Source: Candidatus Nitrosotenuis cloacae (GTDB lineage: Archaea > Thermoproteota > Nitrososphaeria > Nitrososphaerales > Nitrosopumilaceae). Taken from it: a stretch of DNA of 64,000 nucleotides. Below, one piece after another: positions 1 through 64,000 of this stretch (its first letter is position 1; each line of letters begins with the position of its first letter). The stretch is from positions 1,080,582 to 1,144,581 of the forward strand of contig NZ_CP011097.1 of assembly GCF_000955905.1 (NCBI RefSeq). The letters run 5' to 3'. The translations under genes were made by a program, and so were the position numbers. The notes under the pieces are model-generated. The model did not search any database. It was not told the origin of the DNA and worked only from the letters and a program-made list of their open reading frames with translations.

Positions 1-377
1 ATTACTTGGGTTTCATCAACAAGATTGCCTTCCTTGTCTTTTAGCTGAACTTTTTCAGAGACATCAGTAAACCACAAACTTTGATATGAATAAACTTGGA
101 ACTGGCCCGCCTTTAGTATGGTTCCAGCAGGAAGTATCAGTGTCTTTTTTGTAACGGTGGTGGATGCAATTTTCCATCCTCCAATGTTCACATCTTGTGT
201 GGTGGGATTGAACAGCTCGACCCATTCAGATACGGACTTGGAATCATCGCCTGCAGGGTTTGTGTCAATTTCATTAATCACCACATGGTCTGCCAGATCG
301 TCGGCACCATAAGATACGCCAAATACACCAATGAATAGTAAAGCTGCAAATACGCCAGCTAGGGGCAAAGTCCTCAT
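1..377 (-). CDS. Secreted lamin-tail domain (LTD) protein, C-terminus beyond the window
   Basis: About 125 codons are visible, reading from an ATG at 377 off the left edge. The N-terminus is a signal peptide (residues 1-24, hydrophobic core AALLFIGVFG, likely cut before ADDLAD). The mature part has LTD hallmarks: VINEIDTNP, then SEWVELFNP and IGGWKI, so it should fold as the immunoglobulin-like lamin-tail domain that occurs in many archaeal and bacterial surface proteins. The domain suggests an extracellular or S-layer-associated role; ligand and partners cannot be read from the fragment. The family call is good, the function open. Confidence 0.8.
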   Translation of the reverse strand, partial: MRTLPLAGVFAALLFIGVFGVSYGADDLADHVVINEIDTNPAGDDSKSVSEWVELFNPTTQDVNIGGWKIASTTVTKKTLILPAGTILKAGQFQVYSYQSLWFTDVSEKVQLKDKEGNLVDETQV

Positions 378-510
378 TTTTTCTACCTAAGTAATTTGGC
401 TCCAGATATCATTTTAGATCTAAATTGAGCAAAAGTTGAGCAAGTTGTGAATTGGGGATGCATTTTACACAAATTTGCCTCCAATTGCTAAAAAAGAGTG
501 CGTATGATTT

Positions 511-753
511 CTATTTGATACCATCGCAGTTTGGGCATTTTGCGTCTTCGATTTTTGCACCACAGTGAATGCAGATTCCCTCGGGGATTTCCTTTGTTAT
601 TTTGCGCTGGCGTCGGCCCACATAGACTTTGACTGCGACATAGATTCCGACTGCAAATATCACGGAATAGATCAAGGCAAGGCCTGCACCCAAAAGCCCA
701 ATCATGAAAAGCAAAATTCCGGCAATTAGAATCCACTCGCGCTTGGCACTCAA
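511..753 (-). CDS. Small membrane protein with C-terminal zinc ribbon
   Basis: An 80-residue protein with a hydrophobic stretch of about 35 residues (7-42, rich in Gly, Ile and Leu, long enough for two short membrane helices), a basic segment GRRQRK, and a C-terminal zinc ribbon made by CIHCGAK and CPNCDG. The ribbon should lie on the cytoplasmic side by the positive-inside rule. Small membrane-plus-zinc-ribbon proteins of this build are common in Nitrososphaeria; no function is known to me. A longer overlapping reading frame exists on the same strand but lacks these features. Confidence 0.65.
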   Translation of the reverse strand: MSAKREWILIAGILLFMIGLLGAGLALIYSVIFAVGIYVAVKVYVGRRQRKITKEIPEGICIHCGAKIEDAKCPNCDGIK

Positions 754-802
754 TCATACCACAGCCACTCCAGTCGATTAAAAATCATTAGATTAGTAAA
801 AG

Positions 803-876
803 TGGGATCGGCCGGATTCGAACCGACGACCTCAGGTACCCAAAACCCGAATCATACCAAGCTAGACCACGATCCC
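803..876 (-). tRNA. tRNA-Pro (anticodon TGG)
   Basis: On the minus strand the sequence folds as a tRNA: acceptor GGGATCG pairs with CGATCCC, discriminator A; T-arm GTCGG-TTCGAAT-CCGGC; anticodon stem CGGGT/ACCTG around the loop TTTGGGT, giving anticodon TGG (Pro). No intron. CCA is not encoded. A TATA-like box (about 899-910, read on the minus strand as TTAAATTGG) lies at the right distance upstream. Confidence 0.93.
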
Positions 877-898
877 GATGTGTCTGCAGATTTTTTGC

Positions 899-928
899 CC
901 CAATTTAAGCTTGCATATTTTAAATAAC
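899..928. promoter_or_regulatory. Divergent TATA boxes for tRNA-Pro and methionine aminopeptidase
   Basis: CAATTTAAG at about 900-909 suits tRNA-Pro on the minus strand. TATTTTAAATAA at about 916-927 lies 25-30 nt before the TTG at 950 and suits map on the plus strand. The two boxes almost touch, so the two promoters probably compete for TBP. Inferred from sequence and spacing only. Confidence 0.5.
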
Positions 929-949
929 TATTCTAGTCCAACTCCACCA

Positions 950-1840
950 TTGCAAATAGATGACTACATCAAGGCAGGCAAAATAGCATCTGAGGTTCGC
1001 GAGCTTGCAAGAAAAAAAGATTGGATAGGAAAGACACTTTATGAAATCTGCGAGACTGTAGAATCTGAAATAAAGAACCGTGGCGGAAAATGCGCATTTC
1101 CAGTAAATGCCAGTCTAAATGAAATTGCAGCTCACTATACTGCTGAGCCAAACGATCCCAAGGTCTTGAGTAGTTCTGATCTTATCAAAATAGATCTTGG
1201 AGTGCAGATCAATGGATACATTGCAGACACTGCCGTATCGGTCTCGTATGATCCAGAGTCTGCTATACTAGTAGATACTGCAGAAGAGGCACTAAAGGCT
1301 GCAATGTCAATGGTAAAAGAGGGAACAAAATCCAGCGACATTGGACGAACCATACAAAAGACAATAATGCAGTACAACCTCAAGCCGATTGCAAATCTCT
1401 CAGGTCATTCCTTAGAACAATATACCATTCACGCAGGCAAGTCAATTCCAAACATGTGGTCAATTGGCTCATTTTCGCTCTCCACAAAGGAGGCATACGC
1501 ATGCGAGCCATTTGTTACCACATCAAAGGGGTTGGGATTTGTACGGGACGGCAAGACAAAAAACATCTTTGGTCTTGTGTCCCGCAAAAAGACAAAAAAC
1601 GAAAAGGCAAACAAGCTAGTCGACTACATCTGGGATAATTTCAACACGCTACCATTTGCACTGCGATGGCTCACAAAAGACAATGAGGAAAAAGAGGCCA
1701 GAACACTACTTGAGGAATTGATCAAAAACAAAATAGTCCGCGCATATCCAGTTCTTAATGAGGCAAACGGTCAGCGAGTAGCGCAGGCAGAACACACATT
1801 CATTCCAACAGAGAATGGTGCAGTAATCACTACTCTATAG
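950..1840 (+). CDS. map: Methionine aminopeptidase, type II (archaeal)
   Basis: Removes the initiator methionine from nascent proteins in the cytoplasm. The protein has the pita-bread fold metal ligands: Asp in KIDLGV and in YIADTAVS, His in SGHSLEQY, Glu in ACEPF and Glu near the C-terminus (QAEHTF). Length (296 residues) matches archaeal type II enzymes. I place the start at TTG 950 (TTGCAAATAG) because a TATA box sits about 25 nt upstream and family similarity begins at IDDYIKAGKIA; the frame is open to an ATG at 878, but this would run through the promoter. It overlaps the next gene tail to tail by 11 bp. Confidence 0.93.
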   Translation: MQIDDYIKAGKIASEVRELARKKDWIGKTLYEICETVESEIKNRGGKCAFPVNASLNEIAAHYTAEPNDPKVLSSSDLIKIDLGVQINGYIADTAVSVSYDPESAILVDTAEEALKAAMSMVKEGTKSSDIGRTIQKTIMQYNLKPIANLSGHSLEQYTIHAGKSIPNMWSIGSFSLSTKEAYACEPFVTTSKGLGFVRDGKTKNIFGLVSRKKTKNEKANKLVDYIWDNFNTLPFALRWLTKDNEEKEARTLLEELIKNKIVRAYPVLNEANGQRVAQAEHTFIPTENGAVITTL

Positions 1841-2012
1841 GCTGCCCAAATATCTTTGAGATTCTACTTTGTCCTTTGCAGGAACTGCATTCAGTACCTG
1901 CCGCAAAAAGACAATCGCCTTCCTTGAATTTTCTTTGTGATTCCTTGCCGCAGGATTGACATTTTTCTATCGTATGTGCGATGATGGTTTTTTCTTTTTT
2001 GGAAAATATCAT
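1830..2012 (-). CDS. Small zinc-ribbon protein
   Basis: A 60-residue protein with two Cys pairs: CQSCG at 18-22 and CSSCKG at 42-47, plus a lone Cys at 34, consistent with one zinc ribbon. It is rich in Lys and Glu and has no membrane segment. Its start overlaps the stop of the upstream DUF1512 gene in an ATGA-type junction, so the two are probably co-transcribed and translationally coupled. I do not recognise a named family; nucleic-acid or protein binding is only a guess. Confidence 0.6.
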   Translation of the reverse strand: MIFSKKEKTIIAHTIEKCQSCGKESQRKFKEGDCLFAAGTECSSCKGQSRISKIFGQPIE

Positions 2013-3127
2013 TGAGGAACTCCTAGTGTGTTGCCAACACCAACTACAACTATGAGATCACCAGGCTTGGTGTTTTCTAGTATGGTCTGATAGATTTGTG
2101 ATTCTACCTCGTCTGATTTATCGGCAATGTCTTTACTCATCAGAGTGATTGCCTCTTTGATTGATTGCTTTATCACAATTGCATAGACTGGGATGTTGTG
2201 CCTTGTTGCCGCTTCTTCTATTTGGTATCGGTCTGTTCCCATTCCACCAATTGCGGCGCCAAATCCTTGAGCGATAGTCCCAGAGGTCTCGCCTTCCAGT
2301 TTTAGGCCTGCATCCACCATGATTATCACATTTGGGTGTTTTTCTGCAACCAGTGTTTCTACAGCATCTCCTGGCCTGCCAACCGTGGCAAGTGGGCCTT
2401 CTGCCTTTAAGAGTATCAGGCGTCTGCCCTCAAACTCGGATTCCGAATATACGGTTTCCAGCGCTATTGTTTTTTTCTGGGCTCCAAGCATCATTTTTCC
2501 TATTACCATAGGCCCAATTCCATCACCGATTGGCTGTCCCTGTTTTAGTGCAGAAACTGCTCCCTTTAGCGCATCTGCCTGCTCCATGATAAATGGAATC
2601 ATCATTTGGAGTGGCAAAATCAGCGGGAAGTTGTTTTGTCTTTTTGCGGTAAGGTATAGGTGTCGGACTATTTTGTGCAACAGATTCAGCGACGTTACCA
2701 CTTCGAGTAGATTTTGGATTTTGGTTGATTCGAGTGGTGTGATGTCTTTTGCAAGCATAGACACTTGGGATCTGGTGTAATCCTCGCGTGATCGTAACAA
2801 GTGTTTTATTTTTGGCATTATTCCGTTTGGGTCGATATCAACTGGCATTATGGTAAAGTATTCCAGGAACGAGTCGACTTTTTTTGTAACATCGCCTGAT
2901 GCATTTTTCTTTTGCAGATAGTCAAGCAATTCTTTTCGAGTTTCGTCTTTGTATTTTTGCAGCTTTTCAATGCTCTTGTTTATCTCACTAGATGTGATTA
3001 TTAGCTGTATTCTCTGTCCATAAAATACAAAGAGAACAATTGGCACAATCCAGATTATCCACATTATCGGGTTTGACGAGTCACCGCCAAACAGATTGTC
3101 AGTTGAGAATAATTCAGTATAATTCAA
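2009..3127 (-). CDS. DUF1512 family membrane-anchored protein
   Basis: A 372-residue protein with one N-terminal membrane helix (about residues 21-38, IMWIIWIVPIVLFVFYG), a helical region to about 230, and a Rossmann-like C-terminal half. That half contains LATVGRPGDAVE, NVIIMVDAGLKLEGE, a glycine-rich stretch (GFGAAIGGMG) and a terminal LIVVVGVGNTLGVPQ. This matches the archaeal DUF1512 family in length and order. The family has no established function; the glycine-rich loops hint at nucleotide or phosphate binding, which is my inference. It probably forms an operon with the zinc-ribbon gene downstream. Confidence 0.8.
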   Translation of the reverse strand: MNYTELFSTDNLFGGDSSNPIMWIIWIVPIVLFVFYGQRIQLIITSSEINKSIEKLQKYKDETRKELLDYLQKKNASGDVTKKVDSFLEYFTIMPVDIDPNGIMPKIKHLLRSREDYTRSQVSMLAKDITPLESTKIQNLLEVVTSLNLLHKIVRHLYLTAKRQNNFPLILPLQMMIPFIMEQADALKGAVSALKQGQPIGDGIGPMVIGKMMLGAQKKTIALETVYSESEFEGRRLILLKAEGPLATVGRPGDAVETLVAEKHPNVIIMVDAGLKLEGETSGTIAQGFGAAIGGMGTDRYQIEEAATRHNIPVYAIVIKQSIKEAITLMSKDIADKSDEVESQIYQTILENTKPGDLIVVVGVGNTLGVPQ

Positions 3128-3239
3128 TTACACTGCAAAACTTGAGGTGCCAAATTAATGGATTTGTGTAAGGTCGATCCGCAAAACATACCCAAATTTC
3201 AAAGAAATTGGCTGTCGGGTAAACAATTAGAAAGTGCTC

Positions 3240-3249
3240 TTTATATAGC
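3240..3249 (+). promoter_or_regulatory. TATA box of tbp
   Basis: TTTATATAGC lies about 26-30 nt before the ATG at 3273, the expected spacing for a transcription start at or just before the start codon. It is among the strongest TATA-like boxes in the window. Confidence 0.6.
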
Positions 3250-3272
3250 CTAGATAAGGCAACAGGTAGCGT

Positions 3273-3833
3273 ATGCCACAAACAAAGCCGATAGTAAGCA
3301 TCGAAAACGTAGTTGCTTCTGCTTCAGTGGATCAGAAAATGGACCTTAATGAGATTACTCGTAATTTTCCAGATGTAGAGTATCATCCAGATCAATTTCC
3401 TGGCTTGGTCTTTAGACTAAAGAGTCCCAAGACTGCAACCTTGATTTTCACCTCTGGCAAGATGGTCTGTACTGGTGCAAAATCAGAAGAGATGGCACGA
3501 AGTGCAGTCAAGTCGGTTGTTCAAAAGCTCAGAAAGGGCGGAATCAAAGTCAAAAAAGACGCAGTAGTTGATATCCAAAACATTGTTGCATCAATTAATC
3601 TGGGTGGAAAAATTCACCTAGAGCAGGCAGCAAGAACCCTACCACGCAGCATGTACGAGCCAGAACAATTTCCAGGCCTGATTCACCGAATGCTTGATCC
3701 AAAAACCGTGATCCTGCTTTTCTCATCCGGAAAGCTAGTGTGCACAGGTGCCAAAAAAGAGCCAGATGTATATCGCTCCGTTAACAACCTACACTCGCTA
3801 CTAGAAGAAAAGAATCTAATGATCTACGACTAG
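3273..3833 (+). CDS. tbp: TATA-box-binding protein
   Basis: General transcription factor that binds TATA boxes and recruits TFB and RNA polymerase. The 186-residue protein is the usual pseudo-symmetric saddle: two repeats, each with a D(H/Q)E-QFPGL(V/I)(F/H)R segment, then K(T)A/V-(T)LIF-SGK(M/L)VCTGAK. The first repeat spans about 6-93 and the second about 96-184. No acidic C-terminal tail is present. The gene is monocistronic, with a strong TATA box in front and a hairpin-plus-T-run behind it. Confidence 0.97.
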   Translation: MPQTKPIVSIENVVASASVDQKMDLNEITRNFPDVEYHPDQFPGLVFRLKSPKTATLIFTSGKMVCTGAKSEEMARSAVKSVVQKLRKGGIKVKKDAVVDIQNIVASINLGGKIHLEQAARTLPRSMYEPEQFPGLIHRMLDPKTVILLFSSGKLVCTGAKKEPDVYRSVNNLHSLLEEKNLMIYD

Positions 3834-3840
3834 ATCTTTC

Positions 3841-3872
3841 TTTTATTTTAAGAAATAAAAAATTATTTTATT
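3841..3872. terminator. Bidirectional T-rich hairpin terminator between tbp and the OB-fold gene
   Basis: Arms TTTTATTT (3841-3848) and AAATAAAA (3853-3860) are perfectly complementary around loop TAAG, followed by further T/A runs in both directions. It sits between two convergent genes. Archaeal termination mainly needs T-runs, so the hairpin may be incidental. Confidence 0.5.
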
Positions 3873-4186
3873 TTCGTTCCAAGTGGGATTGACTCATCAA
3901 CTGTAAGCCAATATGGCTTGTCATTAAGATCCGCTGCCAAAAGCATTGCGTTTGATTCAACACCGCCAACTGTCTTTGGCTCCAAATTTGTGATTGCAAT
4001 TACGGTTTTTCCAATTAGTTCCTCTGGTGCAAAATACTGTGCACCACCAATTATGAGATTTCGGGTTTCGCCGCCAAGATCAATAGTTCCCTTGATTATC
4101 TTGGTCTTGCCTGGAATCTTTTCGGTGGCTATGATTTTTGCCACCTTGATGTCGAGTTTGGCAAAGTCATCATAAGTAATGGTCAT
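3863..4186 (-). CDS. tRNA-binding OB-fold protein (EMAPII / MetRS beta-like)
   Basis: A 107-residue stand-alone tRNA-binding domain: DFAKLDIKVAKIIATEKIPGKTKI at the start, then GGAQYFAPEELIGKTVIAITNLEPKTVGGVESNAMLLAA, the signature of the EMAPII/MetRS C-terminal domain. Such free-standing domains in archaea help methionyl-tRNA synthetase or other synthetases hold tRNA and act as dimers. The metG gene itself is not in this window. It is often annotated as MetRS beta subunit; the exact partner is unknown here. Confidence 0.85.
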   Translation of the reverse strand: MTITYDDFAKLDIKVAKIIATEKIPGKTKIIKGTIDLGGETRNLIIGGAQYFAPEELIGKTVIAITNLEPKTVGGVESNAMLLAADLNDKPYWLTVDESIPLGTKIK

Positions 4187-4317
4187 AAAATGAGGTCTTT
4201 GACACCAATTAAAATGAATTTCGTATTAGATACGGTAAGATTTGTGAAATATTCTTTGTAAAAGATGGCAATATTGCCACACAATTAATTTATGAGAAAA
4301 GATTGCACAAAATCCGT

Positions 4318-5025
4318 ATGGGTCAGTTTTTCACAGACGACATTGATGCCCTCCTAAAGTCAGGCCATGGCGATTCCACACGCCTTGCCAAGATAAAGGC
4401 AGAGTTTGAGTCAACAAAGCTGGTATCAATCGATGATAGAAAATATGTTGAAGGTTTGATTTCTCGATATTTACAAGTCCCAACAGAGCCCAAGCCGGAA
4501 AAGATCATCCGCGAGTCGGAAAAAAGAATAGTTCCGCCACCTCCACCGCCACGAAACCCGCCAACGCTACTTGAGGTAAAGCAAAAGCCAAAGAAGGAAG
4601 AAAAAATCCCCAAGATAGAAGGTAGCAAAATAAAGCTCAGAAATATTGTAATTGCCGTTTGTGCCACAGTCTTTGCTGTCTTGACAGTATCCTTTGTTGC
4701 AATGAACCAAGACGAAACCGGTGGAATCACAGGTCCGGCAATCACCAAAACCCTAGAAATAGACTCGGCATCGTATGTTAGAGGTGATATCATATCGATT
4801 TCCGGCAAGACCAAAGACACATCCCAAACAGTAAGACTTGCAATCAGCAATCCATCAAATACTGAGGTCTGGACAGAAACCGTAACTGTCAAGCCAAACA
4901 AAGAATTTTCCACACTGGCAATTGCCGGAGGAGATGGATGGGACCAAGCAGGGCGATACACCATAATCCTGACATATTCCGATGTGAGTGAAAGCATTGG
5001 GTTTAGTTTTAGCCCAAGTGAGTAA
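4318..5025 (+). CDS. Single-pass membrane protein with proline-rich linker and extracytoplasmic beta domain
   Basis: Layout: a cytoplasmic helical head (1-50: GQFFTDDIDALLKSGHGD, then VSIDDRKYVEGLISRYL); a charged linker with a run of six prolines (about 73-78); a membrane helix (about 111-129, IVIAVCATVFAVLTVSFVAM); and a C-terminal domain with alternating hydrophobic strands (YVRGDIISISGKTKD to YTIILTYSDV), resembling immunoglobulin-like or macroglobulin-like surface domains. I take ATG 4318, about 25-30 nt behind a TATA-like AATTTATG, over the in-frame TTG at 4303. Function unknown; it could link the envelope to a cytoplasmic partner. Confidence 0.7.
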   Translation: MGQFFTDDIDALLKSGHGDSTRLAKIKAEFESTKLVSIDDRKYVEGLISRYLQVPTEPKPEKIIRESEKRIVPPPPPPRNPPTLLEVKQKPKKEEKIPKIEGSKIKLRNIVIAVCATVFAVLTVSFVAMNQDETGGITGPAITKTLEIDSASYVRGDIISISGKTKDTSQTVRLAISNPSNTEVWTETVTVKPNKEFSTLAIAGGDGWDQAGRYTIILTYSDVSESIGFSFSPSE

Positions 5026-5060
5026 TCAAGACTAATATTTGATGCAGCAAAAACTCCACC

Positions 5061-5480
5061 ATGGCAACAATTGATGCCGCAGTTGTGATTAATGCACCAG
5101 TAGACAAAGTATGGGATGTTGTATCAGATATAGATAATGAGCCAAAGTTCTGGAAGGGAACAAAGTCAATTAGAAACATTTCCAAAGACGGCAACACCAT
5201 AATTCGCGAAGTAACAATTGCATTCAAGGACTCTAAATGCATGCAGACCATAACGCTGCAGCCAAAGGAGAGAATCTTTGCAGAGTTTACAGAAGGCATC
5301 ATTAACGGAACCAAAACAATTCAGCTAATCCCAGAAGGTGAGAAAACAAGACTAGAGGCAATCTGGGACATGAAACTATCAGGTGTGATGGGCATGTTTA
5401 CTGGAATGGTAAAAAAACACATCAAGTCTGGAACCGAGCAAGCACTCGAGGCAATAAAGCAAGAAATCGAAAAGCCATGA
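5061..5480 (+). CDS. SRPBCC (START-like) family protein
   Basis: A 139-residue protein starting with the typical first strand and helix of the SRPBCC fold (DAAVVINAPVDKVWDVVSDIDNEPKFW), followed by antiparallel strands and a long C-terminal amphipathic helix (MGMFTGMVKKHIKSGTEQALEAIKQEIE). Such proteins bind hydrophobic ligands or act as cyclases or aromatase-like enzymes. Its stop overlaps the ATG of the glycosyltransferase (ATGA), so the pair is co-translated and may act on the same lipid-like substrate; that link is inference. Confidence 0.8.
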   Translation: MATIDAAVVINAPVDKVWDVVSDIDNEPKFWKGTKSIRNISKDGNTIIREVTIAFKDSKCMQTITLQPKERIFAEFTEGIINGTKTIQLIPEGEKTRLEAIWDMKLSGVMGMFTGMVKKHIKSGTEQALEAIKQEIEKP

Positions 5481-6676
5481 TTCTTGATATAATCAATTAC
5501 GTCGTTGCGGCAATTCTACTCGGAGTAGCGCTTGCATGGATTATACTAATCAAGTCAATGTCAGTGTCGTTCCGCCACACACCAATTCTGGATAAATTTG
5601 ATGCAACACCTCACCAGACTCCAAGGATCTCGGTAATTTTGCCGGCAAGAAACGAGCAGGATTTTATTGGAAAATGTCTGGACTCGCTAATATCACAAGA
5701 TTATGCCAACTATGAGATAATTGCAATCGATGATTCATCAGATGATGACACTGGGAAAATAATATCAGAGTATGCAAGCAAAGACCCCAGAATAATCCAT
5801 GTCAAGGCAGGCCCAAAGCCGGAGGGATGGATGGGAAAAAACTGGGCCTGCATGGAAGGCTACAAAAAGGCAACCGGCAGCCTGCTCTTGTTTACTGATG
5901 CCGACACCAAATTTGCAAAAACCGTCATTTCCTTGGCAGTTTCACATTTGGAATCATTTGGATTGGATGCGCTAACCGTAATACCAAAGATGATCTGCTT
6001 GGATCCTTGGACAAAAATAACGCTTCCAGTGCTATCCACGTTTTTGCATACCAGGTTTTCCGCCATTCGAGTTAATGATCCTACAAAAAAGACTGGTTAC
6101 TTTTTTGGCAGTTTTTTCATAATCCGAAAATCAACGTATGATGGCGTCGGGACTCATGAGGGAGTAAAGCACGAAATTATAGAGGATGGTGCTCTTGGGA
6201 AAAAAGTCAAGGAAGGCGGATTCAAAATGAAGATGGTTCGTGGTGACCACCTAATCGATGCGGTGTGGGCTCGGGACTGGTCCACATTATGGAATGGCCT
6301 AAAAAGACTAATGATACCGCTCTTTTTGCAAAACGGCAAAATTGCAGTTGGGATATTTTTTGCAGTCTTGTTTTTGCTGTTCATGCCGTACGTGTTTTTG
6401 GCATATTCAGTATCATTTGCTGCAAACTCAGGCTCATTTTTTGCAGTATTTGTGAGCTCTGCAGTATCGTCGATATTGTTGTTTTCTGCATGTGTAGTGG
6501 ATGCGTTTGCACTACGAATCAAGATGCATCATGCGGTTTGCGCGCCACTTGGAAGCCTGATAGTAGTGTGCGGATTTTTGGCAGGCCTACTCCAGGCAAA
6601 AAGCAACAAATCAGTATCTTGGAGAGGCAGGTCATATTCAATGAAAGACCACACTCCGGATTTTATCAACGTCTAG
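5477..6676 (+). CDS. Membrane glycosyltransferase, family 2 (CrtQ/HpnI-like)
   Basis: Transfers a sugar from a nucleotide or lipid donor, probably onto a lipid at the cytoplasmic membrane face. After an N-terminal membrane helix (about 5-27) comes a GT-A domain: SVILPARNEQDFIGKCLDSL, the acidic run IAIDDSSDDD, and a DxD-type metal site in LLFTDADTKF. Three to four membrane helices follow (about 288-370). The C-terminal segment SVSWRGRSYS is typical of this lipid-linked subgroup. It overlaps the SRPBCC gene by 4 bp. Substrate cannot be told from sequence; carotenoid, hopanoid-like or archaeal lipid are all possible. Confidence 0.85.
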   Translation: MILDIINYVVAAILLGVALAWIILIKSMSVSFRHTPILDKFDATPHQTPRISVILPARNEQDFIGKCLDSLISQDYANYEIIAIDDSSDDDTGKIISEYASKDPRIIHVKAGPKPEGWMGKNWACMEGYKKATGSLLLFTDADTKFAKTVISLAVSHLESFGLDALTVIPKMICLDPWTKITLPVLSTFLHTRFSAIRVNDPTKKTGYFFGSFFIIRKSTYDGVGTHEGVKHEIIEDGALGKKVKEGGFKMKMVRGDHLIDAVWARDWSTLWNGLKRLMIPLFLQNGKIAVGIFFAVLFLLFMPYVFLAYSVSFAANSGSFFAVFVSSAVSSILLFSACVVDAFALRIKMHHAVCAPLGSLIVVCGFLAGLLQAKSNKSVSWRGRSYSMKDHTPDFINV

Positions 6677-6713
6677 GCAAAGATTATAGGCATACCGCAA
6701 GCTGCTCAAATCA

Positions 6714-7889
6714 TTGGCAAAGTCTACTGTGATTGTTAGCGCACTGCTTGGCGCCATAATTGTTCTAGTAGCATATAGCATATTTTTGAATCCACCAAAC
6801 CAAATTCCAAGCGTTGATCAGATTTCAGTTAATACAAAAAACTCCATAACGGCACAAGACACAGGCGATTTATCACTAGTTGAGATATTTGAGAAAAGCG
6901 AGGCAGGTGTTGTACGGATTAATGTCAAGCGTCCAAGCACGGACCCGCGAGGAATTGGCGGAGTTGGCTCTGGATTTGTCTATGATTCCAACGGATATAT
7001 CATAACAAATGATCATGTTGTAGAAAATGCGGAAAAGCTCACAGTTACATTTTTGGATGGAAGATCATACAAGGCAAAAATCATCGGCCAAGACATCTAC
7101 ACAGACTTGGCAGTAATCAAGGTCAATGCAAGCTCCGATGTCTTGCAGTCATTGCCGGTTGGCGATTCATCAAAGCTCAGAGTTGGCGAGCCGATTGCGG
7201 CAATTGGAAATCCATTTGGATTATCGGGCTCGATGAGCTCAGGCATCATAAGCCAGGTTGGAAGATTATTGCCATCGCAAGACAGGGGATTCCAAATCCC
7301 AGACATCATACAAACTGATGCGGCAATCAATCCAGGAAACTCTGGCGGACCACTACTGAACATGCGTGGTGAGGTGGTTGGAATCAATACTGCAATCCAG
7401 TCCGAGACGGGGGATTTTGCAGGGGTAGGATTTGCCATACCATCAAGGACAGTACAGAAGATCATTCCAGTTCTAATTGAAAACAAGACATATCATCATC
7501 CGTGGGTTGGAATTTCTGGGCGCGACATAGACCCTGACTTGGCAGACATTTTGAAGCTAAAGGATGCCAGGGGATTCTTGGTGATTAATGTCCTAAAGGA
7601 CAGCCCTGCAGAAAGGGCAGGCCTTCGAGGTACAAACGAGACAAAAGAAGTCGACGGAATTCGACACCAAATCGGAGGCGATGTCGTTTTGGCAGTGGAC
7701 TCTAAGACTGTCAGAAAAATCGATGACATTTTGATTCATCTACAAAGAGAAAAAACAGTTGGTGATCAAATGATTTTACAGATTTTGCGGGACGGCAAGG
7801 TAAGCGATGTTGTCATCACCTTGAATGAAAGGCCCACTGCAAACATTATGCTGAATTCGACAAACCCAACCAACTCGACGCAAAGATAA
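6714..7889 (+). CDS. HtrA/DegP-type serine protease with PDZ domain
   Basis: Envelope quality-control protease. An N-terminal anchor or signal (about 5-25) is followed by a trypsin-like domain with the full triad: His101 (TNDHVV), Asp131 (YTDLAV) and Ser210 in PGNSGGP. A single PDZ domain follows (about 265-375: PWVGISGRDIDPDLAD, GFLVINVLKDSPAERAGLRG), then a polar Asn/Thr-rich tail. It is therefore predicted to be active outside the membrane. The start is TTG 6714, about 25-30 nt behind a weak TATA-like GATTATAGG. It is transcribed in the same direction as the glycosyltransferase but has its own promoter signal. Confidence 0.93.
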   Translation: MAKSTVIVSALLGAIIVLVAYSIFLNPPNQIPSVDQISVNTKNSITAQDTGDLSLVEIFEKSEAGVVRINVKRPSTDPRGIGGVGSGFVYDSNGYIITNDHVVENAEKLTVTFLDGRSYKAKIIGQDIYTDLAVIKVNASSDVLQSLPVGDSSKLRVGEPIAAIGNPFGLSGSMSSGIISQVGRLLPSQDRGFQIPDIIQTDAAINPGNSGGPLLNMRGEVVGINTAIQSETGDFAGVGFAIPSRTVQKIIPVLIENKTYHHPWVGISGRDIDPDLADILKLKDARGFLVINVLKDSPAERAGLRGTNETKEVDGIRHQIGGDVVLAVDSKTVRKIDDILIHLQREKTVGDQMILQILRDGKVSDVVITLNERPTANIMLNSTNPTNSTQR

Positions 7890-7916
7890 ATACTGCAATC
7901 AAAGACTATCCTCGTA

Positions 7917-9086
7917 TTGAGTGATCTAGTGCTGGCATGTGAGCCACTAAATCGCATTTTAGACGGAAAAGAAATCTCAAAGAATCAGGCCTATGAGATT
8001 TTTGATCAGACAAAAAACAACACTACAGAATTATTCAAAGCAGCCAGTACACTTCGAAACATCCACAAGGGAAAAACAGTCACATTCTCAAAAAAGGCGT
8101 TTTTTAATTTGGTTAATTTGTGCCGAGACACCTGCTCGTATTGTACCTACAAATCAGACCCAAACGAACAAAAACTTTCTCTGATGAGCAAAAAAAATGT
8201 GCAAGAACTTGCTGCACTGGCAAAAAAATACCGATGCACCGAGGCGCTATTTGTAACAGGTGAGCGACCAGAGCAGAAATATCCGGAGGCAAAAGAATGG
8301 CTCAAAGAAAACGGATTTTCCACCACCGCGGAATATCTAGTCCACGCATCCGAAATTGCACTGGGTGAGGGATTATTCCCACACACCAATGCTGGAAATC
8401 TTGTCAAATCAGAAATTAATGAGCTCAAAAAGACAAACGTCAGCATGGGATTGATGTTGGAAAATTCTAGTGAAAGACTAGCGGAAGAGTCAATGCCACA
8501 TCATTTGGCGCCAAGCAAAAGCCCAAAGGCCAGACTCAAGGTCTTGGAGAATACTGGTGAGCTCAAAATGCCAATGACCACGGGGGTTCTAGTTGGAATC
8601 GGCGAGACGCCATACGAGATAATCGATTCATTGTTTGCAATCAAGGATATACAGGATAGGTTTGCCCACATCCAGGAGGTAATACTGCAAAACTTCCAGC
8701 CAAAGCAGGACACCAAAATGAGGGATGTGCCATCCGCTGAGGAAAACTATTTCAAAACAATGGTTGCGATATCAAGGATAATCATGCCAAAAATGAACAT
8801 ACAGATCCCGCCAAACCTGTCCCCAAACTCTTACCAGTACTTTTTGGATGCAGGAATTAATGATTGGGGTGGAATTTCACCACTAACACAAGACTTTGTC
8901 AATCCAGAATTTGGCTGGCCGCAAATCGGATTTGTGGAAAAGCACACACAGGATGCAGGTTTTGAGCTCAAGGCAAGATTCCCAGTTTATCCAGAGATGT
9001 TCGGAATGGTTAATCCAGAATTGTATGAAAAAATGACAGGAATAATGGATGAGAGTGGTCATGTCATCGAGGAGTATTGGAAATGA
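7917..9086 (+). CDS. cofG: 7,8-didemethyl-8-hydroxy-5-deazariboflavin (FO) synthase subunit 1
   Basis: Radical SAM enzyme that, with CofH, builds FO, the chromophore of coenzyme F420. The CxxxCxxC iron-sulfur site is Cys69, Cys73, Cys76 (CRDTCSYC). Further family signatures are FVTGERPEQKYPEA, HTNAGNL, and NLSPNSYQYFLDAGINDWGGISPLT. Length (389) fits the archaeal subunit. TTG 7917 follows a TATA-like AGATAAATA at the leaderless distance. The stop overlaps the cofH start (ATGA), so the two are coupled. Confidence 0.95.
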   Translation: MSDLVLACEPLNRILDGKEISKNQAYEIFDQTKNNTTELFKAASTLRNIHKGKTVTFSKKAFFNLVNLCRDTCSYCTYKSDPNEQKLSLMSKKNVQELAALAKKYRCTEALFVTGERPEQKYPEAKEWLKENGFSTTAEYLVHASEIALGEGLFPHTNAGNLVKSEINELKKTNVSMGLMLENSSERLAEESMPHHLAPSKSPKARLKVLENTGELKMPMTTGVLVGIGETPYEIIDSLFAIKDIQDRFAHIQEVILQNFQPKQDTKMRDVPSAEENYFKTMVAISRIIMPKMNIQIPPNLSPNSYQYFLDAGINDWGGISPLTQDFVNPEFGWPQIGFVEKHTQDAGFELKARFPVYPEMFGMVNPELYEKMTGIMDESGHVIEEYWK

Positions 9087-10330
9087 TAGAGCGACTATTA
9101 AAAAATGCAGACCCACTAATTGCAGAGGCACTAGACCACGCATTATCTGAAAAAGAGATAACCATCCCTGAGGCAATCAGGCTCTATTCCGCAAAGGGCC
9201 TTGACTTTCATTTGGTAGGAATGGTCGCAGACGAGTTACGAAAAAGACGAGTCGGCGATATTGTGACATTTGTAGTAAATAGAAACATCAACTTTACCAA
9301 CGTCTGCATCAAGCAATGTGGATTTTGTGCATTCAGTCGGGACTTTAGAGAAGAGGAAGGGTACTTTTTGCCAACAACAGAAATTGTTCGACGCGCAAAA
9401 GAAGCGCACTCACTAGGTGCAACAGAGGTCTGCATACAGGCAGGACTCCCACCAGACATGGAATCAAGCACATATGAGAATATTTGCCGTGCAATAAAAT
9501 CTGAAATCCCAGACATTCACATCCACGGATTTTCGCCAGAGGAGGTATTGTATGGCGCGACTCGCTCCAATGTCTCCATCAAGGAATATCTGATTAGACT
9601 AAAGGATGCTGGTGTCAACACCCTACCAGGAACTGCGGCCGAAATACTTGACCAAGACATGCGAGACAAAATATCACCGGGCAGAATCAGCGTCAAGGAC
9701 TGGGTAGATGTGATAAAAACGGCGCATCAACTAGGAATCAACTCTACCTCAACCATCATGTTTGGCCACATTGAAACCCCGGAGGATAGAGTAAAGCACA
9801 TTGCAAAAATCCGAGAAATCCAAAAAGAAACTGGTGGGTTTACCGAATTTGTCCCGCTTAATTTCATTCATTCAGAGGCGCCAATGTACAAGCACGAGTT
9901 GCACCCTGGCATAAAGAGTGGAGCGTCTGCAAACGAGGTTCTACTCACTCATGCAATATCCAGAATCATGCTAAACAACCACATCAACAATATCCAAATG
10001 TCGTGGGTAAAGGAAGGCCCCAAAATGGCACAGGTCTTGTTAATGTGGGGCGCAAATGACTTTGGGGGCACGCTAATCAACGAGTCCATTTCTACATCGG
10101 CTGGCGCCCAGCACGGGCAACTGCTAAAGCCAATAGAGATGAGACGACTGATTCGTGAAGTTGGAAGAATTCCAGCCCAGCGAAGTACCTCATATGAGAT
10201 AATCAAAAAATATGATGTCGAGTCTGGCCAGGACGAGCTAGACAAAATACAGGACGCGTCCCAGTTTGGCTCTTACTTTGAGCTTGTCAAGCTGGACAAA
10301 TACCGCTACAAGAACCCAAGGTTAAACTAG
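9083..10330 (+). CDS. cofH: FO synthase subunit 2
   Basis: Radical SAM partner of CofG that joins the tyrosine-derived part to the diaminouracil during FO synthesis. Counted from ATG 9083 the cluster cysteines are 75, 79 and 82 (CIKQCGFC). Other markers are GATEVCIQAGLPPDM, HIHGFSPEEV, TLPGTAAEILDQDMRDKISP and GANDFGGTLINESIS. I use ATG 9083, which overlaps the cofG TGA, rather than TTG 9077. Compare the related MqnC at 35940-37058, which has QGGHNP where this protein has QAGLPP; this supports assigning this one to F420. Confidence 0.94.
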   Translation: MIERLLKNADPLIAEALDHALSEKEITIPEAIRLYSAKGLDFHLVGMVADELRKRRVGDIVTFVVNRNINFTNVCIKQCGFCAFSRDFREEEGYFLPTTEIVRRAKEAHSLGATEVCIQAGLPPDMESSTYENICRAIKSEIPDIHIHGFSPEEVLYGATRSNVSIKEYLIRLKDAGVNTLPGTAAEILDQDMRDKISPGRISVKDWVDVIKTAHQLGINSTSTIMFGHIETPEDRVKHIAKIREIQKETGGFTEFVPLNFIHSEAPMYKHELHPGIKSGASANEVLLTHAISRIMLNNHINNIQMSWVKEGPKMAQVLLMWGANDFGGTLINESISTSAGAQHGQLLKPIEMRRLIREVGRIPAQRSTSYEIIKKYDVESGQDELDKIQDASQFGSYFELVKLDKYRYKNPRLN

Positions 10331-11674
10331 TTGTCAGTGTGCGATGATGTAATTTCTTTTGCTCAAAAAATATCAGACGAGTCCGAGTCTGTGTTTTGCG
10401 CAAAAAAAACAATCACAATACGAATTACAGATTCAGAGATTGCCGAAATCAAGGAAAACCATGAAAGCTCAATTGGAGTACGAATAGTAAAAGACAAGAA
10501 AATCTCATCCGCCCAGTCCACCATCTTAGATTCTAAAATAGTAGAGCAGGCAGTAAAAAATTCAGCAAACCTTGCAAGAAGAGAATTCTGGGAAGGGTTT
10601 GCCGGTAATTCAGGTACAATAACAATCCAGAAAACAAATGATCCAAAGATTTGGTCAATGGATTCCACCAAGGCAGCCGAATTTGCCCAAATAATGATTG
10701 ATCATACCAAGCACCAAAGAATCAACAGAATCTCTGGCTCATTGAACATAGTGTGCGATGATTTTGAGATTCAAAACACATCAGGCCTCAAAAAACAGGA
10801 AAAGTCAACCTACATCTCCGGTGTGATAAACGCAGACTCGGAAATCGGAATTCCAGTCTCAGGGATTGGCCAGGCCAGTGCAAGGACTCTGGATGGCTTT
10901 AGTCCAGACAAAATAGGCTCAGATGCTGCCCAAATGTGCGTAAATTCAGCAAATCCAGGCACGACAGAGGCCCAAACTATCAGTGTGATATTTGAGCCAC
11001 TAGCGGTAGGTGAGATTTTGTATTTTGTTCTTGGACCAAACTTTGCGTTAAAAACATTCTCAGAAAAGAAAAGCTGCTTTCCAAAAATCGGGGAAAAAAT
11101 CGCAACAAACGATCTTGATGTTTTGGATGAGCCCCACATGCAGGATTCTTTGGGCGCCAAATCATTTGATGAAGAGGGAGTGCCAACCAAAAAAACTCAC
11201 TACATCAAGAGTGGAGTTTTTGAATCAACATACACTGATTTGTACAATGCATACAAGGAAAAATCTTCTAGTACCGGCAATGCTTGCAGGCCTGGCATTC
11301 CACTGGGACGCTCCAGTAATCCAATTCCAGTGTCTGCGCCACACAATCTAACCATATCACCTGGAAACAAAAGCAGGGATGAGATAATTAGGGAAACAAA
11401 AAATGGAATCATAGTCAGTAGACTGTGGTATACCTATGCAGTGAATCCGATCAAAGGTGATTTTTCTTGCACTGCTCGAAGTGGAATATGGCAAATACAA
11501 AACGGAAAGATAACACATCCAATAAAACCGGTTCGAATAATTCACAGCCTGCCGAAATTGCTCCAAAACATTTCTGGTATTGGGAACAACTCCAAGACGG
11601 TTCTGCCCTGGGCTGGTCTGCCAATTACGTGTCCCACCATAAGGTGCGATGGAGTATCCATTTCACTAATCTAG
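10331..11674 (+). CDS. TldD/PmbA family protein, PmbA (TldE)-like
   Basis: A 447-residue member of the TldD/PmbA (modulator of gyrase) family, with the typical IRITDSEIAEIKENHESSIGVRIVKD beginning and a C-terminal beta-rich half (TISVIFEPLAVGEIL, then NGIIVSRLW and FSCTARSGIW). The HExxxH zinc motif of TldD is absent, so it is the PmbA/TldE type, which acts only as a partner of TldD in peptide cleavage. No TldD is visible in the window. TTG 10331 follows the cofH stop directly, so it is probably in the cof operon; a role in F420 metabolism has not been shown to my knowledge. Confidence 0.85.
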   Translation: MSVCDDVISFAQKISDESESVFCAKKTITIRITDSEIAEIKENHESSIGVRIVKDKKISSAQSTILDSKIVEQAVKNSANLARREFWEGFAGNSGTITIQKTNDPKIWSMDSTKAAEFAQIMIDHTKHQRINRISGSLNIVCDDFEIQNTSGLKKQEKSTYISGVINADSEIGIPVSGIGQASARTLDGFSPDKIGSDAAQMCVNSANPGTTEAQTISVIFEPLAVGEILYFVLGPNFALKTFSEKKSCFPKIGEKIATNDLDVLDEPHMQDSLGAKSFDEEGVPTKKTHYIKSGVFESTYTDLYNAYKEKSSSTGNACRPGIPLGRSSNPIPVSAPHNLTISPGNKSRDEIIRETKNGIIVSRLWYTYAVNPIKGDFSCTARSGIWQIQNGKITHPIKPVRIIHSLPKLLQNISGIGNNSKTVLPWAGLPITCPTIRCDGVSISLI

Positions 11675-11710
11675 AATAAATTTAATTAGCAAAAGGCAAA
11701 ACCAAACATT

Positions 11711-11809
11711 ATGTGCGAGACCCTTGATGAAATACACCAAATGCAGCTTACCGCAGTAATTGCAAGAATGCGGAAAGACTCAAGACAAAAGGTTTCTGCA
11801 GTAGCCTGA
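11711..11809 (+). CDS. Possible 32-residue protein
   Basis: ATG 11711 opens a 32-codon frame (MCETLDEIHQMQLTAVIARM and an R/K-rich second half). A TATA-like AAATTTAATT at about 11680-11690 stands at the leaderless distance, and the predicted product is helical with an acidic front and a basic back. No family recognised. The promoter spacing is the main argument; codon use cannot decide at this length. Confidence 0.35.
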   Translation: MCETLDEIHQMQLTAVIARMRKDSRQKVSAVA

Positions 11810-11981
11810 GTTTTTACGAATTTAACACCTCGACCGATTATGCCTTAAATCCATGAATCTTGTCGATCTGACCAATTATCCGCAAAATCATTCCAGTCGT
11901 GTTGTTTCAGAGTTACAAGTCTAGCTCAAAAAAATTCGCCCCAAATCAAAAAGATTCCAAGCTAACTTTAATTAAGGTAAA

Positions 11982-12000
11982 GTACGGTACCATACTGTAC
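11982..12000. promoter_or_regulatory. Palindrome over the predicted start site of the winged-helix gene
   Basis: GTACGGTA-CCA-TACTGTAC: 8-bp arms with one mismatch around a 3-bp centre, ending one base before the ATG at 12002. A TATA-like CTTTAATTA lies at 11966-11974, so the palindrome covers the expected transcription start. This is the classic place for an autorepressor to bind; the following gene encodes a winged-helix protein. Confidence 0.5.
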
Positions 12001-12001
12001 A

Positions 12002-12346
12002 ATGAAGGCAAGACTCACATACATACCATTGGAGGTAGCGGATCAGTTGGATGACTTCATCATAGCGCGCGACGATCAAGTGCTTGATGCGGTGCGGGCT
12101 CGGACACGTGACTTTAGCACACTGACTTTGATCAAGTTATTGTACCAGCTTAGCTGCCACACCATGACGTTTTCCGATCTGTACGAAAATTCCAAAATAA
12201 GAATGAAGAGATCGTTTTTGAATTACCTACACCTTTGCATTGACTATAATTTTGTAAGAAAGGAATCTGCAGGCTCATGCGTCGAATATTCCATAACAGA
12301 AAGAGGCAGAATAATGCTAAATCTGTTTTTGCACAAGAATAATTAG
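12002..12346 (+). CDS. Winged-helix DNA-binding protein
   Basis: A 114-residue protein whose second half is a winged helix: STLTLIKLLYQLSCHTMTFSDLYE (helices 1-2), IRMKRSFLNYLHLCIDYNFV (recognition helix region), then the wing VRKESAGSCVEYSITERGRIML, as in archaeal DUF2250/ArnR-like regulators with the SITERG turn. The N-terminal 40 residues form an additional helical cap. Leaderless ATG at 12002, with an operator-like palindrome directly upstream, suggests autoregulation. Its targets could include the PAC2 gene just downstream. Confidence 0.75.
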   Translation: MKARLTYIPLEVADQLDDFIIARDDQVLDAVRARTRDFSTLTLIKLLYQLSCHTMTFSDLYENSKIRMKRSFLNYLHLCIDYNFVRKESAGSCVEYSITERGRIMLNLFLHKNN

Positions 12347-12369
12347 GACTGGACCAAGACAAAAATCCA

Positions 12370-13095
12370 GTGGCAAAAAAAATCCTAGATGAATCCGTCC
12401 ATGAAATAAAAAAGATTCCAATCAAAAGCCCAATAATATTTGCAGGCTTTGTAGGACCAGGCCTTGCAGGGCCTTTAGCAATAGGATACATCATAGAAAA
12501 GCTAAAGATGACAGAAATCGGATACCTGCACTCCAAGTACTTGCCACCATCTACAGTATTCATACAAGGTAGACTGCGCCATCCTTTCCGGTTTTACTCC
12601 AACAAAAAAGGAACCATTTGCGCCATAATATGCGAGGTCACACTAAAAATGGACGGACTCTACAATGTTGCATCCATAATTTTGGACTGGGCCCAATCCA
12701 AGAGATGTAAAGAATTGGTCATACTTGATGGGGTTGCATCAGAAAATCATGACGAAAAGACATTTTGTGCAGCAGAGGAAGACTTGTGCCGAATAATGCA
12801 GGACAAGCAGATATCGATGATTTCTCAGGGGTTCATCACTGGTATTCCAGGCAGCATACTAAACGAGTGCATCATACGCAAAATACGGGCAATTACCCTA
12901 CTGGTCAAGGCAAGCCACACAAGTCCGGATCCACTAGCAGCTGCCACTCTGATTGACGCAATTAGTCGGGTCTATGAAATCCCAATTGATACTGCAGAGA
13001 TTCGAAGACAAAAAGAAAAGATTGGCAACGAATTCCAAGAGATGTCTGAAAAATACAAAGAGCATCGACAGGCAGACTCTGGAATGTATATGTAG
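12370..13095 (+). CDS. PAC2 family protein (proteasome-assembly chaperone-like)
   Basis: A 241-residue PAC2-domain protein: SPIIFAGFVGPGLAGPLAIGYII and the conserved glycine-rich GFITGIPGSILNECI, with ITLLVKASHTSPDPLAAATLIDAI near the end. In eukaryotes PAC2 helps assemble the 20S proteasome core; archaeal members (PbaB and relatives) are ATP-independent chaperone-like proteins. GTG 12370 is used as start, 23 bp after the winged-helix gene, so the two may share a transcript. A proteasome role here is inference from family. Confidence 0.85.
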   Translation: MAKKILDESVHEIKKIPIKSPIIFAGFVGPGLAGPLAIGYIIEKLKMTEIGYLHSKYLPPSTVFIQGRLRHPFRFYSNKKGTICAIICEVTLKMDGLYNVASIILDWAQSKRCKELVILDGVASENHDEKTFCAAEEDLCRIMQDKQISMISQGFITGIPGSILNECIIRKIRAITLLVKASHTSPDPLAAATLIDAISRVYEIPIDTAEIRRQKEKIGNEFQEMSEKYKEHRQADSGMYM

Positions 13096-13116
13096 AGATT
13101 ATACGGTATCAAAATA

Positions 13117-14124
13117 ATGATCACCTACAAGTCCGCAGGCGTTGATGTTACCAAAATAAAAAAGAGTCAGGCATCCATTGGAAGAATAATTGCATCGACC
13201 CATTCTGGAATGGTAAAATCCGGGTTTGGGCATTACGCAGGACTGGTTGGGATTCATGGGGGGAAATACCTGGCAACTCATACCGACGGAGTTGGAACCA
13301 AGGTAATGATTGCAAATTTGCTAAAAAAATATGACACAATAGGAATTGACTGTGTCGCAATGAATGTCAATGATGTTATTTGTATTGGTGCTACTCCGAT
13401 ATCGTTTGTTGATTATATTGCTGCCAACCAGAACAAGGAATCTGTTTTTGTCGATATCGCAAAAGGGCTAGCAGTTGGCGCAAAAAAATCTGGCATGCCA
13501 ATAGTTGGCGGTGAGACTGCAATAATGCCTGACTTGTTTGAGGGCAAAAAATTTGCATTTGATCTGGCAGGAATGGTTGCAGGACTGGTTGACAAAAACA
13601 AGATCATAATGGGAAACAAGATCAAACCAGGCGATCACATAATAGGCATAGCAAGCAGCGGAATCCACTCTAATGGTTATTCTCTGGCAAGAAAGGCCTT
13701 GCTAAAAAAATACTCTATCAATGATTCCATCAAGGGAATTGGCAAGCTTGGCCTTGCGATGCTGAGTCCAACTGAGATCTATGTCAAGCCAGTTTTGGAT
13801 GTGATATCAAAGTGTACGGTGCACGGCCTGGCAAACATCACAGGTGGTGCATTCACCAAGCTTTTGAGGCTAAAAAAGACCGGCTTTGTGCTGGATTTGA
13901 CGCCCACGCCGCCAAAGATAATGCAGCTAATACAGAGCATGGGGGTTAGCAATGAGGAAATGTACAAGACATTCAACATGGGTGTTGGCTTTTGTGTTAT
14001 AGCCCCAAAAGACGAATCAGACAGAATCATTTCAATTTGCAAAAAGCACAACATATCATCATACCAGATAGGCCACATCACACAAAGGACTGGCGTCTTT
14101 TTGAATGACAAAAGACTGGCGTAA
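13117..14124 (+). CDS. purM: Phosphoribosylformylglycinamidine cyclo-ligase (AIR synthetase)
   Basis: Fifth step of purine synthesis: FGAM plus ATP to AIR. The 335-residue protein has the AIRS-family ATP and dimer motifs: GHYAGLVGIHGGKYLATHTDGVGTKV, DCVAMNVNDVICIGATPISFVDYIA, GGETAIMPD and SSGIHSNGYSLARK, with NITGGAFTKLLR in the C-terminal lobe. No other pur gene lies nearby. A TATA-like GATTATACGG ends about 10-15 nt before the ATG, which is closer than usual, so promoter assignment is uncertain. Confidence 0.95.
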   Translation: MITYKSAGVDVTKIKKSQASIGRIIASTHSGMVKSGFGHYAGLVGIHGGKYLATHTDGVGTKVMIANLLKKYDTIGIDCVAMNVNDVICIGATPISFVDYIAANQNKESVFVDIAKGLAVGAKKSGMPIVGGETAIMPDLFEGKKFAFDLAGMVAGLVDKNKIIMGNKIKPGDHIIGIASSGIHSNGYSLARKALLKKYSINDSIKGIGKLGLAMLSPTEIYVKPVLDVISKCTVHGLANITGGAFTKLLRLKKTGFVLDLTPTPPKIMQLIQSMGVSNEEMYKTFNMGVGFCVIAPKDESDRIISICKKHNISSYQIGHITQRTGVFLNDKRLA

Positions 14125-14176
14125 TTAGACTAGCCATCATTTTAATCCACATACCACACCATACAATGGGGTTAGA

Positions 14177-15379
14177 TTGGAGTCACATTTTGTTCAGGTA
14201 ATCATTTCGGTTTGCGTGCTGTTGTTTGCCGCCAAGATAATGGCCGAGATATTTGTCAGGATTCGTCTGCCAATTGTTCTAGGAGAACTGTTGGCCGGCA
14301 TGATAGTAGGCCCCTTTGCAATCGGTGCATTCATCATGTTTCAGGGAGAGTCATTGGTGGTTCTTACTGATGAGGTAAAGATGCTAGGTGAGATCGGTGC
14401 AATCGTGATTTTGTTCATGGCAGGCCTTGAGATGACCCCAAAGGAGTTCATCCGTGGCGGTAAGGCATCAGTTACCGTTGGGGCATTAGGGGTAGTGGTG
14501 CCATTTTTTATTGGATTTTTCATATTCCAGTTCTTTGGCTTTGATGCGTTCCAGGCAATGCTTGTTGCAACCGCACTTACCGCTACCAGCATTGCGATTT
14601 CGGTGCAGGTATTATCAGAGTTTGGCAAGCTCAAGACTCCAGAGGCCCGGCTCATAATTGGTGCTGCAGTGATTGATGACATTTTGGCAATTGCTGTTTT
14701 GTCGGTCGTGACATCAGTTGGAGGTGCAGGAATGGATGGAATTGAGATAACCGAGGTGGTCTTTACGATATTCAAGGTATTGGCGTTCTTTGCAGCCATG
14801 GCAGTTGCCGCAATATTTCTGGTTCCGCGCCTGGTCAACTCGAATAGGTGGAAGGCAAGCGGGAGCATTGAGGGAGTTGTTACGGCTTCATTTTTTGGGG
14901 CAGCCGGCGTTGCCGCATGGATTGGACTCTCGCCAATATTGGGCTCATTTGTGGTAGGAATGGCGCTATCCACCACAAAGGTCTTTGAGCGAGTAGAGCA
15001 CTATATTGGAAAGCTTGGGCTGATCTTTGCGCCACTGTTCTTTGCAATAATTGGAGCACAAGTAGATTTTCGAGGAATAAATTCCGAGGTCTTGCTAATT
15101 GGCGTTGCAATAATAGGTGTTGCAGTATTTTCCAAGCTTGTAGGGTGTGGCCTGCCAGCATGGTTGTTTTTGAGAAACAAGGCCCAATCAAGACGAGTTG
15201 GAATTGCCATGATATCTCGTGGCGAGGTTGGACTGATTGTTGCAGGAGTCGGACTATCTAGTGGTGTCTTGATGCCAAACATTTACACTACAATTGTGAT
15301 AATGGTTGCAGTCACCTCACTGATTACACCAATTTGGCTAAAGCTGGAATACAGAAAAGACAAAACAATACAGGCTTAG
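14177..15379 (+). CDS. Cation:proton antiporter (CPA2 / NapA-KefB type)
   Basis: A 400-residue membrane protein with about 12 predicted helices. Family features are VLGELLAGMIVGP in the second helix, GLEMTPKEF, TALTATSIAISVQVL and the ion-site helix AAVIDDILAIAVLSVV, which contains the paired Asp residues expected in electrogenic Na+/H+ exchangers; a conserved basic region (SRGEVGLIVAG) lies near the end. There is no C-terminal RCK/TrkA-N domain, so it is NapA-like rather than a full KefB. TTG 14177 is the start; the nearby ATG at 14166 is out of frame. Exchanges Na+ or K+ for H+ to control pH or salt. Confidence 0.9.
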   Translation: MESHFVQVIISVCVLLFAAKIMAEIFVRIRLPIVLGELLAGMIVGPFAIGAFIMFQGESLVVLTDEVKMLGEIGAIVILFMAGLEMTPKEFIRGGKASVTVGALGVVVPFFIGFFIFQFFGFDAFQAMLVATALTATSIAISVQVLSEFGKLKTPEARLIIGAAVIDDILAIAVLSVVTSVGGAGMDGIEITEVVFTIFKVLAFFAAMAVAAIFLVPRLVNSNRWKASGSIEGVVTASFFGAAGVAAWIGLSPILGSFVVGMALSTTKVFERVEHYIGKLGLIFAPLFFAIIGAQVDFRGINSEVLLIGVAIIGVAVFSKLVGCGLPAWLFLRNKAQSRRVGIAMISRGEVGLIVAGVGLSSGVLMPNIYTTIVIMVAVTSLITPIWLKLEYRKDKTIQA

Positions 15380-15419
15380 CTGGAAAAATATTAAATTAGA
15401 CTGGAAAGATCCTCATTCG

Positions 15420-15767
15420 TTGAGCACTGCGAATTTTATCGACATGTGTGCGGTCTGCAAGCAGGGAGTCCCAAAAGAAACCATGACATACCAAAAGGGG
15501 CGAGTCTTTCACATACAATGCTTTGAGTCCCAGGGAAGCACATTTCCAGTAATAGATTCTGAGCTTGCACAAATGTCTGCCAGAACCAGAATAGAGCTGG
15601 TGCAGATGAAAAACCTCAAGGTAAGATCAGATGCAGAAGAGATCACAAAAAAAGTAACCAAGCCAAAAAAGAAAACTGCAAAAAAATCGAAGTCCAAGCC
15701 AAAGAAAACATCAAAACCAAAAAAATCCAAGGCAAAAAAATCAAAGAAAAAGACGAAAAGACGGTAA
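15420..15767 (+). CDS. LIM-like zinc-binding protein with a lysine-rich tail
   Basis: The 115-residue protein has two parts. Residues 8-38 form a half LIM-like zinc site: Cys10-x2-Cys13 ... His31-x2-Cys34. Residues 77-115 are almost only Lys with Ser, Thr and Pro, in repeated KKTAKKSK / PKKTSKPKK units that resemble histone H1 tails. The middle is a short helical linker (SARTRIELVQMKNL). The tail should bind DNA or RNA electrostatically. TTG 15420 follows a TATA-like ATATTAAATT at the leaderless distance. No named family known to me; a nucleoid- or ribosome-associated role is inference. Confidence 0.7.
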   Translation: MSTANFIDMCAVCKQGVPKETMTYQKGRVFHIQCFESQGSTFPVIDSELAQMSARTRIELVQMKNLKVRSDAEEITKKVTKPKKKTAKKSKSKPKKTSKPKKSKAKKSKKKTKRR

Positions 15768-15810
15768 ACCATTTGAACGAATTTAAGGCCACAACAACAC
15801 CTCCAAAATA

Positions 15811-17385
15811 ATGCCTAGCGCAATATTTTCCCAAGCATGCCAAGAGATTTCTCATAATTTGCTGGCAATTGACGGGGCAACAAAGAAGCAGATCAAATCC
15901 CAGATAAAGCAGGTCTGCACAAAATACACGCTGGAGCGAATCCCAAAGAACCACGAGATTTTATCTACCGTTTCAGGCAACGATTACTCCAAGCTGCAAA
16001 AGATTTTGCTAAAAAAACCAGTCAAGACAGCGTCTGGAGTTGCCGTGATTGCCTTGATGCCAAAGCCATACGGATGCCCACATGGTAGGTGCACGTATTG
16101 TCCTGGTGGAGTAGAGTTCAACTCGCCAAACTCCTATACGGGAAATGAGCCGTCTACAATAAATGCAATAGAGAGTCAGTATGATCCAAAAAAACAGATC
16201 CTCTCAAAGATTGACAAGCTTGTGGCGTATGGTCACGACCCATCAAAGATGGAGCTTGTGATTGTTGGCGGAACGTTTCTTTTCATGCCAAAGGACTATC
16301 AGAGAGATTTCATAAAATCATGCTATGATGCGCTAAACGGGTTTGATTCTCCAACACTGGAAGAGGCAAAACTAGTAAATGAAAAATCGCAAATTCGAAA
16401 TGTAGGGTTTACCATAGAAACCAAACCAGACTATTGCAAGCAGGAACATGTGGATATGATGCTGGATTATGGCATCACTCGAATTGAAATAGGCGTGCAA
16501 AGTCTGCAGGAATCCGTCTACAAAATAGTAAACCGTGGCCACAACTATGCCGATGTGGTAGATTCATTCCAAATCTCAAAGGATGCCGGCTACAAAATAG
16601 TGGCACATATGATGCCAGGCTTGCCTACGGTGAGCCCAGAAGTGGATATTTCAGATTTTAAGAAATTATTCTCAGATGATGACCTAAGACCAGACATGCT
16701 CAAAATTTATCCGTCTTTGGTCCTACAACACACACCACTCTACCAGGAATACGTGCAAGGCAAGTACATGCCATATTCGGATGAGGATATGATACGAGTT
16801 TTGATGGAGCTAAAGAAAAACATCCCAAGATGGGTCAGAATAATGCGGGTTCAGCGAGAAATATCGCCTGTCGAGATAATTGCAGGACCAAAATCAGGCA
16901 ACCTCAGACAAATAGTGCTGGAGCGACTAAAAAAACACGGCCTTGCATGCAAGTGTATTCGATGCAGGGAAATTGGATTTACAACAGAGCCGCAAAGCCA
17001 AACCGCACTACGCCGGGAAAACTATACATCGTCTGGCGGAGATGAGGTCTTTTTGTCATATGAGGACTCGTCCGATAGAATCTACGGATTTTTGAGATTG
17101 CGCAATCCAAGCTCAAAATCACACAGAAAGGAGGTAACACCAGACTCCTGCATTGTGCGGGAGCTGCATATCTATGGCAAGTCACTCAAAATTGGCGAGC
17201 GCGAGGACGGGCAAATACAGCACTCGGGACTGGGCAAGAATTTGATGGGTGAGGCAGAAAAAATATCAAAAGAAGAGTTTGGCGCAAAAAAGCTTTTGGT
17301 GATATCTGCAGTCGGCACCCGTGAATATTATCGAAAGTTAGGATATACTTTAGATGGCCCATATATGGCAAAAAAACTAGAGTGA
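15811..17385 (+). CDS. elp3: tRNA uridine-34 carboxymethyl transferase Elp3 (radical SAM/acetyltransferase)
   Basis: Modifies wobble uridine of tRNAs (cm5U family), in archaea as a single protein without the other Elongator subunits. The radical SAM cluster is Cys89, Cys94, Cys97 (CPHGRCTYC); further signatures are NSYTGNEPSTINAIESQYDP, GGTFLFMPKDY, TIETKPDYC, GVQSL and HMMPGLP. A GNAT acetyltransferase domain occupies about residues 390-524 (HSGLGKNLMGEAEKIS, SAVGTREYYRKLGY). Length 524 is normal. It is followed 4 bp later by LysRS, so both translation genes are probably co-transcribed. Confidence 0.96.
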   Translation: MPSAIFSQACQEISHNLLAIDGATKKQIKSQIKQVCTKYTLERIPKNHEILSTVSGNDYSKLQKILLKKPVKTASGVAVIALMPKPYGCPHGRCTYCPGGVEFNSPNSYTGNEPSTINAIESQYDPKKQILSKIDKLVAYGHDPSKMELVIVGGTFLFMPKDYQRDFIKSCYDALNGFDSPTLEEAKLVNEKSQIRNVGFTIETKPDYCKQEHVDMMLDYGITRIEIGVQSLQESVYKIVNRGHNYADVVDSFQISKDAGYKIVAHMMPGLPTVSPEVDISDFKKLFSDDDLRPDMLKIYPSLVLQHTPLYQEYVQGKYMPYSDEDMIRVLMELKKNIPRWVRIMRVQREISPVEIIAGPKSGNLRQIVLERLKKHGLACKCIRCREIGFTTEPQSQTALRRENYTSSGGDEVFLSYEDSSDRIYGFLRLRNPSSKSHRKEVTPDSCIVRELHIYGKSLKIGEREDGQIQHSGLGKNLMGEAEKISKEEFGAKKLLVISAVGTREYYRKLGYTLDGPYMAKKLE

Positions 17386-17389
17386 TCAC

Positions 17390-18982
17390 ATGTCGGATGA
17401 GGAAAAAATAGTCATAGGCAAAGGAACTTGGATTGACAAGCTCGCATCAGAGATGATAGAGCGCGAAAAACAGCTTGGGCGAGACACAAAACTGCTCAAA
17501 GTAGAATCAGGCCTTGGTGCATCCGGAATTCCACACATAGGAAGCCTGGGAGACGCAGTTCGTGCCTATGGAGTGAAACTTGCGCTGGAAAACCTTGGCT
17601 ACAAGTCTGATCTGATAGCATACTCGGATGATCTGGATGGTCTGCGAAAAATCCCAGAGGGCTTGCCGGATTCTCTCTCAGAGCACATTGCAAAGCCAGT
17701 ATCACTAATTCCTGATCCCTTTGGATGCCATGACTCCTATGGCATGCACATGAGCAGCATTTTACTAGACGGCCTGGACAAGATTGGAATAAAATATAAT
17801 TTCATTCGCGCGCGCGACACTTACAAAAACGGATTGCTCAAAGAACAAATACATACAATTCTGATAAACTCGGAAAAAATTGGAAACAAAATTGCAGAAC
17901 TGGTAGGACAGGAAAAATACCAAAAATTTCTGCCATATTATCCGGTTTGCGCAAAGTGCAACCGACTCTACACAGCACAGTCATACGAATATGATCAAAG
18001 CAGACGCGTTGTCAAGTACAGATGCGTCGAAGCTGAGATTGGCTCCAAGATGTTAAAGGGCTGCGGACATGAGGGGGAGGCGGACATTAGCAAGGACCTG
18101 GGAAAGCTAGCTTGGAAGGTAGAGTTTGCCGCAAGGTGGCATGCATTTGATATCAGATTTGAAGCATATGGTAAAGATATCATGGATTCAGTCAAGGTCA
18201 ATGATTGGGTTGCAGACGAAGTACTGAACCATCCGCACCCGCACCACGTAAAATATGAAATGTTTTTGGACAAGGGAGGCAAGAAAATTTCAAAATCTGC
18301 AGGAAATGTGGTCACGTCACAAAAATGGTTCAGATATGGAACACCAAAGTCCATGTTGCTATTACTATACAAGAGAATTACCGGTGCTCGCGAGTTAGGA
18401 TTTGAGGACATTCCAGCACTGATGGATGAGTATAATGAAATTGAGGACATTTACTTTGGCAAAATCAAGGTAGACAATGAGGCAAAGCTGCTCAAGACCA
18501 AAGGACTCTACGAGTACACAAACCTGCTAAATCCTCCAAAGGTATCATCGGTTCATCTCAACTATAGGCTGCTAATCGAATTATGTAGAATCTTCAAGGA
18601 AGATCGCAAAAACATGGTTGCAAAAAAGCTAGTCGACTATGGTACGATAAAAAACTCGGACCCACATGTGGAGCATCTAATCGAGCTGGCAGGAAATTAT
18701 GCGGATGACTTTGAGGAAGACGAGCCAACAAAAATAGAGATAAGCTCAGAGGCCAAAAAGGCGCTAGCTCAGCTAGTCGGAGTTTTGGAATCAGACAAGG
18801 AATTAGAGGATCTGCAAAATGTCATCTATAACATCTCAAAAGAAAATAATGTGCAGCCAAAGGACTTTTTCATGATACTATACCAGATAATAATCAACGC
18901 AAACCGTGGCCCAAAGATAGGACCATTCATTGTTGATATTGGGCGAAAAAAAGTAGCGCAGACAATATCACGCCATATCTAG
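17390..18982 (+). CDS. lysK: Lysyl-tRNA synthetase, class I
   Basis: Charges tRNA-Lys. It is the archaeal class I enzyme, not the class II LysS: HIGH-like HIGS at residues 49-52 in SGIPHIGSLGD and KISKS at 299-303, with the class I Zn-binding insertion (CAKCNRLY ... CGHEG) in between. The 530-residue length is typical. The C-terminal part is the helical anticodon-binding domain with the KDFFMILYQIIINANRGPKIGPFI block. It starts 4 bp after elp3 and is followed 2 bp later by a small membrane-protein gene. Confidence 0.96.
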   Translation: MSDEEKIVIGKGTWIDKLASEMIEREKQLGRDTKLLKVESGLGASGIPHIGSLGDAVRAYGVKLALENLGYKSDLIAYSDDLDGLRKIPEGLPDSLSEHIAKPVSLIPDPFGCHDSYGMHMSSILLDGLDKIGIKYNFIRARDTYKNGLLKEQIHTILINSEKIGNKIAELVGQEKYQKFLPYYPVCAKCNRLYTAQSYEYDQSRRVVKYRCVEAEIGSKMLKGCGHEGEADISKDLGKLAWKVEFAARWHAFDIRFEAYGKDIMDSVKVNDWVADEVLNHPHPHHVKYEMFLDKGGKKISKSAGNVVTSQKWFRYGTPKSMLLLLYKRITGARELGFEDIPALMDEYNEIEDIYFGKIKVDNEAKLLKTKGLYEYTNLLNPPKVSSVHLNYRLLIELCRIFKEDRKNMVAKKLVDYGTIKNSDPHVEHLIELAGNYADDFEEDEPTKIEISSEAKKALAQLVGVLESDKELEDLQNVIYNISKENNVQPKDFFMILYQIIINANRGPKIGPFIVDIGRKKVAQTISRHI

Positions 18983-18984
18983 GC

Positions 18985-19170
18985 ATGGCACACAGCGAAC
19001 ACAATAAACAAAAAAAGAGCGGCGCGTATTTTTTGATAATACTTGGCGCACTATTGTTTATTGTTGTGCCAACATGGTTCTCAAAAGAGCCAGAGACAGG
19101 CCTTGTCCTTATCATACTGGGGTTCATAGTCGGCGGAATAGGGTTTTTCCTGAAATTTGTTCGAAAATAG
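18985..19170 (+). CDS. Small two-helix membrane protein
   Basis: A 61-residue protein with a charged N-terminus (HSEHNKQKKSG) and two membrane helices (about 13-30, YFLIILGALLFIVVPTWF; about 38-56, GLVLIILGFIVGGIGFFL) joined by a short loop with KEPETG. It begins right after the LysRS stop and reads as the last gene of that operon. No family recognised. The clear hydrophobic pattern and tight spacing make it likely to be real. Confidence 0.6.
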   Translation: MAHSEHNKQKKSGAYFLIILGALLFIVVPTWFSKEPETGLVLIILGFIVGGIGFFLKFVRK

Positions 19171-19205
19171 AAAAATTCATCTTGATATGATTTGGTGATC
19201 ACTCC

Positions 19206-20051
19206 ATGGGACTCTTCAAGCGCACAAAAAAAGAGGAAACTGTAGAATCATCCCCGGAACCACTTGAGCAGATCAGAGTAAAGAGTCCAGAGGAGATTCA
19301 AAAGGAGCAAATTCAAAATGAGCTGCAAGTTGTCCAGGAAGAATTAGAATCAAAGACAAACCACCTCAATGTGGTATCTGAGAAACTGGACAAGGTCAAA
19401 GTGGAATACGATGAGCTGGTCGGAACCGTGATGGCCGCCAAGCGAGAATCAAACGAAAAGAAAACCGAGATGGATGCGCAGCGAGTTCAGCATCAGCAAT
19501 TACTAAAACAGATAGAGGTAGTCAAGCTGGAACTGGAAACCATCAAGAGGCAGATTGAGGAGAAAAAGACAACGCTAAACGAGATGAATAGAACCAAGAC
19601 GGATTTGGAAATTGCAAAATCAGAGCACTCTAAGTACAAATCAGAAACAGAGGAAGTCAAAAACAACCTGCAGCTAGTGCAAAAATCATACGACCAGAGC
19701 AGAAAGGCCCAAGAGGCTGCAAATCAGGAATTGCTCAAGGCAACTACAGACCTTGAATCGGCAAGAACCGAAATTGCAGAAATCAAAAAGGAATCAGAGG
19801 TAACAAAAAAAGAAATTGAGTTGGCAAAAAAGGAATTAAAATTCATTGAAAACCAAATGTCAAATGTCGGGGAAAAATCCAGCCCAAAAAATGTAGTGGC
19901 TGCTGCAAGCTCGGTTGTGTCATCGCTTAATGCAAAGGTTATGGCAATGCAAAAGGAAATGGAGATAATAAAGACAACACTGCAACGCGAACGGGCAGAG
20001 CACCAAGAAACAAAGGCAAAACTGGATGAGATGCTAAAATCTAAAGAGTGA
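19206..20051 (+). CDS. Coiled-coil protein
   Basis: A 281-residue, highly charged protein. Residues about 25-215 form a near-continuous coiled coil (heptad-spaced Leu, Val and Ile among Glu, Lys and Gln, e.g. QVVQEELESKTNHLNVVSEK). A short break at 220-245 has an Ala/Ser/Val-rich piece (NVVAAASSVVSSLNAKV), and a second coil closes the protein. There is no signal peptide or membrane helix. SMC-like architecture without an ATPase head suggests a structural or scaffolding role, but no family can be named. It ends exactly where the convergent AN1 gene ends. Confidence 0.65.
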   Translation: MGLFKRTKKEETVESSPEPLEQIRVKSPEEIQKEQIQNELQVVQEELESKTNHLNVVSEKLDKVKVEYDELVGTVMAAKRESNEKKTEMDAQRVQHQQLLKQIEVVKLELETIKRQIEEKKTTLNEMNRTKTDLEIAKSEHSKYKSETEEVKNNLQLVQKSYDQSRKAQEAANQELLKATTDLESARTEIAEIKKESEVTKKEIELAKKELKFIENQMSNVGEKSSPKNVVAAASSVVSSLNAKVMAMQKEMEIIKTTLQRERAEHQETKAKLDEMLKSKE

Positions 20052-20591
20052 TTATTTTAGTCGTTTTATTATTTCCTTTTTGATAAACAAAAACTCTTCA
20101 TCAGATAATGTTCCTGTTTCTTTTAGTATGGCAAGCTTTGATAGCTGATCAACTATGCTTTCTTGGCCGGAGCTTGGAATTACTGGCTCTACGAGTCTTG
20201 GTGACGGCTTGACCGTAACGGATTGAGAATGAAATTGAGGAGAGTCGCCTACCTCTTCCAAGTAGGTATGACCTGAGCAGCCGACAATTTGCATGTGCTG
20301 TGTGAGCTCCTCTCCTGCAAATTCTATTAGAGATCCTATTGCAGATCTGTAACCACACATATCGCAGACAACTAAGAACTGACCCGAGGCAAGATTGGGG
20401 ATTGAATCTGCGTCAGATTTGCGGACATATTCGGCATATCTTGTCTTTCCACACTGGTGATTCTCGGTTTGGACGTGTTCGTCGCAGAACTTGAATCCGC
20501 AGTAAGTGCACTTTGTGGGCGCTTTTAGCGCATCTCCACAAAACAAGCACGAATTAGCTTTTGTTCTTGGCTGCGATAGGCTCAATCTCAA
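20052..20591 (-). CDS. AN1-type zinc finger protein with C-terminal SHOCT domain
   Basis: A 179-residue protein. Residues 15-50 hold an AN1 finger (CLFCGDAL ... CTYCGFKFCDEH ... NHQCGK), the ubiquitin-pathway finger known from eukaryotes. A second Cys pair (CDMCGYRS, about 77-84) may bind another zinc with the later Cys-x-x-His. The last 30 residues (IVDQLSKLAILKETGTLSDEEF and a basic end) are a SHOCT-type oligomerisation motif. TTG 20591 is the start, about 20-25 nt behind a TATA-like TTAATAAT on the minus strand. The role is unknown; protein quality control is a family-based guess. Confidence 0.8.
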   Translation of the reverse strand: MRLSLSQPRTKANSCLFCGDALKAPTKCTYCGFKFCDEHVQTENHQCGKTRYAEYVRKSDADSIPNLASGQFLVVCDMCGYRSAIGSLIEFAGEELTQHMQIVGCSGHTYLEEVGDSPQFHSQSVTVKPSPRLVEPVIPSSGQESIVDQLSKLAILKETGTLSDEEFLFIKKEIIKRLK

Positions 20592-20601
20592 GGCAAAATG
20601 C

Positions 20602-20618
20602 CAGAATATTATTAAAAA
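20602..20618. promoter_or_regulatory. A/T-rich box possibly serving both flanking genes
   Basis: GAATATTATTAAAAAGA lies about 20 nt before the TTG of the AN1 gene on the minus strand, and about 25-30 nt before a TTG (20643) in frame with the 3D-domain gene on the plus strand. It could work as a TATA box in either direction. Confidence 0.35.
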
Positions 20619-20693
20619 GAAGTAGCTCGTCTGTGACGAAATTTGGCTGCAAATCTACATGTGTTTTTATGCTACAAGACAAAAATTAGCTCA

Positions 20694-21422
20694 ATGTATG
20701 TTGGTCTGATTTTGGTTTTTTGGATTTTGATGGTTGGGATTTTGCCTGTGTTTGGTGAAATTGTGATTCCAGAGTGGGTTTACAAAATACACCAATACTG
20801 GAAGGATTATCAAATAACGCGAGATGAATTTGCAAACGCAATATCATATTTGCAGGGAATCAATACAATACAGCTAGAAGACGAAGCAAATCCAGTTGCC
20901 AGTTTTTTGCTAAGTGATTCACTTCTAAAGCAGGAAAGACTTGGCCATTCAGAGTTTTCTAGATGTAGTGCTGAATGGTACATCACGGGATACTTTACTC
21001 CCATTGAATCGGATTATGCCGGTAAATTCATAGATATTATGATAGACGGAACGCAAAACAAGTATCGTGAAGACTTTGTCACAGAGATAAAGACAGAGGG
21101 CTGGGGCAGAACCATTTCAGGCAATTATCTTGGATGGTATGATGATTCATTTCATCTATCTGATAATCCACTGGATTCTGAAGGAAACACGCTGATACTA
21201 AATGCAATTGCAATAGACACATCGGTGATTCCTGTAAACTCTAAGCTAACAATACCTAGCCTTCCAGCACCTTGGAATGAAACAGTATTTACTGGATCCG
21301 ACATTGGCACTGCAATCATTGGAAAACACATTGATGTGTATACTGGAGAGGGAAAATCAGCACTTGATGAGGCATATCGGATTACAGGCAATGACAATGT
21401 TGTTTGCCTAGAGGCAGAATAA
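20694..21422 (+). CDS. Secreted 3D-domain protein
   Basis: The N-terminus at ATG 20694 gives a clean signal peptide (GLILVFWILMVGILPVFG). Next is a thaumarchaeal module VIPEWVYKIHQYWKDYQITRDEFANAISYL, seen in many secreted proteins of this group, and then a 3D domain: YITGYFTP early and three conserved Asp residues (AIAIDTSVIP, GSDIGTAI, HIDVYTGEG). 3D domains occur in lytic transglycosylase-like and other envelope proteins; archaea lack murein, so the substrate is unknown. The frame is open to a TTG at 20643, which would put 17 residues before the signal peptide. Confidence 0.75.
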   Translation: MYVGLILVFWILMVGILPVFGEIVIPEWVYKIHQYWKDYQITRDEFANAISYLQGINTIQLEDEANPVASFLLSDSLLKQERLGHSEFSRCSAEWYITGYFTPIESDYAGKFIDIMIDGTQNKYREDFVTEIKTEGWGRTISGNYLGWYDDSFHLSDNPLDSEGNTLILNAIAIDTSVIPVNSKLTIPSLPAPWNETVFTGSDIGTAIIGKHIDVYTGEGKSALDEAYRITGNDNVVCLEAE

Positions 21423-21566
21423 ATGTCGGTTTTGCGCACAATCGGCAAGGCCTTTGCGTTTGTCATTGTAGGAATAGTGACGATAATTGTAGGCGCATTC
21501 ATGTTGCGCGGAACAATGCACATGTGGGATAAGAACAAAAAGGATGACGAGTCCAAAAATGACTAG
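21423..21566 (+). CDS. 47-residue single-pass membrane protein
   Basis: ATG 21423 begins directly after the TAA of the 3D-domain gene. The product has one membrane helix (about 10-28, AFAFVIVGIVTIIVGAFML) and a short, strongly charged cytoplasmic tail (DKNKKDDESKND). Tight spacing and clear topology support a real small gene, co-transcribed with the 3D gene. No family recognised. Confidence 0.55.
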   Translation: MSVLRTIGKAFAFVIVGIVTIIVGAFMLRGTMHMWDKNKKDDESKND

Positions 21567-21596
21567 CCTAAATAATGCGAGTGCCCTAGATACGAC

Positions 21597-21770
21597 ATGG
21601 TAGGCCCACAAGACGGCGGATTTGGCTTTGATCAGTCCAAAAAATACTCGGAAGTAGAGAACCTCGATCAGGTTTGTGTGCAATGTCAGGCAGGCCAGCA
21701 TGCAAAATGCCTAGCAAAGGCAAAAACAATTCCAAGCTGCGAATGCGAGCAATGCATGATCTTTGGCTAA
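21597..21770 (+). CDS. 57-residue Cys-rich protein
   Basis: Six cysteines and one histidine are arranged as CVQCQAGQHAKC and CECEQC, enough for one zinc or possibly an iron-sulfur site. A TATA-like CTAAATAAT (about 21568-21576) lies at the leaderless distance from ATG 21597. No family recognised. The regular Cys spacing makes a chance open frame unlikely. Confidence 0.6.
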   Translation: MVGPQDGGFGFDQSKKYSEVENLDQVCVQCQAGQHAKCLAKAKTIPSCECEQCMIFG

Positions 21771-21814
21771 ATTGATAAAATAATCTTATATCTTTCAAAA
21801 ACAACTAGCAAAAC

Positions 21815-21928
21815 ATGAAAAAATCCGATGAGGAGTTTGTTGAAAAATTTCTAAAAGATTATGACGAGATGATGGAAGCATTAGGGAACGAAGAAAAACA
21901 CGATCTCTATAAAGAAAAAACCAAATAG
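21815..21928 (+). CDS. 37-residue acidic helical protein
   Basis: ATG 21815, about 25 nt behind TCTTATATCT (a good TATA box at 21782-21791), opens a 37-codon frame rich in Glu, Asp and Lys (EEFVEKFLKDYDEMMEALG). The product should be a single amphipathic helix. It ends 4 bp before the convergent DM13 gene. The good promoter is the main support. Confidence 0.5.
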   Translation: MKKSDEEFVEKFLKDYDEMMEALGNEEKHDLYKEKTK

Positions 21929-21932
21929 AATT

Positions 21933-22424
21933 TTACGAGATTTCTGCCGAACCAAACAATACTGAAAATTGCTTGCACCAAATGAGCGCAGTGTTGTATT
22001 TTAACAAATCAGTTCCTTCTGGGATTTCATAGTTTTGGTTTCCAATGTTTGCCTTTAGCTCACCAAGGCTCACATATTCTTGTGCAGTCTCATCTGTTGC
22101 CAAATACACATAGAGGTCAGGTCCGTTTGTTGCCTTGAAGTCCTCCAGTCTCAAGAGTTGTTTTCCATCTACCAGCTTGACTATTTTTGCCATGCCTTCT
22201 GCATTGTGGATTCCATCATTTACTCCAACAAAGGAGCCGGTTGCCAGGACTTGTGGAACCTCGACAGTCGATGTTGTGACGCCATCTGTTGTGGTAATGG
22301 TGCTGGTAATTTCCGGTAATGGCTCATCTGTGGTGACATCAAAGAACAATGGCGCACCAGTATATGCTGCAACTGGGATTACCACGCCCAGAAGGATTCC
22401 AATTATGACAAATTTTTTGTTCAC
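21933..22424 (-). CDS. Secreted DM13-domain protein with conserved Cys
   Basis: An N-terminal signal or anchor (4-24, FVIIGILLGVVIPVAAYTGA), a Thr-rich linker, then a DM13 domain: GSFVGVNDGIHNAEGMAKIV, LLRLEDFKATNGPDLYVYLA and the last strand ALIWCKQFSVLFGSAEI. The Cys in that strand is the hallmark residue of DM13 domains, proposed to take part in redox or haem-linked electron transfer. GTG 22424 follows a TATA-like TTTTAATAC on the minus strand, so it has its own promoter. A paralogue without the Cys lies 160 bp upstream. Confidence 0.85.
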   Translation of the reverse strand: MNKKFVIIGILLGVVIPVAAYTGAPLFFDVTTDEPLPEITSTITTTDGVTTSTVEVPQVLATGSFVGVNDGIHNAEGMAKIVKLVDGKQLLRLEDFKATNGPDLYVYLATDETAQEYVSLGELKANIGNQNYEIPEGTDLLKYNTALIWCKQFSVLFGSAEIS

Positions 22425-22586
22425 GAGAAGATTTTAGTACAATGTATTAAAACGATTATTCCAAATCTACTCCAAATTGAAAGATTTGGGCTCCGATTCA
22501 CTGAATCCAATCATATCGATTCTTTTCTCTAACTCCTCGTCATCGCCCGATGATGTGATAGAAAAGCAAGATAAGAGTTTGCTGGA

Positions 22587-23207
22587 TTATTCTGTTTTTA
22601 TGAACTTGGCATACGCGTAATACAGATCAAACGGCCTGCTGTAGATTATCAAGACGTTGTAGGCGTCATGGTCAACTGATGTGATGTCATAGTTTTGATC
22701 ACCCTGTGATGCCTTGAGTGGGCCAATATCAATTCCGGTTTGTATTGTTCCGTCTTTGGTAAGGTATAATCTCTGATCAATTCCGCTTGCCACCCCAAAG
22801 TCCTGCAGCCTCAGAAATGTCATGCCGTCTGAGACAAACACAGATGCAGTCCCATCTGCATCATAGCCCTTGATTCCACTAACCTGAGTCAGCTTGATCA
22901 TTCTCAATTCGGTTGCACCAGACTGCTCAGTAATCAAATCCTTGCTTTCTGCTGCAAAGCTTGGATTGTCTCTTGCCTCATCCAGTATGAGGTTTCTGGT
23001 GCTAGACGGCATGTTTTGGACCAAGAAAGATTTTTGATCTTCGGACAGTGCAATAAATTTCTCATATGTAAGATCTGGCTGTATGTCAGATAGTGCCACG
23101 CCTAACTTGTTTTGCTGCTCCGGCTGGACAAATGAGGACGCCACCACATAGTACGAGCCAATAAGAAATGTTCCAATTATTACCGATATGGTGACTGTCC
23201 TTAGCAA
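22587..23207 (-). CDS. Secreted DM13-like protein lacking the conserved Cys
   Basis: A 206-residue protein: a signal-anchor (5-24), a helical region (SDIQPDLTYEKFIALSEDQK to about 95), then a DM13 domain (about 100-206) with GYDADGTASVFVSDGMTFLRL, then LKASQGDQNYDI. The last strand reads VLIIYSRPFDLYYA, so Ser stands where the 21933-22424 protein has Cys. If DM13 works through that Cys, this copy cannot do the same chemistry. It begins 2 bp after the stop of an upstream membrane-protein gene and is the last of a three-gene operon. Confidence 0.75.
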   Translation of the reverse strand: MLRTVTISVIIGTFLIGSYYVVASSFVQPEQQNKLGVALSDIQPDLTYEKFIALSEDQKSFLVQNMPSSTRNLILDEARDNPSFAAESKDLITEQSGATELRMIKLTQVSGIKGYDADGTASVFVSDGMTFLRLQDFGVASGIDQRLYLTKDGTIQTGIDIGPLKASQGDQNYDITSVDHDAYNVLIIYSRPFDLYYAYAKFIKTE

Positions 23208-23209
23208 AC

Positions 23210-23758
23210 TTAGGCCTCCGCAGATACTGTGAACTTGGTTTTTGCGTTCACCTGCATTGCAATTCCAAAGAATACACCCATCACTATTCCATATACGACA
23301 TGCAATTCTAGGGAGCTGATCATAATCAGATCAGAGTTTGCCAAAAGAATCTGTGATTCTCCCGTTATTGCACCAGACTGGATTATTGGCATTATCACAA
23401 AAACGCTAATCGGAATGAAAAAGGCAAAAAACACTACAATTCCGGTTGTGGCCCCAGCCAGTGCTCCCTTTTTGATGGACGTAATGTCTAGTCTTTTGTG
23501 CATGGCAGAGCCAAGCCCAAAAACCGTGCCTATTAGTGCAGCTGTTAGCATGTGGGATACCATTCCAAGGAGTGTGGCCTCTACTCCAGATGAGCCAATT
23601 GCTAATCCAACTATTTTGTAAAAAGAGCCTTGGCCTGAACCCATGGACAAATCAATTGCAAAAATGCTCACAAAAATTGCAAATCCGCCGACTAGCCCGG
23701 CTATGCATCCAATCTTTGCCCTCTGTATTACAGAGAGGTTGGGATCAAAACTGATCAT
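23210..23758 (-). CDS. Four-helix membrane protein, paralogue of the upstream gene
   Basis: A 182-residue protein with about four membrane helices (about 15-35, 66-83, 99-125, 152-172). It aligns along its whole length with the protein at 23755-24366: shared blocks are GCIAGLVGGFA, FYKIVG and HMLTAALIG, and the Gly-x-x-x-Gly patterns in the helices are kept. No family recognised. Its ATG overlaps the upstream stop by 4 bp, so this is a translationally coupled tandem duplicate placed in front of a DM13 gene. Confidence 0.7.
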   Translation of the reverse strand: MISFDPNLSVIQRAKIGCIAGLVGGFAIFVSIFAIDLSMGSGQGSFYKIVGLAIGSSGVEATLLGMVSHMLTAALIGTVFGLGSAMHKRLDITSIKKGALAGATTGIVVFFAFFIPISVFVIMPIIQSGAITGESQILLANSDLIMISSLELHVVYGIVMGVFFGIAMQVNAKTKFTVSAEA

Positions 23759-24366
23759 GTGGATGGCCAGTGCTCACTCTCGGATTTTTCCCACTTTTCC
23801 TTTTTTTCCTTTTTGATTTTGTCTTTCATAGAATAATCCTCATACAGCATGAATGAGCAAAACAGGCCCATCACACTTCCATACAAGACATGCAAAATTA
23901 ATGAGCCCCACAAAATGTCATTTGAGGTTGCCAGCAATGTTTTTGCTATTTCCATCTGCTCGGATGATACCAGTGACAAGCCAGATGCCTGATCTGAGAT
24001 CATTGGCATCATCAGATATAGTGTGATTGGCATGAAAAATATCGCATACACTTGGATTCCAGTTACCGCACCTCCGATGATTCCCTTTGGAACGCCAGAG
24101 ATCTGAAGTAGCCGGTGTAAAGTGGAGCAAATGCAAAAAATTGCACCAATCAATGCAGCAGTCAGCATATGTGCAAAGAATCCAAACATTATAGCAGGCA
24201 GTCCGTCAAGGCCAACCAGCATTCCTACAATTTTGTAAAATGTCCCAAATGGAACTCCAATATCATTGTCAATCCAGAAAAACGAGCTGAAAAGTGCAAA
24301 TCCACCCACCAGTCCAGCAATACAACCGGTTTTGGCCATACGGTAGATTTCTGCACCGCTAGTCAT
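23755..24366 (-). CDS. Four-helix membrane protein, first of a tandem pair
   Basis: A 203-residue protein with the same four-helix plan as its downstream paralogue (GCIAGLVGGFALF, FYKIVGMLVG, HMLTAALIGAIF, TGIQVYAIFFMPITLYLMMP, then LHVLYGSVMGLF) and a charged cytoplasmic tail (MKDKIKKEKKEKWEKSESEH). It is the first gene of a three-gene operon ending in a DM13 protein. Function unknown; being next to a possible electron-transfer domain suggests a membrane redox or carrier complex, which is inference. Confidence 0.7.
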   Translation of the reverse strand: MTSGAEIYRMAKTGCIAGLVGGFALFSSFFWIDNDIGVPFGTFYKIVGMLVGLDGLPAIMFGFFAHMLTAALIGAIFCICSTLHRLLQISGVPKGIIGGAVTGIQVYAIFFMPITLYLMMPMISDQASGLSLVSSEQMEIAKTLLATSNDILWGSLILHVLYGSVMGLFCSFMLYEDYSMKDKIKKEKKEKWEKSESEHWPST

Positions 24367-24708
24367 ACATCACCGAAAGGAGCATCAATTTGCATGCGCT
24401 TTTCAACTATTCAGATACACCTCAAACAAATATAATCATCATCATAAAAATAATGAAAATTTGTTTGATTATACCGTGAAATAGATGAAATATGTTTAGG
24501 TGTAAAATCATAAAATTCAGGATAGTATTGCAAGCTGTGCTATGAAACTTGAGTTTCAAGCCACGGACCCGGTACGAGCGCATCAATGTTTTCTTTGCTT
24601 GTTGCTATCCCAAACTGCTCTGCGATATCATAATCAATAAAGATGATCAGGTGTGATCTGAACGTTTGTCAGAATCATACCACACCAAAGCAAACAAACG
24701 TTAAACCA
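24367..24708. other. Gene-poor 342-bp stretch with two inverted repeats
   Basis: Between the membrane-protein operon and the broken DUF72 gene. It holds TCAAACAAAT (about 24422-24431) with ATTTGTTTGA about 27 bp further on, 10-bp perfect arms that flank the likely promoter of the leftward operon; and AACGTTTG (24661-24668) with CAAACGTT (24695-24702). A coding-like remnant on the minus strand (24540-24672) is listed separately. No intact gene seen. Confidence 0.5.
24540..24672 (-). pseudogene. Possible degraded gene end
   Basis: On the minus strand an open frame without start codon reads HLIIFIDYDIAEQFGIATSK and ends ...DALVPGPWLETQVS before a TAG at 24540-24542. It looks like protein: hydrophobic strand, Asp/Glu helix, few rare residues. 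The neighbouring frame just upstream reads ALVWYDSDKRSDHT, as if one frameshift separated them. It lies downstream of the frameshifted DUF72 gene, so this whole corner may be decaying. Family unknown; chance cannot be excluded. Confidence 0.25.
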
Positions 24709-25493
24709 TCAGAATAGAGTTTTTTGGTGCCTATCTGTGAATTGAAGTGATTCCAATCCAAGCAATAATCTCAGGCGGTTTGCAGTTGCTGGGCCAAATC
24801 CTTCGTATCGGTTGTTTACTAGGATCGTCGCATACGAGATGCGGTCTTGGATTTTTTGCAACTTTGCAATCCATGATTTCATGGATGGTGTTTGGTCTTT
24901 TTGCAGCTTGCCAAACTGTGATTCTGGAATGCTTCTATCGCCGATTAATATCACATAGACAAAATCCGATGTTAACGGCGCGGTATTATTTACACCAGCA
25001 ACATCGCTCCACACAAGACAGACCTTCCTATCAGACAAATATGATATGGCAGAGTCTGAAAACCAGCTGGTGTGACGCCCTTCTATCACAACGTTATGGT
25101 TTGGGAAGTACGAGAATAATGACTCCAGTTTTGGCTTCGCCTCCTCAAATGATAACGATGTGGTAGTTGGACCACAGTTTGCAGATATTTTGTTCCAAGT
25201 GGCTTTAGCGATTGTATGAATTGCTCCAGGTGTAGTGATAGATTTCCCAATCTGTTCTCATGTGTCATGATTCTTGGTAGCTTGGCCATAAACTTGAAAT
25301 GGTTTGGAGTCTCGGAATGCCATTTTTTGGTCATGGTTTGGCTAGGTATGGCGTAAAATGTCGAGTTTATCTCGGTGACATCAAAGATGGACGAATAATG
25401 CCGCAAAAAGTCTGATTTTGGCATGTTTTTTGGATAAAACGAGCCTAGCCATCCATCATAGCCCCATCCAGTACAGCCGATGACAGTTTGCAT
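24709..25493 (-). pseudogene. DUF72 family protein gene broken by a one-base deletion
   Basis: The N-terminal half (ATG 25493, MQTVIGCTGWGYDGWLGSFYP, then DVTEINSTFYAIPS) and the C-terminal half (VIEGRHTSWFSD ... YEGFGPATANRLRLLLGL) are both typical DUF72 (TIM-barrel, YecE-like), but lie in different frames. The shift is in the run read on the minus strand as CAACTACCACATCG, around 25158-25166. One extra C (CCACCATCG) would restore the canonical QLPPSLSFEEA. So this is either a very recent mutation or a sequencing error. The start overlaps the J-domain stop (TAATG), so it belonged to that operon. DUF72 function is unclear. Confidence 0.85.
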
Positions 25494-26599
25494 TATTTTT
25501 TCTTGAACCACTTGAATCCAAGCTTGAATCCGGATTCTTTGTCCTTGCCCATTCTATCCAGCTGCTCGTATGTAATTTGCCTGCCGTGTCCCACCATGTT
25601 GGATGTTTTCAGATCATGCAGCCGAAGTCGCTTGCCGTTTTCCAGCTTGATTATTGCATCATCAGATAGTGCAAACCCCGAGCCCTCATCATGAAATGTT
25701 ATGGTGCCGCCTGTGAGTAACTCGATTTCGCAATTATAATTTATTGTAGTGCCAAATATGCTCAGATGCTTTGCCCGCACCTTGATATTGTTTACAAGAT
25801 TGTTTGCAGCTACGATTTCACCATCTAACAATACGGTCTCTCGAGCTGTGCCAACAATTACCTTGCCCTTTGGTGCACGTAGTTCGGTAAAGTGCTCCTT
25901 TGTGAGAAAGATTCCGACTCGACCGTGCGGGTCTTGTAGTGTTTCTTTTATTCCAATTACATTTCCTGCAATTATATCGCCGTTTTCTGAGAGTATTTTT
26001 GCTCCGTGCTCTATTGTAAAATTGTTCTGCAGTGGATCAACAAGTATGAAATTGCCTTTGGTCACCATAATCTGGGTCTTGTTCTCATCTGCATATGCAA
26101 AGTATGGGCTGGTGATGCTTCCAGACAGGTATATTGTACCATCATAAGTGAGCTGCCCTGCCCAGAACTTTCCTTTGATGGATAATTCCCCAGTCTTTTT
26201 TCGCTCAAACTCTATTTCGCCTAATTCCTTTGAGCCAAATAGTTTAGAGCCTGTTGCATCATCGCGCTGGAGTAATGAGGCCCAATCCTGGGCCACCTTC
26301 ATCTCTCTTGCGACATCTCCAGATAAAATCAGATTTCTGCGCCTTCGCTCTTCCTCGGAATCGCCCGTGTAGACCTTTGATTTTTTTAGCTTTTCATCAT
26401 CAGAATCAGGATATGCTTTTCCAAGCTTGAGGTCCTCGTATGCTTGGATGATTTTTTTGACCTTTTCCTCGTCTCCTCCCCTGTCAGAGTGATGGTCCAG
26501 TATTAATTTACGAAATGCGTCTCGAATTTCTCTTTGTGTAGAGCCCTGCTTTACGCCTAAAATATCATAATTGCTCTCGACCAAGATGACTTGATTCAC
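25493..26599 (-). CDS. J-domain protein with HSD instead of HPD and a beta-rich C-terminus
   Basis: Residues 9-60 form a DnaJ-type J domain (NYDILGVKQGSTQREIRDAF, then RKLILDHHSDRGGDEEK). The HPD tripeptide that triggers Hsp70 ATPase is HSD here, so normal DnaK stimulation is doubtful. Residues 120-355 are made of many short beta strands with Gly/Asn turns (GQLTYDGTIYLSGSI, GNFILVDPLQNNFTI, KGKVIVGTARETVLLDGEIV), like a bactofilin-type or right-handed beta solenoid. There is no zinc-finger region. It sits 19 bp after a radical SAM gene and directly before the broken DUF72 gene. Confidence 0.8.
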   Translation of the reverse strand: MNQVILVESNYDILGVKQGSTQREIRDAFRKLILDHHSDRGGDEEKVKKIIQAYEDLKLGKAYPDSDDEKLKKSKVYTGDSEEERRRRNLILSGDVAREMKVAQDWASLLQRDDATGSKLFGSKELGEIEFERKKTGELSIKGKFWAGQLTYDGTIYLSGSITSPYFAYADENKTQIMVTKGNFILVDPLQNNFTIEHGAKILSENGDIIAGNVIGIKETLQDPHGRVGIFLTKEHFTELRAPKGKVIVGTARETVLLDGEIVAANNLVNNIKVRAKHLSIFGTTINYNCEIELLTGGTITFHDEGSGFALSDDAIIKLENGKRLRLHDLKTSNMVGHGRQITYEQLDRMGKDKESGFKLGFKWFKKK

Positions 26600-26618
26600 A
26601 ACCTGCAGTATGTATTTT

Positions 26619-27566
26619 TTAGCCCTTCATGCCAAATCCGACCAAAACCGAATAACAGCCAAGGCCACATTCCTCGCAGATTGGCTTCATGGAATCATTT
26701 TCCGCGCTTCCAATGCAGCATGGTCGTTTTTCTCTACCCATATGATCCACTGATAGGATGGCCCAAGTCGGGCAGTCAATTGGGGTGGTGCCCTGTCCGC
26801 CCCAGCTCTTTTTCATTAGTTCTAGCTGGCTTGGAGGGTTGATGATATAATCCGGATATTTTTCTCGCAGTGAAATAATTTCATCAATTATTTTGGTTCG
26901 CTCTGGGCCAAACGGCATCCACAATGGATCACCTTTTGCAAACGGCGTGTGGAACTGGAATCCAATCTTGTTGGAGTATGGGCGCCACCCATCCATGACA
27001 TCTTTGATTGTAGTATAGTTTAGCGAGTTTATTGTCATTGTAATCCAAATATCCTTGTATGCTTTTGGTCCATTGGCTTGGATGTAGTCTAGAATGTTCT
27101 TTTTTGTGGTCTGATGTGCGTTATGGCCTCGGATCTGGTTGTGGATTTCCTGGTTGCCATCAATTGATATCCAGTAAAAGTAAATGTCCTTGTATTTTTT
27201 TAATGGTAAGGTGCCATTTGTTACAAGGCAGACCCGTTTTGGGAATTCCTTGATAAATAATTCCACGACATCTGGTCGAAGAGTTGGTTCACCACCAACC
27301 AAAGTTATGATGAATACGTGGTTTTTCTTGAATTTTTCATCTATGATCTTTTTCCAGTCAGATACTGACAACTCCTCGTTTTCCTTTCGATTTAGCCACC
27401 AGTAACAATGGGTACAATGCAAATTACACACATTGATTATATCCGCAGAACCATACAGTGGACTTTTTTTGCCAAACAGCCTATATCCGGCAAATTTGGT
27501 CAGAATATGAAAATAGCATGGTGATTCTGCCAGAATTTGTCTGACTCCCCTTCCCATTATCTCCAT
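26619..27566 (-). CDS. Radical SAM protein with C-terminal Cys cluster (SPASM-like)
   Basis: A 315-residue radical SAM enzyme: the CxxxCxxC site is CNLHCTHC (about residues 47-54), followed by GGEPTLRPD and LVTNGTLPL. The C-terminal end has several cysteines (RPCCIGS, CEECGLGCYS) that could hold an auxiliary iron-sulfur cluster as in SPASM/HpnH-type enzymes. These act on peptides, lipids or other large substrates; the real substrate is unknown. First gene of an apparent operon with the J-domain and DUF72 genes. Confidence 0.85.
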   Translation of the reverse strand: MEIMGRGVRQILAESPCYFHILTKFAGYRLFGKKSPLYGSADIINVCNLHCTHCYWWLNRKENEELSVSDWKKIIDEKFKKNHVFIITLVGGEPTLRPDVVELFIKEFPKRVCLVTNGTLPLKKYKDIYFYWISIDGNQEIHNQIRGHNAHQTTKKNILDYIQANGPKAYKDIWITMTINSLNYTTIKDVMDGWRPYSNKIGFQFHTPFAKGDPLWMPFGPERTKIIDEIISLREKYPDYIINPPSQLELMKKSWGGQGTTPIDCPTWAILSVDHMGREKRPCCIGSAENDSMKPICEECGLGCYSVLVGFGMKG

Positions 27567-27733
27567 GCGTGATCAGCCCGGCTCAAACCAGATGATATTG
27601 GCGTGCAAACATAATAAAGAATAGGCAGGACTTGGCCAGGCACGAAAATTACGCCATACACAGAGAATCAAGCCATCCATTCATATGCATCCTAGTTATC
27701 ACATCCAATGACTAGACAGTCAACGAAGAGAGT

Positions 27734-27740
27734 GGAGGTG
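27734..27740 (+). promoter_or_regulatory. Shine-Dalgarno site of the TRAM gene
   Basis: GGAGGTG stands 5 nt before ATG 27746, a perfect Shine-Dalgarno match in a window where most genes look leaderless. The nearest good TATA-like box (CATAATAAAG, about 27608-27617) would give a leader of roughly 110 nt. Confidence 0.7.
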
Positions 27741-27745
27741 TAAAG

Positions 27746-28039
27746 ATGAGTTTTAACGATAATTCCGAGCGACGAGATAATCGACGTTTCGGTGGAGGAT
27801 ACAGAGGCGGCGGAGGAAGACGATACAACAACGATAGAGAATTTGACGACCGACCAAAACCAGTAGAAACTGGCAAGGAATACGATGTATCAATTACTGA
27901 AACATCCAGACAAGGCGACGGAATAGCTAGAGTAGACGGATTTGTCATATTTGTGAAAGGCGGACAACCAGGTCAAGAGACCAAGGTCAAAATCACACAA
28001 GTTGGCAGAAGATTCGCAACTGCTGAACTAGCACAATAG
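27746..28039 (+). CDS. TRAM-domain RNA-binding protein with RGG-like N-terminus
   Basis: A 97-residue protein. The first 35 residues are an Arg/Gly-rich tail (RRFGGGYRGGGGRRYNN); residues 40-97 are a TRAM domain (GKEYDVSITETSRQGDGIAR, VDGFVIFVKGGQPG, KVKITQVGRRFATAEL). Small TRAM proteins are archaeal RNA chaperones that take the place of bacterial cold-shock proteins. High expression is suggested by the perfect Shine-Dalgarno and the T-rich run behind the gene. Monocistronic. Confidence 0.92.
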   Translation: MSFNDNSERRDNRRFGGGYRGGGGRRYNNDREFDDRPKPVETGKEYDVSITETSRQGDGIARVDGFVIFVKGGQPGQETKVKITQVGRRFATAELAQ

Positions 28040-28071
28040 AATAATTTACGGAATAAAATCTGTAGAGAAGT

Positions 28072-28102
28072 TTTCTAAATTTTTTAATTATTTTTCTAAT
28101 TC
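28072..28102 (+). terminator. T-rich terminator of the TRAM gene
   Basis: Several T-runs follow the TRAM stop codon by 30-60 nt (TTTTCTAAATTTTTTAATT, then ATTTTTCTAATTC), the usual intrinsic archaeal termination signal. Confidence 0.5.
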
Positions 28103-28151
28103 TTGGATGTGATCATAACCAGTTTATACTGTGGATGATGTTGGTTTGGTA

Positions 28152-28463
28152 ATGCTGTCTTTGTTCCAGCTTAGCACCAGAAAATATGAGGATGAGATCA
28201 TTCTGGTGCAAAAGGCAATGGTGGATTTAGAGAGTAAATGTAATCTTTCCAATGGATATAAAATCGGAAAACCATTTAATCGAGCTGGCTGGACTTTTTT
28301 TGATTTGGAGATTAGTGTAGAGATGACTGCAGTAATAGAAAAATCCGGCATGATGGAAGGCGCCTTGGGATTTACAATCAGCGAGCAGATCAAAAACTTT
28401 GTTGGACACCATTTGGAGTCATTTGGAAGTCAGGTTCGAATCAAGAAAATAGACTATGCCTAG
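28152..28463 (+). CDS. Uncharacterised conserved-looking protein
   Basis: A 103-residue protein (start LSLFQLSTRKYEDEIILVQK). I take ATG 28152, since a TATA-like GTTTATACTG at 28120-28129 lies 25-30 nt before it; an in-frame GTG at 28131 would precede the transcription start. Alternating strands and helices (AGWTFFDLEISVEMTAVIE, GFTISEQIKNFVGHHLESFG) suggest a compact alpha/beta fold. No family recognised. Its stop shares a CTAG with the convergent gene. Confidence 0.6.
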   Translation: MLSLFQLSTRKYEDEIILVQKAMVDLESKCNLSNGYKIGKPFNRAGWTFFDLEISVEMTAVIEKSGMMEGALGFTISEQIKNFVGHHLESFGSQVRIKKIDYA

Positions 28464-28747
28464 AAGCCTTCTGGTGGATTTTGAACGAACACGTTGCATA
28501 TGAGAACGTCAGTTTTTTTGTCTCTGGATTGCACATTGCATGTGACAAACTTTCCCTTTAGTGCCCGTTCTAGATCCATTACGGTTCGGTCTTGGCCAGA
28601 GTTTTCCGAGTTTTCTATCTTCGCAATCATTATTTTTTCAGTCTTGCTGTATTCATCAGAGTTGTCCTTTCTAAAATGAGTCACGTACATTCGAAACATA
28701 TTTCCTGAGAGGCATTCCATTACAGGGCCACCTATTCCATCACCCAT
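28460..28747 (-). CDS. Uncharacterised 95-residue protein
   Basis: Start MGDGIGGPVMECLSGNMFRM, then a middle rich in charged residues and a C-terminal half with strands (KFVTCNVQSRDKKTDVLICNV). No membrane segment, no known motif. It may begin at the internal Met10. It is convergent with 28152-28463, both stops lying in one CTAG. Probably real because it fills the gap and has normal composition. Confidence 0.5.
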   Translation of the reverse strand: MGDGIGGPVMECLSGNMFRMYVTHFRKDNSDEYSKTEKIMIAKIENSENSGQDRTVMDLERALKGKFVTCNVQSRDKKTDVLICNVFVQNPPEGF

Positions 28748-28756
28748 AAGGATTTT

Positions 28757-28990
28757 GTGTTTGTGGATGCTATAATTGTAAAGTTAGAAGTGGATCCGAA
28801 TGGAGAGTCAACAATATCAAATTTGTTCTATCTATGTCATATTGGATTGGCATTGTCAGAAATTAATAGTAATTTTAGAATTATAGTTATTCCTGAAAAA
28901 ACAATACTTGGTAAAACTATTTTGGAAAATTCTCAAATATCTTATCTTCTACAATTTCGTTTGCTTTCCGGTAGATTGACCAATCAGTGA
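28757..28990 (+). CDS. Possible gene fragment at the edge of the AT-rich island
   Basis: A 77-codon frame from GTG 28757 reads plausibly up to about residue 55 (FVDAIIVKLEVDPNGESTIS, then FRIIVIPEKTILGKTI) and then runs into the C-terminal end of the KAP gene on the other strand, overlapping it by 74 bp. It may be the start of a gene cut off when the KAP segment arrived, or chance in AT-rich DNA. No family recognised. Confidence 0.25.
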   Translation: MFVDAIIVKLEVDPNGESTISNLFYLCHIGLALSEINSNFRIIVIPEKTILGKTILENSQISYLLQFRLLSGRLTNQ

Positions 28991-30335
28991 TTTCCATCAG
29001 ATCAGGAATATAACGTCTTAACAGTCTCCAATCATCTAGAGATATTTCAGACATTGATGAAATTAAATCAAAAGATAATTCCTTCTTCTTTAATTCATTG
29101 GGTATTAATTTTCTTAATAACATACGAATGTGAGACAGTTTGGGTTGAGGATTATTGTATAACTCATTAAACAGTGGTACAAGTTCATTATCAGATTTAT
29201 AACGTTCACGTATTCGCCAAGATTTGTCAGTATTTCGCAAAATCATGAGTCTAGAATAACCCTTTAGTATTTTTTTGAAAAAATCTCTACAATCATTATT
29301 AATTTCAATTATTTTAACCAGTTTTGGATATCGTTTGTGTAAAACTTGCACTACGAACAAATTAACAAGACTGAGCTTTTTGTTATTTGTATCAGAAAAT
29401 GATTCAAATGCAATAATTAAATTATTAATAAAACGTTTTAGTTGACGAGGGTTGTTTTGGACGGTTTTTATTAGAATATTCGAATTATCAGATATTAATT
29501 TGTAATATTTTCTATCGATGCTTTTTGCAATGTTGTTTTCAATCAAGTCAATTAATTTTGTATCATCCCATTTGGGAAGATTTAACGGGATTTGAATAAT
29601 CTTTTGTAAATAGTCACTACCATCTACTCCAACATCATTATACGAATAGGAGATTAATTTTGCAAGTGTTGTATGGCTTAAACCGATTACATAGACAAAT
29701 CCCTCCATATCTAAAAATACTTTAATAGATTCTAAAACTTCAAGAGCTTTCTTTGGTGAGCATCTATCTAAATCATCAATGAAGACAATAATTTTACAGT
29801 TTTTGTTGTTTTTTCTGATTTTCCTCATCTGAGTTTCAATAATAGATAACCCATCATAATAGATAGTTTCTTTTTCAATGCTCATCAAAAGATCGAATTT
29901 TTTTGAGATATTTTCTTTGATTTCTTTTATAACTTCTTGTGAGAGGAATTCTTGTAGGAGTTGTTTCCCAGATTCTTTACCAAAAATCTTTAATGCGTTA
30001 AAAATGGTTTCCCGAATAGGTTCAAACTTCAGATTATTAGTCATTGCATAAGCAATGTTTTTTAATAAAGCAACTGTTGCAAACTGTTCTTCTCGCTCAT
30101 ATTTCCAAGCATTGAACCAGATAGTCAATGTATTATGGTCATCATCATAATCAGAGATATTTTTCTGAATTTGTTTCATTAAAGTGGTTTTTCCGGTTCC
30201 CCACTCACCATAAATTCCAGTTACAAAATGTGGCTCTGAATTCTGTATTAATGTGGATATAGTCTCTGCTAATAATTCAAAGTCTTTAGATGGTGAGGAT
30301 TCAGGTAGATCAATTAGAACTTTTATTCCTTTCAT
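28917..30335 (-). CDS. KAP family P-loop NTPase
   Basis: A 472-residue STAND-like NTPase of the KAP family: Walker A GEWGTGKT (43-50), the KAP signature TIWFNAWKYE (71-80), Walker B IIVFIDDLDR (182-191), and NNPRQLKRFINNLI downstream. Many bacterial KAP proteins have membrane helices in the loop after Walker A; none are evident here. KAP NTPases occur in animal signalling and in prokaryotic defence islands and plasmids. The gene is clearly more AT-rich than its surroundings (Ile, Asn, Lys rich) and lies beside the 3' end of tRNA-Arg, which suggests horizontal arrival. Confidence 0.88.
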   Translation of the reverse strand: MKGIKVLIDLPESSPSKDFELLAETISTLIQNSEPHFVTGIYGEWGTGKTTLMKQIQKNISDYDDDHNTLTIWFNAWKYEREEQFATVALLKNIAYAMTNNLKFEPIRETIFNALKIFGKESGKQLLQEFLSQEVIKEIKENISKKFDLLMSIEKETIYYDGLSIIETQMRKIRKNNKNCKIIVFIDDLDRCSPKKALEVLESIKVFLDMEGFVYVIGLSHTTLAKLISYSYNDVGVDGSDYLQKIIQIPLNLPKWDDTKLIDLIENNIAKSIDRKYYKLISDNSNILIKTVQNNPRQLKRFINNLIIAFESFSDTNNKKLSLVNLFVVQVLHKRYPKLVKIIEINNDCRDFFKKILKGYSRLMILRNTDKSWRIRERYKSDNELVPLFNELYNNPQPKLSHIRMLLRKLIPNELKKKELSFDLISSMSEISLDDWRLLRRYIPDLMEITDWSIYRKANEIVEDKIFENFPK

Positions 30336-30556
30336 AGAAAATTTACTGGATGCTATTTTATTAAGTTGGATCTAACACATATTGATAAAGTGCGATCTTA
30401 CTATTTGAATTGAACAGATTTTGCGTTTGCTCAAGAACGAATCGATGAAAGAACAGTTCTTTTGGCAGTCTGAAAAGGTCTGAATTTCCTCCTTAGTTAG
30501 TGAGTTTCAAGTGTCATTTCGTGCGTGGAGGATCCAAATAAAGTACAATAGTGAAG

Positions 30557-30631
30557 CGGATCCGGGGGGACTCGAACCCACGACCTGACGCTCCGCAAGC
30601 GTCCGCACTATCCAAGCTGTGCAACGGACCC
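30557..30631 (-). tRNA. tRNA-Arg (anticodon GCG)
   Basis: On the minus strand: acceptor GGGTCCG pairs with CGGATCC (one G-T wobble), discriminator G; anticodon stem GACGC/GCGTC around loop TTGCGGA gives anticodon GCG (Arg, codons CGC/CGT). T-loop TTCGAGT. No intron, no encoded CCA. A TATA-like ATTTAATTTT lies about 20-30 nt upstream on the same strand. The gene's 3' end faces the AT-rich KAP segment. Confidence 0.93.
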
Positions 30632-30682
30632 ACTAAAATAAACCAAAATTAAATCTGTAAAAAATGTTCGTAAATGATATAA

Positions 30683-31390
30683 TTATGCAGAACTAGTCTC
30701 TGCCTTTTTGACAAAGACGTAATGCATTATCAAACCTGCGATAATTCCGCCAATGATTGGACCTGCCCAGTAAATCCAGTGGAAGTCCCAATAGCCAGAT
30801 GCTAGTGCCGGACCCAAAGTTCTTGCTGGATTCATTGATGCGCCAGTCAGTGGAATTCCAACCAAGTGCAACAAGAAAATCATGCCACCAATTACCAGCC
30901 CATACATTCCGGCTGGCGCCTTTTTGTGAACCGCAGTCATGAAAATTACTGTAACCAAAAAGAACGTAAAGACTAGCTCCAATGCAAAGCCAGACATTGC
31001 CGAATTGCCAAGCAGTGCACTCGGTCCGCCCTGTGTGCCAAAGTTGACCTTTGCTCCAAGGACTGGAAATATTGCCTTTAGTGTAAATGCTGCAATGATT
31101 GCGCCAATTATCTGAAATACTATATACCCAATGCCATCCTTGATTCCGATTCTTTTTGTTATGATCATTGGAATGGTAACTGCCGGATTGATATGAGCGC
31201 CAGAAACATGTCCAAATGCATACACCATCAAGCCGATTGCGCCGCCGTGTGCTAGTGATATTATCAACAAGCCTTCAAGGTTTAGCGTATCGCCAAACAT
31301 CGTAGACGATACTATAATGGAAAGTGGTCCAAAGAACACCAATGCAAATGTACATAGTGCTTCTGCAAACCAAGCTCGCCCTGCGACCAT
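30683..31390 (-). CDS. Aquaporin / glycerol-facilitator family channel
   Basis: Six-helix MIP channel passing water or small neutral solutes. Both pore motifs are present: NPA at 68-70 (GAHINPAVT) and NPAR at 187-190 (GASMNPARTLGP), with the selectivity-filter Arg190. Length (235 residues) is that of a typical aquaporin; the glycerol-channel insert with a NPARD-type site is missing, so I favour an AqpM/AqpZ-like channel. In an ammonia oxidiser, ammonia passage is conceivable, but that is inference. Probably leaderless. Confidence 0.93.
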   Translation of the reverse strand: MVAGRAWFAEALCTFALVFFGPLSIIVSSTMFGDTLNLEGLLIISLAHGGAIGLMVYAFGHVSGAHINPAVTIPMIITKRIGIKDGIGYIVFQIIGAIIAAFTLKAIFPVLGAKVNFGTQGGPSALLGNSAMSGFALELVFTFFLVTVIFMTAVHKKAPAGMYGLVIGGMIFLLHLVGIPLTGASMNPARTLGPALASGYWDFHWIYWAGPIIGGIIAGLIMHYVFVKKAETSSA

Positions 31391-31480
31391 GAATCATGCC
31401 CTTTTCAATTTCAATATAAAATATGCGACCGATCTATTCCTCTGAAATAATTATAGGGAGTCAATCCAAGGAATAATACA

Positions 31481-31939
31481 ATGCTAGCAGAAGGCGACAA
31501 GGTCCCAAGTTTTGAGCTTCAAGATGCAAACGGAGATACCATCAAATCGTCACAGTTCAAGGGCAAAAAGTTTGTAGTCTATTTTTATCCAAGGGATTTC
31601 ACGCCAGGCTGCACCATAGAGGCAGATGAATTCTCAAAGGAATACAAAAAGTTCCAAAAAATTGGCGTCCAAATTATTGGCATATCAACTGATGATGTGG
31701 AATCGCACAAAAAATTCGTAGACAAGATGAAGATTCCATATGTTTTGCTATCAGACCCAGAGTCCGAGGTATCAAAAAAGTTTGGTGTCTGGGGCAAAAA
31801 GCAATTCATGGGCAAAGAGTACATGGGAATACAAAGAAGCACATTTCTGATAGATGAAAAGGGCAAAGTCTTCAAGGCATACCCAAGTGTCAAGCCAAAG
31901 GGCCATGCAGAAGAAGTACTGACTATACTGTCAAATTAA
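31481..31939 (+). CDS. Peroxiredoxin (Bcp/PrxQ type), 1-Cys
   Basis: Reduces hydrogen peroxide and alkyl peroxides in the cytoplasm. The active site is YPRDFTPGCTIEADEF with the peroxidatic Cys44. The resolving Cys that most PrxQ proteins have five residues later (CTxEAC) is Asp49 here, and there is no other Cys in the protein, so it must use an external thiol (1-Cys mechanism). Other conserved residues are in GISTDDVESHKKF and QRSTFLIDEKG. A TATA-like AATTATAGG lies about 30 nt upstream. Confidence 0.93.
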   Translation: MLAEGDKVPSFELQDANGDTIKSSQFKGKKFVVYFYPRDFTPGCTIEADEFSKEYKKFQKIGVQIIGISTDDVESHKKFVDKMKIPYVLLSDPESEVSKKFGVWGKKQFMGKEYMGIQRSTFLIDEKGKVFKAYPSVKPKGHAEEVLTILSN

Positions 31940-31966
31940 AATAAAGAGAAAAGAGATTTTGGATTT

Positions 31967-32812
31967 TTAGAAGCCCTTTGGCAGCGTGCCTTTTGGTTTT
32001 GCTGGTGCTGGTGGTGCCGGAGGTGGTGTCGGTTTGAATCCTGCTGGTAGTGAACCCCTAGTTGATCCAGTTGGTGCTGGAGCTGGTGGAGGTGGAGCCT
32101 TTACTTGTTCTTGTTGCTGCTTCATTCTAGCAAGATATTCTTTTTCATATGCCTCTAGCTGATCCTTTCGTGATGCATTTCCATTATCGCCAGACGATGC
32201 CTGTGGTGCCGGTTTTGTGCCAGCTGGCAAGGTGCCTTTTGGTTTTGGTGGCGGTGGTGGAGGTGGAGGTGCAGTTGTTGTTTGTGCAGAACCAGTTGCA
32301 GTCGATGCAATACCATATCCTGCGAAGTATTTTGTTCTAGGATGGTATGCAAGCTTTTCTCGTGTTGCAAAGTACTTGTTTGAAGGTTGAGTGTAACCTG
32401 TTACCTTTGCCTTTTGGAGACTCCAATCTGATGTTGGAACGCTTGCTTGCTTGACATGCTTGCTTGCAAAGTATCGGTTTGGTGCTGGTGAATATCCAGT
32501 TACCTTTGCTCGATAGCTGTGGAAATCAGTCATTGGTGCGCTCTTCCACTGATCATACACTGGAACAATTTCGGCTGCTGGTTCCTGTGGCTTTGGTGGT
32601 GGAGCTGTAGTTTGCGGTGCTGGCTTTGGAGCTGGCGGCGGTGTCTGTGGAGCCGGTTTTGGTGCCGGCGGAGGTGTCTGAACTTGTGGTGGTGGAGGTG
32701 CTGTAGTTTGTGGTCTTGATTCAAATTGACTAGATAATTTTGCGAGCTTTTCTTCGAGTGCTGCAATCTTTGCTTCTAAATCCTTCTTTGATGATTTAGT
32801 TGTTCCAGCCAT
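31967..32812 (-). CDS. Proline-rich repeat protein A
   Basis: A 281-residue protein with an N-terminal coiled coil (SSKKDLEAKIAALEEKLAKL), a Pro/Ala/Gln-rich linker of PPAPKPAPQT units, and a unique core with two KVTGY(S/T)-x3-N(R/K)YFA repeats plus a shorter TKYFAGYG. A polyproline run of eight follows, then a helical charged stretch (DQLEAYEKEYLARMKQQQEQ). The motif (K/R)G(T/S)LP(A/K)G occurs three times, the last as the exact C-terminus GTLPKGF. I start at ATG 32812: the TATA-like box at 32838-32850 excludes GTG 32830. No known family; the core is identical to that of the neighbour at 33006. Confidence 0.75.
   Translation of the reverse strand: MAGTTKSSKKDLEAKIAALEEKLAKLSSQFESRPQTTAPPPPQVQTPPPAPKPAPQTPPPAPKPAPQTTAPPPKPQEPAAEIVPVYDQWKSAPMTDFHSYRAKVTGYSPAPNRYFASKHVKQASVPTSDWSLQKAKVTGYTQPSNKYFATREKLAYHPRTKYFAGYGIASTATGSAQTTTAPPPPPPPPKPKGTLPAGTKPAPQASSGDNGNASRKDQLEAYEKEYLARMKQQQEQVKAPPPPAPAPTGSTRGSLPAGFKPTPPPAPPAPAKPKGTLPKGF
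32262..32652. repeat. 391-bp perfect direct repeat, copy 1
   Basis: Identical base for base to 33058-33448 (offset 796 bp, no gap) by line-by-line reading. It encodes the shared core of the two proline-rich proteins; sequence on both sides diverges at once. This implies very recent duplication or gene conversion. Confidence 0.95.
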
Positions 32813-32837
32813 GTGTGGTTTTTCTGACACCTCGATA

Positions 32838-32850
32838 GTTTATTTACATT
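32838..32850 (-). promoter_or_regulatory. TATA box of proline-rich gene A, shared with gene B
   Basis: Read on the minus strand, AATGTAAATAAAC lies 26 nt before ATG 32812. The same 13 bases precede gene B at 33710-33722, 24 nt before ATG 33686. The two genes therefore share their core promoter as well as part of the coding sequence. Confidence 0.6.
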
Positions 32851-33005
32851 TTGTTCGGCTCACCTCCAAAACATTTGGGTGAATTTTTTATCAAAGATGA
32901 GATTTTTACAACTAATCCATGCCAAACCCGCAATTCCAGATCTAGTAATCGATCACACCATACGGTAGAATTTATTCAAAAATATGTAAGAAAATATGGA
33001 ATTTT

Positions 33006-33686
33006 TTAGAAGCCCTTTGGCAGAGAACCGCGTGACGGATTTAGTTTCTTTGCTGGTGGTGGAGGTGCAGTTGTTGTTTGTGCAGAACCAGTTGCAGTCG
33101 ATGCAATACCATATCCTGCGAAGTATTTTGTTCTAGGATGGTATGCAAGCTTTTCTCGTGTTGCAAAGTACTTGTTTGAAGGTTGAGTGTAACCTGTTAC
33201 CTTTGCCTTTTGGAGACTCCAATCTGATGTTGGAACGCTTGCTTGCTTGACATGCTTGCTTGCAAAGTATCGGTTTGGTGCTGGTGAATATCCAGTTACC
33301 TTTGCTCGATAGCTGTGGAAATCAGTCATTGGTGCGCTCTTCCACTGATCATACACTGGAACAATTTCGGCTGCTGGTTCCTGTGGCTTTGGTGGTGGAG
33401 CTGTAGTTTGCGGTGCTGGCTTTGGAGCTGGCGGCGGTGTCTGTGGAGGTGTTTGAGTTTGTGGTTTGTATCCTGCTGGTAAGGTACCTTTGGCTGCAGC
33501 TGGTGCTGGAGCTGGTGCAGGTTTTGGTGCTGGTGGTGGTGTTTGAACTTGTGGTGCTGGCTTTGGAGCCGGTGGTGTTGTTGTTTGCGGTGCTGACTCG
33601 ATCTGCGTAGCTAGTTTTGCAAGTTTTTCTTCTAATTCTGCAATCTTTGCTTCCAAGTCTTTTTTAGTGGATTTAGCACTAGACAT
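33006..33686 (-). CDS. Proline-rich repeat protein B
   Basis: A 226-residue paralogue of protein A in the same order: coiled coil (STKKDLEAKIAELEEKLAKL), a Pro/Ala linker with an inserted KGTLPAGYKP, the core (identical to A over 391 bp of DNA) with the KVTGY repeats, a four-proline run, and the C-terminus RGSLPKGF. The charged helix that A carries near its end is missing here. Start ATG 33686 is chosen because the TATA-like box at 33710-33722 lies 24 nt upstream; ATG 33692 would also be possible. No signal peptide, so cytoplasmic. Function unknown. Confidence 0.75.
   Translation of the reverse strand: MSSAKSTKKDLEAKIAELEEKLAKLATQIESAPQTTTPPAPKPAPQVQTPPPAPKPAPAPAPAAAKGTLPAGYKPQTQTPPQTPPPAPKPAPQTTAPPPKPQEPAAEIVPVYDQWKSAPMTDFHSYRAKVTGYSPAPNRYFASKHVKQASVPTSDWSLQKAKVTGYTQPSNKYFATREKLAYHPRTKYFAGYGIASTATGSAQTTTAPPPPAKKLNPSRGSLPKGF
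33058..33448. repeat. 391-bp perfect direct repeat, copy 2
   Basis: Second copy of the identical segment, inside proline-rich gene B. Both copies are in the same orientation, 796 bp apart, so recombination between them would delete one gene and fuse the rest in frame. Confidence 0.95.
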
Positions 33687-33709
33687 GTACAATAACTGCC
33701 CGGAACGGG

Positions 33710-33722
33710 GTTTATTTACATT
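33710..33722 (-). promoter_or_regulatory. TATA box of proline-rich gene B
   Basis: AATGTAAATAAAC on the minus strand, the same core as in front of gene A, 24 nt before ATG 33686. Confidence 0.6.
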
Positions 33723-33782
33723 TGGGTAAATTTCAAACCATACTGGATCAAATTTAATAGAACCAACAAACTATACAACCCA

Positions 33783-34160
33783 ATGGATGATTTTGAGAAA
33801 GAGTTTCCAGGATTTGACTGGAAAAACACGCCGGCATACAAGCATCCAGGAGGCAAAGACTGTCCATGTCCAAAGCACGAGTATGTCAGAGAGCAGATCA
33901 ACTATACCAGAACAGTAAACCAGACCAGCAAAGAACCAACCAAGGTTACGCTCAAGTTTTGTCCAGAGCACTACAAGGTCTACATGGAAGAGGTAATTCC
34001 TGCAATGCCACTAAAGTACAGACTGCTCACCAAGATAGCGCTAAAGCTTGGGGCAATACAGCTAGAAAAGCTGACCCACATGCAATCAGACCTTTGCTTT
34101 TACTGCAAGTTTGGCTCCGGTGGACACGGGAAGAAAAGCGAGCTTCCACCAATTCAGTAA
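33783..34160 (+). CDS. Uncharacterised Cys/His-containing protein
   Basis: A 125-residue protein with CPCPKHEY (about 27-34), FCPEHY (about 59-64) and CFYCKFG near the end, which together could hold one or two metal ions. The middle is helical and basic (LKYRLLTKIALKLGAIQLEKL). A TATA-like AATTTAATAG (about 33750-33759) lies at the leaderless distance from ATG 33783. No family recognised; metal binding is inferred from Cys/His spacing. Confidence 0.6.
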   Translation: MDDFEKEFPGFDWKNTPAYKHPGGKDCPCPKHEYVREQINYTRTVNQTSKEPTKVTLKFCPEHYKVYMEEVIPAMPLKYRLLTKIALKLGAIQLEKLTHMQSDLCFYCKFGSGGHGKKSELPPIQ

Positions 34161-34173
34161 GTTTTTCCTAGTG

Positions 34174-34467
34174 TTATACAGGTCCGACTAGAATCTTTGG
34201 CTTGTTTGGAGTATCATGATGGCATCTTTTGCCGCAAACAGGACATGTCTTTCTATCCAAAAATATGCACTGACAGATATGGGTCTTCAGGTAGCTTTCA
34301 GCGGATTTTGTGTGCTCACCTGAGCCATTGCAAAACGGGCATTGGGTTCCGAGCAGCTCAATTGTTCCCTTGCCCTTGCAGACTGGACATTTTTCGCTAC
34401 TCAATTGGATAGAGTCGCGCCCCCTGATTAAAATGCCTTTGTTGGAATCACACAAAAATGCAGTCAA
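34174..34467 (-). CDS. DnaJ-type zinc-finger protein
   Basis: A 97-residue protein with the two halves of a DnaJ central zinc finger, CPVCKGKGT (27-35) and CPFCNGSGE (43-51), and then a third Cys group, CPVCGKRCHH (about 75-84). No J domain. Such short zinc-finger proteins may act as unfolded-protein or RNA binders; the real role is unknown. It lies convergent to 33783-34160 and divergent to ubiD. Confidence 0.65.
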   Translation of the reverse strand: MTAFLCDSNKGILIRGRDSIQLSSEKCPVCKGKGTIELLGTQCPFCNGSGEHTKSAESYLKTHICQCIFLDRKTCPVCGKRCHHDTPNKPKILVGPV

Positions 34468-34500
34468 GCTTTATACTGGATTTGTGCCAGTCCCTCAGTA

Positions 34501-35943
34501 TTGCCAATTGAGGACACAACAGAGTTTGTGCAAAAACTAGAAGCAGCTGGCGAGCTAAAGCGAGTCAAGGTCCAGGTTGATTCCGACTTGGAGATTGCAG
34601 AGATTTTGCGCAGAACAATGTACGAAAATGGTCCTGCCATACTATTTGAGAATGTAAAGGGCCATACCATGCCAGTATTGGGCAATGCGTTTGGCTCAAT
34701 GAAGCGGCTTCAGATAGGATTGGAAATGGACGACTTTACAGAGATTGGCCAAAGAATAGTAGACATGACAAAGATGGAAGTGCCATCTGGATTTTTGAAC
34801 AAGATAAAAAAACTGCCCGAGCTATCAAAGATGGGCGAAATATTCCCCAAATTAGAAAAATCTGGCCCAGTCACCGAAGTAATTGAAGATAACCCATCAT
34901 TTGGAAAAATTCCAATTCTAAAGACCTGGCACAAGGATGCAGGCAAATTCATCACACTGGGTCTGGTTGCAACAAAGCATCCAGAAACTGGCGTGCGAAA
35001 TCTCGGAGTATACAGAATACAGATCATAGACGATACTCATGCTTTGATGCACTGGCAAAAGCACAAGCGAGGTGCACATCATGGGGAGTTATCAAAAGAA
35101 AAAGGAGAGAAAATCCCAGCTGCAATAATAATTGGCGGCGAGCCGGCCACAGTGTTCTCAGCGATTGCCCCAGTGCCAGAAGGACTGGACAAGTATCTCT
35201 TTGCAGGAATCACCAGAAAAAGCGGAATTAAAACAGTAAAGTGCAAGACACAAGACTTGGAGGTTCCAGCAAATGCAGAGATTGTTCTAGAAGGATTTGT
35301 CGACCCATCAGATATCAGAGATGAGGGGCCGTTTGGTGATCACACCGGATACTATACTCCAGTTGAGCCATACCCGACATTCACATTAACTGGTGTGATG
35401 CGACGACAAAAGCCAATCTATCTTACCACCATAGTCGGCAAACCAATCCTAGAAGATGCATACATTGGAAAGGTAATTGAGAGATCGTTTCTGCCGCTAA
35501 TTCGCATGTTCCATCCAGAGGTAGTCGACTTTGCAATGCCTGCGGCTGGCTGGTTCCAAGGAATGGCAATCATTTCCATCAAAAAGCGCTATCCAGGCCA
35601 GGCAAAAAAAGTCATGATGGGTTTGTGGGGCACAGGACAGCTGGCGCTAACAAAGATGTTCATTGTGGTAGATGATGATATCAATGTCCATGACATCAAT
35701 GATGTAATCTGGGCAATCACTACACGTGCAGATGCCGCTCGAGATTGCACCATCATAAACAACACGCCAACAGATACACTGGATCCCGCATCGCCACTGG
35801 TGAACTTTGGCTCCAAGCTTGGAATTGATGCCACACAAAAGACAAAGGAAGAAGGATTCACAAGAGAGATTCAAGAAAAAGTAACAGTCGATGATGCCAC
35901 AAAATCCTTGGTTGATTCCAAGTGGTCAAGCTATGGGCTCTAA
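34501..35943 (+). CDS. UbiD family decarboxylase (prenylated-FMN dependent)
   Basis: A 480-residue UbiD-type (de)carboxylase. Conserved pieces are WHKDAGKFITLGLVATKHPETGVRN, RIQIIDDTHALMHWQKHKRGA (metal and prenyl-FMN region), AIIIGGEPATVFSAIAPVP and DEGPFGDHTGYYTPVEPYP. Next to mqnC on the other strand, the likely job is a decarboxylation in menaquinone synthesis; a role on other aromatic acids is possible. The UbiX flavin prenyltransferase is not in this window. TTG 34501 follows the TATA-like CTTTATACTG at about 30 nt. Its end overlaps mqnC by 4 bp. Confidence 0.9.
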   Translation: MPIEDTTEFVQKLEAAGELKRVKVQVDSDLEIAEILRRTMYENGPAILFENVKGHTMPVLGNAFGSMKRLQIGLEMDDFTEIGQRIVDMTKMEVPSGFLNKIKKLPELSKMGEIFPKLEKSGPVTEVIEDNPSFGKIPILKTWHKDAGKFITLGLVATKHPETGVRNLGVYRIQIIDDTHALMHWQKHKRGAHHGELSKEKGEKIPAAIIIGGEPATVFSAIAPVPEGLDKYLFAGITRKSGIKTVKCKTQDLEVPANAEIVLEGFVDPSDIRDEGPFGDHTGYYTPVEPYPTFTLTGVMRRQKPIYLTTIVGKPILEDAYIGKVIERSFLPLIRMFHPEVVDFAMPAAGWFQGMAIISIKKRYPGQAKKVMMGLWGTGQLALTKMFIVVDDDINVHDINDVIWAITTRADAARDCTIINNTPTDTLDPASPLVNFGSKLGIDATQKTKEEGFTREIQEKVTVDDATKSLVDSKWSSYGL

Positions 35944-37058
35944 TGCATCTTGACTAGATTATAGAAATTATCGCGCTCTTCTGCAGCATATCCTATTTGG
36001 TGGATTGCATCAATTATCTTCTGGCCGGTAAGCTCAGTTGAGCGAGCGCCAGTACAGGATACTACTTCTTCTCCAATTAAAGTACCACCGAAATCATCCG
36101 CTCCATACTGCATGGCAATTTGCGCCATTCCAACTCCGTTTGTGAGCCACGATGACTGGACATGATTAATCAGGCCATCAAAAATGATTCTAGACATTGC
36201 AATCATTTTCAGCAACTGCATGCCGCCAACGCCATATGTGACCAGATTTTCTTTTTGCATCAGAGTGTTGTTTGGCTCAAAGTTCCATGGAATGAACGCC
36301 ATAAAGCCGCGAGTCTTTTCCTGTAGTTTTATTATCTTATCAAAATGCTCCGCAACGTCTTCGTGCGATTCTACATGACCATACATCATGGTAGCCGATG
36401 CAGGCAATCCAATAGAATGAGCCTCATCCATTATTCTAATCCAGTCTGCACTGGAGATTTTTTTGGGGCTGATTACATCCTTGACAGAGTCCACCAGGAT
36501 TTCAGCTCCTGCGCCAGGAACCGATTGCAGTCCGGCATCCTTTAGTCGAGATAATACCTCTTTTGTCGAGGTCTTTTCTATTCTTGATATCATGTCGATT
36601 TCAGATGCAGACAAGCCGTGCACTCCTACCTGTGGGAATTTTGTGCGAATCATCCTAAATGCATCCTCATAATATTCAATGCCAAGGTTTGGATTATGAC
36701 CTCCTTGAATCAATACCTGACGTATTGCAAACATGTCCCATGCAGTCTTTACGCGGGTCTCTATCTGGTCCAGCGATAATGTATAAGATTCCGCATCTCC
36801 AGGTGAGCGGTAAAATGCGCAAAACTTGCAGTCAGTAACGCAGACATTGGTGTAATTCAGAATGATATTATTCACAAATGAGGCCTTTTTGCCAAATCTT
36901 TTCTGGGTCAGATTGCCCGCAACCATTCCCATCAAATGCACGTCGTCTGATCGTAACAGTCGCAAAATATCAGACTTGGTTGGCCTAATTCCCCGCAACG
37001 CATTTTCTAAAATGTCACCGATTTGACTGGAATGAATCTGCTCTGTTATCTGGCTCAA
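35940..37058 (-). CDS. mqnC: Cyclic dehypoxanthine futalosine synthase (MqnC)
   Basis: Radical SAM enzyme of the futalosine route to menaquinone. Cluster cysteines are 73, 77 and 80 (CVTDCKFC). MqnC-type features separate it from CofH: SYTLSLDQIETRV, LIQGGHNPNLGIEYYED, SVPGAGAEILVD, MMYGHVE, and FIPWNFEPNNTLMQ. Length 372 fits. Its stop overlaps that of ubiD (CTAA), and it is divergent from the aromatic amino acid operon, so quinone and chorismate genes lie side by side. Other mqn genes are not in the window. Confidence 0.9.
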   Translation of the reverse strand: MSQITEQIHSSQIGDILENALRGIRPTKSDILRLLRSDDVHLMGMVAGNLTQKRFGKKASFVNNIILNYTNVCVTDCKFCAFYRSPGDAESYTLSLDQIETRVKTAWDMFAIRQVLIQGGHNPNLGIEYYEDAFRMIRTKFPQVGVHGLSASEIDMISRIEKTSTKEVLSRLKDAGLQSVPGAGAEILVDSVKDVISPKKISSADWIRIMDEAHSIGLPASATMMYGHVESHEDVAEHFDKIIKLQEKTRGFMAFIPWNFEPNNTLMQKENLVTYGVGGMQLLKMIAMSRIIFDGLINHVQSSWLTNGVGMAQIAMQYGADDFGGTLIGEEVVSCTGARSTELTGQKIIDAIHQIGYAAEERDNFYNLVKMH

Positions 37059-37123
37059 GTGCCTTTTTTGGCCTGACTATCTTATTTAATCCTCACTAGG
37101 CTTGATTACAATTTGGCATCACG

Positions 37124-37136
37124 TTATTTTTATTTA
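37124..37136 (+). promoter_or_regulatory. TATA box of the aromatic amino acid operon
   Basis: ATTTTTATTTAGG lies 23-35 nt before ATG 37159, the expected leaderless arrangement. All genes up to 42586 are spaced by at most 2 bp or overlap, so this box probably drives at least six genes. Confidence 0.5.
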
Positions 37137-37158
37137 GGGTAGACAGGCGAGATTCGTC

Positions 37159-37947
37159 ATGGTTAGCGGTCTTCAAATCAGAATGGACAGAATTTTACGC
37201 AAAGGAAAGATGCTCTGCATCCCAATGGACCATGGAATCTCTAGTGGACCAATTGAGGGCCTAGAGAGTCCCGCCAGAGTCATCTCACAATGTGAGACCA
37301 AGGGCCTAACAAGTGTAATAATCAACAAAGGAATTCTCAAGACTTTACCAAAACCAACGCGAATCGGCATACTGGTACATTATTCATCGAGCACGTCACT
37401 ATCCATGTCGCCAAACAGAAAGATGCTCTCCGGCACAGTAGAAGAGGCATTGCGACTGGGAGCAGACGGAGTATCTCTTCACATCAATGTCGGCGGAAAG
37501 GAAGAGCCGGAAATGCTAGAGCAGTTAGGACTGACTGCTTCCGAGTGCCACAAGTGGAACATGCCATTATTGGCAATGATGTACCCAAGGGGCGAGAATG
37601 TCAAGAATCCCCATGACCCAGAAATAGTAGGCCATGTTGCAAGAATTGGCGCCGAGCTTGGCGCAGACATTGTAAAGACGCTATACACAGGTGACATTGA
37701 TTCGTTTGCAAAAATAGTAAAGAGCACACCGGTGCCTGTTGTGATTGCAGGTGGTCCAAAGGCAAAAACAGACGAGGACGTCCTGCAAATGACAGAGGAC
37801 GCAATGAAGGCAGGAGCCAAAGGCGTAACATATGGCCGCAATATTTTTGCACACAAAAACCCAGACAAGATAGTCGATGCACTGGCAGGAATAATATTCA
37901 GAAAGGAATCTGCAAAAGAAGCAGCGAAGAGAATTGCAAAAAACTAG
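37159..37947 (+). CDS. 2-amino-3,7-dideoxy-D-threo-hept-6-ulosonate (ADH) synthase
   Basis: First step of the archaeal route to 3-dehydroquinate, condensing a 6-deoxy-ketohexose phosphate with aspartate semialdehyde, used in place of DAHP synthase. Class I aldolase TIM barrel related to fructose-bisphosphate aldolase: KMLCIPMDHGISSGP, GADGVSLHINVGG, MYPRGENVKNPHDP, IVKTLYTGDIDSF (Schiff-base Lys region) and PVVIAGGPK. 262 residues is typical. First gene of the ten-gene aromatic run; ends 14 bp inside the next gene. Confidence 0.93.
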   Translation: MVSGLQIRMDRILRKGKMLCIPMDHGISSGPIEGLESPARVISQCETKGLTSVIINKGILKTLPKPTRIGILVHYSSSTSLSMSPNRKMLSGTVEEALRLGADGVSLHINVGGKEEPEMLEQLGLTASECHKWNMPLLAMMYPRGENVKNPHDPEIVGHVARIGAELGADIVKTLYTGDIDSFAKIVKSTPVPVVIAGGPKAKTDEDVLQMTEDAMKAGAKGVTYGRNIFAHKNPDKIVDALAGIIFRKESAKEAAKRIAKN

Positions 37948-38989
37948 AGAACTAATTATTTTGCCAAAGGTGGGCAAATCAGGCCTTGCCAAGTTTCTAT
38001 CAGGCTTGGAGTCCGAAGGAATCAGAACAGCATATGTCGACCCAAAGTTAATTCCACCAAAATCAAAGCTAGCCTCGATTTACCCATCAAGTATGGCAAA
38101 ATACGTCATATTGGAAAAAGACGGGCAAAAACCAAAGGGAAAAAAGGCTGGAAAAAAATTCAAGGTCCTATCAAACAATGATATTGAGAAAATATTTTCC
38201 GAGGCAAAAAAAGGCCTCGACTTTGTGATAATTGAGGTAATGGACTGGAAGATAATTCCACTAGAAAATATCATAGCAAAGCTGCACAAGATTCACACCG
38301 AGATATTTGCACTTGCCCGCACCCCAGAGGAGGTAAGAAAGATGTTCTCCATTCTAGAGATAGGAGTCGACGGGGTGATATTTGAAGCAGCCACTACATC
38401 CGAAGTAAAAGAAGCAATGGTGTATCTTGGTACTAGTACATTCGAGCTAACGGAAGCAAAGATAATCGACATAAAAGAGGTTGGCGATGGAGAGCGGGTC
38501 TGCGTCGACACCGCATCAATGTTGCACAAAGGTGAGGGAATGTTAATTGGCTCTAGATCAAACTTTATGTTTTTGGTCCACAACGAGTCAGTCGGATCTT
38601 CATTTACATCCCCAAGACCATTCCGAGTAAATGCAGGTGCTGTCCACTGTTATACAATATCCCCAGATGGTACCACAAAATATCTATCAGAGTTGGAAAC
38701 AGGTGCAGAGGTTTTGGTAATCAATGCACATGGTAAGGCAAGACGAGCAACTGTCGGCCGCTCCAAAATAGAGAGAAGGCCGATGCTAATGATAAAGGCC
38801 CAAGTAGGTGATGAAATAGGCGGTATAATAGCTCAGGATGCAGAGACGATTCGATTTGTCAGACCAGGTGGACACCTAGTTTCTGTTACCCACCTAAAGA
38901 AAGGCGATTCTGTATTGGTTCATGCTAAAGACGCCACAGGTAGACACTTTGGCATGGAAGTATCAGACGAGTATATTTTAGAAAAATAA
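37934..38989 (+). CDS. 3-dehydroquinate synthase II (AroB')
   Basis: Oxidatively deaminates and cyclises the ADH product to 3-dehydroquinate; NAD-dependent and unrelated to bacterial AroB. Signatures: FVIIEVMDWKIIPLENIIAKL, GVDGVIFEAA, ERVCVDTASMLHKGEGMLIGSRS, FRVNAGAVHCYTISPDGTTKYLSEL and GRHFGMEVSDEYILEK at the end. TTG 37934 overlaps the ADH synthase end by 14 bp, so translation is coupled. Together with the previous gene it defines the archaeal early shikimate pathway. Confidence 0.94.
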   Translation: MQKTRELIILPKVGKSGLAKFLSGLESEGIRTAYVDPKLIPPKSKLASIYPSSMAKYVILEKDGQKPKGKKAGKKFKVLSNNDIEKIFSEAKKGLDFVIIEVMDWKIIPLENIIAKLHKIHTEIFALARTPEEVRKMFSILEIGVDGVIFEAATTSEVKEAMVYLGTSTFELTEAKIIDIKEVGDGERVCVDTASMLHKGEGMLIGSRSNFMFLVHNESVGSSFTSPRPFRVNAGAVHCYTISPDGTTKYLSELETGAEVLVINAHGKARRATVGRSKIERRPMLMIKAQVGDEIGGIIAQDAETIRFVRPGGHLVSVTHLKKGDSVLVHAKDATGRHFGMEVSDEYILEK

Positions 38990-39658
38990 ATGGCATACAA
39001 GACCTGCGTTAGCATTGCAGAATCCACGCCTGCCGGTGTGTTATTCACGCTCAAAAAGGCACTCACAAAATCAGACTATGCCGAGATACGGTTTGATTTT
39101 TTGACGCCAAAGGACATCCCAAAGGCCCTGCAAATAACAAAAAAATACCACAAAAGGTGCGTCTTTACACTGCGCCCAAAATCAGAGGGTGGAAAATTCC
39201 AAGGATCAGAGAAAGAGCGCATATCGATTCTGAAATTAATTGCAGAATACAACCCATATCTTTTGGATGTGGAATATTCCACCATATCAAAGAACAAGGA
39301 TCTTACACCATACATCAAAAAAACAAAGACACCAGTCCTGGTATCGTGGCATGACTTTGCAAAAACACCATCCATCAAGACATTGCTCCAAAAATACACC
39401 CAGATGAAAAAATTCTCTAGTCACATCAAGATAGTAACTACTGCAAGATCAACCAAAGATACCGCAACCGTACTATTATTGTACAAAAAGCAGAGCTCGG
39501 GACTGATTGCTTTTGCAATGGGTGACTATGGCAGAATATCAAGAATTCTTTGCATGAATCTGGGCAGCCCATACACGTATGTCTCACTTGGCAAGCCGGT
39601 TGCTCCAGGCCAGTTCAGCTTAGATGAGATTAAATCGCTGCAAAGCTTGCAAAAATAA
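38990..39658 (+). CDS. aroD: 3-dehydroquinate dehydratase, type I
   Basis: Third step: dehydroquinate to dehydroshikimate through a Schiff base. The 222-residue barrel shows YAEIRFDFL, RCVFTLRPKSEGGKFQGSEKER, LLDVEYST, VLVSWHDF, the Schiff-base Lys in HIKIVTTARS, and MGDYGRISRIL near the end. Starts with the base after the AroB' stop codon. Confidence 0.92.
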   Translation: MAYKTCVSIAESTPAGVLFTLKKALTKSDYAEIRFDFLTPKDIPKALQITKKYHKRCVFTLRPKSEGGKFQGSEKERISILKLIAEYNPYLLDVEYSTISKNKDLTPYIKKTKTPVLVSWHDFAKTPSIKTLLQKYTQMKKFSSHIKIVTTARSTKDTATVLLLYKKQSSGLIAFAMGDYGRISRILCMNLGSPYTYVSLGKPVAPGQFSLDEIKSLQSLQK

Positions 39659-39660
39659 CA

Positions 39661-40476
39661 ATGACTAGAACATTTGCAGTCATTGGAGACCCAATAGAGC
39701 ATTCCTTGTCTCCAAGCATTCACAATGCCGCATTCAAGGCACTAAACTTGGACTGTACATACATTGCTTATAGAATTCCAAGGAGTGAGCTCAAAGAGGG
39801 AATCGAGTCGCTGCGCCAAATCAAGATTTCAGGGTTTAATGTTACCATACCACACAAAATAGAGATGATGCAATACCTGGACGAGTCCAGCCCAGAATGC
39901 AAGATGATCGGTGCTGTAAACACGGTATCCAATGAAAACGGCAAATTTATCGGCTACAACACAGACATGGACGGCTTTTTGGAGCCCATCAAGAAACGAA
40001 GCATTGGAATCTCTGGAGAGTCAGTCTTGGTTCTTGGCTCAGGCGGTGCAGCAAGAGCTATAGTAGCAGGTTTTGCAAAGGAAAGAGCAAAAAAAATCAC
40101 AATAGCAAACCGCACCATACAAAAAGCACAAGAGTTATCAAAATTCACATCAGGCCTTGGCGTAGAATCTGATCACACCACGTTGTCTGATGTGGATGTA
40201 TCCAAATACAAATTTATCATAAACACAACATCGGTCGGCCTAAAAAACGAGTCAAGCCTCATTTCTACAAACAAGATAAACACAAACCACGTCGTGTATG
40301 ATATCATTTACATGCCAATGAGCACGGACCTCATCACACAAAGTAAGAAAAATTCTGCGACAATAATTTACGGATATGAAATGTTACTTGGCCAAGCTGT
40401 ATTGGCATTTCAGATATGGCACAAGATCCCGGCACCATACGATACCATGAAAAAGGTCTTGCTTGGAGGAGTCTAG
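39661..40476 (+). CDS. aroE: Shikimate dehydrogenase
   Basis: NADPH-dependent reduction of dehydroshikimate. Typical parts are GDPIEHSLSPSIHNAAF, the catalytic Lys in GFNVTIPHKIEM, GAVNTV, GYNTDMDGF, the dinucleotide-binding SVLVLGSGGAARAI, and YEMLLGQAVLAFQIW at the C-terminus. Two bp after aroD. 271 residues, normal length, no fusion with aroD as seen in plants. Confidence 0.95.
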   Translation: MTRTFAVIGDPIEHSLSPSIHNAAFKALNLDCTYIAYRIPRSELKEGIESLRQIKISGFNVTIPHKIEMMQYLDESSPECKMIGAVNTVSNENGKFIGYNTDMDGFLEPIKKRSIGISGESVLVLGSGGAARAIVAGFAKERAKKITIANRTIQKAQELSKFTSGLGVESDHTTLSDVDVSKYKFIINTTSVGLKNESSLISTNKINTNHVVYDIIYMPMSTDLITQSKKNSATIIYGYEMLLGQAVLAFQIWHKIPAPYDTMKKVLLGGV

Positions 40477-41328
40477 ATGCAGGTAAAGGCTACGGTAAAT
40501 GGTGCAATCTCGCTGGTAAATGCAATTGCCACATGGAAGGGCGCAACGCTTGGCATATCATCTAAGGTTGAAGCAATTGTATCTGCAACCGAAGGCAAAG
40601 GTATACAATTACAATTGGACAATCAAAATATGAGTTCTCGCCTTGTCAGCAAGGTAGTCGAGTTTGCAGTACCAAAAAAAGAGCTGGAGAAAAACAAGAT
40701 CACAATATCATTGAGCTCAGAAATACCAACCGGCTATGGGTTGAAAAGCTCTAGCGCCATTTCTTCTGTAATATCTCTAGCATGTCACAAACTATTCAGG
40801 CCCGATTATACTGACAGCCAAGTTCTAAATGCAGGAATTGACGCATCGCTTGCCGCCAAAGTAAGCATGACTGGAGCATATGATGACGCATGTGCCTGTT
40901 ATTTTGGCGGAATCCAGGTTACCGACAACAAGGCGCGCAAAATCATAAAATCTGACAAAATCCCTGCAAATCTATCAGTTGTAGTGTTTGTACCAAAGTC
41001 AAGAAAAAGAGGAAACATCAAGCAGCTCAAGGTCTTGGATGTTATCTTTGAGAGGGCATGGAATTTTGCAAAAAATGGCGATTACTGGAACGCAATGACA
41101 CTAAACGGATATTCAACATCAGCTGTCTTGAACTCTGATCCAAAAATAATATCATCACTAATAGAAAACGGAGCCCTTGGTGCATCCGTGTCTGGCAATG
41201 GACCATCCATTGCAGCTGTTGTAAAAAAAGACAACACATCAAAAATAAAAAAGGTCTTCTCAGAGCATGAGGGAACAATAATGGAGTCAGAAATCAACAA
41301 CAAGCGAGCCGAAGTCCATGAACTGTAA
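40477..41328 (+). CDS. aroK: Shikimate kinase, archaeal GHMP type
   Basis: Phosphorylates shikimate. This is the GHMP-superfamily enzyme of archaea, unrelated to bacterial AroK: the ATP loop PTGYGLKSSSAISSVISLAC, the MTGAYDDACACYFGGI segment and the third GHMP motif GALGASVSGNGPSIAAV. It starts with the base after the aroE stop, and its end overlaps aroA by 11 bp. Confidence 0.93.
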   Translation: MQVKATVNGAISLVNAIATWKGATLGISSKVEAIVSATEGKGIQLQLDNQNMSSRLVSKVVEFAVPKKELEKNKITISLSSEIPTGYGLKSSSAISSVISLACHKLFRPDYTDSQVLNAGIDASLAAKVSMTGAYDDACACYFGGIQVTDNKARKIIKSDKIPANLSVVVFVPKSRKRGNIKQLKVLDVIFERAWNFAKNGDYWNAMTLNGYSTSAVLNSDPKIISSLIENGALGASVSGNGPSIAAVVKKDNTSKIKKVFSEHEGTIMESEINNKRAEVHEL

Positions 41329-42586
41329 TGTAGAACAATCAAGGCTCAGTGGTGTCATAACATGTCCCACCAACAAAAGCTACACTCACAGGGCAATATT
41401 TCTGGCATCCCTAGTAAATGGGAAAAGCCTTATCAAAAATGTATTACGATCACGTGACACAAACGCAACAATTGAAATCTGCAAAAGCCTTGGCGCAGAA
41501 ATTACAGAGGCAGGTAGCAACCTCAAGGTAAAGGGCATATCAAAGTTTGAAGGAGAGGAATTAACAGTGGATGCATCAAACTCTGGTACCACAATTCGAA
41601 TAGCTGCTGCCATTGCATCACTCCGAGATTCTAAAACCATACTTACTGGGGACGAGTCGCTGCGAAAAAGGCCCATGAAACCATTATTGGATGCACTGGA
41701 GGCACTTGGCGCAAAATGCTCATCAAATGACGGAAAACCCCCGCTGGAGATCACAGGCAAGATCAAGGGAGGCGAGATATCAATTGCAGGAAATGTCTCT
41801 AGCCAATTTATATCAGCATTATTCATCGCATCCCCGCTAACCGAGCAGGGAGCCACAATCAACATCTCATCAGAACTAGTATCAAAGCCATATCTTGATG
41901 CTACCATATCTACGATGAAAAAGTTCGGAGTAGACGTGATTGTAATGGAGCAGTACAAAAAATACAAAATAGAGCCGCAGGAATACAAGCACACAACAAT
42001 TACCATACCGTCAGACTTTTCCAGTGTCGCACTGTTGTTGTCTGCTGCAGTCTTGGTTGGGGAAGAACTCACAGTTAAGATTTCAATTGGTGATTTGGCT
42101 CAGGGCGATGAGGCAATAATTGACATTTTGGGAAAACTCGGAGTAGACGTATCACTAAACAACAATGCAATCACCGTTACCACGCCAGAAAAGTTGCTTG
42201 GTGGAAAATTCGATCTGTCCAATACGCCGGATTTGTTGCCGCCACTTGCCATCTTATCACTAAAGTGTGGATTCCCTCTGGAATTATACAACGTAAAGCA
42301 CGCAAGATTCAAGGAAACCGACAGGATTGCAATTCTGGTTAGAGAACTAAAAAAACTCGGCCTAGACATTGCCGAAAAGGAAGATGGTATGATCCTAAAT
42401 CCACCAACCATACTGAAAGGTGCAGACCTAAACTCGGAAGACGACCACAGACTGTTCATGGCGTTTTGCATTGCTGGAATGTATGTTGGTGGCTGCACCA
42501 TATCAGACCCAGAGTCAGTTGATGTTTCGTATCCAAGCTTTGTTGATGACATGAATCATGTCGGCGCAAAGATAACAACGAAATAG
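41318..42586 (+). CDS. aroA: 3-phosphoshikimate 1-carboxyvinyltransferase (EPSP synthase)
   Basis: Adds the enolpyruvyl group from PEP. Conserved blocks: CPTNKSYTHRAIFLASL, DASNSGTTIRIAAAIASL, GDESLRKRPMKPLLDAL, SSQFISALFIASPL, SDFSSVALLLSAA, PDLLPPLAILSL, ARFKETDRI and DDHRLFMAFCIAG. 422 residues. The Lys-Ser-Tyr (NKSYTHR) and Gly residues of the glyphosate/PEP region are present. ATG 41318 lies 11 bp inside aroK. Confidence 0.95.
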   Translation: MNCNVEQSRLSGVITCPTNKSYTHRAIFLASLVNGKSLIKNVLRSRDTNATIEICKSLGAEITEAGSNLKVKGISKFEGEELTVDASNSGTTIRIAAAIASLRDSKTILTGDESLRKRPMKPLLDALEALGAKCSSNDGKPPLEITGKIKGGEISIAGNVSSQFISALFIASPLTEQGATINISSELVSKPYLDATISTMKKFGVDVIVMEQYKKYKIEPQEYKHTTITIPSDFSSVALLLSAAVLVGEELTVKISIGDLAQGDEAIIDILGKLGVDVSLNNNAITVTTPEKLLGGKFDLSNTPDLLPPLAILSLKCGFPLELYNVKHARFKETDRIAILVRELKKLGLDIAEKEDGMILNPPTILKGADLNSEDDHRLFMAFCIAGMYVGGCTISDPESVDVSYPSFVDDMNHVGAKITTK

Positions 42587-42595
42587 GTTATATGC
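42587..42595 (+). promoter_or_regulatory. Possible internal promoter before aroC
   Basis: GTTATATGC lies 25-33 nt before ATG 42620, right behind the aroA stop in the only gap of the aro run longer than 5 bp. It may give the second half of the operon (aroC to the Nudix gene) its own transcript. Confidence 0.4.
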
Positions 42596-42619
42596 ATCGC
42601 ATGCCGATTTTTACATAAG

Positions 42620-43714
42620 ATGCCTGGAAGCTCGATTGGTCAAAGGCTAGTGTTGACTAGTTTTGGTGAAAGTCACGGACGATGCATCGGAGCAGTATTG
42701 GATGGATGTCCGGCAGGCCTGGAACTGGAAGAAAAAGACGTACAGAAAATGCTAGACCAACGCAAACCAGGACAATCACTAGTATCGACGCAGAGAAAGG
42801 AAGGTGATGTTGTAGAAATTTTATCGGGTGTTTTTCGTGGCCATACCACTGGTGCACCAATTGCAATGATAATTTGGAACAAGGACCAGCATTCCAGAGA
42901 TTATGAAAACCTAGTAACAAAGATGAGGCCTGGTCACTCGGACTATCCTGCCTTGGTAAAATACAATCAATACAATGACTATAGGGGCGGCGGGCGATTT
43001 TCAGGAAGACTCACTGCCACACATGTGATGGGTGGCGCAATTGCAAGAAAGCTGCTCAAGCAAACTCTAGGAGTAGAGACAAACTCGTACACCATAAAGA
43101 TAGGAAAAATATCAATGAATGAAAAATTTGATCAGAAAATGAAAAGCAAGATCTACCAAAACGAAGTGAGGTGCCCAAACCAAAAGACCGCAGAGAAAAT
43201 GAGAGCGTCAATACTTGCTGCAAGAAAGAACGGCGACTCGTTGGGTGGCGTGATAGAATCAATCACTACGGGCGTTCCAGTAGGACTGGGTGAGCCAATA
43301 TTCAGTTCTTTGGAATCAGACATTGCAAAGGCAATCTATTCCATACCATCTGTCAAGGGAGTCGAGTTTGGGTCAGGCTTTGCAGGATCAGAATTGTTTG
43401 GCTCACAAAACAACGACCCATACGTTACAAAGAATGGCAAGGTCAGCACCAAGACAAACAATTCAGGCGGCATATTGGGCGGACTATCAAATGGCATGCC
43501 AATTACAATGAAAGTAGCATTCAAGCCGGCATCATCTATAGCAAAAAAACAATCAACCATAGACATCAAGACAAAAAAGGCGGCCATACTACAGGTGCAG
43601 GGACGACATGACCCGTGCGTGGTTCCAAGAGCACCACCAGTGGTGGATTCACTGGTATCTTTGGTTTTGGCAGATCATGCACTGATTGGCGGATTCATAA
43701 AGCCAGTCCTATAA
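42620..43714 (+). CDS. aroC: Chorismate synthase
   Basis: FMN-dependent conversion of EPSP to chorismate. Family signatures are FGESHGRCIGAVLDGCPAG, RPGHSDYPALVKYNQYNDYRGGGRFSGRLTA (two neighbouring motifs), GDSLGGVIES and the C-terminal RHDPCVVPRAPPVVDSLVSLVLADH. 364 residues, the monofunctional type without a fused flavin reductase. Confidence 0.96.
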   Translation: MPGSSIGQRLVLTSFGESHGRCIGAVLDGCPAGLELEEKDVQKMLDQRKPGQSLVSTQRKEGDVVEILSGVFRGHTTGAPIAMIIWNKDQHSRDYENLVTKMRPGHSDYPALVKYNQYNDYRGGGRFSGRLTATHVMGGAIARKLLKQTLGVETNSYTIKIGKISMNEKFDQKMKSKIYQNEVRCPNQKTAEKMRASILAARKNGDSLGGVIESITTGVPVGLGEPIFSSLESDIAKAIYSIPSVKGVEFGSGFAGSELFGSQNNDPYVTKNGKVSTKTNNSGGILGGLSNGMPITMKVAFKPASSIAKKQSTIDIKTKKAAILQVQGRHDPCVVPRAPPVVDSLVSLVLADHALIGGFIKPVL

Positions 43715-43717
43715 GAA

Positions 43718-45085
43718 ATGTCAGACATAGACTCGCTCCGAAACAAAATTGATGACATTACCATACAAATGGTAAAGCTTCTCAAGGAGCGAACCAATAT
43801 AGCAAAGCAAATCGGCGAGCTCAAAAAAAACAGTGGCCTATCCATCAATGATGAAAAAAGAGAAGAGCAATTACGCACTGAAGTATCCGAATTATGCAAA
43901 CAAATTGGCCTGGATGAGTCCATTGGAAAAAAATTCCTAAATTTCCTGCTAAACGAGTCCATCAAGGTCCAATCAGAGGGAAAACAAACGCACCTTACCA
44001 TATTTCTCAAGGCAAAGAACCTGGAGCAGCAGGGCAAAAGAATAATCCACATGGAGGTGGGCGAGCCGGACTTTATGCCGCCAAAGATAGTCCAATCTGC
44101 TTTGGGCGAATCATACGATAAGGGATTTGTCAGATATGGCCCAGCACTTGGGATGCCATCACTCCGAGAGGCGCTGGCAAAATATTCCACTAAAAAATTT
44201 GGTGCCGAAGTAAAGCAAGAAAACATTCTGGTCTCACCAGGCGGAAGGTTTTCAGTATTTCTGGCAATCTCGACTTTGCTGAACCCAGGCGATGAAATCA
44301 TAGTAATCGAGCCCGCATGGCCTGCATATCGAGACTGCGCAACAAATGCTGGAGTCAAGGTTCGAACTATCTCCACCACACTTGAAAACCACTGGAACCC
44401 ATTCATTCCAGAAATAAAACAAACGATAAACTCTAACACAAAGATGATTGTTCTGAATTACCCAAACAACCCAACAGGCAAGATACTAGAGCCAAAAATC
44501 CAGGACCAGGTAATGGATTTGGCAAAGCAGTACGACCTGTATGTGTTAAGTGATGAGATCTATTCCGAATATGCATTTTCCATGTGGAAGTCAGTTCTTA
44601 CAAACAATTACAAAAAATCAATTACAATACAATCATTTTCAAAATCGCATGCAATGACTGGACTGAGAATCGGCTACACCATAGCAGACAAATCCATCAT
44701 AGAAAAAATGGTAAGACTCCAAGCACTGTGTATCACAAATGTCGCAGAGCCAATCCAGTATGCTGCGCTAAAGGCACTGGATGCAGACATTACACAAAAC
44801 CCAAAGACAGTGAAATCAAAGATTGATGTTCTGGTGGAATCGGCAAAAAAGATAGGTCTTGACTTCATACCACCGGATGGTGCAATGTACCTTTTTGCCA
44901 GGATAAACAAGCCGGGATTTGATGGACTAGAGTTTGCCAATAGGCTCTTGGATCATGGGGTTGGAATCGCCCCGGGAGACGGTTTTGGCAATTACAAGTC
45001 ATTTATTCGGATCTCTGCCTGCCAGGACCAAGATACGCTCCAGAAAGGAATGATGATATTAGATGAGGTTCTGAAGGGCTCGTAG
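43718..45085 (+). CDS. Chorismate mutase-aminotransferase fusion
   Basis: Residues 1-85 are an AroQ-type chorismate mutase (IDSLRNKIDDITIQMVKLLKERTNIAKQIGELK), which turns chorismate into prephenate. Residues 95-455 are a class I PLP aminotransferase: EVGEPDFMPP, YPNNPTGKI, SDEIYSEYAF, and the PLP Lys in SFSKSHAMTGLRIGY. The second half probably transaminates prephenate or the arylpyruvates. The fusion puts consecutive steps on one chain. It lies 3 bp after aroC and is followed directly by tyrA. Confidence 0.92.
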   Translation: MSDIDSLRNKIDDITIQMVKLLKERTNIAKQIGELKKNSGLSINDEKREEQLRTEVSELCKQIGLDESIGKKFLNFLLNESIKVQSEGKQTHLTIFLKAKNLEQQGKRIIHMEVGEPDFMPPKIVQSALGESYDKGFVRYGPALGMPSLREALAKYSTKKFGAEVKQENILVSPGGRFSVFLAISTLLNPGDEIIVIEPAWPAYRDCATNAGVKVRTISTTLENHWNPFIPEIKQTINSNTKMIVLNYPNNPTGKILEPKIQDQVMDLAKQYDLYVLSDEIYSEYAFSMWKSVLTNNYKKSITIQSFSKSHAMTGLRIGYTIADKSIIEKMVRLQALCITNVAEPIQYAALKALDADITQNPKTVKSKIDVLVESAKKIGLDFIPPDGAMYLFARINKPGFDGLEFANRLLDHGVGIAPGDGFGNYKSFIRISACQDQDTLQKGMMILDEVLKGS

Positions 45086-45940
45086 ATGAAAAAAAGCATC
45101 ACTATTTTGGGCGCAGGTGGCAAGATGGGCCAATGGTTTGCCAAGTATTTTACTTCAATTGACTATGATGTGGTGGGATTTGACTCGGAATCTCCAATTA
45201 CTGACAAGGCAGTAAAAAAGGCACAATCGCTAGTTGGCGCAGTCCTCAATGCCGATATTGTATTATTGTGTACGCCAACAAGACGCACACCGGAAATAAT
45301 CAGACTGATTGCAAAAGAGATGAAGCGCGGATCATTTCTAATAGAGATATCATCACAAAAAGCAAAGACTGCCGCATCGCTATTGAAAATTCCAGCAAAG
45401 ATAAACCCGGTTTGCATTCACCCAATGTTTGGCCCAGGTGCAAAAAAGATCAAGGGTCAAAACATAATATCAATTCCAATCAAGGATGCAAAAAAAGAGC
45501 TGGCGCTAGTAAAATCATTATTTGAGGGCGCAAACTTTGTAACAATTGATGCAATAGAGCATGACAAAAAAATCGCAATCATACTTGGTCTGACACATTT
45601 GGTGAATCTGGCATTTGCAAACATTCTATCAAAGGATGACAAGATATCACTCACTGAGCGCATGTCTGGAACAACATTCAAGATTCAAAAAATATTATCA
45701 GAGAGCATCATGACAGAATCAACTGATCTTATTGAGACCATAATATCCAACCCAGAGATTCGACGAGCGGCAGAAGAGTTCTGGAAAGACATTGGAAGAC
45801 TACTCACCGCAATCCAGGAAGGAAAATCAGAGGACATTACCAATTACATCAGAACAGTACAGGAGAATCTGAGCAAGAACACCAATCTGGAAGACTCGTA
45901 CAAGAAACTAAATACAATGATAAACGCAATCGAAAAGTAA
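45086..45940 (+). CDS. tyrA: Prephenate (or arogenate) dehydrogenase
   Basis: NAD(P)-dependent oxidation towards tyrosine. The start has the dinucleotide-binding loop ITILGAGGKMGQWFAKYF; then DIVLLCTPTRRTPEIIR, FLIEISSQKAKTA, CIHPMFGPGAK (the catalytic-His region) and GLTHLVNLAFANIL. If the preceding fusion protein transaminates prephenate, the true substrate would be arogenate; sequence alone does not decide. The C-terminus is the helical dimerisation domain. No ACT domain, so no feedback site is visible. Confidence 0.9.
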   Translation: MKKSITILGAGGKMGQWFAKYFTSIDYDVVGFDSESPITDKAVKKAQSLVGAVLNADIVLLCTPTRRTPEIIRLIAKEMKRGSFLIEISSQKAKTAASLLKIPAKINPVCIHPMFGPGAKKIKGQNIISIPIKDAKKELALVKSLFEGANFVTIDAIEHDKKIAIILGLTHLVNLAFANILSKDDKISLTERMSGTTFKIQKILSESIMTESTDLIETIISNPEIRRAAEEFWKDIGRLLTAIQEGKSEDITNYIRTVQENLSKNTNLEDSYKKLNTMINAIEK

Positions 45941-46344
45941 TGCGTTCAACCAAAATAGTAACGTCCTTTGTGACAAGCCAAGAAAAACTACTCATCCTAA
46001 AGCGCAGTGACAAAGTAAAGAGTATGAGGGGACTTTGGGGCGCAGTCAGCGGAATAATAGAAGGGAATGAGGACCCACTGCATCGAGCAAAAATCGAAAT
46101 CTATGAAGAAATTGGCGCAAAACCAGAATCCATACAACTAATCAAAGCAGGGGCGGACATGACGGTGTCATCGCCTCAATATCCGGACCACCAGTGGCAT
46201 ATTTTCCCGTTTTTGTTCAAAATGGAGACCACCAAAATATCACTGAACTGGGAGAACAGCTCCTACAAGTGGATTAGTCGTGACGAGATAAATCAATACC
46301 AGACGGTTCCAAATCTGGACGAAGTACTACTCAATTTGTTGTAG
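45940..46344 (+). CDS. Nudix hydrolase
   Basis: A 134-residue Nudix protein. The box runs from GAVSGIIEGNEDPLHRA to KIEIYEEIGA; the Arg of the classical REUxEE is Lys here, while the metal-binding Glu residues are kept. Substrate unknown (dNTP, ADP-sugar, isopentenyl-PP and others are all hydrolysed by this family). The ATG overlaps the tyrA stop by one base (TAATG), so it belongs to the aromatic operon, a place with no obvious need for it. Its end overlaps thiC by 18 bp. Confidence 0.88.
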   Translation: MRSTKIVTSFVTSQEKLLILKRSDKVKSMRGLWGAVSGIIEGNEDPLHRAKIEIYEEIGAKPESIQLIKAGADMTVSSPQYPDHQWHIFPFLFKMETTKISLNWENSSYKWISRDEINQYQTVPNLDEVLLNLL

Positions 46345-47655
46345 GTTTTCGTTTTCTTTGGTATACTTTCTTTGTTGTGGCAGCATCAGGTACACACATG
46401 CCCCACCGCACATCGTACAGGGTACGTTATTTCCAGTGTGCTGACCGGTTCTATTGTGGATGCGGGCTGCCTCCTCTGGGTCTATAGACAGCGAGATCTG
46501 TTTTTCCCAGTCCAAGGTTCGCCTTGCTTCTGTCATCTTTGTGTCCCAAATGATTGCCTTCTCCCTTAGCTTTACAAGATCACCTGCATGTGCTGCAATG
46601 CGGTATGCAATCAGTCCCTGTCGGACCTCTTGTGCATTTGGCAACGCCAAGTGTTCTGCCGGGGTAAGATAGCACAACAAATCAACGCCTTCGCTTGCAG
46701 CAATTGCAGCACCAATTGCACTGGAAATGTGATCATATCCTGATGCAATATCAGTGACTAGCGGTCCCAGAACATAATACGGTACATCGCCAATTAGCGA
46801 CTTTGCCAGCCTTACATTTGCAGCCACCTCATTTAGTGGAACATGGCCTGGACCCTCCACCATCACCTGTATGTCTTGCTCATGTGCTTGCTTTGTCAGT
46901 CTGGAGATGTTGATCATCTCTTGTACCTGTAATTCATCGTGCGAGTCCAAAATAGAGCCAGGTCGTAGTGCATCGCCAAGACTAAATGTTACATCGTATT
47001 TTTTTGCAACTTCAATCAGATAATCATAATGAGTAATGTAGGGATTTTCCTTGTCATACTTTAGCATCCAGGCAGCAGTTATGGTTCCGCCTTTGCTTAC
47101 CACACCGCCATATCTCTGGACCTTGAGGATTCGCTTGGCGATCTCTTTTGATATGCCAGAGTGGATGGTAGTGTAATCAACGCCGTCTTTGGCATTGTTC
47201 TCAAATGCGTTTAGAAAATCATCTTCTGTAATATCCAGTGGGTTTTTGTGCTTTTCAACCCCATGGTTGTATGCCTCATAGATTGGAACCGTACCAAATG
47301 TGATCGGTGCTGCCTCTAGTAGTGCGCGTCGAATAGAGCCGACATCGCCACCATCGGATAGATCCATTATTGTATCGGCGTGATGTTTTACTGCGACTTT
47401 GGCCTTTTCTATTTCCTCATTTAGGTCTACTTTGAGCGTAGAGGTTCCAATGTTGACATTTACCTTGGTCTTGAGGCCCTTTCCAATTCCCACACGGTGT
47501 ACCTTTTGTGGTCTGACATTGTTTGCAGGAATGATAATCGAGCCAGTTGCCATTTTCGATTTGAGCCACTCTACGCTGACGCCCTCATCTTTTGCTACTT
47601 GTTTCATCTCATCTGTGATTATTCCGCGTCTCGCTGCGCCAAGCTGAGTTCCCAT
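46327..47655 (-). CDS. thiC: Phosphomethylpyrimidine synthase ThiC
   Basis: Radical SAM enzyme that rearranges AIR into HMP-P, the pyrimidine of thiamine; AIR comes from PurM (13117-14124). Conserved parts: ARRGIITDEMKQVAKDEGV, TIMDLSDGGD, YTTIHSGI, SRGG-equivalent VVSKGGTITAAWML, EGPGHVPLNEV, YVLGPLVTDIASGYDHI and LCYLTPAEHLALP. The cluster motif is C-TM-C-GGA-C, i.e. Cx2Cx3C, against Cx2Cx4C in the E. coli enzyme. The ATG lies about 25-30 nt behind a TATA-like TTTAAATCT on the minus strand. Confidence 0.95.
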   Translation of the reverse strand: MGTQLGAARRGIITDEMKQVAKDEGVSVEWLKSKMATGSIIIPANNVRPQKVHRVGIGKGLKTKVNVNIGTSTLKVDLNEEIEKAKVAVKHHADTIMDLSDGGDVGSIRRALLEAAPITFGTVPIYEAYNHGVEKHKNPLDITEDDFLNAFENNAKDGVDYTTIHSGISKEIAKRILKVQRYGGVVSKGGTITAAWMLKYDKENPYITHYDYLIEVAKKYDVTFSLGDALRPGSILDSHDELQVQEMINISRLTKQAHEQDIQVMVEGPGHVPLNEVAANVRLAKSLIGDVPYYVLGPLVTDIASGYDHISSAIGAAIAASEGVDLLCYLTPAEHLALPNAQEVRQGLIAYRIAAHAGDLVKLREKAIIWDTKMTEARRTLDWEKQISLSIDPEEAARIHNRTGQHTGNNVPCTMCGGACVYLMLPQQRKYTKENENLQQIE

Positions 47656-47747
47656 AATACCAGTAGGTGACCTCTAGATTTAAACAATAGGCGAAGGATC
47701 ACCGGCAATTCACAAATACTATAACCCGACAACGATTACAAATTTTC
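47656..47747. promoter_or_regulatory. Divergent promoter region of thiC and thiDN
   Basis: A 92-bp gap with a TATA-like box for each side: TTTAAA (about 47680-47687) for thiC and AAATACTATAAC (about 47712-47723) for thiDN, both at leaderless spacing. No TPP riboswitch consensus is visible. A GGTGA (about 47668-47672) and TCACC (about 47698-47702) pair could be part of an operator. Confidence 0.45.
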
Positions 47748-49043
47748 ATGAACATTTTGGCAATCGGTGGATCGGATCCTTCCTCTGGCGCCGGCATACA
47801 ATCAGACATAAAAGCATCACAAATACTGGGTGCAAATTGTTTTAGTGTCATAACTGCAATCACTGCACAAAATTCAAAAGAATTCAGTCTGGCAGAATCT
47901 GTATCAGCCAAGTCAGTTGAGTCCCAGATTGATGCAGTATTGTCTGATTTTGAAGTTGATGTGATAGTAATTGGGATGGTGTACGATGACATTACAATAA
48001 AAAAAATTCATGACAAACTAGAGAACAAAAAAATTCCGATCATATTGGATCCAGTGATAAAATCTACCACCGGCGGGACATTACTCAAAAAAGATGCAAT
48101 CACATTACTCAAAAAATTTCTAATTCCTATTTCCAATATCATAACTCCAAATGTTGCGGAAGCCGAAGCGCTTTCAGGCATAAAAATCAGAAAATATGAC
48201 GATCTGGTTAGAGCATCAGAGACAATCTCCAAAATGGGCGCAAAAGGCGTAATCATAACAGGACATTCATTTTACAAAAACAAAGTCAGCGATTTCATAT
48301 ATCATGATAAGAAGCACCAATCGATCTCTGGTAGAAAGATTCCAGGCCAAACACATGGCAGTGGTTGCAATTTTGCTACAGCCCTGGCATATTCCATTGC
48401 GCAAAAATCAAATATTTTCGATGCGGCAAGATTTGCAAAACAATTCACGTATCAAACTATAACATCTGCAAAAAAACTAGGAGGGAGGGTAAAGATAACC
48501 AATTCCAAGCCAGACCCAATTAGAATAGAGCTTAGCTTGGCAATCAATCAATTCCAAGAAATCAAGGGAGTCAGTGAATTGATTCCCGAATGCCAGACAA
48601 ACTTTGTCTTTGCAAAGCCAAAAGCAAAATCAACCAAAGACATACTTGGTGTTGCTGGAAGAATTGTTAGGACTACCAACACGGTCACAATGGCAGGCAC
48701 TCTAGAATATGGCGGCTCCAAACACGTGGCAACTGCTGTACTAACAATGCGGAAAAAATTCCCGCAGATACGATCGGCACTAAACCTAAGATATGATCAA
48801 AATATAGTAAAAAAATTCGCAAAGCATTGTAAGATATCCAGTTATGACAGAGTCAAGGAACCAAAATCAAGCAAATCAAAAGAAAACTCGTCCATTTCGT
48901 GGGGTATTAATTTTGCAATAAAAAATTCATCCGCACCACCAGACATCATATACCATAAGGGAGACTGGGGCAAGGAGGCAATGATCATAGTATTTGGGAA
49001 TAATCCAGGACAGGTGCTGGACAAGATTTCAAAAATTATCTAA
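47748..49043 (+). CDS. Bifunctional HMP-P kinase / thiamine-phosphate synthase (ThiD-ThiN)
   Basis: Residues 1-255 are ThiD (ILAIGGSDPSSGAGIQSDIKA, ILDPVIKSTTGGTLL, PNVAEAEALSGI, the anion hole GQTHGSGCNFATALAYS), which phosphorylates HMP-P. Residues 270-431 are ThiN (ELIPECQTNFVFAKP, DILGVAGRIVRT, EYGGSKHVATAVL, DIIYHKGDWGKEAMIIVFG), the archaeal thiamine-phosphate synthase that replaces ThiE. Divergent from thiC; together they cover the pyrimidine branch and the coupling step. Leaderless ATG 47748. Confidence 0.94.
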   Translation: MNILAIGGSDPSSGAGIQSDIKASQILGANCFSVITAITAQNSKEFSLAESVSAKSVESQIDAVLSDFEVDVIVIGMVYDDITIKKIHDKLENKKIPIILDPVIKSTTGGTLLKKDAITLLKKFLIPISNIITPNVAEAEALSGIKIRKYDDLVRASETISKMGAKGVIITGHSFYKNKVSDFIYHDKKHQSISGRKIPGQTHGSGCNFATALAYSIAQKSNIFDAARFAKQFTYQTITSAKKLGGRVKITNSKPDPIRIELSLAINQFQEIKGVSELIPECQTNFVFAKPKAKSTKDILGVAGRIVRTTNTVTMAGTLEYGGSKHVATAVLTMRKKFPQIRSALNLRYDQNIVKKFAKHCKISSYDRVKEPKSSKSKENSSISWGINFAIKNSSAPPDIIYHKGDWGKEAMIIVFGNNPGQVLDKISKII

Positions 49044-49049
49044 CTAGTG

Positions 49050-49061
49050 CAAAGATCTTTG
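49050..49061. promoter_or_regulatory. 12-bp perfect palindrome before the nucleotidyltransferase gene
   Basis: CAAAGATCTTTG, 20 bp behind the thiDN stop and just upstream of the TATA-like GCATAAATAC (49070-49079) of the next gene. It could be an operator next to the B-recognition element; one copy only, so weak evidence. Confidence 0.25.
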
Positions 49062-49101
49062 TGTAACTGAGCATAAATACTTGGGATTTTGATGTAGTTT
49101 T

Positions 49102-49803
49102 GTGAAAGCAGTAATTCTAGCAGGCGGACTAGGAACCAGACTACAACCATACACTACATTTCTTCCAAAGCCGATGCTACCACTCGGAGAAAAGCCACTG
49201 CTTGAGCACCTAATAGAGTGGCTTAGACGCAACAAGGTAGATGAAATTGTTCTGTGTGTTAGTTATCTAAGAAAGACAATCGAGGATTACTTTGAGGATG
49301 GTGCAAGGTTTGGAGTCAAAATAGAATATGCAATAGCTGACAGGCCGCTTGCAACTGCCGGCCAGCTAAAGACTGCAGAACCGCTGGTCAATGACACATT
49401 TGTTTGTGTGTATGGGGATTCTGTGTTTAATTTTGATCTCAAAAAAATGATTGCCCAACACAAGACAAAAAAATCATTTATCACAATGAGCCTTCACCAG
49501 TACAAGACCAACCTCAAGTACGGTGTGATTGAAACCAACAAGTCAGGCAAGGTCACCGCATGGAATGAAAAGCCAGAGATCAAGGCAAACATCAACATCG
49601 GGTGCTATGTCATGGAGTCAGGAATTTTCTCATACATTCCGCAAAACAAGCCATACGGAATGGATGATGTTATCAAAAAGGCGCTCTCAAAGAAAAAGGA
49701 TGTTGGTAGTTTTATCATCAAAAATGGATTTATCGATATTGGAGACAAGGCATCCTACAAAAAGGCATACCAAGAATTCAGAGAAAAACTCGGCAAGATT
49801 TAA
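49102..49803 (+). CDS. Sugar-1-phosphate nucleotidylyltransferase
   Basis: A 233-residue GT-A-type NTP transferase: AVILAGGLGTRLQPYTTFLPKPMLPLGEKPLLEHLIEWL is the nucleotide-binding signature, VCVYGDSVF the metal-binding site, and WNEKPEIKANINIGCYVME the sugar site. It lacks the C-terminal left-handed beta helix of GlmU/RmlA-type enzymes. The ATGT overlap with the GNA1-like gene suggests it works on GlcNAc-1-P to give UDP-GlcNAc, but GDP-mannose or dTDP-glucose formation cannot be excluded. GTG 49102 is leaderless behind GCATAAATAC. Confidence 0.88.
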   Translation: MKAVILAGGLGTRLQPYTTFLPKPMLPLGEKPLLEHLIEWLRRNKVDEIVLCVSYLRKTIEDYFEDGARFGVKIEYAIADRPLATAGQLKTAEPLVNDTFVCVYGDSVFNFDLKKMIAQHKTKKSFITMSLHQYKTNLKYGVIETNKSGKVTAWNEKPEIKANINIGCYVMESGIFSYIPQNKPYGMDDVIKKALSKKKDVGSFIIKNGFIDIGDKASYKKAYQEFREKLGKI

Positions 49804-50237
49804 TGTCCGATATTACAGTCCGCAAAATACTCGAGTCCGACCTTGATGTCGGCTTTTTAGAGTCGCTGGATTCGCTAAGAAAGGCAAGTGATCTGGACAA
49901 AAACAAGGCCAAGCAGATCCTAGAAAAGATAAGCCAAAACCCAGATCATACCATATTTGTGGCCCAATACCAAGGAAGGATAGTTGGTTCAACAACCCTA
50001 CTAATTGAACAGAAATTCATCCATGGTGGAGGCAAGGTTGGCCACATCGAGGATGTCGTGATCTCAAAAGAATACCAATCAAAGGGAATAGGCGTAGTCA
50101 TAATCAAGGCCGTACTGGAATACGCAAAATCCCAGGGCTGCTACAAAACAATACTGGACTGCGATGATTCTGTCAAGCCATTCTATGAGAAACTAGGCTT
50201 TGCCAAGCATTCAAACGGAATGCGGTACGACCACTAG
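49803..50237 (+). CDS. GNA1-like N-acetyltransferase (glucosamine-6-phosphate type)
   Basis: A 144-residue GNAT enzyme that resembles the eukaryotic glucosamine-6-phosphate N-acetyltransferase GNA1 more than bacterial GNATs: EQKFIHGGGKVGHIEDVVIS, the acetyl-CoA loop YQSKGIGVVIIKAVLEYAKSQGCYKTILDC and PFYEKLGFAKHSNGMRY, in the GNA1 order. It would make GlcNAc-6-P in the eukaryote-like order of UDP-GlcNAc synthesis. Start overlaps the preceding stop by one base (TAATG); the end overlaps the next gene by 4 bp (CTAG). Confidence 0.85.
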   Translation: MSDITVRKILESDLDVGFLESLDSLRKASDLDKNKAKQILEKISQNPDHTIFVAQYQGRIVGSTTLLIEQKFIHGGGKVGHIEDVVISKEYQSKGIGVVIIKAVLEYAKSQGCYKTILDCDDSVKPFYEKLGFAKHSNGMRYDH

Positions 50238-50656
50238 AAGAATTCCTTGATTGGTCGCTTTTTTGTCCTAAACAAAAATGCACCCGCTGCCATTACAGCA
50301 AATGATACTCCCATGAATAATGGCGGAATCGTCTCAACGGTATAGACCCTATAGTTGGGGTCAATATTTTGAATCATATAATTTGCAGAAAGCATTCCAG
50401 CAAACAGAACAATTCCGCCTGCCAGGATCAATCCGCCAATTTGTCTTGAGCCATATCGCTTTGCCATGATGAATGCAGTTCCAGCAAGGCTTGATGCAGG
50501 TGCAACTCCAATTGAGATGTACATTAGGATCTTTGCCTCAGGCTCCACCTCTACGTTTGGATTTGTCAGATAATTGTATAGGACATTAATCTCGCCTGCA
50601 AACATTACAAAAAGGCCAAGTGCAGCAATTGCAATGTATTTTTCAATTCCTGCCAT
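50234..50656 (-). CDS. Four-helix membrane protein
   Basis: A 140-residue protein with four predicted membrane helices (about 8-27, 43-66, 75-92, 112-130) and a basic C-terminus (RTKKRPIKEFF). Helices have many Gly and Ala. No family recognised. Convergent with the GNA1-like gene, both stops lying in CTAG. Confidence 0.65.
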   Translation of the reverse strand: MAGIEKYIAIAALGLFVMFAGEINVLYNYLTNPNVEVEPEAKILMYISIGVAPASSLAGTAFIMAKRYGSRQIGGLILAGGIVLFAGMLSANYMIQNIDPNYRVYTVETIPPLFMGVSFAVMAAGAFLFRTKKRPIKEFF

Positions 50657-50698
50657 GATATAGAAAATTTCTTGTAGATAAATAAACGGTGTGACCCT

Positions 50699-51739
50699 TT
50701 AGATTATTCCGACCAGTCCGGCAAGTTCTTTTCTGCATGCAGCACCTAATTGTTCTGCTGCCTTTTCTGGCGCAACCGAATTCAAAAACACTCCATAACC
50801 CCGCTCAAGGCCGGACCATGCTGATGTTAGAGGATACACCTCAATGTGCCAATGGATTTGTCTGCTGTTTTTCTTCTCAGGTGATAGATGAAACACCAAG
50901 TTGTATGAGACGTTTTTGAGTGAGTTGGACAGTCCGCCAAGTGTTGCCCTTAGCATGAGGGACAGATCATTGATTTCTTTTTGCGTGATTTTGGAAAAAC
51001 TAGTCGTGTGTTTTTTTGGACAAATCCAGTATTCGTATGGGTGTGATGGTGCCCAAGGGCAAAACGCCAAAAATCCTTCGGTTTGGAGCACCTGTCTTGG
51101 ACCACCAGTCTCGGCATTTACCGACTGGCATAGTGGACATGCCCCCTTTTCGTTTAGGATTCTGTGCGAGGACTCGGCTTCGGCCTCAATTAGTGGAGGG
51201 ATTGTGGAAAATGTGACTAAATTGATGTGAGGGTGCGCAGTTACGCTTCCTGCCTCTTTTCCGTGATTAATGTAAATTGAAACATAGGTTACGCCCCTTT
51301 GGGTGTAGAGCCATCGCATCCTGTCTTGTATGACAACCAAAATGTTTGACCACTGCTCAACTGATATGGTGGCCAGTGAGTCCTTGTGTTTTTCAGATGC
51401 CACCAGAATGTAGTGGTATCCATATGCAGGTTCTGAATATAGTGGCCTATCGCTGTACGAGTTTTCCGCAGAAATAGAGACTGCCGGATTTTTGCTCTCA
51501 AAGACTCGGACCGTCCAGTCTTCGACGTAGTTGTCTTCCGAGTCCTGCAGCCTTTGCAGCATTCCGTCCTTTGCAACCAATGACAACAATGATGGATTGG
51601 TCATGGATTCATTTCCAGGACAAAACGGACATTTCTTGGAGTCATCTATTTTGTCGTCGTTTTGTGAGACGATGGCAAATCTTTCTGAGATGTAGTCCTT
51701 TCGCATCGTCCCCATATTCGATAGTATGAATGCGTGCAT
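50699..51739 (-). CDS. galT: Galactose-1-phosphate uridylyltransferase-like protein
   Basis: HIT-superfamily nucleotidyl transferase of 346 residues: a zinc pair CPFCPGNE (about 38-45) at the start, CPLCQ further on, the active-site loop TAHPHINLVTF and the second HIT half HWHIEVYPLTSAW. In E. coli GalT the loop is HPHGQ; the Gln that follows the nucleophile is Asn here (HPHIN). Sugar and nucleotide specificity may therefore differ. No galK or galE nearby; a role in glycan nucleotide-sugar exchange is inference. Confidence 0.85.
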   Translation of the reverse strand: MHAFILSNMGTMRKDYISERFAIVSQNDDKIDDSKKCPFCPGNESMTNPSLLSLVAKDGMLQRLQDSEDNYVEDWTVRVFESKNPAVSISAENSYSDRPLYSEPAYGYHYILVASEKHKDSLATISVEQWSNILVVIQDRMRWLYTQRGVTYVSIYINHGKEAGSVTAHPHINLVTFSTIPPLIEAEAESSHRILNEKGACPLCQSVNAETGGPRQVLQTEGFLAFCPWAPSHPYEYWICPKKHTTSFSKITQKEINDLSLMLRATLGGLSNSLKNVSYNLVFHLSPEKKNSRQIHWHIEVYPLTSAWSGLERGYGVFLNSVAPEKAAEQLGAACRKELAGLVGII

Positions 51740-51830
51740 GATAAAACCTTTTCAAAGATCGCAAATTGATTTTGGGTCAGCTGAAAGTTTAAAGTGATCT
51801 AGGATCAGTTTTCAAAAAGGGCAACTCAGA

Positions 51831-53111
51831 ATGTCGGACAATTCCAAAGTGAAAATGGTTTATGTTTTGTTGGACGGAGTCGGCGACTTGCCACATCCGG
51901 ATCTAAAAGGAACCACACCGCTAGATTATGCAAAAACTCCAAGCCTTGATAGAATGACAAAAAATGGCGCAATGGGAGAGGTCATATCAGTTGGAAAGGG
52001 AATCGCACCGGAATCCGACATTGCAGTCTTTAACATGCTTGGCTACAAGTTTCAGCACTCGGAATACGCAGGAAGAGGTGTAATTGAGGCAATCGGAACC
52101 GGAATTGACTTTAAAGATGGTGACTTGGCGTTGCGTGGAAACTTTGCAACACTTGATGATTCAGGCATCATATCTGATAGGCGTGCAGGTCGTAAAATAG
52201 AGAAAGAAGACGCACTAGCAGTATCAAAGGAAATCGAGGACACCATACAATTCTCAGAGCCTGGCGCATCAGTTGTTGTTACGCCAACAATAGGACATCG
52301 GGTTGTGGTTAGAATTCGTTGTGAGGGCAAACAGTTATCATCAGAAATTACAAACACAGACCCAGCATATTCACGGGTGGATGGCATGGGAATTGCCAAG
52401 GCAGTTGGAGATTATCTGAAAATAGAGCGATGTCTACCATTAAAGGACGTTCCAAATTCTGCGCTTACTGCCAAACTAGTAAATGAGTTCACAGAACAAT
52501 CACTGAAAATTCTCAGGGAAAGTAAGACCAACCAGATCAGAAAACAGCAGGGCAAGAAAATGCTCAATTCCATTTTACTTCGAGACGCCGGCAACCATTA
52601 TCCAAAGGTAGTTCCAATCAATGACTTGTATTCAATGAGATTTTCATGTATAGTGGACATGCCAGTGGAAATCGGCATATCCGAGGTGCTCAAGATGCGC
52701 ACATTCAATGCTGGCGGTCTGACAGACTATGAGGAAAAGGCCCGTGTGGCAGCAAAGGCAATGGAGACGGAAAATGCAATCTATGTTCATCTGAAAGGCC
52801 CAGACGAATTCGGCCACGACGGCGACGCAATCGGAAAGATGAAAAACATTGAGGAAATTGATCAGCGATTCTTTGGCACACTACTTGATAATATTGACAC
52901 TAGCAAGGTAGCAATAGTGGTATCAGCGGATCATTCCACGCCATGCATCAACAAGGGCCACTCGGATGATCCAGTACCGGTCTTGGTTTCTGGCGATATG
53001 GTAAAAAAAGACAACAGCACAAGATACACAGAGCGAAACGCAAAGCTTGGAAGCATCGGACTATTGGAAGGTGCCCAAGTGGTAAAGACTGCAATTCAGT
53101 TAATCATATAG
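51831..53111 (+). CDS. apgM: 2,3-bisphosphoglycerate-independent phosphoglycerate mutase, archaeal type
   Basis: Interconverts 3- and 2-phosphoglycerate in glycolysis/gluconeogenesis. Alkaline-phosphatase-like fold: VYVLLDGVGDLPHPDLKGTTPLDYAKTPSLDRM, GKGIAPESDIAVFNMLGY (with the phosphoserine region), GRGVIEAIGTGI, HLKGPDEFGHDGDAIGKM and VSADHSTPCINKGHSDDPVPVL with the metal ligands. 426 residues, typical for archaeal ApgM, shorter than bacterial GpmI. A TATA-like box lies within 51783-51792 upstream. Confidence 0.95.
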   Translation: MSDNSKVKMVYVLLDGVGDLPHPDLKGTTPLDYAKTPSLDRMTKNGAMGEVISVGKGIAPESDIAVFNMLGYKFQHSEYAGRGVIEAIGTGIDFKDGDLALRGNFATLDDSGIISDRRAGRKIEKEDALAVSKEIEDTIQFSEPGASVVVTPTIGHRVVVRIRCEGKQLSSEITNTDPAYSRVDGMGIAKAVGDYLKIERCLPLKDVPNSALTAKLVNEFTEQSLKILRESKTNQIRKQQGKKMLNSILLRDAGNHYPKVVPINDLYSMRFSCIVDMPVEIGISEVLKMRTFNAGGLTDYEEKARVAAKAMETENAIYVHLKGPDEFGHDGDAIGKMKNIEEIDQRFFGTLLDNIDTSKVAIVVSADHSTPCINKGHSDDPVPVLVSGDMVKKDNSTRYTERNAKLGSIGLLEGAQVVKTAIQLII

Positions 53112-53664
53112 TGAATGGCAAGATCTGCCCAGAACGCCTAATTTCTCCTACCTTCTGTCGCATCGCATCCACATCAATACTATGATACATTCCAGTAGAA
53201 TGTGCCAGCTTGTCCATTGCCCGCCCCAGAACGGAAAGGCAGATGGTGTTCTCGGCTTTTTGGTAATGAACTAGGGCAGCTGCAATCAGTATGATTCCCT
53301 GAACTAGGTCTTTTTCGCCCTCGTAGCATTTTTTCCATACGCTCTCTAGGACCTCGTGGGCCTCCCAGAACCGCTCCTCGTTAAAATAAAATATCCCCTG
53401 CTTGATTGCATCCTCTTTTTCAATGTGCTCCTCGATTACCTGTCTTGCATGATCAAGGGGTGCAATTGGTGATAGTTTGTAGATCAGCTTATCCATTACC
53501 AGCTTGCTAATTGACACATCAAACTCGACATATTTTGTGGCGACTCGGCAATCCCTAATTGTACAGTTCAGTGCAGTCCCAAGATGTCTTGCCTTTGCAA
53601 GCAGCTCGCCAGTATCACTTGGGCCGTATCCAGTGTTTTTGAGGTGCAACATGAATCGGTCCAA
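53104..53664 (-). CDS. DUF309-containing protein
   Basis: A 186-residue protein. Residues about 85-150 hold the DUF309 helical core (GIFYFNEERFWEAHEVLESVW and GIILIAAALVHYQKAE). The N-terminal half (residues 1-80, FMLHLKNTGYGPSDTGELLA) is a separate piece of unknown type. DUF309 occurs in archaea, bacteria and plant chloroplasts; function unknown. Convergent with apgM, overlapping 8 bp. Confidence 0.75.
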   Translation of the reverse strand: MDRFMLHLKNTGYGPSDTGELLAKARHLGTALNCTIRDCRVATKYVEFDVSISKLVMDKLIYKLSPIAPLDHARQVIEEHIEKEDAIKQGIFYFNEERFWEAHEVLESVWKKCYEGEKDLVQGIILIAAALVHYQKAENTICLSVLGRAMDKLAHSTGMYHSIDVDAMRQKVGEIRRSGQILPFTI

Positions 53665-53750
53665 TGGATTGTGTGGGATTGATTTTTCTTAAATCTCTTC
53701 GTGATTTCCAATCAAGGTTTATATGAAATGGAAAAACGAGGCAAGAATAC

Positions 53751-54098
53751 ATGTCAATAGAAACACTCAGCGATGTAAACAATACATTCCTCTCAAGAAG
53801 AGAGATTGTTTGCAATTTCAAGGGCTTGGCAGGCAAGCTCAAAAAGCTAGACGCAGCAGACATGATTTCAAAACAATTCAAGCTTGACGGCAAGGTAATC
53901 ATTCCAATTTTCATGAAAAACCACTCTGGGAGACCAGAAGTAACTGGAACCTTCTATGTGTATGAGAGTGAAGAGTTGGCAAAAAAGCAGGTCAACCCAA
54001 CCATTTTCAAGAGACTAGATAAAATCAAAGCTGCAATTGCGGCTGCTGCTCCAAAAGAGGAAACAGCGGCAGAAGAGCCAAAAGAGGCTAGCTCATAA
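53751..54098 (+). CDS. rps24e: 30S ribosomal protein S24e
   Basis: A 115-residue archaeal/eukaryotic ribosomal protein: NNTFLSRREIVCNFKGLAGK, then AADMISKQFKLDGKVIIPIFMKNHSGRPEVTGTFYVYESEE, the S24e fold (TxFGxGxSxG region reads NHSGRPEVTG here, a divergent version). The C-terminal tail is Ala/Glu-rich (AAAAPKEETAAEEP). A clear TATA-like GTTTATATG (53715-53724) precedes it. The stop overlaps the S27ae ATG (TAATG). Confidence 0.9.
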   Translation: MSIETLSDVNNTFLSRREIVCNFKGLAGKLKKLDAADMISKQFKLDGKVIIPIFMKNHSGRPEVTGTFYVYESEELAKKQVNPTIFKRLDKIKAAIAAAAPKEETAAEEPKEASS

Positions 54099-54277
54099 TG
54101 GCAGACAAAAAGGCAAAAGCAAAGGCAACCGGCATTGCATCATACTATAAAATTTCTGGCGACAAGGCAACCCGAGTACACAAGTCCTGCTCCAGGTGTG
54201 GCAAGGGCGTATTCATGTCGGATCACAAAAACAGAAAGACCTGCGGCAAGTGCGGCCTAACTGAATTCATTCAGTAG
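54098..54277 (+). CDS. rps27ae: 30S ribosomal protein S27ae
   Basis: A 59-residue protein with a basic N-terminus and a C4 zinc ribbon (CSRCGKG ... CGKCGLTEF), the typical archaeal S27ae. ATG 54098 overlaps the S24e stop by one base, so the two ribosomal genes form the usual coupled pair. Its end overlaps the convergent HEFLH gene by 7 bp. Confidence 0.95.
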   Translation: MADKKAKAKATGIASYYKISGDKATRVHKSCSRCGKGVFMSDHKNRKTCGKCGLTEFIQ

Positions 54278-54978
54278 AGCTTCTTTTTTCGCAGTTTAGA
54301 TTCACGTTCTTCGTATTCTTTGATCTTTTGTAGTAGGTTTTGATTCAGGCTTACCTTGGCAAGGGCTTCTGCGGATAGCTTGACGGTGTTTGCATCTAGT
54401 GCCACATTTGTTACTGGTAGTTGCTTTGATATCCAAAACTTCTCTGTCTTGTCTTCTAGTTTATAGTCCTTGAATCCAGTTGGGAATTTTTTTGTAATAT
54501 GTGTGAGTAGGGTTTGATCAGAAAAGACTGCCCTTGGCTCAAATAGCCGGGTGCTATCGGCATAAGTGTTCTCAAATAGACTTGAGGATACTTCATCTGA
54601 TAACATTTCCATTTTTGAGATTTTGCGAATCAGCTCCAAATAATGCAGAAATTCGTGCGCCAGTATAGCATGAATTGTTCCCTTGAGTCCAAATGCCACA
54701 AGTGGGGCTGAAATCTGGATTACAACTTGAAATTTTTCCTCAAAGAATACCGGAATGGTTCTTGCAAATAATATTCCATATTGAAACGACATGTCTGCAC
54801 CGCTAGTCAAGATAACGGACGGCTCTACGTACGATATTGGGTATGTGGTGCCCGATGCCTTTTCAATTCTTTGTATGCCAGCACTTACAAGCTCAAATCT
54901 TTCTAGTATGGCATCATGGATGTCTTGTGGGAGCAGTCCCTTTTGGTATGCCTCTCTTACCTTTACTAGATGATCCAA
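54271..54978 (-). CDS. HEFLH-motif putative metalloprotease
   Basis: A 235-residue protein with a zinc-protease-like HEFLH at 108-112 inside a helix (GTIHAILAHEFLHYLELI), preceded by a strand region (FQVVIQISAPLVAFG), the usual order of gluzincin/SprT-like active sites. A third ligand is not obvious (candidates are Glu or Asp in KMEMLSDEV). The C-terminal 40 residues form a charged coiled coil (QKIKEYEERESKLRKKK). No named family known to me; protease activity is inferred from one motif. Confidence 0.65.
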   Translation of the reverse strand: MDHLVKVREAYQKGLLPQDIHDAILERFELVSAGIQRIEKASGTTYPISYVEPSVILTSGADMSFQYGILFARTIPVFFEEKFQVVIQISAPLVAFGLKGTIHAILAHEFLHYLELIRKISKMEMLSDEVSSSLFENTYADSTRLFEPRAVFSDQTLLTHITKKFPTGFKDYKLEDKTEKFWISKQLPVTNVALDANTVKLSAEALAKVSLNQNLLQKIKEYEERESKLRKKKLY

Positions 54979-55011
54979 CGGTATGATTCAAAATAACACG
55001 TGTAAAAAGCC

Positions 55012-56169
55012 TTAGTGTATGTTTACTTCATCAAAATCAAATCTTTCCAGCTTTGATTTGTTTGATATTAGATCAGAGACATTTGGGAAAATATCTTCGC
55101 CTGCAACAAAGTGCTTTAGTGGAACTCCACCATCCAGTTTCATGAAAAGGTAAAACGAGTTTTGCGATTCCACGCCATACTTGATAGAGTGAATATTTTT
55201 TTCCGATCGTTTGCCGGACTTTTCATAGATTGCCACAGTGTTGTTGCTTAGTTCGTCCAGCTTGACAAGGTTCTCTGGGATTATGGGATTCTCTGTTGTA
55301 ATGTAGAGTCTTACCTTTGATACAAATGGAATTGGTCCCTGCGGAATCTTTGATATTTGCTTTAGGCCTAGTATTGTGATTTTGTCTGACTGTATCTTGT
55401 CTGGGATTTTGGGCCTTCTTTTCTTTGGGTTTAACAGCTTGGCAAAAAACGGCCTACCTTTTCCCAATACAGCGCTGGTAGTGTCCTCACCACCAATCCA
55501 GGTTATCTTTGCCTGGGTGGCGCCAAATTTATCAAAGAAATACCTGGAGATCATACCCTCTACACTATCAAATTCCGTCATGCCGTGTCTTTGGCACGTG
55601 ACACAGCCTTTTCCAAGGCAATTCTGGCACGGCTTTTGCTTTTGAGGAATGTCTCGGACCGGCTTGACATACCTGCCGGCAACATAGAGCGATTTGGAGT
55701 GAGCCTCGCATGATTCGGTCTTGAAATCAACAGTTATGGTAAGGTCTGGATCGGCCACATTGTGATTACGCTTGGTCTTGCGGGAAAACTGTTTTGCCAG
55801 CTCGCGAGTGATACTTGTTTTTATGCCATCGATTCCTTTGAGCTTGAATTGTGATCTTAGATGATCGTCCCTGTCCAGAACTGATGGCTTTAGCTTGGCA
55901 CCAATCAGAAACGTTTTGAAATCATAAACGGATGATGCCTCTTTCATCTTGTCCAAATAGAAATAAAGTGTATCGAACACATTCTTGCACACATAGCATT
56001 TTTTGTTTTTTGATTTGATCTTTTTGCGGATTTTTTGGCCCAACAATTTGTTTGATGCAAGGCCTAGCCTTTTTGCAAATAATCTCCCAAGACAATGATC
56101 ACATAGATCATGTTCTGAGAGGATCTTTTTTGATAATGACACCACTGGGGTGAATTTGTCTTGGGTCAC
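55012..56169 (-). CDS. pus10: tRNA pseudouridine synthase Pus10
   Basis: Makes pseudouridine 54 (and 55) in the tRNA T-loop. N-terminal THUMP-like part with four Cys (CDHCLGRLFAKRLG, CYVCKN), typical for Pus10; the catalytic region is WIGGEDTTSAVLGKGRPFFAKLLNPKKR with the catalytic Asp in GGED; and the C-terminus carries GVPLKHFVAGEDIFPNVSDLI. An extra CxxC pair (CQNCLGKGCVTCQ) lies in the insert. 385 residues, normal. It is followed by the HEFLH gene and preceded by SRP54 on the same strand. Confidence 0.93.
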   Translation of the reverse strand: MTQDKFTPVVSLSKKILSEHDLCDHCLGRLFAKRLGLASNKLLGQKIRKKIKSKNKKCYVCKNVFDTLYFYLDKMKEASSVYDFKTFLIGAKLKPSVLDRDDHLRSQFKLKGIDGIKTSITRELAKQFSRKTKRNHNVADPDLTITVDFKTESCEAHSKSLYVAGRYVKPVRDIPQKQKPCQNCLGKGCVTCQRHGMTEFDSVEGMISRYFFDKFGATQAKITWIGGEDTTSAVLGKGRPFFAKLLNPKKRRPKIPDKIQSDKITILGLKQISKIPQGPIPFVSKVRLYITTENPIIPENLVKLDELSNNTVAIYEKSGKRSEKNIHSIKYGVESQNSFYLFMKLDGGVPLKHFVAGEDIFPNVSDLISNKSKLERFDFDEVNIH

Positions 56170-56209
56170 GATGAAATTTTTTTGGTAAAATCAGCTATTA
56201 GTGGTTTGC

Positions 56210-57535
56210 CTAACCCATACCCATTTTACGCAAGAAGCCCTGCATCTGTCTTCCCTTTGCTGCCTTCATCATGCCCTTGGAGTTTTTGTAATTTTTGAGC
56301 AGCTCCTTTACCTCGTGCTCCGGCCAGCCAGAACCGCGCGCAATTCTTTTGATTCTAGATGCGTTTAACAAGTCAGGGTCTGCCTTTTCTGTCTTTGACA
56401 TGCTTTGTATGATGTAGCGCCACCTCTGGACTCGAGTCTCCATCTGCTCTACTTGGTCCTCCTTTACCATTCCGGAGAGTCCCGGCATGTTGTCCAAGAA
56501 TCCCTTGAGGGATCCTACCTTTGATACTTCTTCTAGCTGGAAATAGAAATCATCCATATTCATCTTGCCGCTAGAGATTCTCTTTAGTCGCACATCATCT
56601 GCTTCGTTTTCCAGCCGCTTTGCCAGATCAAGCACTGCCTGAATGTCTCCCATTCCAAGTAGCCTTCCGACAAATCTTGTCGGCGAGAACAATTCCAAAT
56701 CATCGACCCGCTCGCCGGTTCCAATGTACATTACCTTGGCGCCAGTTGCCGCCGATGCTGCAAGCGCACCGCCTCCTTTGGCAGATGAATCCAGTTTTGT
56801 GATTATGATTCCGCCTACAGGTACAGTCTTGTGAAATGATTCCGCTTGGTGGTAGCATTGCTGGCCTATTGTACCATCTATTACCAGCAAGGCAAGATCT
56901 GGATCGGTTACTTTGCCGATTTCTTTCATTTCGTCTAGCAGGTCTTTTTCTTCCTTGTGTCGACCGGCAGTATCAATTAGCATGATATCCAGGGCATGGT
57001 TTGCAAAGTGTTTCAGTCCGTTTTTGACAATTCCTGGTGCGTCCTTGTTGTTTTCCTCTCCATACACTTCGACGCCAGATTTCTCACAGTTTGTCTTTAG
57101 CTGAACTAGTGCCCCAGGCCTGTAGGTGTCTGCGCCAATCACTCCAACCTTGTAACCTTGTTTTGTTAGAAACTTGGCGAGCTTGCCAGTAATAGTTGTT
57201 TTTCCGCTTCCTTGGATTCCAAGCAATAATACCTTGTTTAGCTTGCCAGGCTTGAATGCAAAGTCATTTTCCTTGCCCAGCAATCCTGCCAATTCATCAT
57301 ATAGAATTTTAATAATGTGATCTTTTCTGGACAGTCCTGGTGGTGGGGTCTCTTCCAGTGAGCGTTTCTTGAGATTTTCAGCAATTCGTATTGCAAGATC
57401 AATTTTGACATCAGCACTTAGTAATGATTTTAGAACATCGTTTGCCAGCTGCTTGATTAGTTCTTCGTCTATTCCGGATGAGCTGACAATTTTTTTGATT
57501 GCTGCGCGCAGTCCAGTCTTGAGATTATCCAGCAT
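56210..57535 (-). CDS. srp54: Signal recognition particle 54-kDa protein
   Basis: GTPase that binds signal sequences and SRP RNA and delivers ribosomes to the membrane. N domain (1-90), G domain with [18 protein letters not shown] (P-loop), [32 protein letters not shown] and [12 protein letters not shown], and a Met-rich M domain with LPGLSGMV-type and [10 protein letters not shown] motifs. 441 residues. It begins 11 bp inside the end of the dph6 gene. Confidence 0.97.
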
Positions 57536-58217
57536 TGTTTTTCATCTTTGCAGCCAGTATTTCAAATCTTCCTCGGTAGCCATCCCAGATTTTCTTGGTG
57601 TCAGTGATTTCTATCATACCAGAAAAGAGAGGACAGTCCACCACAAATGTTTCTGCCTCACCACCTTCAAAACTCAAATTGAATCTGTGTTTTTCCGATT
57701 TTTCCATCAAATCAGTAAGATCCTGTCTTGTTATTTTTTTGCCAAGCCATGATTCATCCAATCCATCAGCAGAGACGGCAGTTATGATAAACTCAAAGTT
57801 ATGATCGAGTAATTCCACCATGTATTGTTTTTGATCTTTTTTCCAAATAGGTGTGATGATTTCCAGTCCTAGCTCTTTTGCCACGCCCTCAAATCGTGTT
57901 TTTTGAAATTCGCTTAGAATTCCGCCATGTACCACACCATCTATGCGGTGAGTCTGTTTTGCCTGCACCAGTCCTTCTTTGATTAGTTGCAGTTCCTGTG
58001 TGGTATTATCAGACTCTGATTGTATCATGATTTGTGGAATGTTCATGGCCTTTGCCTGAAGTGTTGTTTGGGATATGTTTGGGTGGTGCAAAAGATGGCT
58101 TTCCTCGGAACTAGCAAGGATTGTAATCAGGCAACTTATTGTGTGTCCCATTTTTTGCGCAGCATAAATTGCAAATGTACTGTCCTTTCCACCAGAGAAC
58201 AATGCAGCCACATTCAT
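57525..58217 (-). CDS. dph6: Diphthine-ammonia ligase (Dph6, ATP-pyrophosphatase)
   Basis: Last step of diphthamide formation on elongation factor 2. The ATP-PPase loop FSGGKDSTFAIYAAQKMGH is at the N-terminus; VHGGILSEFQKTRFE, ITPIWKKDQKQYM, and FEGGEAETFVVDCPLF are the other Dph6 (DUF71) signatures. 230 residues, the archaeal minimum form without the C-terminal extension of the yeast enzyme. Overlaps the srp54 start by 11 bp. Confidence 0.93.
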   Translation of the reverse strand: MNVAALFSGGKDSTFAIYAAQKMGHTISCLITILASSEESHLLHHPNISQTTLQAKAMNIPQIMIQSESDNTTQELQLIKEGLVQAKQTHRIDGVVHGGILSEFQKTRFEGVAKELGLEIITPIWKKDQKQYMVELLDHNFEFIITAVSADGLDESWLGKKITRQDLTDLMEKSEKHRFNLSFEGGEAETFVVDCPLFSGMIEITDTKKIWDGYRGRFEILAAKMKNNAG

Positions 58218-58347
58218 TGTTGTGTATTCATATCAGCTTAGGTATTAACTAGAGTCCTTCAACACTCATAATCGTCATCAAAAATCAGATGGCTTTTCCG
58301 ACCTATCATCAGGACCCTACTTTGAATTACACAATGATGTTATAGTT

Positions 58348-58758
58348 CTAACTCTTTATTCGCATGATTTTGGTTCTGTCCATTACCTTCCAGTATTCGA
58401 CAGTTTGTCCCTGCTCTAGCTTGCCTTGAACTTCTTCGTCAATCATTTGAACATCTATTGTCTCAAAGGTCTCGCTATCCATCAATTGGATTTGATCACC
58501 AGTAATTGAGATGATTTGTCCTGATCTTTTATCAATCAGCGGAATGTGTACCTGCATTGATACAGGGCTTACGTGTGGGCGTTTTTGTCCATCAAAGATT
58601 CCAACACCTACTATTCTTGCCTTTGCTGCGCCGTGCTTGCCTGGCTTGCTGGTATCATATTCAATGATTCTGCATGGCTCACCGGATGGCTGGTCAGATA
58701 CTGGGAGTAAAATGTAAGAGCCGATTTTTAGTGAACCCAAATCCGCAGGCTTGCTCAT
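58348..58758 (-). CDS. Translation factor aIF5A
   Basis: Promotes elongation and termination, especially at poly-proline stretches, and needs hypusine/deoxyhypusine. The modified lysine is Lys41 in TSKPGKHGAAKAR. 136 residues with the SH3-like N-domain and OB C-domain (HIPLIDKRSGQIISITGDQIQLMD). The poly-proline proteins at 31967-33686 would be natural clients. A TATA-like box (AATATTAAATAC on the minus strand, about 58780-58793) precedes it. Confidence 0.96.
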   Translation of the reverse strand: MSKPADLGSLKIGSYILLPVSDQPSGEPCRIIEYDTSKPGKHGAAKARIVGVGIFDGQKRPHVSPVSMQVHIPLIDKRSGQIISITGDQIQLMDSETFETIDVQMIDEEVQGKLEQGQTVEYWKVMDRTKIMRIKS

Positions 58759-58808
58759 ACTGTGACCAATTTATGCTCAGTATTTAATATTTATGAAGAA
58801 GATCGGGA

Positions 58809-59414
58809 TCACTTTAGTTTTTCAAGAATTGATAGGCCGACCAAGTTGTTCATTGTGATTCCTTTTCTGCAAACGTTTCTTCTTGTCTGCTCGCAATACT
58901 TGTTTACACTTTGATGGCTTTTTTGGCTGGACACTTCCAATACCACGATGTGATCCTTGTATGGAAATGTGAATTTTGATGGCTCACTTGAATAGGACAG
59001 AATGTTGCCAGTGCTTGCCTTGCGAACATGATCGTTTTTTGATACCACCATGGCAAGATCGGAAATGTCCTCATCGGATTTTGAATACTCCATGTAATAT
59101 ACAGAGACAAAGTTCATCGTGCCATCCACGTCGCGCTCAAAAAGCTCGCTGTTTGTGTTAAAGACAAACGAGGTCTTGGGCTGTTGGTATTTTTCAATGT
59201 CTTTGGTTATTTTGGAGTCATCGTTGAATTTTGCCAATAGGTAATGATTTGCATGTGCGGGAAAATACGGCTTGCTGTCCTCAGAAAATGTGGCAGTCAC
59301 AAAATACATGCTTTCTATGTTTTTTGATTCTTGCCAAGACTCTTTGATCTCAATTGACTTGTGGTCATGCATGTATGGAACGCATGCATATCCATCCAGG
59401 ATGGTTTCTGACAC
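58809..59414 (-). CDS. Uncharacterised cytoplasmic protein
   Basis: A 201-residue protein of alternating strands and helices (NIESMYFVTATFSEDSKPYF, MNFVSVYYMEYSKSDEDISD, KDHIVVLEVSSQKSHQSVNK), rich in Ser, Lys and Asp, with no membrane segment and no motif I recognise. Composition and length are those of a real gene. It stands alone between aIF5A and tRNA-Tyr. Confidence 0.6.
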   Translation of the reverse strand: MSETILDGYACVPYMHDHKSIEIKESWQESKNIESMYFVTATFSEDSKPYFPAHANHYLLAKFNDDSKITKDIEKYQQPKTSFVFNTNSELFERDVDGTMNFVSVYYMEYSKSDEDISDLAMVVSKNDHVRKASTGNILSYSSEPSKFTFPYKDHIVVLEVSSQKSHQSVNKYCEQTRRNVCRKGITMNNLVGLSILEKLK

Positions 59415-59544
59415 TGCAAAAAATGCGTCTGAGAGATTATTTAACGCTTTTTTGATCTCTAAAAATTTGGAATCAAGTTTTGCAAGAATTTTCTGATTTC
59501 CTTATCAATACCTATTTAATAGAAGCACATGCGAAATTTTTTGT

Positions 59545-59664
59545 CCCAGCCTAGCTCAGCCTGGTAGAGCTTCCGGCTGTAGTGGTTGGCCATCGGCTAA
59601 CTGTAATCAGCCTACTAGGCGCACAGATACCGGAGTGTCGAAGGTTCAATTCCTTCGGCTGGGA
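59545..59664 (+). tRNA. tRNA-Tyr (anticodon GTA) with intron
   Basis: Acceptor CCCAGCC pairs with GGCTGGG, discriminator A: the C1-G72 pair is the archaeal Tyr identity element. D stem GCTC/GAGC; T-arm GAAGG-TTCAATT-CCTTC. Exons join as anticodon stem TCCGG/CCGGA with loop CTGTAGA, anticodon GTA. A 46-nt intron interrupts at the canonical position 37/38. TATA-like CTATTTAATA at about 59511-59520. Confidence 0.93.
59583..59628 (+). other. tRNA-Tyr intron (bulge-helix-bulge type)
   Basis: CTGT (exon positions 32-35) pairs with ACAG at the intron end to form the 4-bp helix, flanked by 3-nt bulges AGT and ATA. Cutting after the second base of each bulge removes exactly 46 nt and leaves a normal anticodon loop. 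The splice site fits the archaeal tRNA-splicing endonuclease rule. Confidence 0.85.
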
Positions 59665-59729
59665 CTACACTCCTTTGTCAAAACCAGTCTACAAAATATT
59701 CAAAAGCCACTTGTTTTCCACGTATTGTG

Positions 59730-60230
59730 ATGAGTGGGGAAGCATGGTCGAACTTGGACAAAGTAGACCAAAAAATTATTGAGATACTGAACACCAATGC
59801 TCGCACTCCCTCAAAAGACATTGCCGTAGAATTAAGAAAGTCAGGCCACGACGTCTCAGATAGGACAATTCGAAAAAGAATCGAACGACTGGAAAAATCA
59901 GGAATCATCAAAGGCTACAAAGCAGTACTATCCGATGTTGCAGAATCCAATGAGCATGAGGCAGTATTCCTAAAATTCAAGGCAACAAAGTCACTAGAAA
60001 CCCTAAAAGAGTCGGTCCGTGAACATGTGGCTTCTTTACCATATTATTTGATGATTGCAAACATGGACAGTGAATGGAATATGCTAGCCATTCTAAAAGT
60101 AGAGCGAGGCCTCAAAAACCCATCATCTAAAATCATAGAGCGATTTTCAGAGGACATAATTGATTACAGAATCACAAAGATTGATTTCAAAAATGTGAAT
60201 ATCGTAAATATGGCACTTTTACTTCTTTGA
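59730..60230 (+). CDS. Lrp/AsnC family transcription regulator
   Basis: A 166-residue regulator. N-terminal HTH: LDKVDQKIIEILNTNARTPSKDIAVEL then VSDRTIRKRIERLEKSGIIKGYKAVLS, the standard Lrp pattern; C-terminal alpha/beta ligand domain (HEAVFLKFKATKSLETLKESV, VASLPYYLMIANMDSEWNML). ATG 59730 or the GTG one codon earlier may be the start. It overlaps the convergent response-regulator gene by 12 bp. Targets are unknown; amino acid-responsive in most relatives. Confidence 0.88.
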   Translation: MSGEAWSNLDKVDQKIIEILNTNARTPSKDIAVELRKSGHDVSDRTIRKRIERLEKSGIIKGYKAVLSDVAESNEHEAVFLKFKATKSLETLKESVREHVASLPYYLMIANMDSEWNMLAILKVERGLKNPSSKIIERFSEDIIDYRITKIDFKNVNIVNMALLLL

Positions 60231-60971
60231 CAAAGAAAATTCAGATTCTGCAGTAGCTAGCGCATCTTTGATCTCTTTTATGGTAAATGGCTTTTGAATA
60301 AAGGCCAAAACGCCTGAGCTAATAGTGTCCTTAACGCGCTTTGTTGTCTTTTCATCTGCGGTAATTAGGATGATTTGGGCATCTGGCTTTTCTGATAGTA
60401 TCTTGTTTGCAATGATATCGCCGTTTGTGTCAGGCAGACTCATATCAAGCAGGATGATCGGATTTGACTTGAGCATCTTTTTGCATCCTGCCAGTCCATC
60501 ATTTCCGGTATAATACGAGTGGATGTTTGTGTGGCCCAAATTATTCAGATAGCCCTCAATCTTTAGGACGATTGCCTTGGAGTCATCAACTATTATGATT
60601 GGCCTCGTTTCCGATACGGTTTCTTCTAATGAGTGCTCTTTTGATTTCTCAAATGCATCCTTTGCGTTGTCATATTTTCCCGCCTTGAGAAAACATTTTG
60701 CTGCGCACAAAAACGCCGACTTGGCTGCATAGTTTTTCTCTTTTTTTGCATGCGCAAAGAAAAGCTTGCCGGCCTCTATTGCTTCATTTGATGAATCTTT
60801 GTTTTGTCGGTTTTTGCATTCGGATGCCAGAATCAAAGACAACGCCGCCTTGACGGGGTCAGACTTTTTTATGGAATCGGCAATGCTGGTTAGCATGTTG
60901 TATGCTGCCATGTTCTGATTGTTTCTAAGATGCATTAGTGCCAAATCAAAGTCAGGCTTTTTTGTTGCCAT
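60219..60971 (-). CDS. Response regulator with N-terminal TPR-like helices
   Basis: A 250-residue protein. Residues 1-115 are helical repeats (YNMLTSIADSIKKSDPVKAA, AFLCAAKCFLKAGKYDNAKD), a TPR/SNAP-like array. Residues 123-245 are a receiver domain: acid pair Asp129-Asp130 (IIIVDDSKAI), phospho-acceptor Asp176 (ILLDMSLPD), Thr in ILITAD and Lys in FIQKPF, all intact, so it should be phosphorylatable. The order (helices first, receiver last) is unusual; no DNA-binding output. No histidine kinase in the window. Confidence 0.85.
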   Translation of the reverse strand: MATKKPDFDLALMHLRNNQNMAAYNMLTSIADSIKKSDPVKAALSLILASECKNRQNKDSSNEAIEAGKLFFAHAKKEKNYAAKSAFLCAAKCFLKAGKYDNAKDAFEKSKEHSLEETVSETRPIIIVDDSKAIVLKIEGYLNNLGHTNIHSYYTGNDGLAGCKKMLKSNPIILLDMSLPDTNGDIIANKILSEKPDAQIILITADEKTTKRVKDTISSGVLAFIQKPFTIKEIKDALATAESEFSLSKK

Positions 60972-61028
60972 GAGGAATTCTTGGTGGAATTATTCTAATA
61001 TACTAGGTGTTGAAGCAAAAAAACACAT

Positions 61029-62015
61029 TCAGACAAAAAGTTTGATCAACCACATGGCAGCATATGCCATGCCAGCGCTTGCCGGAATTGTGATTATCCA
61101 AGCCCAGACAATTCTTTTTCCTATTCCCCACCTAACTGCAGTGAGTCTTCTAACAGAGCCTGCACCCATTATAGAGCCAGAGATTCCATGTGTGGTGCTA
61201 GCAGGAATTCCTGCATGCGCCAAAACTGCCAGAATTGTTGCACCTCCAGTCTCTGCGGCAAATCCTTGGTATGGCTTTAGTTGGGTGATTTTTACTGCCA
61301 TTGTTTTTACTATTCTCCATCCTCCAAAGAAGGTTCCAAGTCCTATTGCAGCTGCTGCCATCACTATGACATAGAATGGAACCTCAAAGCTTGATGTTAT
61401 TCCCTCGGTAAGTAAGATCAATGCAATTATTCCCATTGTCTTTTGTCCATCGTTTGCCCCATGAGTCAGTGAGAAATACGTAGAGGATACCAGTTGTAGT
61501 CTTCCAAACACAGAGTTGACTTTGCCAGGCTTTCTTTTTGCAAATGCTGTAATTATTATGGTTGCAATGCCGAATGCAACAATAAACCCAACCACTGGCG
61601 AGACCACTATGCCAATTGCGACCTTTTGCAGCCCATCAAATAGGATGGCATGTGTGCCAACCCCCGCAATTCCCGCACCAATTATTCCGCCAATCAAAGC
61701 ATGACTGCTAGATGAGGGAAATCCCCATAGCCAGGTGATTAGATTCCAGATGATTGCGCCAACCAGTGCACCAATCACGATATGGATTGTGACAAAGTCA
61801 GGATTTATGATGCCCTTGCCAACTGTGGTTGCCACTGCGACTCCAAACAAAAACGGCCCAATAAAATTTGCAGCGGCTGCAAGACTTACTGCCTGGAGTG
61901 GTTTTAGGATTCTGGTTCCAACTACGGTTGCAATAGAGTTTGCCGCATCATGGAAACCATTGATAAAATCAAAAAATAGTGCTGCCAGTATTGCGGCTAT
62001 TGCAAGCTCGTACAT
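61029..62015 (-). CDS. Inorganic phosphate transporter, PiT family
   Basis: A 328-residue membrane protein with about ten helices and the two PiT repeats: FDFINGFHDAANSIATVVGTRIL and FSLTHGANDGQKTMGIIALIL, plus GFPSSSSHALIGGIIGAG and GIPASTTHGISGSIMGAG, the inverted-repeat signature. Uses an ion gradient (H+ or Na+) to take up phosphate. It starts one base after the stop of the DUF47 gene, the usual partner. Confidence 0.95.
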   Translation of the reverse strand: MYELAIAAILAALFFDFINGFHDAANSIATVVGTRILKPLQAVSLAAAANFIGPFLFGVAVATTVGKGIINPDFVTIHIVIGALVGAIIWNLITWLWGFPSSSSHALIGGIIGAGIAGVGTHAILFDGLQKVAIGIVVSPVVGFIVAFGIATIIITAFAKRKPGKVNSVFGRLQLVSSTYFSLTHGANDGQKTMGIIALILLTEGITSSFEVPFYVIVMAAAAIGLGTFFGGWRIVKTMAVKITQLKPYQGFAAETGGATILAVLAHAGIPASTTHGISGSIMGAGSVRRLTAVRWGIGKRIVWAWIITIPASAGMAYAAMWLIKLFV

Positions 62016-62016
62016 A

Positions 62017-62649
62017 TCACGTATATTTTAGAACAATGTCTTCAATTACATCTGCAACATCAAGACACCTATCTGATGCTGATTCTATTGCCTCATAGAT
62101 GTCCTTTAGTTTTATTATGGTGATTGCATCGTTTTTCTCAAACAATTCTCCAACTGCTGTTCTGTACAGATCATCGATGTTGTGCTCAATGTCGCTAATT
62201 TTTCTGCAATGATCAATTAGTGATTTATCCACCTTGACTGTTTTGAGTCTAGAGATCAACAGCTCGACTTCCTTAATTGCATTTAGCAGCTCTTTTGCTA
62301 TATCTAGCATGTATGGTGGGGTAGATGTCACATGATAGCTCTTGATCCTGCCTGCAATTCCTTCGATATAGTCAATCACATCATCTGTCTTTGATGCGAT
62401 TCTTTGAATGTCCTCTCTGTCCAAAGGAGTAATGAATGTCTTGTTTAACTCTGCAAAAATAGAACGGGTAAGCTCGTCTGCTTCGCGCTCTAGTTTTTTT
62501 ATCTCTTCTTGGTAATGCGAGGACTTGTCCATGTTTGCCAGCAGATTTACCAGCTGCTCGGCAGTCTCTTTTGCTTTGATTGCTAAATTATCTAGAATTG
62601 TGAGAATTTCCTTTTCATTTGATTTTACCCATGATAGCCATTGACCCAT
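62017..62649 (-). CDS. DUF47 / PhoU-like phosphate transport regulator
   Basis: A 210-residue all-helical protein of the DUF47 (TIGR00153) family: EIKKLEREADELTRSIFAEL and FITPLDREDIQRIASKTDDVIDYIEGIA are family signatures with the acidic metal-binding positions; KDIYEAIESASDRCLDVADVIEDIVLKY closes it. Proteins of this family pair with PiT transporters and probably gate them. First gene of the two-gene phosphate operon. Confidence 0.92.
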   Translation of the reverse strand: MGQWLSWVKSNEKEILTILDNLAIKAKETAEQLVNLLANMDKSSHYQEEIKKLEREADELTRSIFAELNKTFITPLDREDIQRIASKTDDVIDYIEGIAGRIKSYHVTSTPPYMLDIAKELLNAIKEVELLISRLKTVKVDKSLIDHCRKISDIEHNIDDLYRTAVGELFEKNDAITIIKLKDIYEAIESASDRCLDVADVIEDIVLKYT

Positions 62650-62775
62650 GTTTGGACTCGAGATTATGGTGATTAAAGTGTGTTCTACATGTTCTATAGT
62701 CTGCTATATAGATGAAGATCGCACTTACGATCAGCAACAAAATAGTTTTTTTATCATGCAAAAAACCAAAAAGCC

Positions 62776-63114
62776 ATGAAACGTATCGAGGCGATCATAC
62801 CATCAAATCGTCTCAACCTAATAGTTGCGGCAATCGAGGAGATGGGTGTTAGTGGAATCACCACAATAGAATCAAAGGGTAGAGGAAAGGCAGCCCGTCC
62901 TTCACTTAGGAGCTCACGCGGGACCAGCACCCAGATTGCAGAATACAACAGTTTGATTACCATAATCACAATAGTTGAGGATTCTCGAGTTGATCAGATC
63001 ATTGGTACAATCTTGAATGTGGCAAGCACTGGCTCTAGTGGGGATGGAAAAATATTCATCTCATCAGTTGATGATATAATAGATATCCAAACCAAGAAAA
63101 AAGACATCGTCTAG
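62776..63114 (+). CDS. P-II family nitrogen regulatory protein
   Basis: A 112-residue P-II protein: KRIEAIIPSNRLNLIVAAIEE, the T-loop region (GRGKAARPSLRSSRGTSTQIAEYN) and the ATP-binding block GSSGDGKIFISSVDDIIDIQTKKKD. It senses ATP/ADP and 2-oxoglutarate and controls nitrogen uptake or assimilation; no amt lies beside it. The TATA-like GTTTTTTTATC is about 25-30 nt upstream. The stop shares CTAG with the convergent P-II-like gene. Confidence 0.92.
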   Translation: MKRIEAIIPSNRLNLIVAAIEEMGVSGITTIESKGRGKAARPSLRSSRGTSTQIAEYNSLITIITIVEDSRVDQIIGTILNVASTGSSGDGKIFISSVDDIIDIQTKKKDIV

Positions 63115-63665
63115 AATTTTATTGGATTTAGATCGTAGACTGATTTTTTTGTTTTCTGCTGTAATGTCGGCAGATATTCTAGAATGCAGAAATTAACAAA
63201 GTCGCTAAATGACTTTATTTTGTAGTTTTCTTGGAGCGATTGTTTGTTTTGCTCATAGAACTCTTCGACCTTTGTGAGTGTGAATTTTTGCAGTGGTACC
63301 AGCCTGCTTCGTCTTGTTTGAGGGATGGTGGGCTCTAGTTCTTTTTGTCCTTCCAGTGTTTGCATGTCTACAATTTCTGTCATCTCGGAGACAAAGATCT
63401 TGCCGCCATCTGATGGCTTGATCCCAGAAGATTGGGAGATTATTCGAATTACCTTGTTTGCATCCACATCTGGGACGACAAGCTCGACTTTAATTAACGG
63501 GATGCTCTTTAGGTTGGTACTTCCAATCTTTGAGCCTTTTTGGCTATCAAATATGTCATTGTTGGAGATTTCGTGCTTTGCTATCAGAAATGTGCCTACC
63601 TTGGAGAGTTTGTCTTTTAGTGTGACAAAGTTTTGCGAGCGGATTATTGCCTCGATTTTCTTCAT
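63111..63665 (-). CDS. P-II-like protein with an extra C-terminal domain
   Basis: Residues 1-105 follow the P-II plan: KKIEAIIRSQNFVTLKDKLSK, a shortened T-loop (ISNNDIFDSQKGSKIGSTNL), VELVVPDVDANKVIRIIS, and IKPSDGGKIFVSEMTEIVDMQT. Residues 110-184 are additional: a basic patch (QTRRSRLVPLQKF) and a helical part (LTKVEEFYEQNKQSLQENY, FSDFVNFCILEYLPTLQQKT). The extension is not a known P-II output domain to me and could bind a partner or RNA/DNA. It lies tail to tail with the ordinary P-II gene. Confidence 0.75.
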   Translation of the reverse strand: MKKIEAIIRSQNFVTLKDKLSKVGTFLIAKHEISNNDIFDSQKGSKIGSTNLKSIPLIKVELVVPDVDANKVIRIISQSSGIKPSDGGKIFVSEMTEIVDMQTLEGQKELEPTIPQTRRSRLVPLQKFTLTKVEEFYEQNKQSLQENYKIKSFSDFVNFCILEYLPTLQQKTKKSVYDLNPIKF

Positions 63666-63667
63666 TT

Positions 63668-64000
63668 CTACGGATTGATTATTGCGCGTCCCAGAATTTT
63701 GCGTGACTTGAGGTCCTCTAGTGCAGTGTTTGCATCAGATAGTGAGTATCGTTTTGATACGATGGGATTAATCACGCCTCTTTTTGCCAAATTCAAAAGC
63801 TCAATCATGTCGTTATAGTTGCCAGTGTATGCGCCCTGTATCGTTATTGCCTTTAGTGGAATTGATACCAATGACAAATCAATAGAGCCTCCAAACAGAC
63901 CCACCAGTGTCATTATTCCTCGCTTGCGAATCACTGCAAGGCCCATCTTTACCGTTGGTGGTGCATTTACAAAGTCAATTACACAGTCTGCACCCTTGCC
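63668..64000 (-). CDS. Zinc-type alcohol dehydrogenase (C-terminal 110 residues)
   Basis: C-terminal part of a medium-chain dehydrogenase entering from the right edge: GKGADCVIDFVNAPPTVKMG, then KRGIMTLVGLFGGSIDLSLVSIPLKAITIQGAYTGNYNDMIELLNLA and the family end YSLSDANTALEDLKSRKILGRAIINP. The catalytic zinc site is outside the window, so substrate cannot be judged. Only 2 bp separate it from the P-II-like gene downstream on the same strand, so they probably form an operon. Confidence 0.88.
   Translation of the reverse strand, partial: GKGADCVIDFVNAPPTVKMGLAVIRKRGIMTLVGLFGGSIDLSLVSIPLKAITIQGAYTGNYNDMIELLNLAKRGVINPIVSKRYSLSDANTALEDLKSRKILGRAIINP

Follow-up and report, generated by a model that had tools for sequence, protein, structure and literature searches.

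The window analysed here, a stretch of 64,000 nucleotides, comes from a genome of 1.62 Mb in one contig and contains two adjacent genes that share an exact repeat of 391 bp. This raises the question of how the identity arose and what kind of proteins the genes encode. The genes, called L and S below, are minus-strand ORFs that both begin with ATG. Both ORFs, the repeat, the KVTGYxxxxN[RK]YFA units and the two C-terminal motifs lie where the original prediction had placed them, and KVTGYSPAPNRYFA and KVTGYTQPSNKYFA were both found in the twin sequences as described. The extent of the sharing far exceeds chance expectation. The features of the twin genes are as follows.

31967..32812, minus strand: gene L, 281 aa, with a coiled coil, a linker rich in Pro, the 75-aa core, a second helix and three motifs of the GTLP(K/A)G type
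33006..33686, minus strand: gene S, 226 aa, with a coiled coil, a linker rich in Pro, the 75-aa core and a GSLPKGF end
32262..32652, minus strand: exact 391-bp repeat, L copy, spanning the whole 225-nt core
33058..33448, minus strand: exact 391-bp repeat, S copy, spanning the whole 225-nt core
32312..32536, minus strand: 75-aa core of L, with two imperfect KVTGYxxxxN[RK]YFA units
33108..33332, minus strand: 75-aa core of S, DNA identical to the core of L
32720..32788, minus strand: predicted N-terminal coiled-coil helix of L, residues 9-31 (AlphaFold2, pLDDT about 72-84)
33597..33665, minus strand: predicted N-terminal coiled-coil helix of S (by homology to the L head)
32102..32179, minus strand: predicted second helix of L, DQLEAYEKEYLARM.., L-specific (pLDDT about 70-90)
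32219..32239, minus strand: internal motif KGTLPAG of L (motif reading)
32039..32059, minus strand: internal motif RGSLPAG of L (motif reading)
31970..31993, minus strand: motif KGTLPKGF at the exact C-terminus of L (KGTLPKG part 31973-31993)
33471..33491, minus strand: internal motif KGTLPAG of S (motif reading)
33009..33032, minus strand: motif RGSLPKGF at the exact C-terminus of S (RGSLPKG part 33012-33032)

The source genome has three copies of the tag motif in L and two in S. Among all twin proteins the number ranges from 0 to 7, and the linkers grow and shrink freely between genomes. Almost every S and L protein ends in [KR]G[TS]LPKGF; for L, [KR]GTLPKGF closes 35 of 41 proteins and GSMPKGWKPS closes a few. 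Orthologues of both L and S occupy unchanged positions at the other loci read. The YExxYLxR sequence of the second helix of L was seen again in repeat proteins of two loci (L240 and L242). An LPXTG sortase substrate was considered and rejected from the S and L sequences, since the N-terminus is Lys-rich, a hydrophobic segment is absent and LPKGF stands at the very end.

The twins are not peculiar to the source genome. A single-sequence search detected the core in 176 of 250 Nitrosopumilaceae genomes (109 of the 131 high-quality ones) and in all 22 genera of the family. When a profile of 14 rows was run over 400 genomes of the class, the core was restricted to Nitrosopumilaceae except for two weak matches in another family. 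These were not accepted as relatives; on rescoring, the better one contains internal stop codons. Gene order was constant in the 39 genomes with both twins (38 fetched pairs plus the window): aquaporin, bcp peroxiredoxin, L, S and a conserved 125-aa protein, usually followed by UbiD and then an MqnC-like gene if the fetched sequence extends so far. The 125-aa protein (window positions 33783-34160, plus strand) is approximately 70-94% identical family-wide, always adjoins the twins, and has no Pfam family above cut-off. A KAP-family P-loop NTPase that is also encoded in the window (28917-30335, minus strand) was not seen next to the twins in any other genome examined.

Six high-quality genomes without a core match were checked. 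In four of them (G028, G134, G097 and G230) the 125-aa gene lies approximately 100-400 bases from the contig end on the twin side, and in a further genome, G237, which gave a weak match only, it is equally close to a contig end on that side. Such ends are what a perfect repeat that breaks an assembly would produce. The exactness of the repeat could also point to an assembly duplication of a single gene, one of the two outcomes that the original prediction had named as its refutation. Comparative data already dispose of this idea, and we consider its probability negligible: flanks, promoters and tails differ between the copies, the arrangement recurs in many complete single-contig genomes of the family, and fragmented genomes without the pair break at the twin locus.

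Some genomes depart from the common layout. Two g3 genomes (L078 and L079) have a single L-type gene at the twin position. The complete genome G092 has one fused gene with an S head and an L tail, from which the core is deleted (locus L154); this fusion either arose by deletion in nature or is an error of assembly, and it is a true exception as assembled. In G118 (locus L162), an L gene without core adjoins an S gene with core. The core-less G092 and the single core copy of G118 indicate that the core is not indispensable everywhere. The g16 genomes contain the second half of the core only, yet GTLPAG is kept. In one of them (G180, locus L158), the GPTHGTLPAG units and the half-core are duplicated within the gene.

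The original prediction had proposed a comparison of synonymous divergence among relatives. In 29 of 39 genomes S and L show no difference over the 225 nt of the core, whereas the core from the closest other genome has a median of 11 changes in this length, many of them silent. The identity noticed in the source genome is thus confirmed as a family-wide feature and is not special to that genome. Per-genome comparison gave exact S/L tracts of 253-610 bp (median 503), and in the heads S and L of one genome had a median of 11 differences over 54 nt. Almost everywhere in the core tree, a copy stands next to its partner from the same genome. Using 35 genomes, S/L label changes numbered 33 on the core tree versus 4 on the flank tree, for which 45 nt of upstream sequence and 29 codons were used. 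S-monophyly was rejected for the core (p-AU 4e-22) and was not rejected for the flanks (p-AU 0.31). Both marks of concerted evolution by gene conversion were found, i.e., clustering by genome in one part and by paralogue in another, and a shared position and gene order. The results show that S and L are ancient tandem paralogues whose shared centre has repeatedly been overwritten by gene conversion. They also show that the heads, the promoters and the L-only tail retain paralogue identity despite conversion of the centre. An independent recent duplication in each genome is ruled out by the shared synteny and the paralogue-specific heads and promoters.

The original prediction had left a choice between gene conversion and selection for equal cores. 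Trees and tracts strongly support conversion. Selection for equality fares less well: both genes are present in genus g17, 38-44 of the 225 core nt differ between them and the cores cluster by paralogue, so core equality is not strictly required, and G092 has no core at all. Concerted evolution of paralogues by gene conversion is known for rRNA genes and for the EF-Tu genes tufA and tufB, where, as in S and L, paralogues are closer within a genome than orthologues are between genomes. The twins differ from these cases in that conversion is limited to the protein centre, with paralogue-specific heads, promoters and tail kept. As a natural example of gene conversion between adjacent archaeal protein genes throughout a family, the pair is unusually clear-cut.

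The core itself is conserved. Its length is constant (75 residues) in the 80 copies read, 19 positions are invariant among 14 diverse rows, and comparisons between genomes show purifying selection (189 pairs, median dN/dS 0.19). S and L matched no Pfam or NCBIfam profile above curated cut-off, and a sequence-profile search of the core against the PDB found no relative; a PDB match to a fimbrial fusion covered 15 residues only and was judged spurious. These searches uphold the claim that the core does not correspond to a described domain. In an AlphaFold2 model of L, based on an alignment of 12 related sequences so that low confidence may reflect a thin alignment rather than true disorder, the mean pLDDT was 50.6 and confidence was confined to helices 9-31 and 212-237, which agrees with the predicted coiled coils. 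Core and linkers were without predicted structure. The structure modelling that had been suggested earlier thus supplied a predicted helix-disorder-helix outline and no confident fold for the core.

The tag extends beyond the twins. Three unrelated families of proteins, encoded outside the twin interval, likewise preserve the motif [RKH]G[TSA][LM]P[KA][GDE]. A motif census was done as a DNA-pattern search, on the source genome and six others first and then on a wider set. The pattern with an aromatic residue gave about 328 matches versus 9 for the control in 127 Nitrosopumilaceae genomes, and about 21 versus 6 in 73 genomes from elsewhere in the class; relative to control matches, the motif is enriched only in Nitrosopumilaceae. 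Most of the DNA-pattern matches come from the twins. The proposal to look for KVTGY and GTLPxG in related genomes therefore led further than foreseen, finding the core family-wide and the motif also in the three unrelated families. One of these is a membrane protein.

G000:C1:1070657-1071958 (in L127/L168), minus strand, outside the window: single-span membrane protein

It has a signal sequence, an ectodomain of approximately 300 residues, one span and a cytoplasmic tail ending TRGSLPAGYEQPKEEPKPSSNRGSMPKDWKPSS. The protein was detected in 28 of 29 genomes and has no Pfam, NCBIfam or PDB relative. Its C-terminal motif is kept in five genera, in the window's genus as a GSMPKDW motif at the tail end; others have a Cys-rich tail instead (CGCAASAEMGSECDCEMQGSCLCDASCGC.., in most Nitrosopumilus-like genomes).

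The second family is a long coiled-coil protein with two GRLYHILE-type units and a single motif, PQGTLPKGW. Essentially every clear orthologue retains this linker motif, in the forms RGSMPKGW, RGTLPKGW, QGTMPKGW, EGAMPKDW or HGAMPKGW, the weakest being VTLPKGW. The third family is a repeat protein of other genera that starts with MDKWADYL and has up to four RGSLPK[ED] repeats; SPRGSLPK is retained in most of its longer orthologues, and the G088 protein has a DUF5679 end. G006 encodes a 723-aa protein starting with MTKWADYL (L129:2316-4484, minus strand), in which 15 RG[TS][LM]PKG copies follow each other at a spacing of approximately 75-100 nt. The G006 repeat protein also carries the YERDYLARL word of the L tail.

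As expected for a short linear motif, the tag persists in proteins that are unrelated to one another, while the linkers around it vary. Its single copy in the variable linker of the coiled-coil protein is the strongest sign of a functional motif of this type, and we weighted it most because the twins supply most of the pattern matches. The neighborhoods of the other motif proteins, listed and viewed by eye, gave no clue to function, and a literature search for the motif strings and guessed N. maritimus locus tags found no mention of them.

We propose that S and L act as multivalent scaffolds that combine coiled coils with a disordered chain and dock to a common putative receptor through their GTLPKG tags, a reading for which we see about an even chance. 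The scaffold part is suggested by the helix-disorder-helix model, the exact C-terminal motif in nearly all copies and the presence of up to seven motifs per protein. The docking part is suggested by retention of the motif in a coiled-coil linker, at a membrane-protein C-terminus and in repeat proteins, and by the enrichment of the pattern in Nitrosopumilaceae. S and L would be cytoplasmic, with the N-terminal helix mediating formation of dimers or higher oligomers, the disordered Pro-rich linkers acting as spacers, and the 75-aa core with its two KVTGYxxxxN[RK]YFA units serving as a conserved binding segment. The [RK]G[TS]LP[KA]G tags, one of them C-terminal, would be docking peptides for one common putative receptor, to which the tagged membrane tail, the long coiled-coil protein and the repeat protein would bind as well. 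The outcome would be an envelope-to-cytoplasm assembly specific to Nitrosopumilaceae and linked via the membrane protein. The full proposal, a docking network of this family on [RK]G[TS][LM]PK[GD] that joins the membrane protein, the coiled-coil proteins and the converting scaffold pair into an envelope-linked cytoplasmic assembly, is tentative, and our confidence in it is somewhat less than even. The multivalent scaffold or cytoplasmic assembly system of the original prediction may be seen as indirectly supported by the motif in three further families, the lack of a known domain, and the predicted disorder with two helices. Against docking is the Cys-rich membrane tail that several genera have instead of the motif. 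Low-complexity linkers could also swap motifs by recombination, which weakens the recurrence argument for the repeat-rich members and not for the single motif of the coiled-coil protein.

The main rival to the docking model is that the core of S or L itself binds the GTLPKG tag, in which case the twins would self-assemble and the membrane and coiled-coil proteins would be clients. Tag and core indeed co-occur in nearly all S and L proteins, and proteins with the tag and without the core exist as possible clients. Nevertheless, we regard it as unlikely: G092 (one genome) has lost the core and retains tags both in the fused twin and in the coiled-coil protein, the g16 genomes with half a core still have GTLPAG, and no fold is predicted for the core. 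The tag might instead mark proteins for processing, modification or turnover, e.g., as a C-terminal degron or protease tag. Its exact C-terminal position in S, L and several membrane tails would suit such a role, whereas the abundance of internal copies, with 15 in a single G006 protein, and the lone mid-protein copy in the coiled-coil family make it distinctly improbable.

A more sober explanation is that the twins are mostly neutral low-complexity repeats that are homogenised by recombination and have little function beyond that of a bulky cytoplasmic filler. The free variation in linker length is consistent with this, and gene conversion requires no selection for equality. Neutrality is difficult to reconcile, however, with a core of constant length in 80 copies at a dN/dS of 0.19, with fixed synteny and persistence of the pair despite direct repeats of 400-600 bp that invite deletion, and with retention of the motif in non-repetitive proteins, and we consider it improbable.

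Multivalent scaffolds, hubs based on short linear motifs and concerted evolution are known kinds; the twin family, its motif and the sharing of the motif across four protein families are undescribed as far as literature and database searches show. The carboxysome scaffold CsoS2 resembles the twins in that short motifs recur along a disordered chain, the C-terminal part is distinct and VTG-type units are present. The twins differ by their coiled coils and by a tag common to several unrelated proteins, and, as neither S nor L matched a Pfam profile, they are probably not members of the CsoS2 family. Similar to the ligands of SH3, WW, GYF and EVH1 domains, the tag is a short Pro-containing peptide in disordered linkers that may have one common reader domain; we know of no consensus of these types that [RKH]G[TSA][LM]P[KA][GDE] fits. 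Few archaea are as abundant in the sea as Nitrosopumilaceae and, to our knowledge, very little is known of how the cells of ammonia-oxidising archaea are organised. The conserved tag provides a handle, as peptide bait, on a possible new assembly in organisms that play a central part in nitrogen cycling.

The two genes also share a 16-nt element, CMAAATGTAAATAAAC, which precedes both S and L and has no other exact copies in the source genome. It was located by exact match search.

32838..32853, minus strand: promoter element CAAAATGTAAATAAAC upstream of L
33710..33725, minus strand: promoter element CCAAATGTAAATAAAC upstream of S

The element spans approximately 40 to 22 nt before the ATG, with its end at approximately 22-26 nt, which we take to be the placement of the archaeal TATA region of a leaderless gene. 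The shared promoter word noted originally is thus present upstream of both genes; its position fits a TATA region, though it is unusually conserved and private to the pair. The conservation across genera appears to exceed that of an ordinary TATA box. A regulon sharing the element was rejected, exact copies being confined to the twin pair in five genomes. In four of the five genomes tested, CMAAATGTAAATAAAC without mismatch occurs solely upstream of S and L; in G088 the exact element occurs solely upstream of L, and the S copy has diverged.
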